Below are positions 1 through 64,000 of a stretch of DNA of 64,000 nt, one piece after another (position 1 is the first letter of the stretch; each line of letters starts with the position of its first letter). The translations under genes and the position numbers were made by a program. Source of the stretch: Pseudomonadota bacterium (GTDB lineage: Bacteria; Pseudomonadota; Gammaproteobacteria; Halothiobacillales; Halothiobacillaceae); assembly GCA_021801265.1 (NCBI GenBank), contig JAJYYE010000001.1:372001-436000 (forward strand), written 5' to 3'. The notes beneath the pieces were generated by a model, which was not told the origin of the DNA, searched no databases, and saw only the letters and a program-made list of their open reading frames with translations.

Positions 1-1
1 G

Positions 2-1666
2 ATCATCTATCGCGGGTATGACTCCAAAATTGAGCGCACCGTCGCACTCAAAACCTTACGCCCCGAATTTTCTGCACACCCGGAGTACCGCGCGCGCTTT
101 CTGATCGAAGCCAAGGCGGCGGGTACACTCAATCACCCGCATATTGTCACGATTTTCGATGTCGGCGAAGTCGATGGTATCCCATTCATTGCGATGGAGT
201 TATTAACCGGCGCCACGTTAGGGCAATTCGCCGAGCGTCAGCCGCAAGGCATTCCCTTGCCCATTTTGCTGAAAATCGCGATTCAGATTACCGACGCGCT
301 CGATTTTTCCCATCGCCATGGCGTGGTGCATCAAGACATCAAGCCCGACAACATTGTGCTGGTCAATGACACCAGCGACATCAAAATGATGGATTTCGGC
401 ATTGCCCGCATCTTGCGGCAAACCGATGTGCCCTCCGACGAAGGTGCGCGCGCTTTTTTATCGGGCACGCCGCAGTATATGTCGCCCGAACAAATTACCG
501 ATCAACCCATCGACGGCCGCAGCGATTTATACGCGTTGGGCGTTTTGCTGTATGAGTTGGTTGCGGGGCATTGCCCCTTTCAAGACGATGACCACTTCGC
601 TCTGTGGCAAAAAGCGCTGAAAGATCCGGTTCCATGCTTAAAACCCCGTGATCCACACACGCCGCCCGAGCTCATTGAGCTGGTCAACACGTTGCTCGCC
701 AAAGATCCCAATGCCCGGTATCAATCCGCCTCTGGGCTGGCCGCCGATTTGCGCTCGCTGGCGCAACGGCAAAATGAACGCGCCGAACATTGGTTTTCCA
801 AACGCATTATCCCTTTGAGCGTGCGGTGGCCGTTGGTGATGGCGGTGGTCGTCACTGCGGCCATGCTCCTGGGCCTGCTCGGGGTCTATCACAAGCAAAA
901 ACAAGCGATGACCAATCTGGCCTACGATTATGGCTTTAGTTTATCGGAATGGGTCGCCGTACAAACCGCTGAGGATTTACTCCTGCAAGATAAACTCGCG
1001 CTGCAATCCTGGGTCGATAGCATGAGCAAAAACCGCGAAATTGTGTACATGTCCATTAAAGACCTCAGCGGCCGAACCGAAGCACAAACCCGCGGCGATC
1101 GCCTGGCCGAGCAAATGGCCACCCAATTGCGCGATGATCATGTGGTGCTGAATCGGGGTGACATGCGGGTGTATGCGGTGCGCCAAATCGATGGTGCACC
1201 GTTTTATGTGTTTGAAATGCCGATTGAATACCAGGATCGGCGGGTAGGGCAATTGCGCATTGGCCTGGCAACGGATGCGCTCACCACCGCGAGCCGCGTC
1301 ACCCTACTCACCTTGCTGGGCTGGATTGTGGTGATTTTGCTCATTGTGATCGCGGGCACGTACTGGCTTACCCGGCGCATTCAAATGCCGCTGGATGTGG
1401 TGAGCAACGCCCTGGAGCAAATCAAACTGGGGCATCTCGAACATCGCATCCGACTGCATCGGCGCGATGATTTTGAACGACTATTTTCTGCCTATAACGC
1501 CATGGCCGATGTACTGGAGGCAAGGCAACTGCAACAAGATGCCCATGTGGCCGAGATCCAGTCCGGGGTGACCACCGCCCCGACCATCAGCGAACAGTCG
1601 ATTCGCCCGCGAGCCGCCCATACCATCACACTGGATTTGGCCAAACCCAATTCCAAGGGAACCTGA
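2..1666 (+). CDS. Membrane Ser/Thr protein kinase with periplasmic segment and HAMP-like tail (5' end cut by window)
   Basis: The frame is open from base 2, so the true start lies left of the window. The kinase domain comes first. VALK (Lys at residue 17 of the visible protein) is the ATP-anchoring lysine, HQDIKPDN is the catalytic loop, DFG follows, and SPEQ is the APE-like motif. The catalytic loop has HQD where most kinases have HRD, so it is a non-RD kinase. After the kinase come a membrane segment (bases about 825-890), a periplasmic stretch of about 120 residues, a second membrane segment (about 1295-1370) and a HAMP-like region. This layout suggests a Hanks-type kinase that reads a periplasmic signal. 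The PP2C phosphatase at 2798-3616 is the likely partner. Family assignment is firm; ligand and substrates are unknown. Confidence 0.9.
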   Translation: MIYRGYDSKIERTVALKTLRPEFSAHPEYRARFLIEAKAAGTLNHPHIVTIFDVGEVDGIPFIAMELLTGATLGQFAERQPQGIPLPILLKIAIQITDALDFSHRHGVVHQDIKPDNIVLVNDTSDIKMMDFGIARILRQTDVPSDEGARAFLSGTPQYMSPEQITDQPIDGRSDLYALGVLLYELVAGHCPFQDDDHFALWQKALKDPVPCLKPRDPHTPPELIELVNTLLAKDPNARYQSASGLAADLRSLAQRQNERAEHWFSKRIIPLSVRWPLVMAVVVTAAMLLGLLGVYHKQKQAMTNLAYDYGFSLSEWVAVQTAEDLLLQDKLALQSWVDSMSKNREIVYMSIKDLSGRTEAQTRGDRLAEQMATQLRDDHVVLNRGDMRVYAVRQIDGAPFYVFEMPIEYQDRRVGQLRIGLATDALTTASRVTLLTLLGWIVVILLIVIAGTYWLTRRIQMPLDVVSNALEQIKLGHLEHRIRLHRRDDFERLFSAYNAMADVLEARQLQQDAHVAEIQSGVTTAPTISEQSIRPRAAHTITLDLAKPNSKGT

Positions 1667-1726
1667 TCAACAGCGCCCTCCCGGCGTTCGAAGCGGGCCG
1701 GGGTGGGGAACTGGCACCTTGACCTT

Positions 1727-1746
1727 ACCCCCGTAGGAGGGGGTTT
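1727..1746. terminator. Weak stem-loop between convergent genes
   Basis: A short hairpin (ACCCCC and GGGGGT around six bases) lies between the convergent kinase and LysM genes. Only three T residues follow on the plus strand. It may help end transcription, but the evidence is thin. Confidence 0.3.
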
Positions 1747-1829
1747 ATCCCCGACAGCACGGCCAAACCAAGAAGCGCGATTGAGCGAGATTATGCGCAG
1801 GCTCCAAGACTGTTTCACATCCTGCCCCG

Positions 1830-2735
1830 CTAGTTCGGCCCCAATTGATGCAGGCGGTGTTTCAGCTCGAGGGCGCGCGCGCGATAACCCAAGGCGGGCT
1901 CGTAATCGGGATCGAGCGCCAAGGCTTTATTCCAGAGCGCAATCGCTTCATCAAGATTTTGCTTACGGTAGGCAACCAAGGCGGCCTCGTGGTATTGCTG
2001 CACTTTAGCCAAATCAGGATCCTGACTGGCCGGTACGTTATTGCCCGGATTCGGCGGGACAGCCGTCGGTGTCATGTGGTCAGCGGGGGATGCCTGAACC
2101 GCCGACAGGGCAGGCTCTGCCACACCCTGGTCCGACGGGGTGCCAACAGAATGCCCATCGGGGGGCGTCACGTCGGCGGGGCGGCTTTCGGGCGCAACCG
2201 GGGCGGCAAGATTCGTTTTAAGTCGCGCGGGCAGTTTAATCACTTGCCCAACTTGCAAATCTTTACTGCGTCTCATCTGGTTATAACGCCCAAGAATCAC
2301 GAACCGGAGCGGATTACCCAAAAATTTTGCCGCAATTCCCCCCAAGGTATCGCCCGGCTGCACCGTGTAGGTCGTCGTGGGCTTGCCAAGATAGGCTTCC
2401 GGGTTGACCGTTAACTGCTGCTGCAAGCTCAGGGCCTGGGTGTTTTTAGGGTCTTTAGCCAAATAGGTTTTCAGTGCACGGCGGGCGAAATCTGATTGCC
2501 CATTCTCAATCAAGTGAATGATTTTTTTAAGATCCATCAGGGGTGCGGGCGCGACATCACCAGCGGAATCCACTGAACTGAGATCCGGGGTGGCTGAGTG
2601 GGCCGCCGCTTTCGACGTGTCTCCCTCGCCAGACGGCACTTGAGCACAACCCGACAAGACACCCAACAACAGCCCGATGAACAATACACCCGGCGGCCGG
2701 GGCGATTGGGCGGGTATGGCCACAAAAAAACGCAT
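1830..2735 (-). CDS. LysM and TPR lipoprotein
   Basis: This 301-residue protein starts with a hydrophobic segment ending in a lipobox (VLSGC), so it is probably a lipoprotein. A LysM peptidoglycan-binding domain lies near residues 115-170 (YTVQPGDTLGGIAAKFLG onward, ending VIKLP). A Pro/Ala-rich linker follows, then a TPR-like helical pair at the C-terminus (NLDEAIALWNKALALDPDY). Such proteins anchor complexes to the cell wall. It is 62 bases downstream of the PP2C phosphatase on the same strand and converges on the kinase, so the three may form one signalling unit. That functional link is inference. Confidence 0.8.
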   Translation of the reverse strand: MRFFVAIPAQSPRPPGVLFIGLLLGVLSGCAQVPSGEGDTSKAAAHSATPDLSSVDSAGDVAPAPLMDLKKIIHLIENGQSDFARRALKTYLAKDPKNTQALSLQQQLTVNPEAYLGKPTTTYTVQPGDTLGGIAAKFLGNPLRFVILGRYNQMRRSKDLQVGQVIKLPARLKTNLAAPVAPESRPADVTPPDGHSVGTPSDQGVAEPALSAVQASPADHMTPTAVPPNPGNNVPASQDPDLAKVQQYHEAALVAYRKQNLDEAIALWNKALALDPDYEPALGYRARALELKHRLHQLGPN

Positions 2736-2797
2736 GAATCACCTGCCGTAAAGAATCCAGTTCAGCAAAGAAAATCACCCGATTGTAGTGATTTATA

Positions 2798-3616
2798 TCA
2801 ACGAAAAAACGACCAACGCCGCACAACCTTCGGCGGCGCTCGCCAAACAGCAAGCGCGATGTTATCACCCTGCGTACCACCCCGTCGCGCCGCTTGCCGC
2901 ACCCAGACAGACGTCGCAAACGCCAAATCGGAAGCCCCCAAGATGAGCGACATTTCATCCACCGATACTTGATCCCAAAAACCATCGGAGCACAACAAAA
3001 AAGCACACTGATCACACAACGCCATCTCGCCCAAAGTGGGTTTAATGGTGACGTCCATCCCCAATACCTGTTGCACCTGATTACGTGCTGGATGCGTGGC
3101 ACGATCTTCAGCCGTGATTTTCCCTTGCTCAAATAGCTGCTGAACCAGCGAGTGATCGCGCGTTTGATGCATCAACTCGCCTCGCTTAAAACCATACAAA
3201 CGGCTATCGCCGACATGTGCCCAATAAGCGCGCGCCGGGTCGGTGAATAGAGCCACTACAGTTGAGTAAGCCTCCGAGCCAACCAAGGCCGCGCGGGCGA
3301 GAATTTCCTGATTGGCCAGCGTGCAAAAATTCGTCAGAAATTCAGCTGGCTGGGGATGTTGATTCAGTAAGGCGGGAAACACGCGGGCAGCCACATCAAC
3401 CACGCACTGCGCAGCCATCTCTCCACCAGAGTGGCCGCCCACGCCATCGGCCACCACTAAAAATTGCCGACGCCGATCCGGTGTTGTCAGGCAAATCACC
3501 TGATCTTGCTGGGTGCTGCGCCCCCCCTGGTGCCGCGCGGCGCCCATAAATCCCTGGGTATCGGTCGGCGTCAGGGTGGCGCTATTAGCAGATGGAATCG
3601 ACAATTCTGGTTTCAA
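2798..3616 (-). CDS. PP2C-family Ser/Thr protein phosphatase
   Basis: The 272-residue protein carries the metal-binding PP2C motifs: the N-terminal RSTQQDQ, VADGVGGHSGGE, WAHVGDSRLY, LCSDGFWD, and a C-terminal GDNIALAVW. It should remove phosphate from Ser/Thr residues using Mn/Mg ions in the cytoplasm. The start is a TTG (complement of 3614-3616) preceded by AAGGAAG at good spacing; the first in-frame ATG would remove 23 residues. It probably opposes the kinase at the left edge, as kinase-phosphatase pairs are commonly clustered. Confidence 0.88.
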   Translation of the reverse strand: MKPELSIPSANSATLTPTDTQGFMGAARHQGGRSTQQDQVICLTTPDRRRQFLVVADGVGGHSGGEMAAQCVVDVAARVFPALLNQHPQPAEFLTNFCTLANQEILARAALVGSEAYSTVVALFTDPARAYWAHVGDSRLYGFKRGELMHQTRDHSLVQQLFEQGKITAEDRATHPARNQVQQVLGMDVTIKPTLGEMALCDQCAFLLCSDGFWDQVSVDEMSLILGASDLAFATSVWVRQAARRGGTQGDNIALAVWRAPPKVVRRWSFFR

Positions 3617-3913
3617 AGAGACTTCCTTGCTCGCGGGCGATCACCCAATGTAGCATCACTATATCTGAGTGATAATTTTATGTCACAATGCCATCCAATC
3701 GGCGCCAACTTATTGAATTTATTTTGTTCTTTATTATTTAATTTAATGAAGGCACGTGAAGAAGCTGCCAAAAAACAAATCAAAAGCGCATCTTCCCTCA
3801 CGGGATGGCTCGGTTGCCCAGATATTTTAGAAAGGCGAGAGGGATGTATCCGCCGATCATTTTCGCGCTGACTTCAGATCAAAATGACCCAATTAATTTA
3901 AGGATGATGACAC

Positions 3914-6460
3914 ATGCTGCAGAATCTGCGTATCGGTACCAAGCTCACCGCTTTTTTGATTCTGGCTTTTCTGGTGAGTATTGCCGTGTCTGGATTTTTC
4001 CTCTCCCGCGCGATGGACGCCAAAGCGCAAGCTGAAATTCAAATGCGCGCCGAGATGTTAACCCGTGTCATGAACTCGGTGCGCAGTTACACCAGCCTGT
4101 ACATCAGCCCGAAACTCAGCCAGCGATCGCTGCCGGAGTCGGCCTTTATTGCTGAAACCGTACCGGCATTTTCAGCGCGCACCGTGTTTGACACCTTCCG
4201 CGCAGATCCCCAATTTGCCGATTATTCCTATAAAGAAGCCACGCTGAACCCCACCAGCCCGAAAGACCAAGCCGATGCATTTGAGCAAAATCTGGTCGCA
4301 CAATTCCGCGAAAACCCTCATCTGAAGCTGTTGTCCGGCTTTCGGGAACAGAGTGGGCGCACTTTTTTTTACACCGCCCGCCCCCTGGCCGTCACCCAGC
4401 CCTCTTGCTTGCAGTGTCACTCCACGCCCGAGGCCGCGCCAAAAAGTTTACTCGCAGCCTATGGCAGTACGCATGGGTTTAACTGGAAGCTGGGGGACAT
4501 TGTCGCCGCACAAACGATTTATGTGCCCTCGGATGAAATCTTTGCGCAGGGTCATCACTATTTAATGCTTGCCATGGGGATTTTCTTCGGTGTATTTGCG
4601 GTGGGCACCGCGCTGTTAATCTGGCAGATTCGCCGCGCCGTGGTTCTCCCCATTCAGCGCCTTACCGGTGCCGCCCGTGCTATTAGCGCAGGTTCGGCAA
4701 CGGCTGAACAACTGGCGGTGTTCGATGAACCCGCGATGCAGCAGTTGGCCACGCGCGGGGATGAACCCGGCGAATTGGCGCGGAGTTTTCGGGTGATGGC
4801 GCACGAGGTGGCCGACCGGGAGCGTCACTTAAATACCACCGTATTGCACCGTACCGAGCAAATTCAACAGTTGCTCGAAGAAGCACGGCAAGCCCGCCAT
4901 GAGGCCGAAGACGCCAATCAAACCAAGAGCCAGTTTGTCGCCAACATGAGTCATGAGCTGCGCACCCCCTTGAATGCGATTATTGGGTACAGCGAAATTC
5001 TCATAGAAGAATCGGCCGAAGACGGCAACCCTCAATATGCCCCCGATTTGGCACGCATCCTCAATAGCGGCAAACACTTACTCGCGCTCGTGAACGATAT
5101 TCTCGACATTTCCCGGATTGAAGCGGGCAAGATGGAACTCTATCTGGAACCTTTTCCCGTTTGCCGCGAAATTCAATCCGTCATGGACACCGCGCGCCCC
5201 GTGATCGAGAAAAACCGGAATCAAATCACCCTCATTTGTGCGGAATCCCTGGGGCAAATGACCGCCGATTTAACAAAATTCCGCCAGATTTTGCTGAATT
5301 TAATCAGCAATGCTGCCAAATTCACGCACGAAGGCCACCTGACTCTGACGGTTTGCGCCTTGGATGACGAGCGCTTGAGCATCGCCGTGGCGGATACCGG
5401 CATCGGGATGAATGACGAGCAACTGGGCCGTCTCTTTCTGGTATTCAGTCAGGCCGACGTCTCAACCACGCGTAAATATGGCGGTTCCGGTTTGGGCTTA
5501 TCCATTTCACGGCATTTTGCGCGGATGATGGGGGGCGACATCGTGGCGCGTAGCGCACCCAATGCAGGCAGCGTCTTTACCGTCACGCTCCCGCTGACCG
5601 TGAAGCTGCCGCCGACGGAATCTGCATCACATGCCGCAGCCCCCGTGTCATCGGCACTTACCATCGAGCAAACCGATGGCAGTAACGGTACGATCTTGGT
5701 GATTGACGACGATCCGTCGGTCCACGATCTCATCCAGCGATCGATGGGGCGCGCCGGCTACCGGGTGATCACCGCCAGTAATGGGCACGATGGCTTGGCC
5801 ATGGCGCGGGCGCATCGACCCGACTTCATTACCCTCGACATCATGATGCCGGGCATAGATGGCTGGAGCGTACTCACCACCCTGAAAGCGGATCCGGATC
5901 TCAAAGACATCCCCGTGTTTATTCTCACCATGACCAACGAGAAAAGCCTCGGGTATGCCTTGGGCGCGGCGCAGTTCCTCACCAAACCGGTGAATCGGGA
6001 GGCCTTGCTGGGACTGCTGCGGCAATACACCCGTCATGCCAGGGGCTGCCACGTGCTGGTGATTGATGATGATGCCAATAACCGCGATTTACTCAAACGG
6101 GTGTTCGAACCCGAAGGCATCCATGTGGCTGAAGCCATTGATGGGCAATCGGGGCTGGATTGGCTGGCCGCCCACCCCCTGCCGGATTTGGTCATTCTCG
6201 ATTTAATGATGCCGACCATGGATGGCTTCGCCTTTCTGGATGCCCTGCGGCAACACCGGCAATTTGATCAGCTCCCCGTGGTGGTGCTTACCGCCAAAAC
6301 GCTCACCGATGAAGATCGTCAGCGGCTTGCCGCGCGAGCGCTGCACATCATCGAGCGCCAAGGGCAAAGCGAAGAAGCCATCATCGCGCGCTTACAGGCG
6401 CAAATTTTCGCCCCAAAACACAAAAAACTGGACTCGACACCCGACACCCCAGAGGCATAG
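3914..6460 (+). CDS. Hybrid sensor histidine kinase with haem-type sensor and two receivers
   Basis: This 848-residue protein begins with a membrane segment, then a periplasmic DUF3365 (Tll0287-like) domain carrying one c-type haem site, CLQCH at residues 165-169. A second membrane segment (about 215-240) and a HAMP domain follow. Then come a coiled coil, a HisKA domain with [10 protein letters not shown] (phosphorylated His347), and a HATPase with DTGIGM and GSGLGLSI. Two receiver domains close the protein, with acceptors Asp642 (LDIMMPG) and Asp763 (LDLMMPT). The haem site points to redox or gas sensing; the signal is unknown. The ATG is preceded by AAGGATG. It is the first gene of a three-gene operon. 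Confidence 0.92.
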
Positions 6461-6469
6461 GAAGCAACA

Positions 6470-6841
6470 ATGGCCCGTATTTTACTGGTTGAAGATAATG
6501 AGATGAATCGCGACATGCTCTCGCGGCGGTTAGTGCGTCGTGGCTATGAGGTATTGCTGGCTGTCGATGGCGCTGAGGCCATCGAGACGGCGCAAGCCCA
6601 TCAACCCGATTTAATTCTCATGGACATGAGCTTGCCCGTGCTTGACGGCTGGGAGGCCACCCGCGCGCTGCGCGCCAATGCCACGACCCACCGCATCCCC
6701 GTGATTGCACTCACCGCGCACGCGATGGAAGGCGAGCGCAGTAAAGCGCTGGAAGCAGGCTGCGATGATTTTGATACCAAGCCCGTCGAATTACCCCGCC
6801 TGCTGGATAAAATCGAGCGGCTACTGGCAGCGAGGACTTAG
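6470..6841 (+). CDS. Stand-alone response regulator receiver
   Basis: This 123-residue protein is a single CheY/DivK-like receiver. The acidic pocket is VEDNEMN, the acceptor Asp sits in LILMDMSLPV, and the conserved Thr and Lys are in ALTAHA and FDTKPVE. There is no output domain, so it probably passes phosphate on or binds a partner. It starts 9 bases after the hybrid kinase with a clear AGGAAG ribosome site and is followed 3 bases later by the GGDEF protein. The three genes look like one phosphorelay. Confidence 0.9.
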   Translation: MARILLVEDNEMNRDMLSRRLVRRGYEVLLAVDGAEAIETAQAHQPDLILMDMSLPVLDGWEATRALRANATTHRIPVIALTAHAMEGERSKALEAGCDDFDTKPVELPRLLDKIERLLAART

Positions 6842-6844
6842 ACC

Positions 6845-8212
6845 ATGGTCGACATTCATCCCTGCGATGCCCACATCCGCCACGACCTGCGCACGCCCCT
6901 CAACCACCTGATTGGCTACACCGAGATGTTGCTCGACGATCTGCCACCGACCTGTAGCAACCTATTAACCACACGGCTACGCACGCTCCTGGATGATGCC
7001 CATCAATTACTGGAAACCATCAACCGCCCAACCCCCATGACCTTGGGGCGTTTCGATGCCCTCTTTCCCGACTGGCGCGGCAAAATGGCCCTGATTGAAG
7101 TCGATTTCAGCCACCTGAAAACGACGGTAGAGGCCCATTGGCAATCCGCTTGCCCGGATGTCGATAAAATTGGCTCCGCCATTGGGCATTTGCGCGGCCT
7201 GCTCGACGCCCTGAGCGCGCGACCCGCCGTTGATCTGGGCGATCCCGCCACGATGAAAGCGCGTGACGCATCGGACACCAGTGGAGCGGACGGCCATTTG
7301 TTGATTGTGGATGATCGCGCGGAGAATCTTGAACTCATGCAACGGCGCCTCGTTCGGGAGGGCTATCGGGTGACGGTCTGCAACTCAGGGCGCGATGCCT
7401 TGGCCCGGCTCGAAACCGACAGCTTCGATGTCATCCTGCTCGATTGGCTCATGCCCGACATGAGCGGGAAAGAAGTGCTGGCAAAAATCCGCAGCCGGTT
7501 TTCTGCGCACGAATTGCCCGTGATTGTCGTCACCGCACGGCATGGTTCGGATACGATCGTCGATGCGCTCACTCATGGTGCGAATGATTATCTCGCCAAG
7601 CCCTTGGATTTTCCGGTCGCGCTCGCTCGCCTGGCCACCCAGGTGTATCTGCGCAAAATCACCCGGCAGTTAGCCGAGGCGAATCGCCAACTCAAGCAGT
7701 TCTCCTATATCGACGGCTTAACCGCCATTGCCAATCGGCGCAAGTTCGACGAATATCTGATGACGACGTGGCGTCGTTCGCAGCAAGAAGGCGCACCCAT
7801 CTCACTGATCTTGATTGATGTGGATTACTTTAAACGCTACAACGATTCGCTGGGGCATGAGGCGGGCGATCACGCCTTAATGAAGGTAGCCAAAGCGGTG
7901 AGCACCAGCTTATTTCGGGTGAAAGATTTAGCCGCGCGCTATGGTGGCGAGGAGTTCGCCGTCATCCTGCCCGAAACTTCCTTGGTGGACGCCTTAAGTG
8001 TGGCCGAACGGGTTCGTACAACAATTATGTCGCTGGAACTGCCCCATCCGGCAAGCACGGTCTTGCCGGTGATAACGGTCAGTTTGGGCGTTGGAGAATG
8101 GCGACCAACGGCATTCTGCGAACCCAGCGCCCTCATTAACCTAACCGACAAAGGCTTATATCAAGCCAAAGCGGCGGGGCGAAATCAAGTCGGCACCTTG
8201 GGGAGTGCCTAG
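6845..8212 (+). CDS. Receiver-GGDEF diguanylate cyclase with N-terminal HisKA-like segment
   Basis: In 455 residues this protein has an N-terminal helix with RHDLRTPLNH (His13), which resembles the dimerisation and phosphoacceptor helix of a histidine kinase but has no ATPase domain after it. A receiver domain follows (LLDWLMPDM with the acceptor Asp; YLAKP with the Lys), then a GGDEF domain with an intact RYGGEEF active site. It should make cyclic di-GMP from GTP. An RxxD inhibitory site was not checked. As the last gene of the operon, it is the probable output of the hybrid kinase. The lone HisKA-like head could serve as a phosphotransfer site or a docking surface. Confidence 0.88.
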   Translation: MVDIHPCDAHIRHDLRTPLNHLIGYTEMLLDDLPPTCSNLLTTRLRTLLDDAHQLLETINRPTPMTLGRFDALFPDWRGKMALIEVDFSHLKTTVEAHWQSACPDVDKIGSAIGHLRGLLDALSARPAVDLGDPATMKARDASDTSGADGHLLIVDDRAENLELMQRRLVREGYRVTVCNSGRDALARLETDSFDVILLDWLMPDMSGKEVLAKIRSRFSAHELPVIVVTARHGSDTIVDALTHGANDYLAKPLDFPVALARLATQVYLRKITRQLAEANRQLKQFSYIDGLTAIANRRKFDEYLMTTWRRSQQEGAPISLILIDVDYFKRYNDSLGHEAGDHALMKVAKAVSTSLFRVKDLAARYGGEEFAVILPETSLVDALSVAERVRTTIMSLELPHPASTVLPVITVSLGVGEWRPTAFCEPSALINLTDKGLYQAKAAGRNQVGTLGSA

Positions 8213-8214
8213 CG

Positions 8215-8253
8215 GCCTGTCGGCGTTTTCCTCGACACGGATGTCCGACGGGC
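8215..8253. terminator. Stem-loop between convergent diguanylate cyclase gene and recG
   Basis: GCCTGTCGG and CCGACGGGC form a 9-base stem with one mismatch and a 21-base loop holding a TTTTC run. It sits between two converging genes and may act as a two-way terminator. The same core (CCTGTCGG with its complement) recurs near 47670-47723, so it may also be a dispersed repeat. Confidence 0.45.
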
Positions 8254-8255
8254 GG

Positions 8256-10328
8256 CTAGACCTGCCCGTAGTGCTGCGCCGCCCCAATCCAACGGCGAAT
8301 CAGCGCAGGGATGGCCGGGCTTTGTTCGGCAATGAGTTCATCGGCAAGTGTGCGGGCTAATTCCAGCCAATGCTCATCCTGAACTAAATCTGCGACTTTC
8401 AGCTTAGCCAGCCCCGTTTGCCGGGTACCGAGAATTTCACCGGGGCCCCGCTGCACGAGGTCCGCCTCGGCAAGCCGGAAACCGTCCTGGGTTTCACGCA
8501 TCAGGCCCAATCGGGCGCGGGCTTTATCAGCAAGGGGCTCATCGAACAGCAACACGCAATAAGAGGCGATACGGCCGCGGCCTACCCGCCCACGCAGTTG
8601 ATGCAGTTGCGCCAAGCCCATACGATCGGCATTCTCGATGATCATCAAGGAAGCATTGGGCACATCCACACCCACTTCAACCACGGTGGTCGCCACCAGC
8701 AAATCGACTTCATGTGCTTTAAACCGCGCCATTTCGGCATTTTTCTCGGCCGCATTCATGCGGCCATGCACCAGGCCAATCCGCAAATGCGGCAGGGATT
8801 CCCGCAGATATTCAGCCGTTGATTCGGCAGCTTGCGCTTCGATCCGCTCGGAATCTTCGATCAGCGGGCACACCCAGTACGCTTGCCGTCCTTGCCCACA
8901 TACCGCACTGATACGGGCAATCAATTGCTCGCGCCGATCCGCCCGCACGAGTACTGTCGTGATGGGCGTTCGCCCCGGGGGGAGTTCATCAATAATCGAC
9001 ACATCCAGATCCGCATAAGCACTCATGGCCAAGGTCCGCGGAATGGGCGTGGCCGTCATGACCAATTGATGCGGGCGATGTCCGGCGCGCTCCGGATGCG
9101 TGCCCTTGTCGCTCAACGCGAGCCGCTGATGCACGCCGAATCGATGCTGCTCATCCACAATCACCAGTCCCAGTCGATCAAACACCACCTGCTCCTGGAA
9201 CAGGGCATGCGTACCAATCACCAGCTGCGCGCTGCCATCGGCCAGTGCCGTCAGGCCCGCCCGGCGTTCGCCAGCCGACTGTTGACCAGACAACAACTGC
9301 ACCTCGATACCCAATGGCGAGAGCCATTGCGCAAAATTGCGTTGATGCTGCTCCGCCAGCAAGGCCGTTGGCGCCATCAACGCCGCCTGGTAACCGTGTT
9401 CAATCGCAGTCAATGCCGCACCCGCCGCCACGAGGGTTTTCCCCGAACCCACATCCCCCTGAACCAGGCGCAGCATGGGCGACCCCCGGGCCAAGTCAGA
9501 CTGAATTTCACGTAATACCCGATCTTGCGCGCCGGTCGGCTTAAAACTCAGCCTCGACAGAAGCCGTTGATATAAATTTGATTTCTGATAAAAACGGGGC
9601 GCCGCCGTTTGCGTAAACTCGTACCGCTTGAGCCGCAGGGCCAACATATGCGCCAGTAATTCTTCCACAATCAAACGGACATAGGCCGGCTCATGGCGCT
9701 GGGGCACACCCTCACTCAAGGTCGGAACATGAATGCGCTGCAAAGCCACCAATAACGAAGGCCAGCCCTCACGCTGGCGCAGCGTCGAGGGGAGCAGCTC
9801 ATCCAAATCATCCAGCGCCACATTCAATGCCTGCGCGACGAGCGTCCGCCATTTAGTCTGGCTCAAACCTTCCGTGCTGGGGTAAACCGGCAAAATCGCT
9901 TCCAATTGGGCGCTGTTCATCATTTCCGGCTGCGCCATTTCCAACCCGTGCGCACCTTCGCGAATTTCACCAAACAAAAGATAGGTTTGCCCCGTTTGCA
10001 GGGTCGGGCCAAAACGACCGAATTGCCACAAGGTAATATCGCCCGAATCATCAAAGCCTTGCGCCACCTGCCGCGCCTTGCCGCGCATTAGTGGTTTGGA
10101 TTCACTAATGGTGACTTGAATCAGTGCCGATTGCCCCACAAGGTGCGCGCCCAAGGGCAAGATTTGCCCCCGATTTTCATACCGCGTGGGCAAATGCCAT
10201 AAAATATCGCCAATCGTGGTTAAGGATAATCGGGCTAATTGTGCAGCCACGCGCGCGCCCACACCGGTCAAAAGTTCAACCGAATGATGTAACTTCAATG
10301 GTGTCGGTCGGGTTCGTGGTGCGGCCAT
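8256..10328 (-). CDS. recG: ATP-dependent DNA helicase RecG
   Basis: The 690-residue protein matches RecG in length and order. An N-terminal wedge/OB domain is followed by helicase motifs GDVGSGKT (Walker A), DEQHRFG (motif II), TATPIPRTL (motif III) and the C-terminal QLRGRVGRG (motif VI). RecG remodels stalled replication forks and branch-migrates Holliday junctions. The gene stands alone, converging with the diguanylate cyclase gene and diverging from the cytochrome c gene. Confidence 0.97.
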   Translation of the reverse strand: MAAPRTRPTPLKLHHSVELLTGVGARVAAQLARLSLTTIGDILWHLPTRYENRGQILPLGAHLVGQSALIQVTISESKPLMRGKARQVAQGFDDSGDITLWQFGRFGPTLQTGQTYLLFGEIREGAHGLEMAQPEMMNSAQLEAILPVYPSTEGLSQTKWRTLVAQALNVALDDLDELLPSTLRQREGWPSLLVALQRIHVPTLSEGVPQRHEPAYVRLIVEELLAHMLALRLKRYEFTQTAAPRFYQKSNLYQRLLSRLSFKPTGAQDRVLREIQSDLARGSPMLRLVQGDVGSGKTLVAAGAALTAIEHGYQAALMAPTALLAEQHQRNFAQWLSPLGIEVQLLSGQQSAGERRAGLTALADGSAQLVIGTHALFQEQVVFDRLGLVIVDEQHRFGVHQRLALSDKGTHPERAGHRPHQLVMTATPIPRTLAMSAYADLDVSIIDELPPGRTPITTVLVRADRREQLIARISAVCGQGRQAYWVCPLIEDSERIEAQAAESTAEYLRESLPHLRIGLVHGRMNAAEKNAEMARFKAHEVDLLVATTVVEVGVDVPNASLMIIENADRMGLAQLHQLRGRVGRGRIASYCVLLFDEPLADKARARLGLMRETQDGFRLAEADLVQRGPGEILGTRQTGLAKLKVADLVQDEHWLELARTLADELIAEQSPAIPALIRRWIGAAQHYGQV

Positions 10329-10531
10329 AGCCAGAATATAATGGGGTGATTAAGTGTTTATATGGGTTAAAAGCTTAATTCACTATATACTTTTACGGAT
10401 ATAAAAAGTGATTGATGCCGTGAGCCGCCGAGTACAACTTGCCGCTGGTTAGTCTTCAACGCTTTATGCGAATGAAATTATTTGATTTTTCGCAATTTTT
10501 GAACATTTAATTTTGATGATCGGAGGTTCCT

Positions 10532-11476
10532 GTGGCCGTTGGTAATGCACCCAAGACTGATTCCAATGCGAAGTTTGTCGGCTTTGTTGCTGCAATTTTA
10601 TTGTTGGCCGCTGTTTACTACTTAGTCAGCTCGCTGGTCAGCGTCGTCAACCGTTCAGCGTTCAAGGGAGAGTTTGTGGAACCCCCTGTTTCTTCAGGCG
10701 CGCCCAGCACGACGGTCGCAAGTGACACCGTGCCGACTACGGCCACAGTTACGCCTGCACCCGCTGCCGTGGTTGCTGTTGCCGCATCATCGGGCAACGC
10801 CGCCGAAGGCAAAACCGCCTACGCCACCTGCGCGGCTTGTCATGGTGCCGATGGCAAAGGGAATGGAGGCGCGTTCCCCAATCTCACCAAACTCAATGCC
10901 GCCGATGCAGAAGCCATTCTGACTGCCTTCAAAAAAGGTGATATGGATTATCTGAAAAAACGCGACCTGGGGGGCGCGCGGTACAGCACGATGGCACCAC
11001 AAGCTGCGGGTTTAACGGATGCAGCCATCGCGAACCTGGCGGCCTATATTGCTGAATTGGGTGGGCATACCGCAGAAGCGGCCGCGACGGCCCCCGCAGC
11101 CGCGATGACTGCTGCCCCTGCCCAGGCGAACACTGCGGCAGTAGCCGGTGGCGCACCAGCCGCCGCGGCTGCGCCCAAGATGGTATCCAGCGAAATCATC
11201 GCCTTGGGACATTCCCTCTATTCTTCCTGTGCCGTATGTCACGGTGCCGAGGGCGAGGGCGCACGGTTATTCCAGGCACCTAAACTGGCTGGCCTGCCCT
11301 ACGCTTCCGTCACTTCTTTGCTCGGTTTGTATCGCAAGGGACAACAAATGGGCGCTAACTCTTACGCGATGATTCCTCAGGCAAAACATCTGACGGATAA
11401 CGAAATCGATGCGCTCGCCAACTATATCGCGGTCATGAACACAGCGGCCGCACAGGGTGCTTCTGCCAGCGATTGA
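10532..11476 (+). CDS. Membrane-anchored dihaem c-type cytochrome
   Basis: The 314-residue protein has an N-terminal membrane anchor (FVGFVAAILLLAAVYYLVSS), then two class I cytochrome c domains with haem sites CAACH and CAVCH. The domains are joined by Ala/Pro-rich linkers. Each is followed by a plausible Met ligand (YSTMAPQ, YAMIPQ). It should carry electrons at the periplasmic face of the inner membrane; the partner oxidase or dehydrogenase is not in the window. The start is GTG at 10532, preceded by CGGAGG. An AT-rich stretch of about 200 bases upstream probably holds the promoter. Confidence 0.9.
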   Translation: MAVGNAPKTDSNAKFVGFVAAILLLAAVYYLVSSLVSVVNRSAFKGEFVEPPVSSGAPSTTVASDTVPTTATVTPAPAAVVAVAASSGNAAEGKTAYATCAACHGADGKGNGGAFPNLTKLNAADAEAILTAFKKGDMDYLKKRDLGGARYSTMAPQAAGLTDAAIANLAAYIAELGGHTAEAAATAPAAAMTAAPAQANTAAVAGGAPAAAAAPKMVSSEIIALGHSLYSSCAVCHGAEGEGARLFQAPKLAGLPYASVTSLLGLYRKGQQMGANSYAMIPQAKHLTDNEIDALANYIAVMNTAAAQGASASD

Positions 11477-11499
11477 TTCTGGTTGCCGCTGAACTGCAG

Positions 11500-11531
11500 A
11501 AAACCGCCGCATCAATTCCGGCGGTTTTTTT
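11500..11531 (+). terminator. Rho-independent terminator of the cytochrome c gene
   Basis: A perfect 10-base stem (AAAACCGCCG with CGGCGGTTTT) around a 9-base loop is followed by a run of T, 24 bases after the cytochrome c stop codon. Confidence 0.9.
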
Positions 11532-11567
11532 ATTTGTTGCTGTGTTTTGTTTTAAGGAACGCTCTAT

Positions 11568-12185
11568 ATGCTACTTGAAGCGCGTCAGGTCGCCACTGCC
11601 CACAGCCCCCCCGTGAACTTCACCCTGACCGCAGGTACCGTTTTAAGCATATTTGGCGCCTCGGGTAGTGGGAAAAGTCAGTTATTACGCGCTCTGGCTG
11701 ATGTATCACCCCACACCGGCGAGGTTTTGCTTGAGGGCGTGGCCCAAACTGCGATGCGCCCAGAACAATGGCGCAGACGGGTAGGCTATGTGCCGGCAGA
11801 ATCTGGTTGGTGGGCTGATACGGTGGTGGCGCATTTCACGAATAAACCATCCCAATCATGGCTGGATGCCTTATCACTCCCTGCGGACTTACTCGCCGCC
11901 CCCGTCGAGCGACTATCCTCCGGTGAGCGCCAACGGTTAGCCGTTTTACGCGCGTTAACGGTGAATCCGCGCGTTCTCTTACTCGATGAACCTACCGCCA
12001 ACCTGGACGACCACAATGCCAGGGCGATGGCGCAATTGGTGCTCAGCTATGTGCGCGAACATAACGCAGCGGCAGTCTGGGTGTCACACAGTCTAGAAGA
12101 ACGCCTCCGCCTTGGCGAAAATAGTCTGGAAATTCACGCGTCAGCCATCATCCCCCCACCAGGCAACCAACCCCATGAACCTTGA
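11568..12185 (+). CDS. fetA: ABC transporter ATPase, FetA/YbbL type
   Basis: The 205-residue protein is a small ABC ATPase. Walker A is GASGSGKS, the signature is LSSGERQRLA, and Walker B is RVLLLDEPTANLDD. The length and the directly following FetB-type permease identify it as the ATPase of the FetAB (YbbLM) pair, which in E. coli is proposed to export iron and ease oxidative stress. Its stop overlaps the fetB start by 11 bases, so translation is likely coupled. Confidence 0.85.
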   Translation: MLLEARQVATAHSPPVNFTLTAGTVLSIFGASGSGKSQLLRALADVSPHTGEVLLEGVAQTAMRPEQWRRRVGYVPAESGWWADTVVAHFTNKPSQSWLDALSLPADLLAAPVERLSSGERQRLAVLRALTVNPRVLLLDEPTANLDDHNARAMAQLVLSYVREHNAAAVWVSHSLEERLRLGENSLEIHASAIIPPPGNQPHEP

Positions 12186-12972
12186 GCAATTATCGGTCCT
12201 CGATTTAAGTTTGGCCGCCGTGCTCGTCCTGGCATTAGGGCTCGTGCAATTGATGATGGGATTGGGGCTATTACGCTCGCTGGTCATTGGCAGCGTGCGG
12301 ATGACGCTACAACTCTTGCTCGTCGGGCTCGTCCTCAAGTCGCTATTTGAGGCCGCCAATCTGGGTTGGGTCAGTTTGATGGCGTTGGTGATGCTGGCTT
12401 TAGCAGGTTATGAAGTCACTGCGCGGCAAAAGCGCCCCATTAAAGGTTGGCACGGGTACGGTATTGGCCTGCTCTCGATGGGCGTGACTGCGGCGACCAT
12501 CACGTTATTTGCCCTGATTGTCATTATTGAACCCCAGCCGTGGTACACACCGCAATACGCCATTCCGCTGCTGGGTATGATTTTGGGCAATACGATGACG
12601 GGGATTGGCCTCGCACTGAACCACCTCACCCAAACCGCCTGGGCGAGCCGGGTTAAAATTGAAGCCCGCTTGCTGCTGGGACAGACTGCCGATGAGGCAA
12701 CCGCAGAATTACGCGCCGATGCACTACGCGCGGGATTGATTCCGACATTGAATATGCTGGCGGCAGCAGGATTAATTAGCTTACCGGGAATGATGACCGG
12801 GCAGATTCTGGCAGGCGCAGCCCCCATGGACGCTGTGCGCTACCAGATTTTAATCATGTTCCTGATTACCGCCGCCAACGGGTTTGGCTCATTGCTGGCT
12901 ATCCATTTGGGCGCCCGGCGGTTGTTTGATGAACGGGCGCGTCTGCGGCTTGATCGGCTCGGAGGCACCTAA
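12175..12972 (+). CDS. fetB: UPF0014 membrane permease, FetB/YbbM type
   Basis: The protein is 265 residues when started at ATG 12175; an upstream in-frame start at 12112 would give a non-family extension. It is very hydrophobic with about seven membrane segments and has the family-typical stretch ending PLLGMILGNTMTG, together with SLPGMMTGQILAG. It forms the membrane half of the putative iron exporter with FetA. Family membership is clear; the substrate is taken from E. coli work and is not shown here. Confidence 0.87.
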   Translation: MNLEQLSVLDLSLAAVLVLALGLVQLMMGLGLLRSLVIGSVRMTLQLLLVGLVLKSLFEAANLGWVSLMALVMLALAGYEVTARQKRPIKGWHGYGIGLLSMGVTAATITLFALIVIIEPQPWYTPQYAIPLLGMILGNTMTGIGLALNHLTQTAWASRVKIEARLLLGQTADEATAELRADALRAGLIPTLNMLAAAGLISLPGMMTGQILAGAAPMDAVRYQILIMFLITAANGFGSLLAIHLGARRLFDERARLRLDRLGGT

Positions 12973-13019
12973 ACGTCGCCAAATTCAACCATGAGGTCGT
13001 TAAGGTGACCGATACAGCT

Positions 13020-14573
13020 TCATTCCACCGCGTTTAGGGGCGCGCCAATGGGATTGAGCAACAGTGAGCGTTTCATTTTCTTAGGGACAGGCAGCCCCAT
13101 CAATTCCAGAACGGTGGCGGCGATATTGGCTATTCCGCCACCCGTACGCAGCCGTGGCTCGGTTTCATCAATGAGCAAGCAGGGTACGGGATACACGGTA
13201 TGCTGGGTATGCGGTTCGCCGGTGACCGGATCGACCATCTCATCGCAATTGCCATGATCGGCGGTAATGATGATGGAGAGGCCTCGCGCTTGGGCGACTT
13301 TAACCAATCGCCCGACTTCTTGATCAACCGTTTCAACGGCCTTGATCACGGCCTCGCGTATGGCGGTGTGCCCCACCATATCGCCATTAGCAAAGTTGAC
13401 CAGCATGAAGCCATATTCTTCCCGCTCAATGGCCGCAATCGTGGCATCGGCCACTTCATGCGCGCTCATTTCCGGCTGCAAATCATAGGTGGCGACTTTG
13501 GGTGAGGGGGCCATGTAACGGTCTTCGCCAGCAAAGGGCGCTTCCTTACCGCCGTTAAAGAAAAAAGTGACATGCGGGTATTTTTCGGTTTCGGCGCAAT
13601 GAAATTGCTTGATGCCCGCCTGACTCACCACTTCAGCTAATACATTTTTGGGACGATCGGGCGGGAAGCCGATGGGCGAAAGAAAACGCGGATCATATTC
13701 GGTCAGGCAGGTCACCAGCACCCGTTCATAATCCCCGCGATCAAAGCCCATGAAATCGGCCAAAGCCAGGGCCTCGGTGAGTTGGCGTGGGCGATCATTA
13801 CGGAAGTTGAAAAAAATCACCGCATCGCTCGGCGCCAGTGGTTCGAACGCATCCAGTGCGGCAGGCAAAACGAACTCATCCGTTTTGCCTGCCGCATAAG
13901 ACGTGTCAAGCGCATCCCTGGCCGAAGCAAACCGCTCACCGACTCCGCGCACAATGGTTTGCCACGCAAGCTCAGTCCGCTCCCAACGCTGATCTCGATC
14001 CATCGCGTAATAACGCCCACTAATCGTTGCAATCGCCCCCCCCGCAACCTTCAAACGCGCCTCCAGCTCCGGCAAATAACTGCGCGCCGATTTGGGCGCG
14101 GTATCGCGACCGTCGGTAATCATATGCACCAAGGGTCGGGCGCCATGTTGGCTGGCCAAATCAATCAAGGCGAGCAAATGGTTGATATGACTGTGCACCC
14201 CTCCATCAGAGACCAACCCGATCAAGTGCAGGGGCCGATTTGCCTGTGCCGCTTTTTGTGCGGCGTCAACCAAGGCCGCATTGGTATAAAAACTGCCATC
14301 GGCAATGGCATCATCAATGCGCACCAAATCCTGACGGATTAAATCACCGCAACCCAGGGTGAGATGGCCCACTTCCGAGTTTCCCATTTGACCATCCGGC
14401 AACCCGCAGGCGCGCCCGGAAGCCTCGATGACCGTATGGGGATGATGCGCAAACAGATGATCCAGATTTGGGGTCTGTGCCAGTGCAAACGCGTTGTTTT
14501 CACGGCTGGGATTCACGCCAATGCCATCCATAATGATGAGCAAAACCGGATTGCGGGGGGCTGTTCGTGACAT
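13020..14573 (-). CDS. gpmI: 2,3-bisphosphoglycerate-independent phosphoglycerate mutase
   Basis: The 517-residue protein has the expected length. Metal-binding IIMDGIGVN is near the N-terminus, the catalytic serine is in MGNSEVGH (Ser66), and the C-terminal metal sites are NFANGDMVGH and ITADHGNCDEM. It interconverts 3- and 2-phosphoglycerate in glycolysis and gluconeogenesis using Mn. It lies downstream of tatC on the same strand with a 77-base gap and converges with fetB. Confidence 0.97.
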   Translation of the reverse strand: MSRTAPRNPVLLIIMDGIGVNPSRENNAFALAQTPNLDHLFAHHPHTVIEASGRACGLPDGQMGNSEVGHLTLGCGDLIRQDLVRIDDAIADGSFYTNAALVDAAQKAAQANRPLHLIGLVSDGGVHSHINHLLALIDLASQHGARPLVHMITDGRDTAPKSARSYLPELEARLKVAGGAIATISGRYYAMDRDQRWERTELAWQTIVRGVGERFASARDALDTSYAAGKTDEFVLPAALDAFEPLAPSDAVIFFNFRNDRPRQLTEALALADFMGFDRGDYERVLVTCLTEYDPRFLSPIGFPPDRPKNVLAEVVSQAGIKQFHCAETEKYPHVTFFFNGGKEAPFAGEDRYMAPSPKVATYDLQPEMSAHEVADATIAAIEREEYGFMLVNFANGDMVGHTAIREAVIKAVETVDQEVGRLVKVAQARGLSIIITADHGNCDEMVDPVTGEPHTQHTVYPVPCLLIDETEPRLRTGGGIANIAATVLELMGLPVPKKMKRSLLLNPIGAPLNAVE

Positions 14574-14650
14574 GGTTGTTCCTTATGAGTTTAAAAAAAT
14601 CAGGGCAGGTTCGCTGCCCGTCAGAAATTACAACGGCCGATGAGGTCGCA

Positions 14651-15868
14651 TCAAGCAGGATCGTCCGGCTTTTTGTACGGCACGTCAGCGGGCGGAATAA
14701 GCGGTTGGTCTGAGGGTTGCCCAGTACTTGACTCCGCTGATTCCGATTCTGTTGATTCGGGCACTGCATTCGACCCGGTTTGCGTTGCAGGGGCGTCGGA
14801 TGAGGCATCCAATGCCGAGCCGACGGATGAATCCTGGGGCGACTCTTGCTCGCCCGGGGCTGAATCTGGCTTTTGCGCTGGATCCTGCGCCGAGTGAGAC
14901 CCGGGTGCCTCAAGTCGGCGCTGATCTGCCTCGGCCTCATCAAAAGCTTGATCGAGATCCCATGGCTCGTCGGCGGCCTGCTGCTCGTATTGCTGATGTC
15001 GCTCTGTCACGGCGTGATCTTCAGTGACCGTCTCATCGGCCGCTTCTTCGGCGGCTAGTGCGGCGGCGCGTGCCATTTTGGCTTTGTAAAAAAAGCGGCT
15101 GACCAATAAGCCGAATTCATAGAGCAGGATGATGGGAATGGCCATCATAAACTGCGACATCACATCGGGTGGCGTGAGAATGGCTGCAATAATAAAAGCG
15201 ATCAAAATGGCATAACGCCGAAATTCGGCAAGTTTATCCGGCGTCACTACGCCAATAATGACCAGCAATACAATGGCAACCGGCACTTCAAACACAAATC
15301 CGAACGCAAAAAAGAGCGAAGTGACAAAGCTCAAATATTCGCCGATGTCCGGAGCAAAATTCACGTCACTCGGCCCCGCGGCGGCCAAAAATCCGAACAC
15401 AATGGGGAATACCACAAAATAAGCAAAGGCGGCGCCGAGATAAAATAGAATCGTGCTGGAAAACACCAAGGGCGCCACCAATTTGCGCTCATGTTTATAC
15501 AACCCGGGCGCGATGAAAGCCCACAGTTGATACAGCAAAAAGGGAATGGCAATAAATAATGCCGTGAGTGCGGTGAGCTTCAGGGGAATAAAAAACGGCG
15601 AGGCCACTTGCACCGCAATCATGGTCGTGCCCGGTGGCATGTGTTTTGAAAGCGGCTCTGCCAATAAAGTGAAGAGGTCATTACGGAAAGAAAATAGCGC
15701 CAAAAACAGAACTAAAACGACCAGTACCGATTTAAGCAAGCGATTGCGCAATTCAACCAAATGCGCCAAGAACCCCGCAACACCCGACTCTTGCGTGGCA
15801 TCTATGCCTTCATCGGCGGCGGCTGTTTCCGGGATCTCTTTCGTATGGGTCGAATCGCGTTCGCTCAT
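14651..15868 (-). CDS. tatC: Sec-independent protein translocase TatC with long acidic C-terminal tail
   Basis: Residues about 28-270 are a normal TatC with six membrane helices (HLVELRNRLLKS at the start, FVFEVPVAIVLL in the middle). It is the core receptor for twin-arginine signal peptides in the inner membrane. About 120 further residues, rich in Ala, Asp, Glu, Gln and Ser, extend the C-terminus and look disordered. Most TatC proteins end near 250-260 residues. The start overlaps the tatB stop in an ATGA. The tail's role is unknown. Confidence 0.95.
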   Translation of the reverse strand: MSERDSTHTKEIPETAAADEGIDATQESGVAGFLAHLVELRNRLLKSVLVVLVLFLALFSFRNDLFTLLAEPLSKHMPPGTTMIAVQVASPFFIPLKLTALTALFIAIPFLLYQLWAFIAPGLYKHERKLVAPLVFSSTILFYLGAAFAYFVVFPIVFGFLAAAGPSDVNFAPDIGEYLSFVTSLFFAFGFVFEVPVAIVLLVIIGVVTPDKLAEFRRYAILIAFIIAAILTPPDVMSQFMMAIPIILLYEFGLLVSRFFYKAKMARAAALAAEEAADETVTEDHAVTERHQQYEQQAADEPWDLDQAFDEAEADQRRLEAPGSHSAQDPAQKPDSAPGEQESPQDSSVGSALDASSDAPATQTGSNAVPESTESESAESSTGQPSDQPLIPPADVPYKKPDDPA

Positions 15869-16434
15869 GGTGTTTTTGTTTCAGGGGTTGACGCGGTAGG
15901 ACCGGTGGATGCCATGGGCTCTTCTGCGGCGGGCCCTTCGAACGGGCGCTTGAAGGGCTGGCCAGTACTTTGTTCCAGGGCGCGAATTTCATCATCAAAA
16001 CTGAGCTGTGCCGGGGATTCTTCGACAGTTGCCGCCGTTTTCGAGGTGTTTTCCACGGAAACGGGTGATGCGTTACTCGCTAAATCCGGAGACGAAGCCA
16101 CCTTCTGCTCGGACTGTGCCGCCGCACGGAAACTGACCTCAGCCTCATCGATCGCACCCAGCATATGTCGCCCCGATTCGTTGACTTCCTGGCGCGTTTC
16201 TTCCACCAATGCGCGAAGTTTGGAAATCTCCGACTCCTGGGCATTGAGCAAATTTTTCATATCACTCAAATTAAACTCACTGTCGAGCTCGGCTTTGGCA
16301 TTGGCGACAAATTTTTTCACTTTGTACACCCAGGAACCGATGGTGCGCGCTAAACCGGGCAGCCGCTCCGGGCCGACCACAATCAAGGCGATCACAAGGA
16401 TCAGGAAAATTTCCCAAATACTGAATCCGAACAC
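15865..16434 (-). CDS. tatB: Sec-independent protein translocase TatB
   Basis: The 189-residue protein begins with the typical short N-terminal membrane helix and hinge (MFGFSIWEIFLILVIALIVV then GPERLPGLART), followed by an amphipathic helix and a long charged, low-complexity tail. The Glu in the membrane helix and the GPERLP hinge separate TatB from TatA. It works with TatC to bind twin-arginine substrates. It sits between tatA and tatC, 35 bases after tatA. Confidence 0.95.
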   Translation of the reverse strand: MFGFSIWEIFLILVIALIVVGPERLPGLARTIGSWVYKVKKFVANAKAELDSEFNLSDMKNLLNAQESEISKLRALVEETRQEVNESGRHMLGAIDEAEVSFRAAAQSEQKVASSPDLASNASPVSVENTSKTAATVEESPAQLSFDDEIRALEQSTGQPFKRPFEGPAAEEPMASTGPTASTPETKTP

Positions 16435-16469
16435 GGCTTAACCCTGAATGCTGGCGCAGAGAACCGGCA

Positions 16470-16751
16470 TTAACTCGGTTTGTTGCCGGTAGAGTCGTTG
16501 GTGGTGTCGCGTCGAACCGCTTCACCTTCGATCACCCGACTCGCATCTGCATTTTTATGTGCCAGAGATTCAGGTGTGGTGCCGGTAGATGCGGCCTCAT
16601 CGGCTTTTTTATCTTCATCTTTCACGGCGCTTTTGAAGCCCTTGATCGCGCTGCCCAAATCACTGCCCAGATTTTTCAACCGTTTGGTGCCGAACAACAA
16701 CAAGACGATGGCCAAAATAACCAACCAGTGCCAAATGCTAAAACTACCCAT
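16470..16751 (-). CDS. tatA: Sec-independent protein translocase TatA
   Basis: The 93-residue protein has the short TatA layout: an N-terminal membrane helix ([17 protein letters not shown]), the [12 protein letters not shown] hinge and amphipathic helix, then a polar tail. It forms the size-adjustable pore of the Tat system. It is preceded by hisE with a 31-base gap, as in Pseudomonas-type his-tat clusters. Confidence 0.96.
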
Positions 16752-16782
16752 TTTCCGTGCTCCTCAAAAAAATATTCATCAT

Positions 16783-17142
16783 TTAGTGGTCTTGGTGGCG
16801 CGCGGCCTTTTCTTCAAGTCCGGGCAACCCAAATCGGCGACCCAATTCATTGAATACGGCTTGATGGGGAATATCCGCATCAGCCAGCAGCACCAGGCTG
16901 TGAAACCACAGATCGGCCAGTTCGCTCACAATCGCATTCGAATCTGTCCCCACGGCCGCCAACGCGACTTCAACGCCTTCCTCGCCCACCTTTTGCGCGA
17001 TTTTATGGCGACCTTTGGCAAACAGGCTTGCCACATAGGATTGCGCCGGATCGGCGTGTTTGCGCTGCTCAATCACCGCGGCCAGTTGCTCGAGAATATC
17101 ATTGCTGGTGCGCGGTACGGGTTCATTGACCATAAATATCAT
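16783..17142 (-). CDS. hisE: Phosphoribosyl-ATP pyrophosphatase
   Basis: The 119-residue protein has the MazG-like HisE fold signature [13 protein letters not shown] and [16 protein letters not shown]. It hydrolyses phosphoribosyl-ATP to phosphoribosyl-AMP, the second step of histidine synthesis. The start overlaps the end of hisI by 20 bases, so hisI and hisE are separate, tightly coupled genes rather than the fused hisIE of enteric bacteria. Confidence 0.95.
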
Positions 17143-17533
17143 CCGGCGATTTTAATACGGGATCGGTCATTTGCCATTGCCCATCAACCCAGTGGCGGAA
17201 AAAACAACTTTCGCGCCCGGTATGACAGGCAATCCCACCAATCTGTTCAATTTGGAGCAAAATCACATCCCCGTCGCAATCCAGCCGAATATCTTTGACC
17301 CGTTGAATATGGCCGCTTTCTTCGCCTTTATGCCACAGCTTTTGCCGCGAGCGCGAATAATACACGGCCTCACCGGTGGCGACGGTTTGCTCAAGCGCGG
17401 CACGATTCATCCATGCGAACATGAGAATTCGCCCTGTTTGCGCATCTTGGGCAATCGCCGGAACCAACCCTTCGTCAGTCCAGACAATGGCAGAAATCCA
17501 GCCAGGGACATTTTCCGGGGCGTTTGGGGGCAT
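17123..17533 (-). CDS. hisI: Phosphoribosyl-AMP cyclohydrolase
   Basis: The 136-residue protein has the zinc and magnesium sites of His[12 protein letters not shown] and [12 protein letters not shown]. It opens the purine ring of phosphoribosyl-AMP, the third step of histidine synthesis. The gap of about 100 bases back to hisF is the longest in the his cluster and contains an 8-base inverted repeat (AGTCAGCG at 17544 and its complement ending 17602), which may be a local promoter or operator. Confidence 0.95.
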
Positions 17534-17635
17534 GGCGGCTCTCAGTCAGCGGGTAGCGCAGGATTAAATAAAGTGTGCCGAAGTATATAACAGTCGCTGA
17601 CTAAAACCGGATGGGTTTATGGGGGTTTGGGTAAA

Positions 17636-18409
17636 TCAATGCCGAATTTCAATGCCCGCTGCAGCCATTTTCGCTTTGGCCTCAGCAATGCGGTACGTAC
17701 CGAAATGAAAAATACTGGCGGCCAGTACCGCATCGGCATGGCCCACAAGAATCCCCGCCGTCAGGTCATCCAGATTACCCACACCGCCTGATGCGATCAC
17801 GGGCACCGGGACGTTGTCGGCAATGGCTCGGGTGAGATCCAAATCGAAGCCCTGTTTGGTGCCATCGCGATCCATGCTGGTAACCAGCAATTCACCCGCG
17901 CCGTATCGCGCCATGCGTTGCGCCCACTCCACAGCATCCAGTCCCGTGGGTTTGCGACCGCCATGGGTAAAAATTTCCCAGCGTAAGGGCTCACCCTCTC
18001 GGGATACCCGTCGAGCATCAATGGCGACCACCACACACTGAGCGCCGACCGAATCGGCTATTACCTTAATGAGATCGGGATGATGCACGGCGGCGGTATT
18101 AATTGAGATTTTGTCGGCCCCGGCATTCAACAAACGGCGTACATCGGCCAGCGTGCGAATTCCGCCCCCCACGGTGAGCGGAATAAACACCTGCTCGGCG
18201 ACTTGCTCTACCACATGCAGCAGGGTTTCCCGGCCCTCGTGCGAGGCGGAAATATCCAAAAAAGTCAGCTCGTCTGCACCTTCCAAATTGTAGCGGCGCG
18301 CGGCCTCAACCGGGTCACCGGCATCGCGCAATGACTCAAATTGCACGCCCTTCACCACGCGGCCATCGGCCACATCAAGGCAGGGAATAATGCGTTTGGC
18401 CAAGCTCAT
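17636..18409 (-). CDS. hisF: Imidazole glycerol phosphate synthase cyclase subunit
   Basis: Starting at the ATG at 18409 gives the usual 257 residues ([21 protein letters not shown]); the frame extends 63 codons further upstream but that part is not HisF-like. The catalytic aspartates are in CLDVADG and in [10 protein letters not shown]. With HisH it makes imidazole glycerol phosphate and AICAR using ammonia passed through the barrel. It lies 61 bases downstream of hisA. Confidence 0.96.
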
Positions 18410-18470
18410 GGGGAAGGGCTCATAGGGGCGGATCTCTTGAAGTGTTCGAACCGGCGAGGTATTCGGTGGG

Positions 18471-19226
18471 CTATTCAGTGAACGGCGGGACGCCGCGACG
18501 CTCATCAACCCGCGCCTGCGCCACGCGCAAATCAATTCCACCTTCATATAGGGCGCGACCAATAATCGCGCCCGCCACGCCATCGTCGCCCGCATCAATC
18601 AGGTGGTCAATATCGGCCATATCAGTCATGCCGCCTGAGGCAATAATCGGAATGCGAACGGCGCGCGCCAATTCGCGGGTCGCAATGATATTGGCGCCCT
18701 GCATCATGCCGTCGCGCGCAATATCGGTAAAAACAATCGAGGAAACGCCATCCTGCTCAAACCGCCGCGCCAGTTCCGTGGCGTCCGTATTGGAGATTTT
18801 GGCCCAACCATCCACCGCAACCTTACCTTCGCGCGCATCGAGCCCCACAATGACATGGCCGGGAAAAGACAGGCACGCGTCGCTCACAAAATGCGGATCG
18901 GACACCGCCTTGGAGCCAATGATGACATAGGAAATACCCATCGCAAGGTATTGTTCAATCGTTTCTTCATCGCGAATACCGCCGCCGACCTGAATGGGCA
19001 ACTCCGGGAATGCCGCACAAATCGCCGCAATGCTGTCGCGATTTTTAGGGCTGCCTGCAAATGCACCATCCAAATCCACCAAATGCAAACGCCGTGCGCC
19101 GGCATCGACCCAACGCTGCGCCATGGCAACCGGGTCATCGGAAAACACGGTGTCATCGTCCATGCGGCCTTGTTTTAATCGAACACACTGGCCAGCTTTC
19201 AAATCAATGGCGGGAATGAGTAACAT
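18471..19226 (-). CDS. hisA: Phosphoribosylformimino-5-aminoimidazole carboxamide ribotide isomerase
   Basis: The start at 19226 gives 251 residues beginning [20 protein letters not shown]; an 18-codon upstream extension overlaps hisH and is not conserved in character. The (beta/alpha)8 barrel has the catalytic Asp in PAIDLKAG and the second Asp in [10 protein letters not shown], and phosphate-binding loops near QVGGGIR and IASGG. It converts ProFAR to PRFAR in histidine synthesis. Confidence 0.96.
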
Positions 19227-19263
19227 AAGGTGCGTCCTCGACACGCAAAGTTCAAACTGAGAG

Positions 19264-19914
19264 TCAGTCGGGGCGACCATCCCAGCGGGTAAAGTTTTTA
19301 AGTAAGGTCAGGCCATCATCCGCGCTTTTTTCGGGGTGCGCCTGAATGGCAAACACCGAACCCTGCGCAAGCGCAGAGGTATAGGTGATGCTGTAATCCG
19401 TCACGCCCACGCTAAGCGACTCATCTTCGGGTGCGCAGTAATAGCTGTGCACAAAATAAAATCGACTTAAATCCGTTACGCCGTGCCACAACGGATGTGG
19501 TCGGACTTGTTTTATTTGATTCCAGCCCATCTGCGGGATTTTCAACGCCAAGCCATTCGCATCGATCCCATGGGGGAAACGCTGCACCGCGCCCTTGAAC
19601 CACCCCAGCAAATGCACACCGTTATTCTCTTCACTGTGATCGAGCATGACTTGCATCCCCATGCAAATACCGAGAAAGGGGCGCGTTTTTGCGGCCATGG
19701 CCAGCGGCGCAACCAAATCCCGGGCCTTGAGCGCCGCCATGCAATCCCCCGCCGCGCCTTGGCCGGGGAATACCACCCGGTCGGCATTGAGAATGTGTTC
19801 GGCTGAATCGGTAATGATCACAGCGGTGCCTGGGGGTGCGACATGCTCAACAGCTTTGGCGACCGAGCGCAAATTACCCATGCCGTAATCGACAATGACG
19901 ATCGATGCAGCCAT
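19264..19914 (-). CDS. hisH: Imidazole glycerol phosphate synthase glutamine amidotransferase subunit
   Basis: The 216-residue protein is a class I glutamine amidotransferase. The nucleophile Cys is in LGICMGMQ, and the His-Glu pair is in IQAHPEKS. It releases ammonia from glutamine for HisF. It begins 2 bases after the hisB stop codon and precedes hisA. Confidence 0.96.
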
Positions 19915-19916
19915 GC

Positions 19917-20513
19917 TCAGAGCGTGCCTTTAGTTGACGGAATCTGATTGGCCTGACGGGTGTCTTCGGACAGCGCCATACGCAGTGCTCTGCCAAAGGC
20001 TTTAAAAATGGTTTCGGCCTGATGGTGGGCGTTATCGCCGCGAATATTATCGATGTGCAGCGTGACGCCCGCGTGATTGACAAAGCCACGGAAAAACTCT
20101 TCGACCAACTGGGTTTCAAATCGACCAATCGTCGCGCGGGTAAAATTGCAGGAAAAGATCAAACCGGGGCGACCCGATAAATCAATCACCACCCGTGAGA
20201 GCGCCTCATCCAGCGGCACATACGCGCAACCATAACGCGAGATGCCGCGCTTATCGCCCACGGCCTTTGCCAAGGCCTGCCCGAATACAATGCCGCAATC
20301 CTCGACGGTATGGTGATCATCGATGTGCAAATCGCCTTGTGCGGCAAGCTCAAAATCAATCACGCCATGGCGGGCAATTTGATCAAGCATATGCTCAAAA
20401 AATGGCACGCCGGTATTGAACACCGCGCGGCCACTGCCATCGAGGTTCAGGGTGAGATCAATCTGCGTTTCCGCCGTATGGCGAGTCACTTGAGCGGTGC
20501 GAGCGGACATCAT
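19917..20513 (-). CDS. hisB: Imidazoleglycerol-phosphate dehydratase
   Basis: This is the monofunctional dehydratase (about 198 residues). The metal-binding histidine motifs [11 protein letters not shown] and DNAHHQAE are intact, as is FFEHMLDQ. It is not fused to a phosphatase, unlike enteric HisB. Two adjacent ATGs (20513 and 20510) are the best starts; the frame extends 13 codons upstream. It is first in the minus-strand his-tat run and its promoter should lie in 20514-20600, opposite the tRNA-Phe promoter. Confidence 0.95.
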
Positions 20514-20606
20514 GTGTTTTATCGTTTTATCGTTAAATCGAACCGCAAGCATACAACGGACAATGGCACGCCGTCAGCAATTCATGTAAAAAAATCAGCG
20601 AAAGGC

Positions 20607-20635
20607 TTGACGAAAGCGAGCGAATCGCGTTTAAT
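20607..20635 (+). promoter_or_regulatory. Sigma-70 promoter of the tRNA-Phe gene
   Basis: TTGACG, a 17-base spacer and TTTAAT lie just upstream of the tRNA, followed by the GC-rich stretch TCGCGGCC. Such a discriminator is typical of stable-RNA promoters under stringent control. Confidence 0.7.
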
Positions 20636-20649
20636 TCGCGGCCTTGTAT

Positions 20650-20725
20650 GGCCAGGTAGCTCAGTCGGTAGAGCAGAGGATTGAAAATCCTCGTGTCGGG
20701 GGTTCGATTCCCTCCCTGGCCACCA
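20650..20725 (+). tRNA. tRNA-Phe (anticodon GAA)
   Basis: The 76-base cloverleaf has acceptor arms GGCCAGG and CCTGGCC, a D-arm with TAGCTCAG, an anticodon stem GAGGA/TCCTC around the loop TTGAAAA (anticodon GAA at 20683-20685), and a T-arm with GGTTCGATTCC. The discriminator is A and the CCA end is encoded. Confidence 0.98.
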
Positions 20726-20771
20726 CCATGAATTTCCTGCTTGTTTCCACGTCGGTGGAATCAGCCACTTG

Positions 20772-20815
20772 AAAAGCCCGAAATCGCAATCTGCTGCGGT
20801 CTCGGGCTTTTTATT
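20772..20815 (+). terminator. Terminator downstream of tRNA-Phe
   Basis: AAAAGCCCGA and TCGGGCTTTT form a perfect 10-base stem ending in a T run, 47 bases past the tRNA. It can also serve the HD-GYP gene on the other strand, since the stem is flanked by A on the left. The rest of 20726-21054 shows no gene. Confidence 0.85.
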
Positions 20816-21054
20816 TGCCCTCAGGATTCGGGTTGAGTCCGGTTTACTCTGGAACCATCCGGTTTCCATGGGGTATCCAACTTTGACCCAAACTGGGTAC
20901 CTCCATCTTGTCGGTAAAGCCTTGCTGACCATCTTGCGGCAGAACGGTTGCGCCGATGATAGATGCCAAACGCCCCGATACATTGGGTGGCAGCATCTCG
21001 GGCGCATCCGATTCTTTCCGCTGCGTTCGCAGGGGTACCCCAGGAAGGACTGGC

Positions 21055-22407
21055 TTATAACCCCTGCCGGAGTGCGGCCACCAAATCGCCATCCAAAGCC
21101 GAACCGGTCATCTTGTCCAGAATACCCAGCGCCTGATCCAGCGGCATGGCACCACGATAGGGCCGCTCGGCGGATACCGCATCAAATACATCCGCCACGC
21201 TGATGATCCGTGTGGCCAGGTCAATTTGCTCTCCCTTGAGTCCCCACGGGTATCCCTGACCGTCCAGCCGCTCGTGATGCCCTGAAGCAACCGGTGCCAG
21301 TGTTTTGAAAATACGCACCTTGGACAGAATATCCATCGAATACACCGGATGCAGTTTCACCTGCGCAAACTCATCCTCGGTCAATTTGCCCGGTTTATCC
21401 AGAATGCTGTTGCTGACGCCCAGCTTGCCGATATCATGCAGCAGGGCGGCATGGCGCAGCCACAGCAACTGTCGTTCAGATAACCCCACTTGCGCACCAA
21501 TTCGCTGTGCGTACTGAGATACCCGACTGCTGTGGCCAAACGTATAAGGGCTTTTGGCATCGATCACCCCCGCAAATGCCCCTGCCAGACGATCCAGCTC
21601 TGCGTCGTCCACAATGCGCACATGCTCGACCGGCTCCAACGCCAAAACGCGTGTACCAATATCCGGGTCACGCAACCCGTCCCACAGATCGGGTATCAAG
21701 GCCACCCGTTCGAACATATCGACCAGTCCAGGATCAAACCAGTTGCCTCGGCGGGCGCGCACGGTATCGATGGCCAGACGGTGACCGCCCGCCGCGAAAA
21801 AGATTTCCACCACTTGCGACAGCAGGGCAATTCGTGCAAACAAGGGAATCTGCTCGCCTTTCAGTCGTCGAGGACTTCCCTTGCCGTCCCAGTGCTCATC
21901 CAGCCCGCGAATGGCTTCGCATACCCGGTCAGAAAATCCCAACTGCTGCGCGATCTCCGCGCCTTGCTCACAGCGGGTCAGGAATAATTCCTCGCCAACC
22001 TGTTCGCCTTTCTCCACCAGAGTCACCAACTGAGATAAACGTGACCGCCAGGACTCGCCCAAGCCAATATGCGACCAAGTGAATTTGGCCAGTTCAAACA
22101 GGCTGTCCGAATCAATCTGCTTGAAGTCACGCTTCAAACTCCGGTCATCGCACCCATATAGACTGAAAATACGTGCCGAGTTGCTCGAACAGCCCGCGTC
22201 TTTCAGTAACAGGGCATAGTAGAGGTCTTTCATGGCATCATCGGTCAGTCCCAGTTCCTGCCCGATGTGCATTCCAATCCAGCAACAACGCTGCGCATGC
22301 CCTGCGGGCAATCCCTCGGTCAAATCCAGTGCATGCGACAAGGCACCAATGATTTCCGACTGATGTAATTGAAAATCCGGTTCGGACAAGGCCGTGGGTA
22401 TCGGCAT
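21055..22407 (-). CDS. HD-GYP domain protein with a degenerate first copy
   Basis: This protein of about 450 residues has a C-terminal HD-GYP domain with HDIGKLGVSN and HHERLDGQGYP, the metal-binding signature of cyclic di-GMP phosphodiesterases. The N-terminal half repeats the fold but is altered: LDEHWDGKGSPRRLKGEQIP replaces the HHE-GYP part, and no HDIGK is present. The start at 22407 has AGAGGG six bases upstream; longer starts are possible. The first copy may be structural or regulatory. It could lower the cyclic di-GMP made by the GGDEF proteins in this window. Confidence 0.85.
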   Translation of the reverse strand: MPIPTALSEPDFQLHQSEIIGALSHALDLTEGLPAGHAQRCCWIGMHIGQELGLTDDAMKDLYYALLLKDAGCSSNSARIFSLYGCDDRSLKRDFKQIDSDSLFELAKFTWSHIGLGESWRSRLSQLVTLVEKGEQVGEELFLTRCEQGAEIAQQLGFSDRVCEAIRGLDEHWDGKGSPRRLKGEQIPLFARIALLSQVVEIFFAAGGHRLAIDTVRARRGNWFDPGLVDMFERVALIPDLWDGLRDPDIGTRVLALEPVEHVRIVDDAELDRLAGAFAGVIDAKSPYTFGHSSRVSQYAQRIGAQVGLSERQLLWLRHAALLHDIGKLGVSNSILDKPGKLTEDEFAQVKLHPVYSMDILSKVRIFKTLAPVASGHHERLDGQGYPWGLKGEQIDLATRIISVADVFDAVSAERPYRGAMPLDQALGILDKMTGSALDGDLVAALRQGL

Positions 22408-22474
22408 AAGCATCCCTCTGAAGTGTGTCATGGGCAATAAAAACCGGACCGTGTATTAGGCGGGTTTGCACATC

Positions 22475-22693
22475 GAAGTTCCAGCCGCCGAACCTCGCGA
22501 CATGTTTTCTCGCTCAACACGGGTAAAGGCCTGTGCAGACCGGGATCCGGTGCGATGACAAACACCAGGATTGATCCGGTGTGCTTGCCAAGAGCAAGTT
22601 CAATCACAGAAGTGTTTGACCGTCCCGCCACCTGCGCCACACCATTCGCTTCTGTTTGACGCTTAGCCCAGGTCTACCCCTTTGTGCCACCTT
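22475..22693 (-). pseudogene. Decayed IS30-like transposase N-terminus
   Basis: Read on the minus strand, the first part gives RGRPGLSVKQKRMVWRRWRDGQT and then a stop. A shifted frame continues with VIELALGKHTGSI and later SEKTCREV. The order matches the N-terminal helix-turn-helix of IS30-family transposases (a Leu-Ser-x-x-x-[RK] opening, W[RT]RW, an ALGK-x-x-x-SI turn, and an SERE-like stretch). One frameshift and base changes have killed it, and no DDE domain follows. Together with flanking bases, this is all that 22438-22774 holds. Assignment is from memory of the family. Confidence 0.5.
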
Positions 22694-22774
22694 GCCCCCC
22701 GGTAACAACATTAAATCACAGCATGGTGCGTTGACCGATTGAATCCAGGCATAACACAAAGACATTTCCAGGTT

Positions 22775-25932
<3,158 letters not shown>

Positions 25933-25936
<4 letters not shown>

Positions 25937-26979
25937 GATTTTGATGGCTTGGGTTTCTTCGGCAGCTTCTTCACTTCGGCATCAAGCAGTCCAAGCAGGT
26001 CCACTTCCCCCTGCGCCTCCAGTGAGGAGCGGCGGCGGGCGGCGAAGCGCTCATACTCCTGTTCCGCCAATTGGTGCGCCTCATCGCGGCTCACTTTCCC
26101 GGCATCGGGCAAAATCGCGCGTTCATTCAGATTCAGAAAATCATGGAGCCGCGCCAGCCAGTTCTGGAGGAAGATTTGCTTTCTACGTCGGGCCTGATCC
26201 TCGGCGAAATCGAGGAACATCACCACCAGCCGGTTCAATTCCTCGATCTCGTCCTCGTGCAGGTAGTTCTTGGCCACCGTCACATCGCCCTTGCGCACCA
26301 CGCCGCTGCGCCATGCCATCAGGCCCATGTTCGGTCGTGAGGAATCCGCCCGCTCGACGATCAACTCCGCTGCCGTCTTCCCGGTGGCGGCAAAGTGCAG
26401 CTTGTTCTGGATAGTCTGGAAAAACACCTGCGTCTCTCGCTCCGTGGCATCACAGTCCGCAGCCAGCGCGAGGATTTCCCGCACCCGCAGATACACCCGC
26501 CGCTCGCTGGAACGGATGTCGCGGATGCGCGCCAGCAACTCGTCGAAGTAATCGATGTGTCCCTTGCCTGGCGGATTCTTGAGCCGCTCGTCGTCCATCG
26601 TGAAACCCTTCACGATGTATTCCCGCAAGCGCTGCGTGGCCCAGATGCGGAACTGCGTGCCGCGCTGCGATTTCACCCGGTAGCCCACCGAGATGATGAC
26701 GTCCAGGTTGTAGAACTCGATCTCCCGCGTGACCTGCTTTTCGCCCTCGGTTTGAACTGTTGCAGATTTTGCAACAGTTTCATCAGGCCGCAGTTCCCCC
26801 TCCTCAAACACGTTTTTGATGTGGCGGGAAATGACCGACTTGTCTCGCTGGAACAAGTCCGCCATCTGATTGAGCGACAGCCACGCCGTCTCGCCCTGCA
26901 ACCGCACTTGCAGGCGCGTGCGGCCATCCTCCGTCTGGTAGAAGATGAGGTCGGAATCAGGCTGAGGTTGGTTCTTCAT
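25933..26979 (-). CDS. RhuM-family protein in the restriction operon
   Basis: The 348-residue protein is of the RhuM (virulence protein) family. An N-terminal helix-turn-helix-like region reads [20 protein letters not shown], followed by the conserved [20 protein letters not shown] and [13 protein letters not shown] Fic/DOC-like helical part follows, with FLDFAEDQA. The family is often found in type I restriction loci and pathogenicity islands; its biochemical role is not known. It overlaps hsdR (ATGA) downstream and the 47-codon chimeric ORF upstream (ATGA), so it is probably expressed only with them. Confidence 0.85.
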
Positions 26980-27119
26980 GGCTTCGCCCTTGTTCGGGTT
27001 GAACTATCCGGTAATTCCAGAGGCTTGCCGCCCGCCACACTCAACTCTCCGCTCAACAGCTTCGGCAGTAGCGTGTCGCGCAGGGCGGCATCTTCGATGA
27101 TAGATTCGTTAAGGCTCAT
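26976..27119 (-). pseudogene. 47-codon chimera of hsdR 5' end and hsdS 3' end
   Basis: This open frame starts MSLNESIIEDAAL, the same as the hsdR N-terminus ([13 protein letters not shown]), and runs in frame into RDTLLPKLLSGELSV, which is the C-terminus of HsdS (RDALLPKLLSGELSV). A short Ser/Thr/Arg tail and a stop follow. It overlaps the fic stop and the rhuM start, both by ATGA, so it may still be translated to couple fic with rhuM. No enzyme function is expected. It looks like a recombination scar between two restriction loci. Confidence 0.75.
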
Positions 27120-28189
27120 TGTCCCAGCAAGTTAAAAAGCGGTTCGTTGATATAAAAGTTCGTTCGCCCGAGTTTCATCTTGCGCACGAATCCGGCTGCC
27201 TCCAATGCTCCCAGATATTTGGTTGCCGTGGGCCGCGACACGCCAAGGTCGCGCTCGATGAACTCGATCTTGGTGTAGGGATGGCGGAAGAGATTATTCA
27301 GCAAATCCTGGCTGTAAAGCTTGGGCAAATCGCTCCGCAGCCGCTGTTTCGTCACCTGCATGAGGTCGCGGATGCCGCGTACTTTGGTGAGTGTCTCGCG
27401 CGAGGTTTCCTCCACCGCACTGAGCATGTAGAGCACCCATGCCTCCCAGGCATCCTCCTCCCGCACCGCCTGCAGTCCCCGGTAGTAATCCGGCTTGTGC
27501 CGCACGATATAGCGGCTGAGGTAAAGCACCGGCAAGTCGAGCAAACCGTGCAGCACCAGGTGGAGCAGATTGAGAATCCGTCCAGTGCGTCCGTTGCCGT
27601 CGTAAAACGGGTGGATGCTCTCGAACTGAAAATGCAGCACCGCCATCCGCACCAGCGGGTCCGGGTCGCCCGGCTCGTCACGATGGAAGTGTTCAAGGAA
27701 ATTCGCCATCAGCCGTTCGATCTCCGCTGGATCTTGCGGCGGTTGATAAACGACCTCTCCGGTCTGCTGATTCTTAAGCACGGTTCCCGGAAGCCTGCGC
27801 AGCCCAGCCCGGTTTTGCTCCAGTGCCGCCTGAATCTCAAGCACATCGTCCAACCGCAGAAACCGTTGTTCGCGTACATGAGCAAGCCCGATCTTCAGAG
27901 CCGTGGCGTAATGATGAACTTCCTTCGCTGCGGCGTTCGGAAATTGCCCCGAGATTACATCGCCCTGAAATAGCTGATCCTCGGTGGTGATAATGTCCTC
28001 GATCGCCGATGAATCCTTCGCCTCCTGCAAAGCCAGGGTATCGATCAGGATCGTCTCGTTGGGAATCGTCGCCGCCGCGCCTTTCAACTCCGCCAGCGCG
28101 CGATGCGCACGCGCCGCCAGGCGCAGCACGGCGGGTGTCTCCAGTTCAATGGTGTCAGGCACCGGCAAGGGCTTGAGGCGAATAGGCAT
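27116..28189 (-). CDS. Fic-domain AMPylation-type protein with C-terminal winged helix
   Basis: The 357-residue protein has the intact Fic motif HPFYDGNGRTGRIL, with the catalytic His and the nucleotide-binding GNGR. Near the N-terminus SSAIEDI resembles the inhibitory (S/T)xxxE helix of class II Fic proteins, which act as self-inhibited nucleotidyl transferases. The C-terminus has a winged helix (LGVSRPTATKYLGALEAAGFV). It should transfer AMP or a similar group to a protein target, unknown here. It lies in the cargo region between hsdS and hsdR. Confidence 0.9.
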   Translation of the reverse strand: MPIRLKPLPVPDTIELETPAVLRLAARAHRALAELKGAAATIPNETILIDTLALQEAKDSSAIEDIITTEDQLFQGDVISGQFPNAAAKEVHHYATALKIGLAHVREQRFLRLDDVLEIQAALEQNRAGLRRLPGTVLKNQQTGEVVYQPPQDPAEIERLMANFLEHFHRDEPGDPDPLVRMAVLHFQFESIHPFYDGNGRTGRILNLLHLVLHGLLDLPVLYLSRYIVRHKPDYYRGLQAVREEDAWEAWVLYMLSAVEETSRETLTKVRGIRDLMQVTKQRLRSDLPKLYSQDLLNNLFRHPYTKIEFIERDLGVSRPTATKYLGALEAAGFVRKMKLGRTNFYINEPLFNLLGQ

Positions 28190-28208
28190 AGGTTAAAAAA
28201 CACTCGTT

Positions 28209-28240
28209 ATTTTGACACGATCCAAAAACGTGTAAAGAAT
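28209..28240 (-). promoter_or_regulatory. Possible promoter and operator upstream of the fic gene
   Basis: The minus strand has TTTACA, 17 bases, then AAAATA, a fair sigma-70 match about 25 bases from the fic start. The spacer contains ACACG and CGTGT as an inverted repeat. The Fic winged helix could bind here, but that is a guess. Confidence 0.35.
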
Positions 28241-28289
28241 ATAGCACTTTTCTTTATATGTTGTGGAAATGTGTAAAGCATCAATCCAG

Positions 28290-28389
28290 TCATAAACAAA
28301 CCATATTCGGCCCGTGGCCGATGGCATCGCCCAGTTCCCCGAACCAGGTCAGGGCAGCGCCTTCTACGATGGATTCTTTGATTAGCATT
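28290..28389 (-). pseudogene. Decayed copy of the hsdR 5' end
   Basis: The minus strand from 28389 downward encodes KESIVEGAALTWFGELG, then AIGHGP, and then hits a stop. HsdR begins [17 protein letters not shown], then SIGHGP. An extra base near the ATG breaks the frame. About 80 bases clearly match the first codons of hsdR at 25936. It sits between the AlbA_2 gene and fic, in a gap of 289 bases that holds no other gene. Confidence 0.75.
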
Positions 28390-28478
28390 GGCGATTTGCG
28401 TCTAAATAAAAAATAGCTCTTAAATCAATTGGTTGAATTTCCAACCAAAGGCTCGGTCGGTTTGCGCCTAAATAAAAG

Positions 28479-29887
28479 TTATGCCCAAAAGGGCAGGTAG
28501 CTCCGGTAGCGCAATGATGCCTGCTCTGGATCGGCCAGCTTGATCTTGCCTGCTTCTACTGAGTCGCGAATGGCGCGTGATACTGCTTCAGCTTTCTTCT
28601 CCGACAGGTTAAACCGCTCGCGCAAGCTTTGATTTGTCATCTTCTCGTTCATCACATAACGCAGACAACAATGCTGATAGGTAGCCCGGATACGGTCATT
28701 CCGATCCATATCCTCAAAGGCTTTGTGGGAGAACAAGATCGCCGAAGTCCTTTTTTCACCCACCCTGAAATCAGGTGCTGGCAGTTGAAATACTGCCGCC
28801 GCCTGCACAACCTTGTCCACGCCGCTACCTTTTTCCTCACAAATACCCAAGCGCCGCATCAGATCAGCCAAGCGCTCATTGCGCGACTGGTATTCGTCAA
28901 TAAACCGATCCGGCGAAATGAAAGGCTTCCCGGGATTTGAAATCTCCATCCGGTCATCGTAAATCTCGATCATCACCGAGGTGCCCGTCTGGGTGAAGTC
29001 CTGATGGATGAGCGCATTCGCCACCAGTTCGCGCACCGCACTACCGGAAACATTTTCACCTCACGCCGCAGCGCCTGCTCGATCACCTCGTTTGAAGGCA
29101 CCAGCCCGTAGATGAACTCCACCAGCCCTTGAAAGCCAACCGCATAGCCTTTCGTGCCCGGCTTATCCAGCTTCGTCTTCAGCTTGTTCTTGCCCTCATA
29201 AACGATGACCCGAGCGGCCTTCCGCGCCATTCGGTCGAACTGCTCCAGCTTCTTGGCAAACAGGATCGCCCCCAGGTTCGTGATCGTCCACCCGCCGTCT
29301 TCGCGCTGGATGAGCTTCTCACGCTCAAAACGTTCCAACACGCCGGCCCGGTTGACCGGATAGGGCAAATGCAACAGATCGAAATAGCTCTGCGTATCCA
29401 GCAATTGCACCACCTTGTCATCCTCGCAACCCTCTAGGGCAGGCTGAGAAAACCAGTCCGGCTGCCCCTCCGCAAAAATCGCCCGCAGCCGATCCTCGCT
29501 CATTGGCACCAATTCTTCGCCGGCGCGCATGAGGTAGGCACCCTCGAAATCGTAAACCGTGCCGCGCGGGCGACTCGGAATATGGAACACCAGCACCCGG
29601 CCATCAGGATGCAGCACCTCCTCGATTTCCACCCGGAAACCCAACGTATGAAACATCTTGGCCGCCATGTCCACCGGGTCATTGAAAGCCGCCGTGCCTA
29701 CGACCTTGCGGGGTGGTTGATCTTCGATGCCGAGCAGCAGATACCCGCCGCCTTCATTCGCCAACGCCACGCAGTATTTGTAGAGCTTGCGGTTGTCAAA
29801 CTGCGTCTTCGCTTCCTTGAACTCCAGCCGCTGGTGCTCCGAATGAGCGGCCCGCCATGTGTCAATTTGTTGAATCGTCGTCGCCAT
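28479..29887 (-). pseudogene. AlbA_2 / GHKL-like ATPase protein, frameshifted
   Basis: The frame from 29887 has an AlbA_2 (Schlafen-like) DNA- or RNA-binding domain, with HQRLEFKEAKTQF and ANEGGGYLLLGIED near residues 18-60. It then runs out of frame at about 29040 in LRREVKMFP. The next frame continues directly with VRELVANALIHQDF, the ATPase N-box of the same family, down to a C-terminal winged helix. Together they would make one protein of about 470 residues. One missing base, or two extra, explains the break. It could be a sequencing error, a real mutation or programmed shifting. Members are common in defence islands. Confidence 0.8.
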
Positions 29888-29889
29888 AA

Positions 29890-30015
29890 TCAGTGTCCAA
29901 CTTGGGTGAGCGAAACCGCTGCGCCCACGTTCAATGTCCCGCTCAGCAGCTTCGGCAACAGCGTGTCGCGCAGGGTGACGAGGGTGCGGGAAGGCTCCAG
30001 CCCTTGAAAAGCCAT
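29890..30015 (-). pseudogene. Remnant of an hsdS 3' end
   Basis: A 41-codon open frame reads SRTLVTLRDTLLPKLLSGTLNV near its middle. The true HsdS C-terminus reads SRTLATIRDALLPKLLSGELSV. It ends 2 bases before the AlbA_2 gene and begins 14 bases after the reverse transcriptase stop. It is best explained as the tail of another hsdS brought in with the AlbA_2 gene. Confidence 0.75.
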
Positions 30016-30028
30016 CAGTCTGTCTCCA

Positions 30029-31570
30029 TCAATAATAGCCCTCAGCAGCCTTCGAGAGAAACAACTCAACTTCTTCCGGTGGAATAACCGGAGCAATTTC
30101 GTCACGTGTCGTGGCATCTACAATATTGCTTGCGGCCACAGCAGCCTTCAGAGTGGCCGAAGAAATCCAATCGATATTCCATAAACTCACATTCTCGCCT
30201 GCAACCAATTTGCATATGGCCTCGTCGTAGGCGATGCCGTTGCCGAGTTGCAATGTCACACGCTGTAGCCATATCTGCATATGGCCGGTATTGGGTATCT
30301 GTGAGAATTTTTTCTTGATGCGTTTAGCGATGGAAAGCCGCTCCGCGTCAATTTCGACAAAGCTCAGGAGCTTGCTAAGAATCGCCGCGCAAATGGCGTA
30401 GGTTCTGGGATTGCGATAAGCAATATCGACCACGATTGCGATAAGCGGCATGGCGCCTTCGGAAAGCGCCTTGACCCTTGAGATGCGCGTATGGTAATCG
30501 TTCAGCGCAGTGACAAGGCTGCCAGCATTCGGGAAGTTAATTGCGTGATCATGAATGATGAGCAGGTGTTTCTGCAGGTTCTTTGCTGTTTGTTTTCTAC
30601 CTAGCCATGCCAGTTTGTCGCTCTTTATTGAAGCGCGCACTACATCGCTGCTTGCCTTCGTTTTGGCTGGACTGAGTTTAAGGCCGAGACCCGTTGTTGT
30701 TTCGGTGATGAACTTGACGATCTTCTCGCCGACTTGTGGGCTATTGACGAAAATGCGGTAATCATCCCGATAGCGCAGTATCCGGTAATCCACGATATCT
30801 TCCGCCTTGATTCTGTCCGACAACTCAAGATCGGCGAGACCGAGTACCATCTCGGCGACAAAATCCATCAGCGCTGAACCCTGCGGGATTCCATTGGTCT
30901 GTCCGTGACGCATGTCCTGAATATGGTTGTCAATCACATTCCCAATCAGTTGCCGGTCATCTCGTTTTTTCTTTGCGGTCGCTTTTGTATGCAGCGCCCA
31001 GGCAATTGAATGCGTGTAAATGGCGCCGTAGCAGTCAGTGATATCGGTCTCTATCAGATATTCGTAGTCAAGCGACATCTCGATGGATTTCTGCTCAACC
31101 TCATGCCACCAATGCGATACCTGTTCAGCTTTGTCCTTTTGCTCAGATTCAGAAACTATCGGAAGGCTGAGGCAGCGTATTTGTTCGTTGGCGGCAAACT
31201 GCTTGAAACGATCACAAATCATTTTCCAGTTGCCTTTTTCGGTAATAGCGCGCACAAGCGAAACATACAAGGCCGGATGAATCAGTTGGAAGGGGCGCCA
31301 CGCATACTTGCCATCCTTGTTGTGCAGGATGGTGTAATTGACGTCGTCGTGATCTCTCGGATTGGACTGACGCAAGCTGGACAGGCTATTGTCGTTGAGG
31401 ATTTTGCTTACGCTATCAATCAGATCGCCAAAAACAATGTACGGCGGCAGATCGAGGCTGCAATAACTCTCTGGCTTCAACAGGAATTTACGCGCCTCAT
31501 CGCCCGACAGATCGAGAATGGATCTCTTTGCTGGAGTATCCGCTGACAATTCGGTTATCGCAGTATTCAC
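30029..31570 (-). CDS. Reverse transcriptase of defence type, not a retron
   Basis: The 513-residue protein has a reverse transcriptase palm. Motif A is ETDITDCYGAIYTHSI (Asp176 and Asp179), then GIPQGSALMDFVAE, then YRDD at residues 267-270 with both catalytic aspartates. GLKLSPAKTK follows. About 190 further residues are helical and unlike group II intron maturases. The SIYTHSI-like motif A recalls Abi and unknown-group (DRT) antiviral enzymes, but the exact class cannot be named by eye. Start is GTG, overlapping the hsdS stop as GTGA, so no retron RNA can lie directly upstream. Confidence 0.88.
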   Translation of the reverse strand: MNTAITELSADTPAKRSILDLSGDEARKFLLKPESYCSLDLPPYIVFGDLIDSVSKILNDNSLSSLRQSNPRDHDDVNYTILHNKDGKYAWRPFQLIHPALYVSLVRAITEKGNWKMICDRFKQFAANEQIRCLSLPIVSESEQKDKAEQVSHWWHEVEQKSIEMSLDYEYLIETDITDCYGAIYTHSIAWALHTKATAKKKRDDRQLIGNVIDNHIQDMRHGQTNGIPQGSALMDFVAEMVLGLADLELSDRIKAEDIVDYRILRYRDDYRIFVNSPQVGEKIVKFITETTTGLGLKLSPAKTKASSDVVRASIKSDKLAWLGRKQTAKNLQKHLLIIHDHAINFPNAGSLVTALNDYHTRISRVKALSEGAMPLIAIVVDIAYRNPRTYAICAAILSKLLSFVEIDAERLSIAKRIKKKFSQIPNTGHMQIWLQRVTLQLGNGIAYDEAICKLVAGENVSLWNIDWISSATLKAAVAASNIVDATTRDEIAPVIPPEEVELFLSKAAEGYY

Positions 31571-32922
31571 GCACTGCCCCCCGCTATCTTTTTGGCGTCG
31601 GCCACACTCAACTCCCCGCTCAGCAGTTTCGGCAACAGCGCGTCGCGGATAGTGGCGAGGGTGCGGGATTGAGCGCGGTTAGCTTCGGCTTGTTCAAAGA
31701 GAGGCGCGCAGGTGCGGTGGAAGGCTTCGAGAATTTTCGGCTCGTTCGGCAGTGCGACTTTCATGGCTCCGATGATTTCGGGGCGCACGGCGGGATAGGC
31801 TCCGCCGTCGGCCATTTGGCCGAGGTAATCTGACACTTCGGACTGAGTCATCGCCGTATGGATAAACGACCACGGAGCTTTCGTCGGTGTGAGAACGGCG
31901 AAGCCGGTTGATGCGACTCGGTTCTCGGGCGGATTCAACGCGAGGAAGTAGGAGCCTCGGTCAGGGCGGACAGTTGAGAGAACAGTGTCGCCGTGGCACA
32001 AGCGGCGACGGGCACGGCTGGGTTCTTTCCCGCGTGTGTAGGTGGCGATGTTTGCGATGTTGCCGCGATTCACTTCGGAAATCTCGACGTATTCCAGCAC
32101 CTTCAAGTCATCATTCTTACCGAGCGTCCACGCATTGATGGCGCAGAGTTTTTCGATGGCGACCGACCGCCATCCAACAGGAAGCATTCCGTCTTCGCCG
32201 TGCTCAAAGTGCGATGGGAAGAGCGCGGCGGTGGCTGCGTCGAGGCCGGCGGGTTGGCGGCCATCAAGTTTGGCGCGGACGGGATCGAAATCCACGAACC
32301 AGCTCTGGAACAGCGCCCGCGCCATCGCCTCCAGCGTCGCGTTCATCCGCCGGTTCAATTCGATCTTGTCGTCCAACGTGCCGAGGATATGCGCGATGGC
32401 TTTGCGCGTGTCTTTAGGCGGCATGGGAATCGGAAGCTTTGCCAAATCACGGAGGTTGAACGTAGCTTGAACGGTCGTTGTTGCCCACATACGAATACAG
32501 TGCTGGACAAACGATGAACGAAGGCAGATAGAAATCCATAGACTGCCGGGGTCTTTTCGAACAGGAATCACACCAACGGCACGGGCCACGTTCCAACCTC
32601 GAAAATTATCCGGGACAATTGCCGTCTCACCAAGCGTCCCGACGAGAGTCAATAGAACTTCGCCGCCTCGCAAGCGAGAACGTTGAAATTTCGCTTCAAT
32701 CTCTGGATCGACTTTCATCATGTCTGATGTGTCTATGCGCCCATTACGAATATTGTTAACGCGAACGATCGGAACACCATCGGTTACCTCGCTCCCGGGC
32801 TGAACAATACCGTAACATACGCCCCGTTCTTCAACGAGGTCACCAAGCGACATGTAGCTCCAGCTATCCGGGATAACTGGCAGTTCGTCTGGCAGCGGCA
32901 GCTCTTCAAGACTAGCCGCCAT
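31567..32922 (-). CDS. hsdS: Type I restriction enzyme, DNA specificity subunit
   Basis: Started at ATG 32922 the protein is 451 residues. It has two target-recognition regions (about residues 20-190 and 255-400), each followed by a conserved helix: KAIAHILGTLDDKIELNRRMN in the middle and RTLATIRDALLPKLLSGELSV at the end. It sets which bipartite DNA site the complex methylates or cuts. The start overlaps the end of the 78-residue ORF by 11 bases, and the stop overlaps the reverse transcriptase start by 4. An ATG 19 codons upstream is possible but less likely. Confidence 0.93.
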   Translation of the reverse strand: MAASLEELPLPDELPVIPDSWSYMSLGDLVEERGVCYGIVQPGSEVTDGVPIVRVNNIRNGRIDTSDMMKVDPEIEAKFQRSRLRGGEVLLTLVGTLGETAIVPDNFRGWNVARAVGVIPVRKDPGSLWISICLRSSFVQHCIRMWATTTVQATFNLRDLAKLPIPMPPKDTRKAIAHILGTLDDKIELNRRMNATLEAMARALFQSWFVDFDPVRAKLDGRQPAGLDAATAALFPSHFEHGEDGMLPVGWRSVAIEKLCAINAWTLGKNDDLKVLEYVEISEVNRGNIANIATYTRGKEPSRARRRLCHGDTVLSTVRPDRGSYFLALNPPENRVASTGFAVLTPTKAPWSFIHTAMTQSEVSDYLGQMADGGAYPAVRPEIIGAMKVALPNEPKILEAFHRTCAPLFEQAEANRAQSRTLATIRDALLPKLLSGELSVADAKKIAGGSA

Positions 32923-33148
32923 GTCCCAGCCCTTCCGATTTTCTTTCACCCTCAGCCTGCAACCGCAAAAACACAACATACTCGTTCATCACATCCACTA
33001 CCACCAACTTTCCATTATGCAAAGCGGCCAGATGTTCTTTGGTCAGGGTCATGACTTCGCCACCCCAGCGTTTGCCAAAAGGCTGTTCGGTTTCTTCCAC
33101 GTCAAAGGGCGCATCGACAATGGCAAGAGTGCGATCAAGTTCAATCAT
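32912..33148 (-). CDS. Small conserved-looking protein of the restriction operon
   Basis: This 78-residue acidic protein (MIELDRTLAIVDAPFDVEE onward, with GEVMTLTKEHLAALHNGK and VVDVMNEYVVFLRL) is not recognised by name. It overlaps the DUF1016 gene by 8 bases and hsdS by 11, so it is very likely translated. Similar short ORFs sit in front of hsdS in other type I loci, by recollection. It could be an antitoxin-like or inhibitor protein, but nothing in the sequence proves it. Confidence 0.7.
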   Translation of the reverse strand: MIELDRTLAIVDAPFDVEETEQPFGKRWGGEVMTLTKEHLAALHNGKLVVVDVMNEYVVFLRLQAEGERKSEGLGHGG

Positions 33149-34277
33149 TTTGTTCTCCTTGCTCTTCCGCCCAGTGCAGCAGTTCCTGCTTCAGTGTCTC
33201 CTTGTCCGGCAGATAAGTCTGGTAGCGCGCGGCGGTGATGTTGCTGTCCCTGGGCAGGGTGATTTCCACCAGCGCGTCGCTTTTCATTTTGCACAGCAGT
33301 ATGCCGACAGTGGGTGCCTCGTCGTCCTGCTTCACGTAACGGTCGAAGTAGTTCACGTACATCTGCATCTGGCCCAGATCCTGGTGGGCGAGTTTGCCGA
33401 GCTTGAGATCAACCAGCACATAGCAGCGCAGCAGGCGGTTGTAGAACACGAGGTCAACGAAAAAATGGTCGCCATCCAGCGTAAAGCGCTTTTGCCGTGC
33501 CTCGAACAAAAAGCCCTTGCCCAGTTCCAGCAGGAAATGTTCGAGCTTGTCGATGATGGCGGTTTCGAGGTCGTTTTCGCTGTAGCGGTCGCGCTCTTCC
33601 AGCCCCAGGAATTCGAGCACGTAGGGGTCTTTGAGCAGGTCTTTCGGCGCGGTGACGATTTGACCTTGCTGAGCCAGTTGGCGGATGCCGTCTTGATCCC
33701 GGCTCAGGGCGAGACGTTCGTACAAGCCGGTGTTGAATTGGCGTTTCAACTCGGGGAGTGTCCATCCATTGCTGACCGCCTCGATTTCGTAGAAGGCGCG
33801 TTCTTCGTCGCTCTTGATGCCCGTCAGAAAGACATACTGTGACCAACCGAGGCGGAAGGGCAATTGGGCAGCAGGCTGCTGCACAAATGGCGCGGCTTCG
33901 GGCAATACGCCAGATGGTATCTGGGATTTGTGCGGCGGTGCGGGTTGGAATTTCCCAGACGGCATCTGGGATTTGTCAGACAGGCGATCACGGTAGAGCA
34001 AGAAGAACTTGCGCATGTACTCCAGATTGCTGCGAGAAAAACCACGCCCAAACTCGCCGGTAAGCTGATGGGCCAATTCCTTGAGTACCCGCTTGCCGTA
34101 TTCCGCGCGTTGCGCCCCCTGTTGTTCATATTCGACGATATGCCGCCCGATTTCAAAACTCGCCATGACCTGGCAGGTGTCCACCGCACGGCTGACCGCT
34201 TGGCGCGCATCCAAAATCAGTTGACGAATGCTGGCATAAAGCTGGGTATATACAACATCTTGTGGCGAGTGGCTCAT
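33141..34277 (-). CDS. DUF1016 (YhcG-type) PD-(D/E)xK nuclease-like protein
   Basis: The 378-residue protein has an N-terminal DUF1016 helical domain (GRHIVEYEQQGAQRAEYGKRV then GRGFSRSNLEYMRKFF). A C-terminal PD-(D/E)xK nuclease region follows, with LEFLGLEE and DLVFYNRLLRCYVLVDLKLG (Asp then DLK). It is often found with type I systems and is thought to act on DNA. A short linker in the middle holds two copies of the SQ[MI]PSG unit. It lies between hsdM and hsdS, which breaks the usual hsdM-hsdS adjacency. Confidence 0.88.
   Translation of the reverse strand: MSHSPQDVVYTQLYASIRQLILDARQAVSRAVDTCQVMASFEIGRHIVEYEQQGAQRAEYGKRVLKELAHQLTGEFGRGFSRSNLEYMRKFFLLYRDRLSDKSQMPSGKFQPAPPHKSQIPSGVLPEAAPFVQQPAAQLPFRLGWSQYVFLTGIKSDEERAFYEIEAVSNGWTLPELKRQFNTGLYERLALSRDQDGIRQLAQQGQIVTAPKDLLKDPYVLEFLGLEERDRYSENDLETAIIDKLEHFLLELGKGFLFEARQKRFTLDGDHFFVDLVFYNRLLRCYVLVDLKLGKLAHQDLGQMQMYVNYFDRYVKQDDEAPTVGILLCKMKSDALVEITLPRDSNITAARYQTYLPDKETLKQELLHWAEEQGEQND
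33910..33976. repeat. Two 22-base direct repeats inside the DUF1016 gene
   Basis: Copies at 33910-33931 and 33955-33976 differ at two bases and are 45 bases apart, which is 15 codons, so the frame is kept. They encode KSQIPSG and KSQMPSG in a linker. Slipped-strand copying could change the linker length. Confidence 0.8.
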
Positions 34278-34356
34278 GGTTGCACCCGTACAGTTTTGTC
34301 CAGACTGGCAAACAGGGCGTATTCGAATTCAACCATTTTCGTTTCCTGCCAGCCGA

Positions 34357-34379
34357 TTGTGCAAGTGCCCCTTGCACAA
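34357..34379. repeat. Perfect hairpin between hsdM and the DUF1016 gene
   Basis: TTGTGCAAG, five bases, CTTGCACAA: a 9-base perfect inverted repeat inside the 160-base gap. No T run follows. It may be an operator or an RNA hairpin that sets the ratio of hsdM to downstream genes. The gap also carries short open frames that start inside the hsdM stop, none convincing. Confidence 0.5.
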
Positions 34380-34437
34380 GTTACCGCCCAGGTAATTGGT
34401 CAGCCAGTATGCATAGTCTACATGGGTGATGGATTTG

Positions 34438-36174
34438 CTAGAGGGCATGGCCGAGCCCTTCCAGGTTTTGCCTAATCGCCGTTTCCAGTTTCGCGGACTC
34501 GGCGAATTGCCCATTCAGTTCGGCCACGAGGCGTGCCATCTTTTCCTCGAAGGGTTCGCCGTCGTCTTCGATTTCTTCGGCACCGACGTAGCGGCCGGGT
34601 GTGAGCACATAGCCGTGTTGTTTGATGAGATCAAGGTCGGCGGATTTGCAGAAGCCGGGGATGTCTTGGTACCCACCCTCACCCTGGCCCTCTCCCTGAG
34701 GGAGAGGGAATTTGCGGTTGCCCTCTCCCGCGAGGGGAGAGGGCGTTAATGGGTCGCCGCGCCAAGCGTGGTAAGTGCGGGTGATTTTGGCAATGTCGGC
34801 ATCGGTCAGTTCGCGATGCACACGATCGATGAGGGTGCCGAGTTTGCGGGCATCAATGAACAACGTCTGTTTGCGGCGGTCGCGGCGTGCACCCTCTCCC
34901 CCAGCCGGCTTCGCCCCCCTCGCTCCGCTCTCCCCGCCTGCGGGCGAGGGGCGCTTGTTTTTCGTGAGGAACCAGAGGCAGACGGGAATCTGGGTGCTGT
35001 AGAAGAGCTGGCCGGGCAGCGCGACCATGCAGTCCACGAGGTCAGCCTCGATAATGGCCTTGCGGATGTCGCCCTCGCCGGACTGGTTGGAGGACATGCT
35101 GCCGTTGGCCAGCACAAAGCCGGCGAAGCCGTCGGGGGCGAGGTGGTGGATGAAGTGCTGCACCCAGGCGAAGTTGGCGTTGCCCTTGGGCGGCACGCCG
35201 TATTGCCAGCGTACGTCGTCATCCACGCGGTGCCAGTCGGAATCGTTGAAGGGCGGATTGGCAATGACGAACTGGGCCTTGAGGTCTTTGTGCAGATCGC
35301 GCCGGAAGGTGTCGGCCTGCTCGGAGCCGAAGTCGGCTTCGATGCCGCGAATGGCGAGGTTCATGATGGCCAGGCGGCGGGTGGTGGCGTTGCTTTCCTG
35401 GCCGTAGATACTGAGGTCGCCGATGCGACCGCCGTGTTCGAGGACGAATTTTTCCGACTGCACGAACATGCCGCCTGAGCCGCAGGCGGGGTCGTAGACG
35501 CGGCCTTTGTAGGGGGCGAGCATTTCGACGATGGTGCGAACGATGCAACTTGGGGTGTAGAACTGGCCGCCGTTCTTGCCTTCAGCGCTGGCGAAGCGGG
35601 TGAGGAAGTATTCGTACACGCGGCCGAGTAGATCAACCGAGCGGTGGGTGCTTTCGCAGGCGCCCTCTCCCCCGGCCCCTCTCCCGCCTGCGGGAGAGGG
35701 GAGCAAGGTGATCGTGCCGATGAGGTCGATCAGCTCGCCAAGGCGGTGTTTGTCGAGCGCGGGGCGGGCATAGTCTTTCGGGAGCACACCTTTGAGGCGC
35801 GTGTTGTCGCGTTCGAGGGCGACCATCGCGTCGTCCACCACCTTGCCGATGGTGGGCTGCTTGGCAGCTGCCTGGAGCTGGGACCAGCGCGCTTCCCTGG
35901 GCACCCAGAAGACGTTTTCGGCTTTGTATTCGTCAGCGTCCTCGGGGTCGGCGCCTTCGTAGTCGCCTTTGCCCTCAAGCAGCCTGGCACGCATTTCCTC
36001 AAAGGCGTCGGAGATGTATTTGAGGAAGATGAGGCCAAGGACGACGTGCTTGTATTCCGCCGCGTCCATGTTGTTGCGCAGCTTGTCGGCAGCGAGCCAG
36101 AGTTTGGCCTCGAAGCCGATGTTGGCGGTGGAGTCGTTATTTTTCACGCTCTTTTTCTGGGGTGCTTTCGCCAT
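34438..36174 (-). CDS. hsdM: Type I restriction enzyme, adenine methyltransferase subunit
   Basis: The 578-residue protein has an N-terminal HsdM domain and an N6-adenine methyltransferase core with [10 protein letters not shown] (SAM binding) and NPPFNDSDW (catalytic NPPF). It methylates the host copy of the recognition site together with HsdS. Three in-frame insertions interrupt it: near residues 158-178 ([13 protein letters not shown]), 408-427 ([20 protein letters not shown]) and 477-500 (TPSPLAGEG to [11 protein letters not shown]). Each is encoded by a GC-rich palindromic repeat. Without them the length would be near 510-520, normal for the family. The motifs are intact, so it may still work. 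Confidence 0.92.
34672..34746. repeat. Palindromic CCCTCTCCC repeat, copy 1, inside hsdM
   Basis: CCCTCTCCCTGAGGGAGAGGG followed by CCCTCTCCCGCGAGGGGAGAGGG forms two strong hairpins. It lies in frame within hsdM and encodes the SPLAGEG and [11 protein letters not shown] insertion. Confidence 0.85.
34891..34952. repeat. Palindromic CCCTCTCCC repeat, copy 2, inside hsdM
   Basis: It starts ACCCTCTCCCCCAGCC and ends CCGCCTGCGGGCGAGGGG. It is more diverged than the others but has the same palindromic core and encodes PSPAGG and PAGGEG peptides in hsdM. Confidence 0.75.
35661..35703. repeat. Palindromic CCCTCTCCC repeat, copy 3, inside hsdM
   Basis: CCCTCTCCCCCGGCC is followed by CCTCTCCCGCCTGCGGGAGAGG, a strong hairpin. 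In the hsdM frame it gives [13 protein letters not shown] between GTITL and the [11 protein letters not shown] segment. Confidence 0.85.
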
Positions 36175-36503
36175 GAGGGTTCACTTCAATCCACGGTAAA
36201 TTAGGCGCCACCGCTCGGAACCCCCATTAAACCACATGATTTGGCTGGGCTCGTCACAGGATAATCTGCCAAATCGTACACGATGGGTCATCCTGCGACC
36301 ACATGACCGCCCGAATGACTGGGCAACCCCATCAGAGCACTGGCCAAATCCACGATCCCCCACCCTCAAAAACCGATCATGTGGTTGCTGGTATGGACTT
36401 GATGATGATCTGTCCGCCGCACCACACCCTTGAGTCAAATGTGGGGTAAATTTTGGATTAATAAAAGACATTCGCCGACTGAGCGGCAGGATAGCAAGCC
36501 TAA
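36175..36503. other. Divergent spacer at the right edge of the restriction island
   Basis: This spacer separates hsdM (minus) from the lipoprotein gene (plus). I see no gene; short open frames on both strands lack family features or ribosome sites. The promoter of the restriction operon should lie here on the minus strand, but no convincing -35/-10 pair stood out. Confidence 0.4.
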
Positions 36504-36532
36504 TTGATAACCCTGCTTTTCGAGTATATGAT
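36504..36532 (+). promoter_or_regulatory. Sigma-70 promoter of the lipoprotein gene
   Basis: TTGATA, 17 bases, TATGAT is a near-consensus promoter. It would give a leader of about 43 bases before the ATG at 36583. Confidence 0.65.
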
Positions 36533-36582
36533 CGTGTTGGTATTAACCACGATTTTTCATGGACATAACGAAGGACGCGACA

Positions 36583-37905
36583 ATGAACTTGACAAAACCA
36601 ACCATACTGGCCGCTGCCGTTTCAACAGCCTTGATGCTGACTGCTTGCGGAGGTGGTGGCTCTTCTTCGCCATCGGCAAGCGTAGCGGCCGCATCAACGA
36701 CCATAAATGGCTCTGTTGTTGATGGCCCGATTTCAGGGGCTAATGTGTGTCTTTATGCAAACGGCAGTGAAGTGTTGAGCGGATCAAATCCGGTTTGCGC
36801 GACGACTGACGCCAGTGGGAATTATACGCTGTCTATTCCTGGGGGGGGCGTCAAGGCAGCGGATTACCTCAATTTAATTATCACGAAAAGCAGTGCCATT
36901 AAATTAGCTTCCGCCATTGGCACGATGCAGGATCTGCTGAATGCGGCAAAAAACAATGTTGTTTCCGCTGCTGATTTGCCAGCCGTGCAAGTAACAAACT
37001 TGACCTCGGCACAGTTCGCCCTGGTGGCAGGAACCGATGGATTTGTTGATGAGGCGGAAGCCCAAGGCATGGCAAAAGAAAAGCAGCACGATGTTGGCGT
37101 GATTTCCACCTTGATCAAGTCGTACATTGATGGGGGAGAACACGCGAGAGACTTGCATGGTTCTACCGACACGTTGGCGATGGCCGATGATGCCGCATCC
37201 GGTCTTGCGAACAATAAAAATCTAAAGGATGGCGAATCACCGGATACGGAGGCAAGCAATTATTTAAATGCACAACTTACCGATTGGGTAACGGGTAAGA
37301 CTTTTGTCATCAATGACAGCTCGGGCACAAATATTGTGACTTTTGCGCAAGGATCAACACCTGATACAGGTATTGTAACGATCGTTGGCGGCACCCCCCC
37401 CATCCGTGATACCGGGACCTGGACGCTGGATACCACTCAAACACCCCCGGTAATAACCATTTCCGGTACGCAACACACTAATAGCACCATTCAGGTACTG
37501 GGACTCGGTGATAGTGCCGATTCAGGTGTCAGTAACATTTATGTGCAAATCAGCACAATGACTTACCCGGAAACCCTTCGGGCGACCATTCCATTTGTCA
37601 CTGCGGATATCTCGGGCAAAACGGTCACCTACAATAATAATTCAGTCTCTTTTAATGCGGATGGCACGGGTTTGGATCACTCTGCCTGCAGCGCGAATGG
37701 TGCAATCATATCCTCGTGGAGCGTCACCAAAACGGGGGCCCTGCTGGCCGATGAAACGTCGAGTTGCACCGGCGACATGCGGTACGCCTATCTACTGGAA
37801 AGAGACGATAACACCTTGAAATTCGCAGGCTATGCAATTAAGCCAGCGACCAATACGGTTGACGGCACCGTAACTGCGCATACCTACACGGTCACCACGC
37901 CATAA
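36583..37905 (+). CDS. Large lipoprotein of unknown function
   Basis: Started at ATG 36583 (AAGGA upstream) the protein is 440 residues with a signal peptide ending in the lipobox LMLTAC, followed by a Gly/Ser linker. The first domain (TTINGSVVDGPISGANVCLY to TDASGNYTLSIPGGG) looks like a carboxypeptidase-regulatory or transthyretin-like fold. The rest is beta-rich with no family I recognise. The frame also opens 8 codons earlier. A run of seven G at 36841 could be slippage-prone. It is probably an outer-membrane or periplasmic lipoprotein. Confidence 0.75.
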   Translation: MNLTKPTILAAAVSTALMLTACGGGGSSSPSASVAAASTTINGSVVDGPISGANVCLYANGSEVLSGSNPVCATTDASGNYTLSIPGGGVKAADYLNLIITKSSAIKLASAIGTMQDLLNAAKNNVVSAADLPAVQVTNLTSAQFALVAGTDGFVDEAEAQGMAKEKQHDVGVISTLIKSYIDGGEHARDLHGSTDTLAMADDAASGLANNKNLKDGESPDTEASNYLNAQLTDWVTGKTFVINDSSGTNIVTFAQGSTPDTGIVTIVGGTPPIRDTGTWTLDTTQTPPVITISGTQHTNSTIQVLGLGDSADSGVSNIYVQISTMTYPETLRATIPFVTADISGKTVTYNNNSVSFNADGTGLDHSACSANGAIISSWSVTKTGALLADETSSCTGDMRYAYLLERDDNTLKFAGYAIKPATNTVDGTVTAHTYTVTTP

Positions 37906-38097
37906 GGCACCAAGAGGGAGAGAAAGCCGGGTTGGGTCTTCACCGCCCTCTTTGCGGTAGGCGGGGCGCAAACATCGAAGTGCAATACCAGACGATTGCG
38001 CCGTGCCACCATGCCTACCCCGCACGCATGATGTGTCGTGGCCTTAATAAAGGGTTTCGCCTAGCGGTTATCGCGCCTGACGCGTCAAATTAAGGCG

Positions 38098-39858
38098 TCA
38101 GACGATATCGACTGGCGTGTGGCCAACCCGGTTCCTTCCGTCGTCCTTGGCTTGATACAGGAAGTTGTCCGCGGTTGAAATCAAGGCGTCAAGGCTTTGG
38201 TGTTGCGGGTCACGTTGCCCCACGCCGAAACTCGCCGTCATCCTGATCTCGTGATTTTCATGATGCAGACGAAGCGCCGCAATATCGGCTCTTAATCGCT
38301 TCGCGATCAGGATCGCATCCGGGCATCCGGTTTCAGGAAGCAGCAAGATGAATTCCTCGCCGCCCCAGCGGGCGATAACGTCCTGCGTTCTGCTGGATGC
38401 TTTCAGGATATCTGCCGTAGCTATCAGCGCTTTATCACCGCAGGCATGACCATACTTATCGTTGATGAGTTTGAAATGGTCCAGATCAAACATAATGATG
38501 GACAGGTCGCGATCCTGTCGCTGTGCGATATTCCAGACGGGCGTTGCCTTGTCGCGGAAGGCGCGCCGATTGTTGATACCGGTCAAGGGATCCAGCATGG
38601 CCATTTGCTCGGCATGGAACATAGCCTCCTGACCGATCTTGAACTGATAGGTAAGCGCCAGCGCCAGCAGCGTCGCATCAATCAGCATGCCCAAATCAAC
38701 CGCCCGGAATGTCCATGTATTGAATGGAATCGCGCCCCAATTAGCCAGTGTGGTAATGAAGGCGCCCACCATGGCCGAAAAGGTGGCGAGTAGAAAATAC
38801 CGTGAAGATTTTTCCCCAGTTCGCAGGGTAATCACGCCCAGAAACAACATGATGCCGATGAACAGAAACACGAACCCAAAGGCGAGTAATAAGGCAGCGT
38901 ACTGACTGTCAAAAAGAATGGTCAGCAACATCAGGATACCGACTAATCCCAGATAACTAGGCACGACCTGACAGAGGCGGGGGAAATGCTTGCGAATATC
39001 CAGAAATCTCAATGCGAACAAAAGACCGCTTGCCCCATACAGCGTCATAAAAATGGGAATGGACCACTGCTCCCAATGCGGGTTCGTCGGCCAGAGCCAC
39101 TCGAAACCATGGCCGGTGTAGGAAATATTCATCAGCAGAAACATGCCCAAATAGAGGGAATAAAGAATGTATCGAGCATCTTTTAACCCAAGATAAAGCA
39201 TGACGTTGTAGATCATCAGAGCAAACAGGAATCCATACATAAAGCCATAACTGTAATCCTGGGCTTTTCCCAGCGCCCTCGCCTGATCCGGTGGCATGAG
39301 GCGGATCGGGAGAACCATGGTGTCGGGAGTTTGTACACGGATAAATACCTCACTTAGGCCGGGGACAAAATCATGGTCAAACGCAAAAAATCGATTATTG
39401 ATGGGGCGCGCGGCAAAGTCTTCTGTATCACCAACCTGAAAACGGGTCACCGTTTTTCCGTCATGACGGAAATAGAGATTAATATGATCAAGCCAAGGTG
39501 TCTCAATCGATAGCCTCCGGCGTAATGGTTGAGGTGAGGTATTTTCAACGCTGAAATGTATCCAGACCGGTTTGGAACCAATGCCGAAATTCAGTACGGG
39601 TTTGTCGCTGGGTGAAAACCTTCCTGAATCGAAGGCGTTGATTGCCTCATCCAGCGTCAGTCTGCCCTGCGTTTCTTGATAAAACCCGGTGGATAGACCA
39701 ATAGGGCCCAGATGAGACTCATTGAGTAAAATGGGCGCAGCCGTAGCCGCTGCCATAGGGATGACCTGTGCGCAGATCATGAGCAAGAAAAACAGCAAGA
39801 TTTGTTTGAATTTAATAATTTTGCCCACCATGAACTCATGCCATCGCTTATGAGCCAT
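38098..39858 (-). CDS. 7TM-DISM sensor diguanylate cyclase
   Basis: The 586-residue protein has a signal-like N-terminus and a periplasmic 7TMR-DISMED2 domain (residues about 45-195, with PVWIHFSVENTS). Seven membrane helices follow (about 205-405), then a GGDEF domain with an intact RWGGEEF site. It should make cyclic di-GMP in response to an external, perhaps carbohydrate-like, ligand. A second ATG nine codons in is an equally good start. It stands alone between the lipoprotein gene and gltB. Confidence 0.88.
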   Translation of the reverse strand: MAHKRWHEFMVGKIIKFKQILLFFLLMICAQVIPMAAATAAPILLNESHLGPIGLSTGFYQETQGRLTLDEAINAFDSGRFSPSDKPVLNFGIGSKPVWIHFSVENTSPQPLRRRLSIETPWLDHINLYFRHDGKTVTRFQVGDTEDFAARPINNRFFAFDHDFVPGLSEVFIRVQTPDTMVLPIRLMPPDQARALGKAQDYSYGFMYGFLFALMIYNVMLYLGLKDARYILYSLYLGMFLLMNISYTGHGFEWLWPTNPHWEQWSIPIFMTLYGASGLLFALRFLDIRKHFPRLCQVVPSYLGLVGILMLLTILFDSQYAALLLAFGFVFLFIGIMLFLGVITLRTGEKSSRYFLLATFSAMVGAFITTLANWGAIPFNTWTFRAVDLGMLIDATLLALALTYQFKIGQEAMFHAEQMAMLDPLTGINNRRAFRDKATPVWNIAQRQDRDLSIIMFDLDHFKLINDKYGHACGDKALIATADILKASSRTQDVIARWGGEEFILLLPETGCPDAILIAKRLRADIAALRLHHENHEIRMTASFGVGQRDPQHQSLDALISTADNFLYQAKDDGRNRVGHTPVDIV

Positions 39859-40062
39859 GACTCATAACAATAATGGCCAGTCCGCTCACCCACGAATCCG
39901 CCGCAGGCCGTATAACGGATTTAACTCATCCGGGAGGACATCGGTGTCTTGGCATTGAGTTTTTCAAAAACTGTAAAAAATTAAAAGGAGGAGCGATTTA
40001 ACGGCACATCCCCCAAAAACTTTAGTGAAGCGCTGAACAATCGCCGCACGAATAGCCCCGGC

Positions 40063-40089
40063 ACCCGCGCGCAAGGCTGGCGCGCGGGT
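40063..40089. repeat. GC-rich perfect hairpin upstream of the GGDEF gene
   Basis: ACCCGCGCGC, seven bases, GCGCGCGGGT: a perfect 10-base stem. It lacks a T run. It sits beyond the gltB terminator in a gap of about 310 bases (39859-40169) that otherwise holds no gene. Confidence 0.6.
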
Positions 40090-40116
40090 CATCAGTAATT
40101 TCAGAAACGAAATAAC

Positions 40117-40148
40117 AAAAAGCCTCGATCCTCCGATCAAGGCTTTTT
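40117..40148 (-). terminator. Terminator of gltB
   Basis: On the minus strand AAAAAGCCTTGATC, four bases, GATCGAGGCTTTTT forms a stem with one mismatch and ends in a T run, 22 bases after the gltB stop. It shows that gltB is not transcribed on into a gltD here. Confidence 0.85.
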
Positions 40149-40169
40149 CACGCCAACCAACAATCGAAC

Positions 40170-43100
40170 TCAGGCGGCGTTTGCCAGGGTAGCCAGCAAA
40201 TCCTGGATATCCGTGGCCTTCGGTTTGATCAGCCAGAATTTCGGCAGGTACAACTCGAACTGATCCAGAATTTCTGCTGCGCGAGCGCTGCCGGTCTTGG
40301 TCAGATGCGTCACCAGAATACCGCGCAAATGCTGACGATGACCTTCCAACTCAGCCGCTTGCAAGCGATGGATGTCGATGAGTTCATGATTGTACCGATC
40401 GACAAAATCATTGCCTTCATCCAGAACATACGCAAAACCACCCGTCATACCTGCGCCAAAGTTCACACCGGTTTGGCCGAGAATCGTGACGATGCCGCCG
40501 GTCATGTATTCGCAGCCGTGGTCGCCGCAGCCTTCGATGACTGCCGATGCCCCGGAATTGCGCACCGCGAACCGTTCACCCGCCTGCCCGCCAGCAAAGA
40601 GCTGTCCACCCGTTGCACCATAGAGGCACGTATTACCGATAATCGGCGTATCACCGCTGGTAAAGCTGCTGTTTTTTGGCGGATAAATCACCAGTTCGCC
40701 GCCCGCCATACCTTTGCCGACATAATCGTTGGCATCGCCTTCCAGCGTCATGTTGAGGCCGCCGGCATTCCACACACCGAAACTTTGACCGGCAATACCG
40801 GTAAAACTGAGGTGGATTGGGGCATCGACCATGCCGAGGTTGCCGTAGCGCTTGGCAATTTCGCCGGAGATGCGCGCGCCGATAGAGCGGTGGGTATTGC
40901 GCAACTCAAACTTGAATTCACCACCCAGCTTGGCTTCAATGGCAGGCAGAATTTGGCGGATGATTTCTTCAGCCAATTCGCCTTGATCATGCGGGACGTT
41001 ATGCGGCGCAACGCAGCACGTGGGCGCATCACCCACAAGACCGCCGTCCGAGAGCAGCGCGCCGAGATCAAGATTGGCTTGTTTCGTGGTTTGGGGCTTG
41101 CGTGCTTTAAGCAGATCGGTACGGCTAATGAGCTCATCAATTGACCGCACACCCAATTGCGCCAATAAGTGGCGAACTTCGAGCGCAATAAAGCGGAAGT
41201 AGTTCATGACCTTCTCGACATTGCCTTTGAAGTGATCCAAACGCAGCACCTTGTTCTGCGTGGCAATACCGGTAGCACAGTTATTTAAGTGGCAGATGCG
41301 CAGATATTTGCAGCCCAGTGCGATCATTGGGCCGGTGCCGAAGCCAAAGCTCTCTGCGCCTAAAATAGCCGCTTTAATGACATCCAGGCCGGTTTTGAGG
41401 CCGCCGTCAGTTTGCAGGCGGACTTTATCGCGCAAATCATTGGCACGCAGGGTTTGGTGCGCTTCGGCCAAGCCAAGCTCCCACGGCGAGCCGGCATATT
41501 TAACGGAGGTGAGCGGGCTCGCACCCGTACCGCCGTCGTAACCGGAAATCGTAATCAGATCGGCATACGCCTTGGCCACGCCCGCCGCAATGGTGCCGAC
41601 GCCGGGTTCGGAAACGAGTTTGACGGAAACCAGCGCCGATGGGTTAACCTGCTTCAAGTCGAAAATGAGCTGCGCCAAGTCTTCAATGGAATAAATATCG
41701 TGGTGCGGCGGCGGGGAAATCAGCGCCACGCCGGGGCGGGCATAACGCAATCGGCCGATGGTGGCATCGACCTTGTGGCCGGGCAACTGACCACCTTCGC
41801 CAGGCTTGGCCCCTTGCGCGACCTTGATTTGCAGCACTTCGGCGTTGACGAGGTAATGTGGCGTCACGCCGAATCGGCCGGAAGCGATCTGTTTGATCTT
41901 GCTCATTTTCATGGTGCCGTAGCGCGCAGGGTCTTCACCGCCCTCGCCCGAATTGGAACGCGCGCCTAGGCGGTTCATCGCCTCAGCCAGCGTTTCATGG
42001 GCTTCGGGCGACAACGCGCCCAAGCTCATGCCCGCTGAATCGAAGCGACGAATAATGGATTCAAGTGATTCCACGTCATCGATTGAGATTGGGGTCGTGT
42101 CGTGCGCCAGATCGAACATATCGCGCAAAGTGGCAATTGGACGATGATTCACATGCGCCGAATACTGCTGCCAAAGCGCAAAGTCTCCGGTATTCACCGC
42201 CGCCTGCAAGGTTTGCACCACATCGGGGTTGTAGGCGTGATATTCACCGCCGTCGATGTATTTGAGCAAACCGCCCTGGCGCGGCAGCTTGTGGCGCGTG
42301 ATTGCTTCTTTGTGCAGGATTTTCTGATCGGCTTCCAAATCCACAAATCGCGCGCCTTGCAAGCGGCTGGTGGTGTCTTTAAAGCACAAATTCACGATTT
42401 CATCAGCTAAACCAATAATCTCAAACAGCTGGGAACCGCGATAACTGGCCACGGTGGAAATACCCATTTTTGAAAGGATTTTTTTCAGTCCTTTCCCCAT
42501 GCCTTTCACAAAATTGCTGGCCAGTTTCTCGCTGTTACCCACCGTAATGAGTTGGGTTTCCAGCATATCGTGGATGGTTTCGAAGGCAAGATAAGGATAA
42601 ATCGCAGTCGCACCATAGCCCAGCAAAACAGCGCAGTGATGCGGGTCGCGGGCAGTGGCGGTTTCGACAATCAGATTGGCATCTGTGCGCAAGCCGTCCC
42701 GAATCAGCCGATGATGAATGGCACCGGTCGCCAGCAACGCATGGATCGGCAAGTGGTCTGCACTCAGTCCCCGATCAGACAGCACCAAGACAACCGTGCC
42801 CGCACGCACCTGAGCGACGGCCTCATCACACACCCGCTCGATAGCGGTTTGCAAGCCTTCGTGCAATGGGTAATTGAGATCAATACGGCCATGCACAAAA
42901 TCAGGATCGGTTTGGGCGAGCAAGGCCTTGAATTTGGCCTCGCCCAGAATCGGAGTTTCCAATTGCAGGCGATGCGCGTGTTCAGGCGTTTCGGCAAACA
43001 CATTACGCTCGCGGCCAATCAAGGTTTCGAGCGACATGACAATCGCTTCGCGCAAGGGATCAATCGGGGGGTTGGTGACCTGCGCGAACTGCTGACGGAA

Positions 43101-44630
43101 ATAATCGTACAGCGAGCGCTGGGTTTGTGAGAGTACCGCCATGGGCGCATCGTCACCCATCGAACCGATGGCTTCCTGGCCTTCTTCGGCCATCACGCGG
43201 ATCACTTGATCACGCTCTTCAAAGCTCAACAAATATTCTTTTTCGTATTGGCTTAAGGTATCGCGATCAAAGGGCTGACTGGTGAGTTTGCCCTCATCCA
43301 GCGCGCTGGCGAGCCGCACCGAATGGGCTTTTAGCCATGCACGATAAGGTTGACGCCGCTTCATGCGGTTATCAACTTCTTCCGGCGCAAGCAGTAGGCC
43401 TTCCGCCGTATCTACCGCAATAATTTGCCCTGGACGCACCCGGCCTTTTTGCACGACATCGGCAGGATCGTAGTCCCACACGCCAATTTCAGAAGCCAAG
43501 GTGATGTGGCGATCCTTGGTAATCACCCAGCGCGCCGGCCGCAGGCCATTGCGATCCATGGCACAAGCGACTGTACGTCCATCGGTCATCACAATGCCAG
43601 CCGGACCATCCCATGGTTCCAAATGCATGGAGTGGTATTCGTAAAACGCGCGCAAATCGGCGTCCATGTGTTCCACATTCTGCCAAGCCGGCGGCACAAT
43701 CATCCGCATGGCGCGCAACATATCCACACCACCCGCAAGCAATGCTTCGAGCATGTTATCCATCGAGGAGGAATCGGAACCCGTGGTATTCACCAGCGGC
43801 GTGACAAGACTCATATCCGGAATCAACGGGGTGGCATATTTGCTCGACCGCGCCAGCGCCCAGTTACGATTACCGCAAATGGTGTTGATTTCGCCGTTAT
43901 GGGCGAGATAACGGAACGGCTGCGCCAGGCGCCATTCGGGGAAGGTATTGGTCGAGAAACGTTGATGGAACACACATTGCGATGAGGCGAGCGTGGCATC
44001 TTGCAGGTCAAGATAAAAGCCCGCGAGATCGTCGGGCATCATCAAGCCTTTGTACGAAATGACCTGCGCGGACATCGATGGCATGTAAAACACCGGATCA
44101 TCCGCCAGCTGTTTTTCGGTAACACGCCGGGCGATATACAGTTTGGTATCAAATGCCCGGGCCGAAAGATCGGCCGGTGCATTAACAAAAACATGCAAAA
44201 TATCGGGGCGCTTCGCCGCTGAAATCCGCCCAAGCACCGAGGCATCAACGGGTACCGCACGCCAACCCGCCACAAGCAAACCTTGGTGGGATAACGCCTC
44301 GGCCAGCGTGGTTTTCACCCGACTCGCATCGGCCGCATCCAAGCCCGCGAAAACAACACCCACGGCATAATTGTCGGTCAAAGCGAAACCCAGTTTGGCG
44401 GCTTCGGCACGAAAAAATTCATCCGGTTTTTTGAGCAGGATGCCGCAACCGTCACCGGATTTGCCATCGGCAGAAATCCCGCCCCGGTGGGTCATGCGCG
44501 CCAGTGCTTCAATCGCCGTCGATACCAGCGCATGGCTGGGTTGATCGTCCATATGGGCAATCAACCCAAAACCGCAATTGTCCTTTTCAAAGCTTGGGTG
44601 GTATAGACCGGCGGTTGGGGCGCGATTCAT
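40170..44630 (-). CDS. gltB: Glutamate synthase large subunit
   Basis: The 1486-residue protein has full family length. The N-terminal glutaminase nucleophile Cys is in [10 protein letters not shown], implying removal of a short propeptide. The central and FMN-binding synthase domains follow. The 3Fe-4S cluster ligands are in [12 protein letters not shown], and the C-terminal GXGXG beta-helix has repeated G-x-x-G units. It makes glutamate from glutamine and 2-oxoglutarate. The small subunit gene gltD normally follows but here a terminator does, so GltD must be encoded elsewhere or replaced by another electron donor. Confidence 0.97.
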
Positions 44631-44934
44631 CGGGGGGAAACCTCTTCAAATTCTCAATAAGAGCCTAAATCAATGGCCTAAACTGGCCCCTCCCCAACAT
44701 GGGGAAAATGGCTACTTGGCGTGGCGGGCGTCAAACGCACGCAGGGCGTGGGGCTTCATCCGGGACAATCGCGTCATTCAATCAACGCCGACAAGCTCAC
44801 CGGAATATAGCATCCGCAGTACCGATTGCAGATAACCCCCCAATACCCCCGAAAAAATGGGGGGCTGAATTTTAACGGCAGGCCGCCGAACTGGCAACAT
44901 CAATACTGATTTGCGCGCCGAAACAACCTGTCGA
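44631..44934. other. Spacer between damX-like gene and gltB
   Basis: No gene is seen. A hairpin (CCCCCCA at 44836-44842 with TGGGGGG at 44858-44864) lies near the end of the damX-like gene and could end its transcript on the minus strand. The gltB promoter should be in the part nearest 44631. Confidence 0.4.
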
Positions 44935-46413
44935 TTATTGGCTGAGCACGTCGGTGATGGCCGCGAAGCTACGAGGATAAGGCTTGAACTGTCGCAAAGC
45001 CTCGCTGAGCTCGGAAGCGGCCTTGCGTGCATCGCCGACATTCGCGAAATCGCCCAGCGTGACGGTAAACAGCATTTGGTTATTGCGTTTTTGCGAGAAA
45101 ACATGCCAGGCGCCCAGACGCGTGCTGGATTCATGTTTCTTAACAAAATTCAACGCCGCTTTCTCGTCATTGAAGGCCCCAAGCTGAATGGCTGCGCGGG
45201 TTTTCGGTCTGGCCCGATACCACGCATTATCAACACCTTTAACGATCGTCGCCTTAGGCTGGGCTGGCTCCTGACGTTTTGCTGCCAGAGCCAGCGGTTT
45301 TTCTGCAGGTAATTTTTCAACGGGCGGCTTTTCTCGGGGCGCAATCAGCTTTTTCTCTGCCGACGAGGGGATTGCAACGGCCCGAGGGATCGGGTGCGAC
45401 TCGGCTGCTGGCGGCTCGATGGACTTTGGCACAATAACGGGCGCCAAAGCTGCCGGAGTTGGCGCAGGGTTGGCGGCAAGATCGTGCGCCGCTGGCACAT
45501 CAACTGGCGGCGATTGCGTCACGGCGGGCACTGCGCCACTCAAGCTGCTCGTCGCGCCCAGCCCGCCATCGTTGGGTAAGGGATTATCCGTTTGGGCCGG
45601 CGCTGTGCCAGCCAATTCAGGGGTCGTAGTTTGTGTCGACGTTGAATTGAGTGGAAGTATTTGTGGCCCCATTGGTTTATCCGAGGTGCTGGTCAGCAAA
45701 GCAAAGCCGCCAAAGGTGACGATCGCCACGCTGATTCCAGCGGCAACCAGCAACATCGGGCTAAATGATTTGCGGCGCGCGGCGGCTTGGTCCGGAACAA
45801 AGCCACGATTAGCTTCCAATGCATCGGCGAACAGGGGTTCTTCTTTCAATGCATTCGCCGTGTCCGCAGCAGTTGATCGCGGCGGCGTGGCGCCTGGCTC
45901 GGCTTCGCCCAGTAATTGGCAGAGGTGAATCTCGCTCTGCATTTCCGAAAGTTCAGGCTCTAGCCGCAATTGATCCGTTAAACCGATATCCCCGGTCAGC
46001 AAAAATAACAGATGATTTGGGGCGAGATCATGCGCGGCACGGAGACTCGCCAGTAATCCCGACCATTGCGGGGTATCAATCCAGGCGTCCGCATTTTCGA
46101 TCACCATCAAGAGTCGGCCTTGGGCATCCATGGCCTCATGTACCGCGCTCGCCAATTGCCGAGGTGATTCAATCCCCGGGGATAACTGCAACGCATCACT
46201 CACCAGGGGAATGATCGCGGCGGCCATCGTATGTGGGCTTGCCTGAAGGCCAAGAATTTCAATTGACCCTGGCAACTGGTCGGCCAAGAGCTTGACGAAT
46301 GCGCGCCGCTCGGGTGCCGATGCGCTTTCGACCAAGATGACCCGGTCGGCATATTTCACCAACTGGGTAATCAGATTGGCTTGTTCGAAGGCATGTTGTT
46401 GCGCGGTATTCAT
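44935..46413 (-). CDS. DamX-like SPOR-domain protein
   Basis: Started at ATG 46413 it is 492 residues. The N-terminal half resembles an AAA ATPase of the ExeA/DamX kind (IVIENADAW-like Walker B region) but has no GxxxxGK[ST] Walker A. A single membrane helix lies near residues 225-245 (LLVAAGISVAIVTFGGFALL), then a Pro/Ala-rich periplasmic linker, then a C-terminal SPOR domain (IQLGAFNDEKAALNFVKKH to LGDFANVGDARKAASEL). SPOR domains bind denuded glycan at the division septum. Its place after aroB matches damX in other gammaproteobacteria. Confidence 0.85.
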   Translation of the reverse strand: MNTAQQHAFEQANLITQLVKYADRVILVESASAPERRAFVKLLADQLPGSIEILGLQASPHTMAAAIIPLVSDALQLSPGIESPRQLASAVHEAMDAQGRLLMVIENADAWIDTPQWSGLLASLRAAHDLAPNHLLFLLTGDIGLTDQLRLEPELSEMQSEIHLCQLLGEAEPGATPPRSTAADTANALKEEPLFADALEANRGFVPDQAAARRKSFSPMLLVAAGISVAIVTFGGFALLTSTSDKPMGPQILPLNSTSTQTTTPELAGTAPAQTDNPLPNDGGLGATSSLSGAVPAVTQSPPVDVPAAHDLAANPAPTPAALAPVIVPKSIEPPAAESHPIPRAVAIPSSAEKKLIAPREKPPVEKLPAEKPLALAAKRQEPAQPKATIVKGVDNAWYRARPKTRAAIQLGAFNDEKAALNFVKKHESSTRLGAWHVFSQKRNNQMLFTVTLGDFANVGDARKAASELSEALRQFKPYPRSFAAITDVLSQ

Positions 46414-46446
46414 ACGATGGCTATCCAATGTCGATCAATGCGACGG

Positions 46447-47571
46447 TTATAAAGGCGAAGGCTGTGCGTGCGTCGCACGCAAGGTGTCAAGCAATAATTC
46501 TTCGGGCGCTTTATCGGTGACCAGGGCAGAACCCAAACCGTGCAGCAACACCAGCCGCAACCGCCCGCCTTGGACTTTCTTGTCATTATCCATCAGATCG
46601 CGCAACGTCTCGATGGCAAGATCAGCGGGGCTTTGCGTCGGCAAACCTGCCGCCGTCACGATGCGATTCACCCGCGCCAGATCCGCAGCACTAATCCATT
46701 CAAGCCGATGCGACAGATCCGCCGCCATGCACATGCCCGCACCCACGGCTTCACCATGCAACCAATTGCCATACCCCATGCCGGATTCAATCGCGTGCCC
46801 GAAGGTGTGCCCCAAATTCAGTAAAGCACGCAAGCCGCCCTCGCGCTCATCTTGATTCACAATATCGGCCTTAATCGCACAAGAACGGGTGATGGCATGG
46901 CGTAGCGCTTGTTCATCCCGAGCGCGCAGTTTGGCCATATTGGTTTCAATCCAATCGAGAAAATCGACATCCCAAAGCAGCCCATATTTTATAACTTCGG
47001 CCAAGCCTGCGGACAGCTCACGATCCGGCAGGGTATAGAGCGTGCGGATATCAGCGATCACACAGCGCGGCTGATAAAACGCGCCAATCATATTTTTCGC
47101 CTGGGGATGATTCACCCCGGTTTTGCCGCCCACCGAGCTATCGACCTGGGAGAGCAAGGTCGTCGGGATTTGAATAAAAGGCACACCGCGCTGGTAACAC
47201 GCGGCAGCAAAACCCGTGATATCGCCAATCACGCCGCCACCGAGTGCGATCAGCGTGGTTTGGCGGTCGCAGTGAGCATCCACCAGCGCATCGAAAATAT
47301 GGCTCAAGGTGTCTAGCGATTTATATTGCTCGCCATCGGGCAACACGACCAGCTTAACGTTCTTGAATGCGGACAATCCCACGCGCAACGCCTCGGCATA
47401 CAGCGGCGCCACCGTTGTATTTGAAACGATAACGGCTGTATCGCCGGGGACATGGCGCGCCAGTAGTTCCGTATTTTTGAGCAAATCCGTACCGATATAA
47501 ATCGGATAGCTGCGATCACCCAGATCAACAACCAATGAAGCGGTATGGTCAAGCGCGGCGGAGTCGGGCAT
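46447..47571 (-). CDS. aroB: 3-dehydroquinate synthase
   Basis: Started at ATG 47571 (GAAGG upstream) it is 374 residues. NAD-binding and active-site motifs [27 protein letters not shown] and [14 protein letters not shown] are intact, and metal ligands lie in [11 protein letters not shown] and LHGEAVGAG. It closes the ring in step two of the shikimate pathway. The usual upstream neighbour aroK is absent from this position. Confidence 0.96.
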
Positions 47572-47663
47572 AAAGCAACCTTCATTCAAAAAATCAAACC
47601 TATGGTCAGAACTATATCAGTAACCCCCGTTGTTCCGTAGCCATCCGAACGGCCCAGCAAGGG

Positions 47664-47723
47664 GCAAGCCCGCAACCTGTCGGGCTTGCCTTCGGAACGG
47701 AGGTTAAGTCCGACAGGCTGCGG
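47664..47723. repeat. Nested inverted repeats with CCTGTCGG core upstream of aroB
   Basis: GCAAGCCCG and CGGGCTTGC (47664-47689) form one stem. A larger alternative stem pairs CCCGCAACCTGTCGGGCTT with AAGTCCGACAGGCTGCGGG (47670-47723, two mismatches). The two folds exclude each other. The CCTGTCGG core also occurs at 8215-8253, so this may be a dispersed palindromic repeat; it could also end the transcript of the upstream lipoprotein gene. Confidence 0.6.
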
Positions 47724-47744
47724 GCTCACTTGAACGCCTTTGGG

Positions 47745-48155
47745 TCAATTGATGGGCATCCAGCCAGACGAGCCTTTAAGCAACGTCAGACGGGTGCTGT
47801 ACGCTTGAGTTTGCCCGGCTTTGAAATTGCCAAACTGCAACATCAAACCGATTTGTCCTGCCGTACCTAAAAAATTTGCCACAGAATTCGCATTCTGCAA
47901 CGTATTGGCCACTTCGTCCGCACCTTGTTTAAACAATAGCGTGGCCGTTACGTCCACCGTCCACCGTTGATTTTGCTCAGCGGCGTTCAGGGTATTGATG
48001 GCTTGCACCACAATCACTTTGCCGGACGGATCAAGCTTATCCTGCAAAATTTGCCGGATAGCCTCTTTATCAGGACCTTGATTAAACAGGCAACCCGCCA
48101 AAGAAAGCAGCAGAACAACCCCCAGGCTACGCAGCCCTAATCGCATGAATTGCAC
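47745..48155 (-). CDS. Small lipoprotein of unknown function
   Basis: The 136-residue protein has a signal peptide ending in the lipobox LSLAGC. The mature part is mixed alpha/beta, with DVTATLLFKQGADEVANTL and a C-terminal SSGWMPIN that resembles small NTF2-like or DUF4878-like secreted domains. I do not recognise the family with confidence. It lies upstream of aroB on the same strand with 173 bases between. Confidence 0.65.
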   Translation of the reverse strand: MQFMRLGLRSLGVVLLLSLAGCLFNQGPDKEAIRQILQDKLDPSGKVIVVQAINTLNAAEQNQRWTVDVTATLLFKQGADEVANTLQNANSVANFLGTAGQIGLMLQFGNFKAGQTQAYSTRLTLLKGSSGWMPIN

Positions 48156-48478
48156 GCAGTGCCTCCCACATGGAAACCATTTGAATTAAAGATCACTCAC
48201 GGAAACTCTGGTTATTATCCCATGAAAGAAAATAAAACCGAAACGGATCGGTCTTCCTGCTCCCCCCTTTCGTCAGCCCGGACTATTCCGCCGAACAGAG
48301 TCAATAGCGCTCATAACCACACATCCTGCCCCCCATTCAATTGCATGAAAAAATCATTAACAGCACGGGGGTAATTATTTCTACAAATTCCCACTGACCT
48401 GTCCTGTCCTGAGTTTTTAAATCAGCATTTCGAGCTTATTTCTTTCTGCGCTCATATCCTGATGCGGCATCGGCCAAC

Positions 48479-48958
48479 ATGCCGACATTCATTAATGAAC
48501 TTCATTATGACAACGCCTGTACAGATGCGGGCAAAGCTTTTGAAGCTTCTGATCCGACGGGGCCGGATTTAATTTGAGTAATTTGCAAAACCGGGCTGAT
48601 ATTCACTACCCTGAGCCCGGTTCTGACTACCGATAAGATGCGGTGCATGGGTACGAGTCCGGGAATTACCAATGTAATCGGTGTGATTGATGACGCGTCC
48701 GGTGCGTACGGAATCCAGCCGACGACCCCGCGTACCTACCCCGAAATCAATCCGAGAAAAGATCATCCCCCTATTATTCCGCATGCGATGCTGTCCACCG
48801 GCAGTTTCAATGTGCTCAATGACTTCACTGGCATTTCATCTTGGCTCGTACCTGCGCTGGCGCCACCTTTTGCCACTCGGAAGCGCAAACAAAATGCGCA
48901 AGCCCTAAACTGGATTTATTCAGAGGAGTACGCAGCTACTGGTGTCGAAGATTTTTAG
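48479..48958 (+). pseudogene. Decayed extracellular endonuclease (ExeM/NucH type)
   Basis: One plus-strand frame carries three pieces of a secreted nuclease in the right order. First is MPTFINELHYDNACTDAG, like the lamin-tail opening FINEIHYDN. After a stop at about 48577 comes FTTLSPVLTTDKMRCMGTSPG with GVIDDASGAYGIQPT, like GVVDYSFGNYRLQPT. Then comes GSFNVLNDFT, like the ASFNVLNYFT that opens the catalytic domain. The spacing is far too short, so large internal pieces are lost, and the rest of the catalytic domain is absent. The remaining 48156-48478 shows no gene. Confidence 0.55.
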
Positions 48959-48963
48959 CCAAT

Positions 48964-48988
48964 AAAAACCCGGCGTTGGCCGGGTCGG
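48964..48988 (-). terminator. Terminator of the porin gene
   Basis: On the minus strand ACCCGGC, four bases, GCCGGGT is followed by TTTTATT, 31 bases after the porin stop codon. Confidence 0.8.
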
Positions 48989-49019
48989 GTTGTTTTAAAA
49001 CCGATGAGTCAAGCCTGAC

Positions 49020-50312
49020 TTAAAACATGGCAGTAACCTGCAGCGCCACCAAGCCTTTCACGCCTTTGAGTTGATTATTAACGGCTATCGCGTCGGAGTT
49101 GTAATCGCGCGTTGAGTAATCCAACGTCACCCGCGTTTTCGGATTGAAATGGTATTGCACACCGGCGGTCCAGGTATTGAAGCGGGTTTCAATGGGTAAA
49201 TCCGTGTTGCGCACATATTTGTCATAGCGCAAATCCAGCTCCCATTGGCTGTTCGGAATAAACCAGCCACCTTCGATATACCCCCCGTTGGCCTTATTGT
49301 TGTTAAACAGGGTTTGGGGATTATTGGCGCCCTGATAAATCATACCCTTACCCCACATGTATTCGGCGGTCATACGAAAGGGTTTTTTGAGGTAAGACAC
49401 ACCCGCGCCATAACGTTTGCGATCTTGCTCTTGCGTCGCGTTGTAGGCATTGGTGCGTTTGCCGGCTTGATACCAGGAAAACAGTTTGACGCTTGGGCTC
49501 ATCGGCCCCTTGTTTTTCAGATCAAATAAATACGCTGAAGACCAATACAGATAGAGATCTTTATGACTATTGTTATCGGCCATTTGCACCCCTTGACCAT
49601 TGCCCAGCATCACCGCGTAGGTGTGCTCCCAACTGCCCACATCAAAGGCATCAAACAGCTGGATGCCCGTATCTCTAAAGCCACTGCTGGGTTTTGAGAA
49701 GCCATTCAGACTCGCGTTGGGCGTGCTCTGCGGGAGAATGTTCAGATTGCCCGCAGTCGGATAGCGCTCCAGCAGCAATTGATTGGTGACGTTGGTGTAA
49801 TTGATGTAATTCAAGGAATTAATCCCCTGAAGTCCTTCTTCGGCACCAGGATATTTGAACAAACCCAGCCGCGCCCGCAGACCTTTGATGTAATTCAGGG
49901 TCACACTGGCGTCCGTGAGATAGGGACGATAGCTGCCATAACGCCCGCCGTTGGTGATGGAGTTATTACCAAATTCAGCCATGATGAAGTAGTTGATTTT
50001 GTCATCGAGCGAAAAAGGTGCGCCGCGTGCACCGACGCGCGCCCGCAGAATATTGAACGAGGATTGGGTATCCAAATTTGGCCCAATGAGCTTGGGAGAT
50101 GAATACTTCCCATTAAAAGAATCACTAAAATCCTTTTGGTACGTGGGCTGGATAAATCCAAAAATTTTCACCGGCGGCGCAATACCCGGTTGCTCGGTAC
50201 CTTGAAGCATTAACCAGTTGGCGGCAAAGGCGTGGGGCGCGGTTAAAAAAAGGCTAGTGCATAAACTGGCGAGCGCGATTTTTTTGGATAGGTTCTTGGT
50301 TTTTTTATTCAT
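49020..50312 (-). CDS. Outer-membrane porin, phosphate-selective-porin-like
   Basis: The 430-residue protein has a clear signal peptide (KKIALASLCTSLFLTAPHAFA). Long amphipathic beta strands with alternating aromatic and polar residues follow, ending in a terminal Phe (LQVTAMF) as used by the outer-membrane assembly machinery. The features resemble the OprO/OprP (phosphate-selective porin) group, but the substrate cannot be read. It follows the secreted DsrE-like gene by 25 bases, so the two form an operon divergent from the ECF sigma gene. Confidence 0.8.
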   Translation of the reverse strand: MNKKTKNLSKKIALASLCTSLFLTAPHAFAANWLMLQGTEQPGIAPPVKIFGFIQPTYQKDFSDSFNGKYSSPKLIGPNLDTQSSFNILRARVGARGAPFSLDDKINYFIMAEFGNNSITNGGRYGSYRPYLTDASVTLNYIKGLRARLGLFKYPGAEEGLQGINSLNYINYTNVTNQLLLERYPTAGNLNILPQSTPNASLNGFSKPSSGFRDTGIQLFDAFDVGSWEHTYAVMLGNGQGVQMADNNSHKDLYLYWSSAYLFDLKNKGPMSPSVKLFSWYQAGKRTNAYNATQEQDRKRYGAGVSYLKKPFRMTAEYMWGKGMIYQGANNPQTLFNNNKANGGYIEGGWFIPNSQWELDLRYDKYVRNTDLPIETRFNTWTAGVQYHFNPKTRVTLDYSTRDYNSDAIAVNNQLKGVKGLVALQVTAMF

Positions 50313-50337
50313 GACTGATTTCCTGTTTTATTTAATT

Positions 50338-50817
50338 TTATGGTCGAGAGACGAAATAACCGGCTTTATTCAACTCAACGAGCCGAACAATACCGGCAGG
50401 CACGATTTTCGCCACCGGCGACAATTCAGGCACGTGACCCAATGTTTTCGTCATTGCTGCGATGGTGTTGTCGCAGGCGCTGAATCGAACGCCCTCGGCG
50501 GATAACGACTGAATCTGATCCTCCAGCGCGTTATTTTTGAACAGCAAACGCAGCCCAGGCCCAAAAGCCACCACCTCGATATCGACTTTATCCGCGCCAT
50601 AAAACTTGAGCAGATTGGCCGCGACATTGAGCACAAGTTGCTGTTTGTCGCCACTGCCATCACTGATTTGCAGGGCAACCCGTGCAACGGCGAAGGGTTT
50701 ATCTTGCACAGCCTGGGAAATGGGTTCTGCAGCGGGATTGGCCATGACCGATGGTGCCGCGCTCATCAGCGCGACCATCAACGCGGCGATGGCCGCGTGT
50801 TTTCTAAAATGCGACAT
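50338..50817 (-). CDS. Secreted DsrE-like protein
   Basis: Started at ATG 50817 (GAGGA upstream) the protein has 159 residues with a signal peptide cleaved near SVMA-NP. The mature part is a DsrE/DsrF-like (COG1416-type) fold: an opening beta strand AVARVALQISDG, IEVVAFGPGLRLL, then GVRFSACDNT with a single Cys115, and IVPAGIVRLVELNKAGY. The Cys sits where DsrE-family proteins bind sulfane sulfur. It is probably a periplasmic sulfur-binding or carrier protein. It heads an operon with the porin. Confidence 0.82.
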   Translation of the reverse strand: MSHFRKHAAIAALMVALMSAAPSVMANPAAEPISQAVQDKPFAVARVALQISDGSGDKQQLVLNVAANLLKFYGADKVDIEVVAFGPGLRLLFKNNALEDQIQSLSAEGVRFSACDNTIAAMTKTLGHVPELSPVAKIVPAGIVRLVELNKAGYFVSRP

Positions 50818-50904
50818 ACAATTCCTCGTGGTTGAAAATACGTTTTTCATGCCACCGTTATTCAGCGGGGCTATTTGATATGACGCCCTGGTTTTTTTAT
50901 TTAT

Positions 50905-50925
50905 TCCATTGGAAAAATTAATGGA
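50905..50925. promoter_or_regulatory. Candidate operator between the divergent DsrE and sigma genes
   Basis: TCCATT, nine bases, AATGGA is an inverted repeat inside an AT-rich 184-base divergent spacer. It may be a regulator site or the target of the ECF sigma factor. No standard sigma-70 promoter is obvious here. Confidence 0.4.
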
Positions 50926-51001
50926 TGAATTTAAATTTTCGCGACTTTATCGGGAATAAAATCGGACAGGATTTCGTCAATCATGGTTAGATAGGTCCAA
51001 T

Positions 51002-51598
51002 TTGCACGGGGGTAAGAATAAATTGGGTATTTCCTCTTTTTTATTTGGGCGATTGACCTTCAACAATCGCCTGGAACAGCTTCGCCCCCGACTCTATCGG
51101 TTGGCTTTTTCGTGGTGCAAAGAATCTTTTTTAGCGGAAGACCTGGTACAGGAAGCCATGATTCGCGCATTACAAAAACAAACCCAACTTCGGGAAGATG
51201 CGCTCTTGGATCGTTGGGTGATCCGCATTCTGGCGAATCTTTGGATGGATCACATCCGCAGCCATGTGCGCGACGAGAACATCGACGACGTCGCTGATGC
51301 GCTCTCTGTGGATGAAAATCAATCGCCCGACAGCATTCATGGACGCGATGAAATGATCGAACGTGTGCGTCATGCGGTGATGCGCCTGCCGGAAATGCAG
51401 CGCATCATCGTCACCTTGGTTGATCTGGAAGAGTTTGCCTACAAAGAAGTGGCGACCATTTTGGATTTACCGATCGGCACCATCATGAGCCGCTTGTCGC
51501 GGGGACGCCAAGCGCTAAGAAACCTATTGATCGACGGCGCCAAAGCCGAATCTCAAGAGCGCATCAAAACCGAGTGCCGCCTGAGGAGGGTGATATGA
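51002..51598 (+). CDS. ECF-type RNA polymerase sigma factor
   Basis: The protein of up to 198 residues has sigma region 2 (RLYRLAFSWCKESFLAEDLVQEAMIRAL, DRWVIRILANLWMDHIR) and region 4 (MRLPEMQRIIVTLVDLEEFAYKEVATILDLPIGTIMSRLSRGR). Regions 1 and 3 are missing, as in ECF factors. The start is unclear: the frame opens with TTG at 51002 and has another TTG at 51023; no ATG fits. It overlaps the anti-sigma gene by ATGA and diverges from dsrE-porin, its likely targets. Confidence 0.88.
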   Translation: MHGGKNKLGISSFLFGRLTFNNRLEQLRPRLYRLAFSWCKESFLAEDLVQEAMIRALQKQTQLREDALLDRWVIRILANLWMDHIRSHVRDENIDDVADALSVDENQSPDSIHGRDEMIERVRHAVMRLPEMQRIIVTLVDLEEFAYKEVATILDLPIGTIMSRLSRGRQALRNLLIDGAKAESQERIKTECRLRRVI

Positions 51599-52359
51599 AT
51601 TACGCCCACAGCAACACACTGGACGCCGCCGCCATTTCCGCCGAGGAAATCAATGCCTTTATTGACGATGAATTGATCCATGAAGATCGCCAGCGTGTGC
51701 GCGAGGGGATCAAAAAAAATCCTGAGCTAACGCAATTAATTTGCGATATTGATCAAGTGCAGGATTGGGTTCGCGAGGCATACCAAACAGTGCCCGAACC
51801 CAAACGGTTCCGCACAAAATGGCGCATGCACGTTATCACACCCGGTGCACTCGCAGCCGCGGCACTCTTGACGGTTGGCGCCTTGGCAGGGTGGTTTGCC
51901 GGCAAACTCACCACGCCCGCTATGAATGCGGCCACCGCTGTCCCGATGCTGCAAGCCAACCGTGAGCAATCCGTCGATTTTAACAGCCCGGCCGCACTGT
52001 CACGTAACGTCATACTCCGGCTGGGCTCCGATTCTCCAGAAAAATTCAGGAAAACCTTAACCGTAGTGGAGCACCTGCTCAAAACGTCGGCGCATGAGCC
52101 CGGCTTTCAGCTAGAAGTCCTGACCAACTCGGATGGGTTAAATTTTTTGCGGGCGGATACCTCACCCTACGCCCAGCAAATTGAGGCATTGATGACGAAA
52201 TATCCCAACGTACACTTTATGGTGTGCGGCACCAGCGTGAAAAATCTGGAAAAATCTGGCGCCAAACTGAATTTACTGCCCAATGTCACGGTGACGTCCT
52301 CCGCCGTCGAGCAGGTCGCAAAACGCGTCCGGGAAGGCTGGACCTATTCCGCGATTTAA
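51595..52359 (+). CDS. Anti-sigma factor with periplasmic DsrE-like domain
   Basis: From the ATG at 51595 (GGAGG upstream) it has 254 residues. Residues 15-65 are an anti-sigma head (AEEINAFIDDELIHEDRQRV, VQDWVREAY) without the zinc HxxxCxxC motif. One membrane helix lies at 84-104. The periplasmic part (135-254) reads like a DsrE domain: NVILRLGSDSPEKF, FQLEVLTNSDGLNFL, VHFMVCGTSVKN with Cys211, VTVTSSAVEQVAKRVREGW. This parallels the secreted DsrE-like protein encoded next door. It should hold the sigma factor until the DsrE part senses something, perhaps a sulfur species. The sensing role is inference. Confidence 0.85.
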   Translation: MNYAHSNTLDAAAISAEEINAFIDDELIHEDRQRVREGIKKNPELTQLICDIDQVQDWVREAYQTVPEPKRFRTKWRMHVITPGALAAAALLTVGALAGWFAGKLTTPAMNAATAVPMLQANREQSVDFNSPAALSRNVILRLGSDSPEKFRKTLTVVEHLLKTSAHEPGFQLEVLTNSDGLNFLRADTSPYAQQIEALMTKYPNVHFMVCGTSVKNLEKSGAKLNLLPNVTVTSSAVEQVAKRVREGWTYSAI

Positions 52360-52374
52360 CAGGCTTAAGTAGAC

Positions 52375-53478
52375 TCAGCTCTGCGCGATCGCGACCAGCA
52401 ATTCATCGAATGCCTGCGCGAATAAATCCAGACCTTCATTCAGCAGTTGATGGCCGACGGCACCATCCATGTCGATGCCCACTTCGTCCAATTGCGCCCA
52501 CACGGCCTCGTCTTCGCTGCGACGAGGTTTCAGCGATGAAGCGATCCGGCCGTGGTCGGCGAAGGCAAGCAATGTAGCCTCGGGCAAGGTGTTGATCGTA
52601 TTGGGCGCGATCAGATTTTCGACATACAGCACATCGGAATATGCCGGGTTTTTGGTGCCGGTGCTAGCCCAAAGCAAGTACTGAGAACGCGCACCCAGTT
52701 GGGTGAGTTCCGCAAAATCCGCACCCTCAAACAGGTCGCGATAATGCTGATAAGCCATGCCACCGAGCGCCAAGGCTGCTTTACCGCGCACCGCCAGCGC
52801 GTCTGCCGTGCCGATGGCGGTGAGTTGCTGATCGACCAGCGTATCGACGCGGCTCATAAACAAACTCGCCACGGCACGCACTTCGTTAAGCGCACCGCCG
52901 CAGGCTTGCAACGCCTTAAGGCCGCGCACATAAGCGGCAAACACCCGTTTCACTTGATCCAGCGAAAATATCAGGGTGACATTCACACTAATGCCTTGGG
53001 CAATCAGTGACTCAAACGCGGCAATACCTTCATCGGTCGCGGGGACTTTGATGAGCAGGTTTGGCCGATCGGTTAATTGTTTGAGTCGGCTGGCAGCCAC
53101 CATGGTTGACGCCGCGTTGTGTGCGATACGCGGCGACGCCTCCCAGCTGACCCAGCCATCCTCAGCGGTACTTTCATCCCAAATGGGACGCAACACATCA
53201 CAAGCCTGTTGAATATCTTTGACAACGAGATGCTCATACACCGATTCGATGTCGTCGTATTGCTGTTTCAGAACGGCGATATCGGTTGTGTAATACGGGC
53301 TGCCAACAATCGCTTTCTTGAAAATGGCCGGGTTGGATGTCAGTCCACGAATACCAAAATGCGCAATCAGCTCGGCCAAACGCCCCGCAGTCAACAATTC
53401 GCGGGACAGGTTATCCAGCCACAGGCTTTGGCCTTGGCTGGCATACAATTTCGATAACTCATGCTGAGACATAACCAT
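52375..53478 (-). CDS. tal: Transaldolase
   Basis: The 367-residue protein is of the longer bacterial transaldolase type. WLDNLSRELL and GLTSNPAIFKKAI lie near the start, the Schiff-base lysine is in LLIKVPATDEG, and SLFMSRVDTL follows. It moves a dihydroxyacetone unit between sugar phosphates in the pentose phosphate pathway. An ATG two codons in is an alternative start. It converges with the anti-sigma gene with a 15-base gap. Confidence 0.93.
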   Translation of the reverse strand: MVMSQHELSKLYASQGQSLWLDNLSRELLTAGRLAELIAHFGIRGLTSNPAIFKKAIVGSPYYTTDIAVLKQQYDDIESVYEHLVVKDIQQACDVLRPIWDESTAEDGWVSWEASPRIAHNAASTMVAASRLKQLTDRPNLLIKVPATDEGIAAFESLIAQGISVNVTLIFSLDQVKRVFAAYVRGLKALQACGGALNEVRAVASLFMSRVDTLVDQQLTAIGTADALAVRGKAALALGGMAYQHYRDLFEGADFAELTQLGARSQYLLWASTGTKNPAYSDVLYVENLIAPNTINTLPEATLLAFADHGRIASSLKPRRSEDEAVWAQLDEVGIDMDGAVGHQLLNEGLDLFAQAFDELLVAIAQS

Positions 53479-53564
53479 TTCTCCTGAAAATCAAACGAAT
53501 CGCAATTCATGAGCGTGTTACCGGATCACCGCCGAACTTTTCTGCCAATACGCATAACCCGTGC

Positions 53565-54128
53565 TTATCGTCGAAAAAACAAGAGTGCCAGCGCAATCAC
53601 GCCGCCTGCAATCGCACCATAGAGGTGCGCATCCACCAGCACGGGTACGCCGAGTAATTTGGCGGTACCGAGATCGCCAAAGCGTTGTTCCCAGAGAATT
53701 TTCAGGCTGATTGCCGTCAAAAGTGCCGTTCCGGCCAGCCACTCGCGATGCGAGAGTAAACGGATCGCACTGGCAGCAAACAGGCCGTGCAAAATGCCGG
53801 ATAACCCCACATACCAGCCCACGTGCGGATCCAGCAGCAATAATCCCAACCCCACACCTAAACCGCTACCAATCAGCACAATGAAATAGCTGCGGGCAGA
53901 TTCCAGATAGGCGGCCAGTACCGTCCATAACAACAGCCCGGCGACATCGGCAGCCAAGTGCCGCCAATTGGCATGCACAAAGTTTCCGGTCAATAGCCGC
54001 CAAATTTGTCCGTGGAGAATATCGGCGCGTGCATAGCGCAACTCGCCACCCCAGTGCAGCAGCATAATGGCCACGGCGATGAGGGTGACACTGAGGGTGA
54101 TGAACCATTTTTGGTTGGCGTCAGTCAT
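53565..54128 (-). CDS. Rhombosortase-like rhomboid protease
   Basis: The 187-residue protein has about six membrane helices. The catalytic serine motif is GLSGILHGLF and the catalytic His is in DAHLYGAIAGG. NFVHANWRHLAADV matches the usual rhomboid HxxxxHxxxN region. The small size and GLSG-x-LHG motif fit rhombosortases, which remove C-terminal GlyGly-CTERM sorting tails from secreted proteins. Ordinary rhomboids are longer. Substrates would be elsewhere in the genome. Confidence 0.82.
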   Translation of the reverse strand: MTDANQKWFITLSVTLIAVAIMLLHWGGELRYARADILHGQIWRLLTGNFVHANWRHLAADVAGLLLWTVLAAYLESARSYFIVLIGSGLGVGLGLLLLDPHVGWYVGLSGILHGLFAASAIRLLSHREWLAGTALLTAISLKILWEQRFGDLGTAKLLGVPVLVDAHLYGAIAGGVIALALLFFRR

Positions 54129-54160
54129 GTGTTAATTACCATCCGTACGTAATCTGCAGA

Positions 54161-54667
54161 TTAGTCCGCCAGCGCACGCAAAATTCCGGGGGAAAGAAAC
54201 CAAATCAGCTGACCCTGCCCCGCCGCGATATTGTCCGTGAAACGCAACAAAGCCGCGCCACCTTTTTTCAGTGGCATATTGCCATTCGAGCGGCCACCAA
54301 TCAGGGTTTCCATCAGTTGGCTTAGACTGGGCTCATGCCCAATCAACGCAATGCCATCGACACGCGGCTGTTTGCGCAGCCAATCAATCAGATGTTCAGT
54401 AGGCACATCGGACGCGAGCATGGCTTCGGTATCAAATTGGCGAATTTCCAGCGTGGGCGCCAGAATTTCAGCGGTTTGTTGCGCGCGGACAAGCGGACTG
54501 GCAATCAAACGCTCAATCGGCAGCGCCAAGGTCATCAAGCCGCGTGCGGCAAGTTGCATCCGTTCAATACCGCGTACGGTCAACGGCCGCCGTTCATCCG
54601 GCTGGCCGGTAAGCGCAAATTGTTCCCGCTCTTCGGCGGGGGCGTGGCGAATGAGCAATACATCCAT
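54161..54667 (-). CDS. sixA: Phosphohistidine phosphatase SixA
   Basis: The 168-residue protein is a small histidine phosphatase. The catalytic motif is LLIRHAPAEER, the second Arg is in ASPLVRAQQTAEIL, and the C-terminal His is in LIGHEPSLSQL. SixA removes phosphate from histidine-containing phosphotransfer proteins. It lies 32 bases upstream of the rhombosortase gene on the same strand. Confidence 0.9.
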   Translation of the reverse strand: MDVLLIRHAPAEEREQFALTGQPDERRPLTVRGIERMQLAARGLMTLALPIERLIASPLVRAQQTAEILAPTLEIRQFDTEAMLASDVPTEHLIDWLRKQPRVDGIALIGHEPSLSQLMETLIGGRSNGNMPLKKGGAALLRFTDNIAAGQGQLIWFLSPGILRALAD

Positions 54668-54820
54668 GGCGGGCTAAACTCGTATTTGATGGCAATGAAC
54701 GGATGCTAACACCGAATTTTCGGTGTTATCGTGACATTTTGTGATGATTTGATGCGTTTTCATGGGTGGCATTCCTTCATTGCGCGCTTGAGTTGCCCCT
54801 TTGCCCCTTCAAAACAAACC

Positions 54821-56689
54821 TTAATCGTTCAACGCCAGCCATTCGCTTTCCAGCGCCGCGTGCTCCTCTTCCAAAATTTGGCGCTGGCCCGTCAAGGTGT
54901 GCGCTTGGGTGGAATCAGGATTCTGATACAGCGCAGGGTCGGCCAACTGGATATCCAGTGCCTGCAGGCTTTTCACCACCTCACTCAAACGCGACTCAAT
55001 TGCCTTGATACGGTCGGTGCTGCGTTTGGATGGCGCGGCTTTGGGTTTACTCTCCGCTTTTGCGGGTACGGGTTGCGCAGCCACTTTTTCAGCCGATTTG
55101 GCAGGCTGATTCGCGGCGCGGCGTTCGTCGGTCAGGGCACGGCGATAATCTTCCAGATCGCCATCAAATACCCCCACTTGCCCCGCGTGAACACGCCAAA
55201 AACCATCGCAGACCATTTCAATCAAGCTGCGATCATGCGACACCACCACCAGCGCGCCTTCAAAGGTTTGCAGTGCCGCCGCCAGCGATTCGCGCATTTC
55301 CAAATCCAAGTGATTGGTTGGCTCATCGAGCAGCAGCAAATTCGGGGCTTGCCACACCAGCAACGCCAGCGCGAGACGGGCTTTTTCACCGCCCGAAAAA
55401 GGTTCGATAACCTCAAAGGCACGATCGCCGATAAAGCCAAACCCGCCCAAGAAGCTGCGCACTTCCTGCGTGCTGGCACGCCCCGCAATCCGTTCTAGCG
55501 CCGACATGGGTGTATCGCGCGGATCAAGCTGTTCTAATTGATGCTGGGCGTAATAACCGATACGCACCCCGGCGGAAACAAACAATTTCCCCGCCATGGG
55601 TTTCTCAGCACCACCCAATACCCGCATCAAAGTGGTTTTGCCCGCGCCATTCGACCCGAGCAAGCCGATGCGGTCGCCTGCGCGCACAGTCAGCTCGATA
55701 TTTTTGAGCAGCACGTTGCCGTTATACCCCAGATCAATGTGCTCCATCGTCAGCAAGGGGTCGGGCGCGTTGGGCGCCGGGCGAAAGCTGAAGTTAAATG
55801 CACTATCGGCATGGGTTGCCGCCAAGACAGGCAAGCGAGCCAAGGCCTTAATCCGACTCTGCGCCTGCTTGGCTTTACTGGCCTGTGCCCGGAACCGGTC
55901 GACAAACGCGTTGAGATGGGCGCGTTCGCGCTCAATTTTCGCCGAAAACGCTTGATTTTGCGCTTGGCGCTCAGCACGCATCGACTCGAAGCCGCTGTAA
56001 TTGCTGGTATACACGGTGAGGGATTTATTTTCGATGTGCGCGATGTGCGTGCAGACCTGATCAAGAAAATCGCGATCATGCGACACCACCACGAGGCTGC
56101 CGGGATAGCTAATCAGCCATTGTTCCAGCCAGAACACCGCATCCAAATCCAAATGGTTGGTGGGTTCATCCAGCAGCATAATATCGCTGGGCGCCAGCAG
56201 GGCGCGCGCCAAGTTAATCCGCATCCGCCATCCGCCCGAAAATGAGCGCACCGGGCGATCAATCGCATCCGGCGCAAAGCCCAGACCATCCAGTAACCGC
56301 GCGGCCCGCGCCCGTGCCGAAAAACCATCAATCGCATCTAAATCGTGATACAGCGTGGCGAGCGCCATGCCATCCTCGGCCAATTCCGCGATCGCAATGG
56401 CTTTCGAGATGCGCGCATATTCGACATCGCCCGACAGCACGCTTTCTACGGCGCTGACGTCCAGCTCATCAATTTCTTGCGCCACCGTGGCCAGTCGCTG
56501 CCCACCCGCCCGCTCAACTTCGCCCATATCCGGCATCAAGGTGCCTTCAATTAAAGCCAACAAGCTGGATTTGCCCGTGCCATTGCGTCCCACCAAACCC
56601 AAGCGATAGCCCGGTTGCAGGGTGAGATTAGCGTTTTCGAGTAAAAGCTGAGTGCCGCGCCGCAGGCTAACGGATTTAAGTTGAATCAT
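54821..56689 (-). CDS. yheS: ABC-F family ATPase, YheS type
   Basis: The 622-residue protein has two ABC ATPase domains and no membrane part. Walker A sites are GRNGTGKS and GSNGAGKTT, and signatures are SFSGGWRMRINLARAL and FSGGEKARLALALL, with LLLDEPTNHLDL twice. Between them is the ABC-F linker, and a C-terminal coiled coil follows. ABC-F proteins act on ribosomes. Length, linker and tail fit YheS better than Uup or EttA. Confidence 0.9.
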   Translation of the reverse strand: MIQLKSVSLRRGTQLLLENANLTLQPGYRLGLVGRNGTGKSSLLALIEGTLMPDMGEVERAGGQRLATVAQEIDELDVSAVESVLSGDVEYARISKAIAIAELAEDGMALATLYHDLDAIDGFSARARAARLLDGLGFAPDAIDRPVRSFSGGWRMRINLARALLAPSDIMLLDEPTNHLDLDAVFWLEQWLISYPGSLVVVSHDRDFLDQVCTHIAHIENKSLTVYTSNYSGFESMRAERQAQNQAFSAKIERERAHLNAFVDRFRAQASKAKQAQSRIKALARLPVLAATHADSAFNFSFRPAPNAPDPLLTMEHIDLGYNGNVLLKNIELTVRAGDRIGLLGSNGAGKTTLMRVLGGAEKPMAGKLFVSAGVRIGYYAQHQLEQLDPRDTPMSALERIAGRASTQEVRSFLGGFGFIGDRAFEVIEPFSGGEKARLALALLVWQAPNLLLLDEPTNHLDLEMRESLAAALQTFEGALVVVSHDRSLIEMVCDGFWRVHAGQVGVFDGDLEDYRRALTDERRAANQPAKSAEKVAAQPVPAKAESKPKAAPSKRSTDRIKAIESRLSEVVKSLQALDIQLADPALYQNPDSTQAHTLTGQRQILEEEHAALESEWLALND

Positions 56690-56957
56690 GGGGAAATCTT
56701 AGGTGAATAAACGACCTGGCAGGATAGCGTGTTTTGACCGACCGAGCCCCTGAATAATTCATAAATGATCGCGGGCGCAGACTGAACGGTCATCAGCCCG
56801 ATCATGGCGCATCATGGAATCCGTGATGATCAAAGCGCCCGCCGCCATCAAGGGAAACTGCGTGCAGTGGGTTGTCCAAAGTGGACAAGGCGACCAGACC
56901 GACAAGCTACCGGTGATCCATTTGGGCGGATTGAGGCAAGCCAGTGGGTGTTGCACG

Positions 56958-57530
56958 CTAGAACCCATGCCCCAACCACCACAACCGCAGGCGGATGCCC
57001 CAAGGGCTGGTGATGCCGGTTTCTGCCAGGGCAATATGGCCATCGGGCGCGAGAAAAAACAAGGTCGGGGTCACGCTCACGCCGAAGCGCTGGGCGATTT
57101 GGCCATCGGGATCGTTAATGACAACGAGATGATTCAGTTGATTTTTGGCTAAAAAATCTCGAACGGTATCGGTGCTGCCCGACTGCATGGCGATGGTAAA
57201 AATTCGCTCGGTTTTGGCCAGTTCATTGAGCCAGGGTAATTCGACATGACACACGCCGCACCAAGTCGCCCAAAACACAATCAGGGTCGGTTTGCCATCG
57301 GCCGCCAGCGTTGCGCTGCCGCCAGCCACGGTGGGCACGGTGATTGCGGGCAGCGCCTGTTCGGTGAATTGCGCCGGAATATGGGGCGCCATATAGGTTC
57401 GCACCGCCAAAAAAATCCCGATAAATACGGCAATTTCCAATAACCCCACCCACCGGCGGCGTTTTTTGGATTGAGTGGGCGGCACGGGCGGTGTGGGATT
57501 TGGCATTTCAGCGGTGGGTTTTAAGGGCAT
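56958..57530 (-). CDS. Membrane-anchored TlpA/ScsD-like thioredoxin
   Basis: A short Pro-rich N-terminus and one membrane helix (VGLLEIAVFIGIFLAVRTY) precede a periplasmic thioredoxin fold with FWATWCGVCHVELPWL, active-site CGVC, and cis-Pro in SVTPTLFFL. It should reduce or form disulfides outside the cytoplasm, for example in cytochrome c maturation or metal tolerance. The start is uncertain: ATG 57530 or a GTG at 57566, 12 codons earlier. It diverges from coaBC. Confidence 0.85.
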   Translation of the reverse strand: MPLKPTAEMPNPTPPVPPTQSKKRRRWVGLLEIAVFIGIFLAVRTYMAPHIPAQFTEQALPAITVPTVAGGSATLAADGKPTLIVFWATWCGVCHVELPWLNELAKTERIFTIAMQSGSTDTVRDFLAKNQLNHLVVINDPDGQIAQRFGVSVTPTLFFLAPDGHIALAETGITSPWGIRLRLWWLGHGF

Positions 57531-57609
57531 GGGGTACGGCCTGTTTTCATAAGGGGGCTGATACACTATGGCTCATCATAAACCCTTAAGTTTCGAGGCA
57601 AGCACCCCC

Positions 57610-58785
57610 ATGCGGATTTTGGTTGGTATTAGCGGCGGCATTGCGGCGTATAAATCCATCACGCTGGTACGGCGCCTGCGCGATGCGGGCAGTGAGGTGC
57701 GCGTGGTACTGACCGAATCGGCCCTGCAGTTTGTCACCCCATTAAGTTTGCAGGCCGTTTCTGGTCAGCCGGTACGGTCCAGCCTGTTCGATGCCGAAGC
57801 CGAAGCGGGAATGGATCATATTGCCTTGGCGCGTTGGGCGGATTTGGTCGTCATCGCGCCCGCCTCGGCGGATGTGCTGGCGCGTATGGCTCAAGGCATG
57901 GCAAATGATTTGCTCACTACGTTAATTTTAGCGACGCGTGCGCCTGTAGCCGTGGTCCCGGCGATGAACCAGCAAATGTGGGCGCATCCGGCCGTGCAGG
58001 CCAATCTTGAAACGCTCAAAGCGCGTGGCGTGCGGGTGATTGGTCCCGCTTCCGGCGCTCAAGCCTGCGGTGATGTGGGCGAGGGGCGGATGGTTGAGCC
58101 CGAGGCCATCGCAGCGCAGTTGCTGGCACCAAAATCGTCGGTGGACTGGCAGGGCAAGTGCGTGGTGATTACCGCCGGCGGCACACGTGAGCCGATTGAT
58201 CCGGTGCGATTTATTGCCAATCGCTCGTCGGGGAAAATGGGCTTTGCTTTGGCGGCAGCCGCACAAACGGCAGGCGCCGAGGTTACGCTGGTTTGCGGCC
58301 CCAATACGCTTCCGACCCCATTTGGCGTGACACGAATTAACGTTGAAACTGCACTGGATATGCAATCCGCCGTGAAGGGAATCGCCCATATGGATGTGTT
58401 TATCGGCGCGGCGGCCGTGGCAGACTATCGCGTTGCCGAGCCTGCCACGCACAAAATTAAAAAATCAGCCGATGCCGATACCCTCACCATTACACTCGTC
58501 AAAAACCCCGATGTTATTGCCGGTGTAGCGCAGCGCAATCCAAAACCTATTGTGGTGGGGTTTGCCGCAGAAACCGAACAGCTTATCGAGCAGGCCACCA
58601 AGAAACGCATCACTAAGGGCATGGATGTCATTTGTGCCAATCGGGTGGGCGCAGGCTTGGTGTTCGATCAGCCAGATAACGAACTCATCGTATTGTGGGC
58701 GGGGGGCGAGCAGCATTTCCCGCCGACCGAAAAAACGACCCTCGCCAAGCAATTAATTGAATTAATCAACAAAATAATCCATTAA
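57610..58785 (+). CDS. coaBC: Bifunctional phosphopantothenoylcysteine decarboxylase/phosphopantothenate-cysteine ligase
   Basis: The protein has the flavin-dependent CoaC half (GISGGIAAYKS at the start, PAMNQQMWAHPAV, and SGAQACGDVGEGRM with the catalytic Cys) and the CoaB half (VVITAGGTREPIDPVRFIANRSSGKMG, with KKSADADTLTITLVKNPDV). It performs two successive steps of coenzyme A synthesis. An ATG at 57568, 14 codons earlier, is also possible. It is followed 9 bases later by dut, as in many gammaproteobacteria. Confidence 0.95.
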   Translation: MRILVGISGGIAAYKSITLVRRLRDAGSEVRVVLTESALQFVTPLSLQAVSGQPVRSSLFDAEAEAGMDHIALARWADLVVIAPASADVLARMAQGMANDLLTTLILATRAPVAVVPAMNQQMWAHPAVQANLETLKARGVRVIGPASGAQACGDVGEGRMVEPEAIAAQLLAPKSSVDWQGKCVVITAGGTREPIDPVRFIANRSSGKMGFALAAAAQTAGAEVTLVCGPNTLPTPFGVTRINVETALDMQSAVKGIAHMDVFIGAAAVADYRVAEPATHKIKKSADADTLTITLVKNPDVIAGVAQRNPKPIVVGFAAETEQLIEQATKKRITKGMDVICANRVGAGLVFDQPDNELIVLWAGGEQHFPPTEKTTLAKQLIELINKIIH

Positions 58786-58794
58786 GGCAAAACA

Positions 58795-59250
58795 ATGCAC
58801 TCTATTGAAATCAAATGGCTGGATAAACGTTTAGGCGATACGATCCCGCGCCCCGATTACGCCACGCCGGGCTCGGCCGGTTTAGATTTACGCGCTTGTC
58901 TTAACGAGCCTTTGGCGTTACAGCCCGGCCAAACCGTGCTTATCCCTACGGGTATGGCCATGCACATCAGCGACCCCGGTTTGGCTGCGGTGATTCTGCC
59001 GCGCTCTGGCCTTGGGCATAAACACGGCATTGTGCTGGGTAATTTAGTCGGTTTGATCGATTCTGATTATCAGGGGCAACTGTTCGTATCAGTGTGGAAT
59101 CGCAGCCAAACGCCATTCACGATTGATATTGGTGAGCGTATCGCGCAATTGGTGGTGGTGCCCGTAGTGCAGGTCGCCTTCGAGGCGGTCGAGGAATTTA
59201 GCCCCAGCCATCGCGGCACGGGCGGCTTTGGGCACACCGGACGCGTTTGA
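58795..59250 (+). CDS. dut: Deoxyuridine 5'-triphosphate nucleotidohydrolase
   Basis: The 151-residue protein has the five trimeric dUTPase motifs: [26 protein letters not shown] with the catalytic Asp, GERIAQLV, and [10 protein letters not shown]. It splits dUTP to dUMP and pyrophosphate, keeping uracil out of DNA. It lies between coaBC and argB. Confidence 0.97.
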
Positions 59251-59294
59251 TTTTCGATTAATCCACCCTCATATCCCCTTCAAATTCACGTTAA

Positions 59295-60194
<900 letters not shown>

Positions 60195-60259
60195 AGGTTC
60201 GCGGGTGAAAGCAGTTTTTACCCGCTAAGCCAGATGACCATCAACAAAACATCAAACAT

Positions 60260-60287
60260 AAAAATGCCCAAATCATGGCGTTTTTTT
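60260..60287 (+). terminator. Terminator of argB
   Basis: AAAAATGCC, eight bases, GGCGTTTTT followed by more T, 66 bases after the argB stop. One G-T pair occurs in the stem. Confidence 0.8.
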
Positions 60288-60450
60288 ATGGCGAGTGAGA
60301 AGAGGACAATTTGTCGCCAACGCAAGTGCGCCCGGCATGTTTTGCTTCATGCATTTTCTGATCCGCCGGTATCAATGTGATTGAAGTCGGGACGTCCTGC
60401 GTAGGCGGCAACACTAGGCGCGGCCGTAGCCCCCCCAATAGCGCTCACCA
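60286..60450 (-). pseudogene. Decayed GGDEF-domain C-terminal remnant
   Basis: The minus strand encodes LLGGLRPRLVLPPTQD and then ADQKMHEAKHAGRTCV before a stop. The end matches the usual close of GGDEF domains (ADxAMYxAKxxGRNRV), and LGG-x-x-x-x-LVLP resembles the GGDEF active-site strand with its acidic residues lost. About 60 residues are missing between the two. The rest of 60195-60604 shows no gene. Confidence 0.45.
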
Positions 60451-60604
60451 CCCAGGCTTAAGTGGATGATGCCTACGGCTTCACGCGGATGCTCGATACT
60501 TTGGACCGCAGCGGGGGGCCCCAGAACACGTCATCGAACACATTCGAATAGGCGTATTACTGGGTTTGCGCATGGGTGTTTGAGGGATGGGCGCGCTTCA
60601 GCGC

Positions 60605-61396
60605 TCAAGCCAAACTGGCACTAATCGCTTTGAGCATGGCATGGGTAATTTTGGGGTTCGCGGCAATCACATTTCCAGTGGCCATGAAGTCTTCCTTGCC
60701 AGAGAAATCAATCACAATACCGCCCGCTTCACGCACCATCAGCACCCCAGCGGCAAGATCCCAAGGCAATAGCCCAAATTCCCAATAGCCATCCAGCCTG
60801 CCCGATGCCACGTAGGCCAAATCCAATGCGGCCGAACCGGCACGGCGAATCCCTGCGAGCGGGCCATGCAGGGCGCGGAAAGTTTTCAGGTACAAATCGA
60901 GATCCTGATCTGGGCGGAATGGGAAACCGGTCCCCAACAGGGCGCTTTCCAGCGTTCGCAAACCCGCCACGCGGATCCGCCGATTATTGAGAAACGCGCC
61001 GCCTCCGCGTTCTGCGGTATACAGCTCTTGATTGCTCGGATTGTAGATCACACCCAACTCGAGGCGGCCCTGGTATTCAAGCGCGATGGAAACCGCGTAA
61101 TGGGGCAAACCGTGCAAGAAATTCGTGGTGCCATCCAGTGGGTCGATAATCCAGCGGTAATCGCTCATCTCGCTGCCCGTATCGCCGGATTCTTCACCCA
61201 AAAAGTGATGATCGGGATATGCGCGTTTTAGGATGTCAATAATTGCGTGCTCGGCCTGACGATCGACCTCACTCACAAAATCGTTACGCTGCTTGGATTC
61301 AATCGTGAGATCAGCAACATGATCGGTAGCGCGGGAAATCACGGTTCCGGCAGCACGAGCGGCACGAACCGCCATGGTCAGCATAGGATGGGGCAT
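60605..61396 (-). CDS. suhB: Inositol-1-monophosphatase family protein SuhB
   Basis: The 263-residue protein has the metal-binding motifs GEESGDTGS, WIIDPLDGTTNF and WDLAAGVLMVREAGG. Family members dephosphorylate inositol monophosphate. In E. coli SuhB also joins the ribosomal RNA antitermination complex. It diverges from trmJ, a conserved arrangement. Confidence 0.94.
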   Translation of the reverse strand: MPHPMLTMAVRAARAAGTVISRATDHVADLTIESKQRNDFVSEVDRQAEHAIIDILKRAYPDHHFLGEESGDTGSEMSDYRWIIDPLDGTTNFLHGLPHYAVSIALEYQGRLELGVIYNPSNQELYTAERGGGAFLNNRRIRVAGLRTLESALLGTGFPFRPDQDLDLYLKTFRALHGPLAGIRRAGSAALDLAYVASGRLDGYWEFGLLPWDLAAGVLMVREAGGIVIDFSGKEDFMATGNVIAANPKITHAMLKAISASLA

Positions 61397-61485
61397 AATG
61401 TTCGATCAACTTAGCGAAGCAGAAAAATTTAGAACTCGGCATTATACCTACGAACCGGCTTATATCCTGGAAAATATCTTTCGTC

Positions 61486-62358
61486 ATGACGCATTTAGAT
61501 CCTTTGTTTCACCGCCCGTGCTCGAATTCGGTCACAACACCCGCCGAACGCAGGGCTGCCTTGCCGATTCAAATTGTACTCTGTGGCACCTCGCATCCTG
61601 GCAACCTGGGTGCAGTCGCCCGGGCGATGAAGAACATGGGATTGAGCCAATTGGTGCTGGTGGCCGCCACTGCAGTCATTGATGACGTGGCGTTGGCCAC
61701 GGCAAAACATGCCGCTGAAGTCTTGCTCAATGCGCGGCATGTGGCCGATTTACCCGCTGCGTTGGCAGATTCCGTCGCGGTTTGGGCGACCACAGCCCGC
61801 CCACGAGAATTACACTTGCCCATATGGCGCGTACGGGCCGCCGCAGAGGCCATCGTGACCAGCAGCCATGCACAGACCGGGTTAATCAGCATTGTGTTTG
61901 GTGCCGAGCGGACCGGGTTGACCAATCATGAATTGTCCTGGGCGCAGCGGGTCATTGAGATTCCGGCTAATCCGGACTATCCAGTTCTAAACCTGGGTCA
62001 GGCCGTACAAATTTTGGCGTATGAACTGCATGTCGCCCAGCAAGCGGCCCCAGAGCCCAGAGACGTCGTCAATGAAGCCAATCCGTTGGCGACACTGGCC
62101 GAATGGCAATCCTTTGAACAGCGCTTGGCAGATTTGCTGGATCAAACACCGTTTTTTGTGCGCGGCGCGACGACTCCAAACGACGTGGCAGACAACCGGG
62201 AGCGACTGATGAGCAAACTGCGGATACTGTGCCGACGGGCGCAACCATTGCGCAATGAACTGGCCATTATGCAAGGCATGTTGCGCGCCTTGGCCACTGA
62301 GCCCCGCGAACCGCGCTTGGCTTTGACGAATAAACCTGCCGCAGGAATTCAGCCATGA
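61486..62358 (+). CDS. trmJ: tRNA (cytidine/uridine-2'-O-)-methyltransferase TrmJ
   Basis: The 290-residue protein has SPOUT-class motifs [38 protein letters not shown] and [20 protein letters not shown], the knotted SAM site. It methylates the ribose at position 32 of several tRNAs. Its stop overlaps the cysE start (ATGA). Confidence 0.94.
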
Positions 62359-63236
62359 GCCCTTGGCAACGCGTCAAAGAAGACATCGACAGCGTGTTTA
62401 CCCGTGATCCCGCCGCGCGTAACCGATTGGAAATCGCACTGACATATCCTGGCATTCACGCCATTTGGTGGCATCGGCTGGCGCACCAGTTGTGGTTTTG
62501 GCGGTTGCGTTTACTGGCACGCGTGGTCGCCAACGTCAGCCGCTGGCTTACCGGCATTGAGATTCATCCAGCCGCAAAAATTGGCCGGCGCTGCTTTATT
62601 GATCACGGCATGGGCGTGGTCATTGGGGAAACAGCGGAAATCGGCGATGATTGCACGCTCTATCACGGGGTGACCTTGGGCGGCACCCAATGGTCGGCAG
62701 GCAAGCGCCACCCCACGCTGGGTAATGGCGTGGTTGTCGGCGCGGGGGCCAAGGTGCTGGGCCCCATCACACTGGGTGACGGGGTGCGCGTGGGCAGTAA
62801 TGCCGTGTTATTAAAAGATGCCCCCCCCGGCACCACCTTGGTCGGTATTCCCGCCCGGATCGTTGGCCAACGGCCAGAAATTAGTGAACAGCAAGCGCGG
62901 ATTGCCCAGCGCTTAGGCTTTGATGCCTACGGAGTGGCTCAAGACATGCCCGATCCGGTCGCCGAAGTGATTGATCGATTACTCAATCACGTTCAGGCCG
63001 GCGATGATCGTTTAGCCAGCCTCGCGGCGCGAGTACGGCAGATGCAAGCGCAAATGGCTGGTACACCCGATGACTCGGCGCCCTCAGAAGACCCCCCATT
63101 GCCGAGCCTGGCAGGCTGCCATCTGGCCAGTGCACCAAGCCCTGTGACGGGTCCTGTGGCCGATGTGGTAGGTTGCCCACCCGATGCGGAATTGGGCCGC
63201 ACGCCATCGCAGGATTCAACATCCCGCCCGCGCTAA
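62355..63236 (+). CDS. cysE: Serine O-acetyltransferase
   Basis: The 293-residue protein has an N-terminal helical domain and a left-handed beta helix of hexapeptide repeats. The active-site region includes [18 protein letters not shown] and HGVTLGGT. It makes O-acetylserine for cysteine synthesis. A Pro/Ser-rich tail of about 70 residues extends past the usual end and looks disordered. It is coupled to trmJ and lies upstream of iscR, fitting a role in supplying cysteine for iron-sulfur clusters. Confidence 0.94.
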
Positions 63237-63374
63237 TCGCAAATTAGACTTGTATTGCACGATGACTTAACCAAGAATCAGCCTCAGCAATTGTGAGGCA
63301 TGCACTCGATCAATCGACTCGGATGTATTGGAATTGGAACTGGAATTGCGCGGCGCTAACCACAGGATTTTGCC

Positions 63375-63878
63375 ATGAGACTAACCACCAAAGGTCGCTA
63401 CGCCGTCACGGCAATGCTGGATCTCGCCCTGCATGATCACGGCGAGCCGACCGCGTTAGCGGACATTGCGGATCGCCAGGATTTATCGTTGTCGTACCTT
63501 GAGCAGTTATTCGCCCAACTGCGTCGCGCAGATTTAATTAAAAGCGTTCGCGGCCCCGGCGGCGGGTATCAGCTCGCCCGAATGTCTTCGGAAATCAATG
63601 TGGCGCAAATCGTCATCGCCGTCGATGAAGAAGTGGATGTCGCCCGCTGCGCAGGCAAAGGCAATTGCCAGAATGGGCATAAATGCTTGGCACACAATTT
63701 GTGGATGGCGCTTTCAACTCAGATTCGGGAATTTCTCACGGGGATTTCCCTGGCGGACCTGATTTCAAACCCCGAACTGATTGGCATAGCACTCACGCAA
63801 GATCGCGCCCTGCACGCCGCCCGTGAGCGTGAACAGGATGCCGGTCTTCGGGGCGCGGGGCTGCGGCACAAGAATTAA
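63375..63878 (+). CDS. iscR: Iron-sulfur cluster assembly regulator IscR
   Basis: The 167-residue Rrf2-family protein has a winged helix (MRLTTKGRYAVTAMLDLALH; DLSLSYLEQLFAQLRRADLIKSVRGPGGGY) and the cluster-binding loop CAGKGNCQNGHKCLAHNLW, with three Cys and the following His. With a 2Fe-2S cluster it represses isc genes. No iscS lies within the 120 bases left in the window, and an opposite-strand frame starts there, so the usual iscRSUA operon may be broken. Confidence 0.93.
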   Translation: MRLTTKGRYAVTAMLDLALHDHGEPTALADIADRQDLSLSYLEQLFAQLRRADLIKSVRGPGGGYQLARMSSEINVAQIVIAVDEEVDVARCAGKGNCQNGHKCLAHNLWMALSTQIREFLTGISLADLISNPELIGIALTQDRALHAAREREQDAGLRGAGLRHKN

Positions 63879-63885
63879 TACCCAA

Positions 63886-63911
63886 GGATTAACATGGATC
63901 TCTGTTAATCC
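63886..63911. repeat. Perfect inverted repeat after iscR
   Basis: GGATTAACA, eight bases, TGTTAATCC lies 7 bases after the iscR stop, between it and an opposite-strand frame. No T run. It may be a terminator-like stem or an operator. Confidence 0.5.
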
Positions 63912-64000
63912 CGATAGAGTTCCGCCACCATGACACGGTGGAGCGCGCCTTTAATTTTTACACTATTTTCAGCCTGGCCCGATTGATTCCCCCGGCGGAC
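63905..64000 (-). CDS. C-terminal end of an unidentified minus-strand gene (cut by window)
   Basis: A minus-strand frame enters from the right edge and stops at 63905 after 31 codons, ending VKIKGALHRVMVAELYRD. The end is basic and not recognised. It may be a real gene converging on iscR or a chance frame; the visible part is too short to decide. Confidence 0.35.
   Translation of the reverse strand, partial: VRRGNQSGQAENSVKIKGALHRVMVAELYRD

Follow-up and report, generated by a model that had tools for sequence, protein, structure and literature searches.

A predicted sulfur-response unit in which an ECF sigma factor is paired with an anti-sigma factor carrying a periplasmic DsrE-like domain

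Control of sulfur genes by ECF sigma factors is known from RpoE1/RpoE4 of S. meliloti and SigE of S. novella (PMC3511301, PMC6527743) as well as from sigma2/sigma7 of A. butzleri (PMC3445524). In S. meliloti and S. novella, according to the available excerpts of the respective papers (PMC3511301, PMC6527743), sulfur compounds, thiosulfate and taurine among them, act as inducers of these factors, sulfite is the proposed signal, and the sensing mechanism of the sulfite-responsive ECF pairs is stated there to be unknown. Among sulfur carriers, the DsrE3A protein of Metallosphaera cuprina is described, in the available text, as forming a Cys-S-thiosulfonate from tetrathionate and handing it to TusA (PMC4175335).

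The locus analyzed here, at positions 49020–52359 of the window (i.e. the whole 64,000-nucleotide stretch of DNA that was analyzed), couples an ECF sigma factor gene (SIG) to the gene for a single-pass anti-sigma factor (ANTI), divergent from the genes for a secreted DsrE-like protein (DSRE) and a Porin_O_P porin. All four genes are where the original prediction had placed them; comparison with relatives moved two of the proposed starts. SIG is encoded at 51023–51598 on the forward strand; its reading frame is open from TTG 51002, the start initially assumed, and translation probably begins at TTG 51023, where the relatives begin. DSRE, a protein of 159 aa with a signal peptide predicted from sequence, is encoded at 50338–50817 on the reverse strand and, judging from its relatives, starts with ATG 50817 rather than at 50850. 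ANTI (254 aa; 51595–52359, forward strand) begins with ATG 51595 in an ATGA overlap, its start codon lying on the SIG stop codon, and is preceded by the putative ribosome-binding site GAGGAGGG; a SIG homologue adjoins ANTI in 105 of the 112 distinct relatives. The porin gene (49020–50312, reverse strand) follows DSRE after 25 bp, in the same operon.

SIG matches sigma region 2 (1.7e-12) and region 4 (8.9e-14, r4_2) in Pfam, its further matches being two helix-turn-helix models that both remain far under the cut-off. Only the region 2 and region 4 models thus exceed their cut-offs, and the TIGR02937 model (sigma70-ECF superfamily) is matched with 74.4 bits against a cut-off of 42.9, as expected of an ECF sigma factor. 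Among 25 of 93 NCBIfam families listed, TIGR02937 is the only model that SIG passes, and it does not belong to the named ECF equivalogs (PRK12511, GFO_1088, SigW, RpoE and others), the best scores being 113.5 against 185 and 111.3 against 130. No described ECF group of this kind came to light in the literature searched, outside of which the main ECF classification lies.

The relatives of ANTI considered here comprise 112 distinct proteins, obtained from 129 matches above 150 bits by removal of 17 duplicates; weaker matches, for example L075 (truncated, 118 bits), were left out. The structure model contains three helices (residues 16–23, 29–41 and 43–64) within a predicted cytoplasmic anti-sigma part (residues 16–64; 51640–51786, forward strand), whereas the fold comparison covered residues 133–254 only; none of the Pfam anti-sigma models matched ANTI. 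A single long helix, residues 78–104 (51826–51906, forward strand), fits a transmembrane span, and the basic residues that precede it suggest, by the positive-inside rule, that the N-terminus lies inside and the C-terminus outside. The HxxxCxxC zinc motif, which the original prediction had reported missing from ANTI, was found in 0 of the 112 distinct relatives, which rules out a zinc-redox or zinc-binding anti-sigma factor (ZAS).

The predicted periplasmic domain of ANTI (residues 136–254; 52000–52356, forward strand) was compared with solved structures, a DsrE-like fold and a conserved Cys being two of the points on which the original prediction had staked its reading. The best match was 1l1s (DsrE/MTH1491), with Z = 17.8 and an rmsd of 1.8 Å over 110 aligned residues, followed by 2pd2, 1jx7 and 2hy5_A (Z = 17.2, 13.6 and 12.4, respectively). 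DSRE matches MTH1491 already by sequence (3.6e-7), and its model (pLDDT 93) superposes on 1l1s with a TM score of 0.93. Thus, according to the models, the periplasmic domain of ANTI and DSRE both have a DsrE/DsrF-like alpha/beta fold, with neither reaching the gathering score of the Pfam DsrE family PF02635 (22.7 bits; 18.8 for ANTI and 20.8 for DSRE). The two domains are homologous to each other, with Cys aligned on Cys (hhalign, 99.83%, E = 7e-30), and the aligned Cys is also present in the solved relatives MTH1491 and ST0148. Both cysteines are at the residues named in the original prediction. Cys211 of ANTI (codon 52225–52227, forward strand), the sole Cys of the periplasmic domain, is kept in 112 of 112 distinct relatives, with no other Cys in the last 135 residues, and 25 aligned relatives share only 21–72% identity with the window protein. 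In DSRE, Cys115 (codon 50473–50475, reverse strand) is the only Cys of the window protein, and exactly one Cys occurs within the last 115 residues in all 134 distinct DsrE proteins, a count based on matches above 60 bits. The porin belongs to Porin_O_P (PF07396; 2.4e-12, 47.2 bits against a gathering cut-off of 20.9); membership in ExtI, the selenite/tellurite porin, was ruled out (33.4 bits against a cut-off of 150).

Between the two operons, the same conserved predicted promoter, TGGAATAAA-N13-C(G/A)TCT, heads SIG-ANTI and DSRE-porin back-to-back. By motif comparison across divergent regions, the predicted ECF promoters have the form GGAATA-N16-CGTCA and are located at 50953–50979 on the forward strand for SIG-ANTI and at 50881–50907 on the reverse strand for DSRE-porin. 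A word count without a prior motif over 72 divergent regions, in which some genomes are counted twice because the same contig is present in two collections, detected GAATA-N16-CGTC on 66 of 144 strands, whereas no word pair exceeded 7 in any of three single-base shuffles. The later locus counts (112 ANTI, 134 DSRE, and 104, 57, 80 and 38 loci) were made on distinct sequences. Of 104 distinct non-truncated loci, 73 carry the loose promoter pattern upstream of SIG, and none of the 104 does when the sequence is reversed; the two divergent promoters have concordant −10 variants in 35 of 38 loci (relatedness not corrected for).

Within the window, the loose pattern matches only the two divergent promoters on either strand, and five genomes (G001, G002, G018, G021 and G022) contain no exact match anywhere beyond these two promoters. 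This is not universal: in the pattern search of 57 genomes, exact matches were also present in genomes in which ANTI was not found (such as G042, G053 and G056), and G005 and G007 carry the unit, yet have exact matches only elsewhere in the genome. In the source genome of the window, the strict pattern GGAAYA-N16-CGTC occurs at 8 places, a count not above that for the reversed pattern (12), and the looser pattern at 20 places, compared to 3 in the control. None of the six other strict matches precedes a gene start in the layout of open reading frames; of the 18 other loose matches, 13 are inside a longer open reading frame, and none has a same-strand reading frame start within 350 bp downstream (by rough calling of frames of 90 aa or more). 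A wide regulon in this genome was therefore ruled out; such a promoter is also missing from the region upstream of a DsrE paralogue at C8:601953. Because the shared promoter heads both operons and the other matches in the source genome face no gene start, SIG very probably controls, as read from the sequence, both operons, SIG-ANTI and DSRE-porin; the second of these, proposed as the target in the original prediction, is a likely one given the promoter common to both.

Searches with ANTI yielded 57 non-truncated loci. DSRE or the porin is divergent in 36 of them; neither is in 21, DSRE is lacking from the divergent side in 25, and the promoter pattern is absent from 12. The target set thus varies. 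When loci were found through DSRE instead, SIG or ANTI was present in 60 of 80 (the best of 382 relatives), but this figure is biased upward because the query alignment was built from 17 DSREs that had themselves come from ANTI loci; 36 of 57 is the fairer figure. Two of these 80 MAG records are titled Geobacteraceae and Phycisphaerales. In a phylum-wide sample, ANTI was detected at E ≤ 1e-30 in 5 of 249 genomes, including the source genome; a further full-length match (G592) comes from the same class, and three matches are partial.

The same gene set, which the original prediction had suggested seeking in other sulfur oxidizers, recurs in many other genomes that contain genes for sulfur oxidation. 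In 369 sampled Gammaproteobacteria, SoxY or DsrA is encoded in 64 of 66 genomes with a full-length ANTI (read by eye from the list) compared to 137 of 303 others (relatedness not corrected for; the dsrA set, drawn at E ≤ 1e-30, takes in fragments that score below the cut-off and pools oxidative and reductive dsrA). Urease, taken as a control, showed no such difference (21 of 66 vs. 74 of 303, p = 0.22; the set of 95 takes in 7 genomes under the family cut-off). Gene order points the same way. The SIG-ANTI pair heads a soxXYZAB gene row in two genomes: in G182, cytochrome c-soxY-soxZ-soxA-soxB (Pfam) come after it on the same strand, as do soxYZAB in G292 (tblastn). The unit adjoins soxYZAB in G192, and in G109 and G125 a SoxB-like phosphoesterase lies under the divergent promoter. 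A sulfur role of the unit is, accordingly, well supported. In 12 loci, on 10 distinct contigs, the stretch retrieved also holds a homologue of a solute-binding protein, and in three of these loci (L121, L123 and L263) the promoter precedes the aligned start by 69–75 bp; no such homologue was found in the source genome (a search run without a positive control), and this protein was dropped as a general part of the unit. Likewise, dsbD and cutA (L245, L246 and L252) are not claimed as targets, since the loose pattern match there may be due to chance (density of about 0.04 per 500 bp).

These observations are, on balance, probably explained by a dedicated trans-envelope sulfur-response unit, in which SIG-ANTI senses a periplasmic sulfur species and induces DSRE-porin. 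ANTI would keep SIG at the membrane, with the Cys211 thiol presented at a strand end and helix start of the periplasmic DsrE domain. The signal would be reactive periplasmic sulfur, i.e. a thiosulfate-derived or tetrathionate-derived thiosulfonate, polysulfide or persulfide, and Cys211 might be loaded with it directly or by transfer from secreted DSRE, in which case the two DsrE domains would exchange sulfur. The sulfane sulfur named in the original prediction would be one candidate for what Cys211 detects, next to thiosulfate, tetrathionate, a different oxidant or a metal. Loading could alter the sensor or its oligomer such that SIG is freed, via proteolysis or rearrangement, and freed SIG would read the two back-to-back promoters with identical −35 and −10 elements, raising expression of its own operon and of DSRE-porin. 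The porin could then admit a sulfur anion, and DSRE would bind the sulfur of the imported anion or hand it on, and may set feedback on the sensor.

In one rival explanation, Cys211 is a thiol-redox or thiophilic-metal sensor that answers oxidants, disulfide stress, selenite/tellurite, arsenite or copper, possibly by joining Cys115 of DSRE in a mixed disulfide, and the porin acts together with DSRE in detoxification. A single Cys is compatible with any thiol chemistry, the porin resembles, below the cut-off, ExtI of the selenite/tellurite reduction operon, and in G230 the pair lies near groEL-fxsA-cutA-dsbD (the same layout appears, by reading frame sizes only, in G158 and G106). However, the porin fails the ExtI cut-off, the presence of SoxY or DsrA in nearly all ANTI genomes and the soxYZAB and SoxB-like neighbors point to sulfur oxidation, and we regard this explanation as rather unlikely. 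Proteins of the DsrE family form oligomers, and DSRE could instead act as an RseB-like or anti-anti-sigma-like regulator that co-assembles with the DsrE domain of ANTI, the signal being the occupancy or abundance of DSRE rather than sulfur on Cys211. The homology and co-location of the two DsrE domains are in line with such a role, as is the feedback that shared promoters would give, but the many ANTI loci without a divergent DSRE are not, and the invariance of the single Cys in both proteins is left unexplained; this possibility, too, seems unlikely.

Porin-controlling ECF/anti-sigma pairs are known, and with this precedent the unit might be an ordinary envelope-stress pair that chances to regulate a porin, the DsrE-like domain being merely structural and its Cys buried. 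Such a reading is hard to reconcile with a single Cys that is invariant in all distinct relatives despite their sequence divergence, with the paired secreted DSRE or with the sox linkage, and appears very improbable.

Returning to sulfur sensing, we tentatively advance a more specific possibility, rather short of probable, namely that a sulfur carrier has turned into a transmembrane signal receiver: ANTI would receive a covalent sulfur adduct on its single Cys, probably from the dedicated secreted DSRE that is under its own control, and would thereby signal the presence of inorganic sulfur outside the cell to an ECF sigma factor, across sulfur-oxidizing Gammaproteobacteria. The persulfide regulators SqrR, BigR, CstR and FisR are cytoplasmic. 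We know of no periplasmic sensor that works through a sulfur-carrier relay and, to our knowledge, the sensing of thiosulfate, sulfide or polysulfide outside the cytoplasm by sulfur oxidizers is largely an open question. The unit links a single invariant Cys, set in a domain whose sulfur chemistry is known, to a sigma factor whose regulon apparently comprises two promoters. This makes the question testable, and the clean output of the unit could double as a sulfur biosensor.

Among the described systems, the ECF26 sulfite response (S. meliloti RpoE1/RpoE4, S. novella SigE) is similar in that an ECF sigma factor with a co-transcribed anti-sigma factor controls a periplasmic sulfur function. It differs in its target, a sulfite dehydrogenase, and in that a DsrE domain in the anti-sigma factor is not mentioned in the available excerpts, whereas the predicted targets of the unit are DSRE-porin and, judged by gene order in some relatives, sox genes. 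Sigma2 and sigma7 of Arcobacter butzleri are likewise reported to regulate sox genes but are two factors with opposite effects on sox, and DsrE has 0 occurrences in the available text (PMC3445524). The porin shows partial profile similarity to ExtI of selenite/tellurite operons but, at the score given above, is not a member. Class I anti-sigma factors without a zinc motif (RseA and RskA type; PMC7406223, as excerpted) resemble the model of ANTI in having an N-terminal helical part, one transmembrane helix and a periplasmic C-terminal domain; what sets ANTI apart is the DsrE-like nature of that domain and its invariant Cys. Finally, DsrE/MTH1491-like proteins and the DsrE3A-TusA system of M. 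cuprina resemble the unit in the fold and in an active-type Cys, but DsrE3A, as described in the available text, has two relevant cysteines (C93 and C101) and works with TusA (PMC4175335), whereas one DsrE domain of the unit is predicted to be secreted and the other to form the sensor end of an anti-sigma factor.

In the 2.66 Mb genome that holds the window at C8:372001-436000, the ECF sigma factor gene (probable start at 51023, + strand) overlaps the anti-sigma gene (51595-52359, + strand) by ATGA, and the pair is divergent from the genes for a secreted DsrE-like protein (50338-50817, − strand) and, 25 bp beyond it, a Porin_O_P porin (49020-50312, − strand). The 205 bases that separate the probable start codons of the sigma factor and DsrE genes contain GGAATA-N16-CGTCA twice, once per direction, so that sequence matches predict one promoter for the sigma factor and anti-sigma genes (50953-50979, +) and one for the DsrE and porin genes (50881-50907, −); with a looser pattern, these divergent sites are the sole matches in the 64-kb window. 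At 48480-48960, an extracellular nuclease gene of the ExeM/NucH type survives as a frame-broken remnant, in which a 106-aa ORF (48638-48958) matches NF033681 at 26 bits (E = 4 × 10−6; cut-off 300); the stretch just upstream of this ORF reads NELHYDN, presumably a motif of this nuclease type.

When pairs of 5-mers and 4-mers at spacings of 14-19 were counted, with no prior motif, in 72 divergent intergenic regions of relatives (some genomes doubled), GAATA-N16-CGTC ranked first, with 66 of the 144 strands, compared to at most 7 for any pair in three single-base shuffles. The consensus is TGGAATAAA-N13-C(G/A)TCT, and the gap between GGAATA and CRTC is 16 bases, sometimes 15. The loose pattern is found 5′ of the sigma factor gene in 73 of 104 distinct non-truncated loci vs. 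none of the 104 when the same sequences are reversed. Across 38 distinct loci, the −10 variants of the sigma factor and DsrE promoters co-vary between CGTC and CATC (30 G/G, 5 A/A, 3 A/G and 0 G/A; Fisher p = 1 × 10−4, uncorrected for relatedness), as expected if a single sigma factor reads both. In five genomes (G001, G002, G018, G021 and G022), the whole-genome exact matches are just these two unit promoters; the same search in other genomes, some of them without the unit, gave chance-like matches elsewhere. The exact pattern of this search has no match in the genome of the window, since the sites there end in CGTCA. Beyond the two unit promoters, a less exact strict pattern gives 6 matches in this genome and a loose one 18, none of them followed by a gene start on the same strand. 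Given the paired divergent promoters and no other match before a gene start, the sigma factor seems to control its own operon, and DsrE-porin would be its main, perhaps only, other target in this genome.

In an AlphaFold model built from a 26-sequence alignment, the N-terminus of the 254-aa anti-sigma is helical; a single long helix at residues 78-104, suited to crossing the membrane, is followed by a linker modelled with low confidence (107-133) and, starting near residue 136, a well-defined domain (block means 88-97 from residue 141). In structure comparison, the modelled domain resembles the solved MTH1491-type DsrE structure 1l1s (Z 17.8, 1.8 Å, 110 residues) and other DsrE-family structures (2pd2, Z 17.2; YchN, 13.6; DsrEFH chain A, 12.4); the model of the secreted protein (pLDDT 93) reaches a TM of 0.93 to 1l1s. 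Alignment of the two families (probability 99.83%, E = 7 × 10−30) places Cys211 of the anti-sigma on Cys115 of the secreted protein, and MTH1491 and ST0148 have a cysteine at the equivalent position. Each of the 112 distinct anti-sigma proteins has Cys211 and no other cysteine in its C-terminal 135 residues; Gly181 is conserved in 109 of them, Gly248 in 107, Trp249 in 111 and Tyr251 in 110. Exactly one cysteine occurs within the last 115 residues of all 134 distinct secreted DsrE proteins. Because the cysteine is lone and never lost, a disulfide within the DsrE domain appears to be ruled out, and a thiol that accepts a group from outside is plausible. A second DsrE paralogue in this genome (C8:601953-602408; L072:7897-8469), with an N-terminal hydrophobic stretch and 45% identity to the secreted protein, has neither an adjoining sigma factor nor the unit promoter; similar copies occur in G001 and G004.

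Among 96 near genomes, 31 have a match to the anti-sigma, in some cases to the DsrE domain alone. When the class of the window was sampled evenly (369 Gammaproteobacteria), 123 genomes match the anti-sigma profile at 1 × 10−8, many of the weaker listed matches spanning the DsrE part only, and 66, as read off the match list, encode a full-length anti-sigma. The sigma factor gene adjoins 105 of the 112 distinct anti-sigma genes (58 of the 63 found via the anti-sigma itself). Of the 57 non-truncated loci found in this way, the promoter is present in 45, and DsrE or porin is encoded divergently in 36 (DsrE in 32). Among the 80 named loci found via the secreted protein (best 80 of 382 relatives), 60 have the sigma factor or anti-sigma and 74 the porin; their record titles include Halothiobacillus, Guyparkeria, Thiogranum, Thiohalobacter, Sedimenticola, Thioalkalivibrio and Acidiferrobacterales, and on the Thioalkalivibrio contig, which is short, neither sigma factor nor anti-sigma was seen. 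Variant layouts include one divergent sigma factor/anti-sigma pair with two tandem DsrE-porin pairs and then a solute-binding protein (L042 and L043, from G007 and G005), and an extra DsrE-like protein of ~162-170 aa between the sigma factor and DsrE genes (L089, L094, L096, L098, L100, L112, L135, L145 and L148; 48.6 bits in L089, over the Pfam DsrE cut-off). Two sigma factor/anti-sigma pairs lie in tandem on one strand in L232 and L238 (G252 and G136), one pair followed by its own DsrE protein, which suggests duplication and possible cross-talk.

Sulfur-oxidation markers are more frequent in the 66 anti-sigma genomes than in the other 303 (uncorrected for relatedness): SoxY, 58/66 vs. 132/303; DsrA, 51/66 vs. 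67/303; either, 64/66 vs. 137/303. The urease control was unlinked to the anti-sigma (21/66 vs. 74/303, p = 0.22). Gene order points the same way. In G182, a sigma promoter precedes, on one strand, the sigma factor, anti-sigma, a cytochrome c in the soxX position, soxY, soxZ, soxA and soxB (the first four genes after the anti-sigma assigned by Pfam, soxB by 58% identity to SoxB of G192), and tblastn and ORF layout give the same order in G292. In G192, a DsrE gene comes after soxYZAB, whose SoxB scores 830 bits against the equivalog cut-off of 550, and the promoter match of this DsrE gene lies inside the 3′ end of soxB; next come a small ORF, a solute-binding protein gene and the unit itself. 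In G109 and G125, a phosphoesterase gene resembling soxB lies behind the divergent promoter (175 and 101 bits, under the SoxB cut-off of 550). Among the 158 neighbourhood loci scanned (some contigs doubled), no others gave a soxYZAB match. An SBP_bac_11-type solute-binding protein is encoded near the unit in four loci (L263:7427-8383, L266:4592-5626, L121 and L123), with a sigma promoter 69-75 bp 5′ of the gene in L121, L123 and L263. In L245, L246 and L252, the sigma factor and anti-sigma genes lie near a groEL-fxsA-cutA-dsbD row (annotated in L246 only), where a loose promoter match near cutA/dsbD is possibly due to chance. Since the genome of the window has SoxY but no dsrA-type match beyond a weak one under the cut-off (E = 2.6 × 10−15), the unit is more likely to operate there in the context of thiosulfate chemistry.

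At rest, the sigma factor would be held by the anti-sigma. A periplasmic sulfur species would modify Cys211, or sulfur would be passed on from the loaded secreted protein; the modified anti-sigma would then free the sigma factor, which would raise porin and DsrE expression. We infer the ligand, loading, sulfur exchange and release steps. A Metallosphaera DsrE protein is reported to accept thiosulfonate from tetrathionate and hand it to a partner protein; in the same source, this protein, DsrE3A, did not react with NaSH, polysulfide, glutathione persulfide, thiosulfate or sulfite (PMC4175335). Tetrathionate or bound thiosulfonate would therefore be the first candidate to consider, ahead of sulfane sulfur.

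A literature search combining 'DsrE domain' and 'anti-sigma' found no paper; the sigma factor may nevertheless have a numbered group in the main ECF classification. ECF control of sulfur genes is reported for sulfite dehydrogenase (RpoE4/SigE; PMC3511301, PMC6527743) and for the sox genes of A. butzleri (sigma2/sigma7; PMC3445524); the passages compared describe no DsrE-fused anti-sigma. ECF/anti-sigma pairs as such are known, and what appears to be new in this one, with no description that we could find in the literature searched, is the type of sensor domain.
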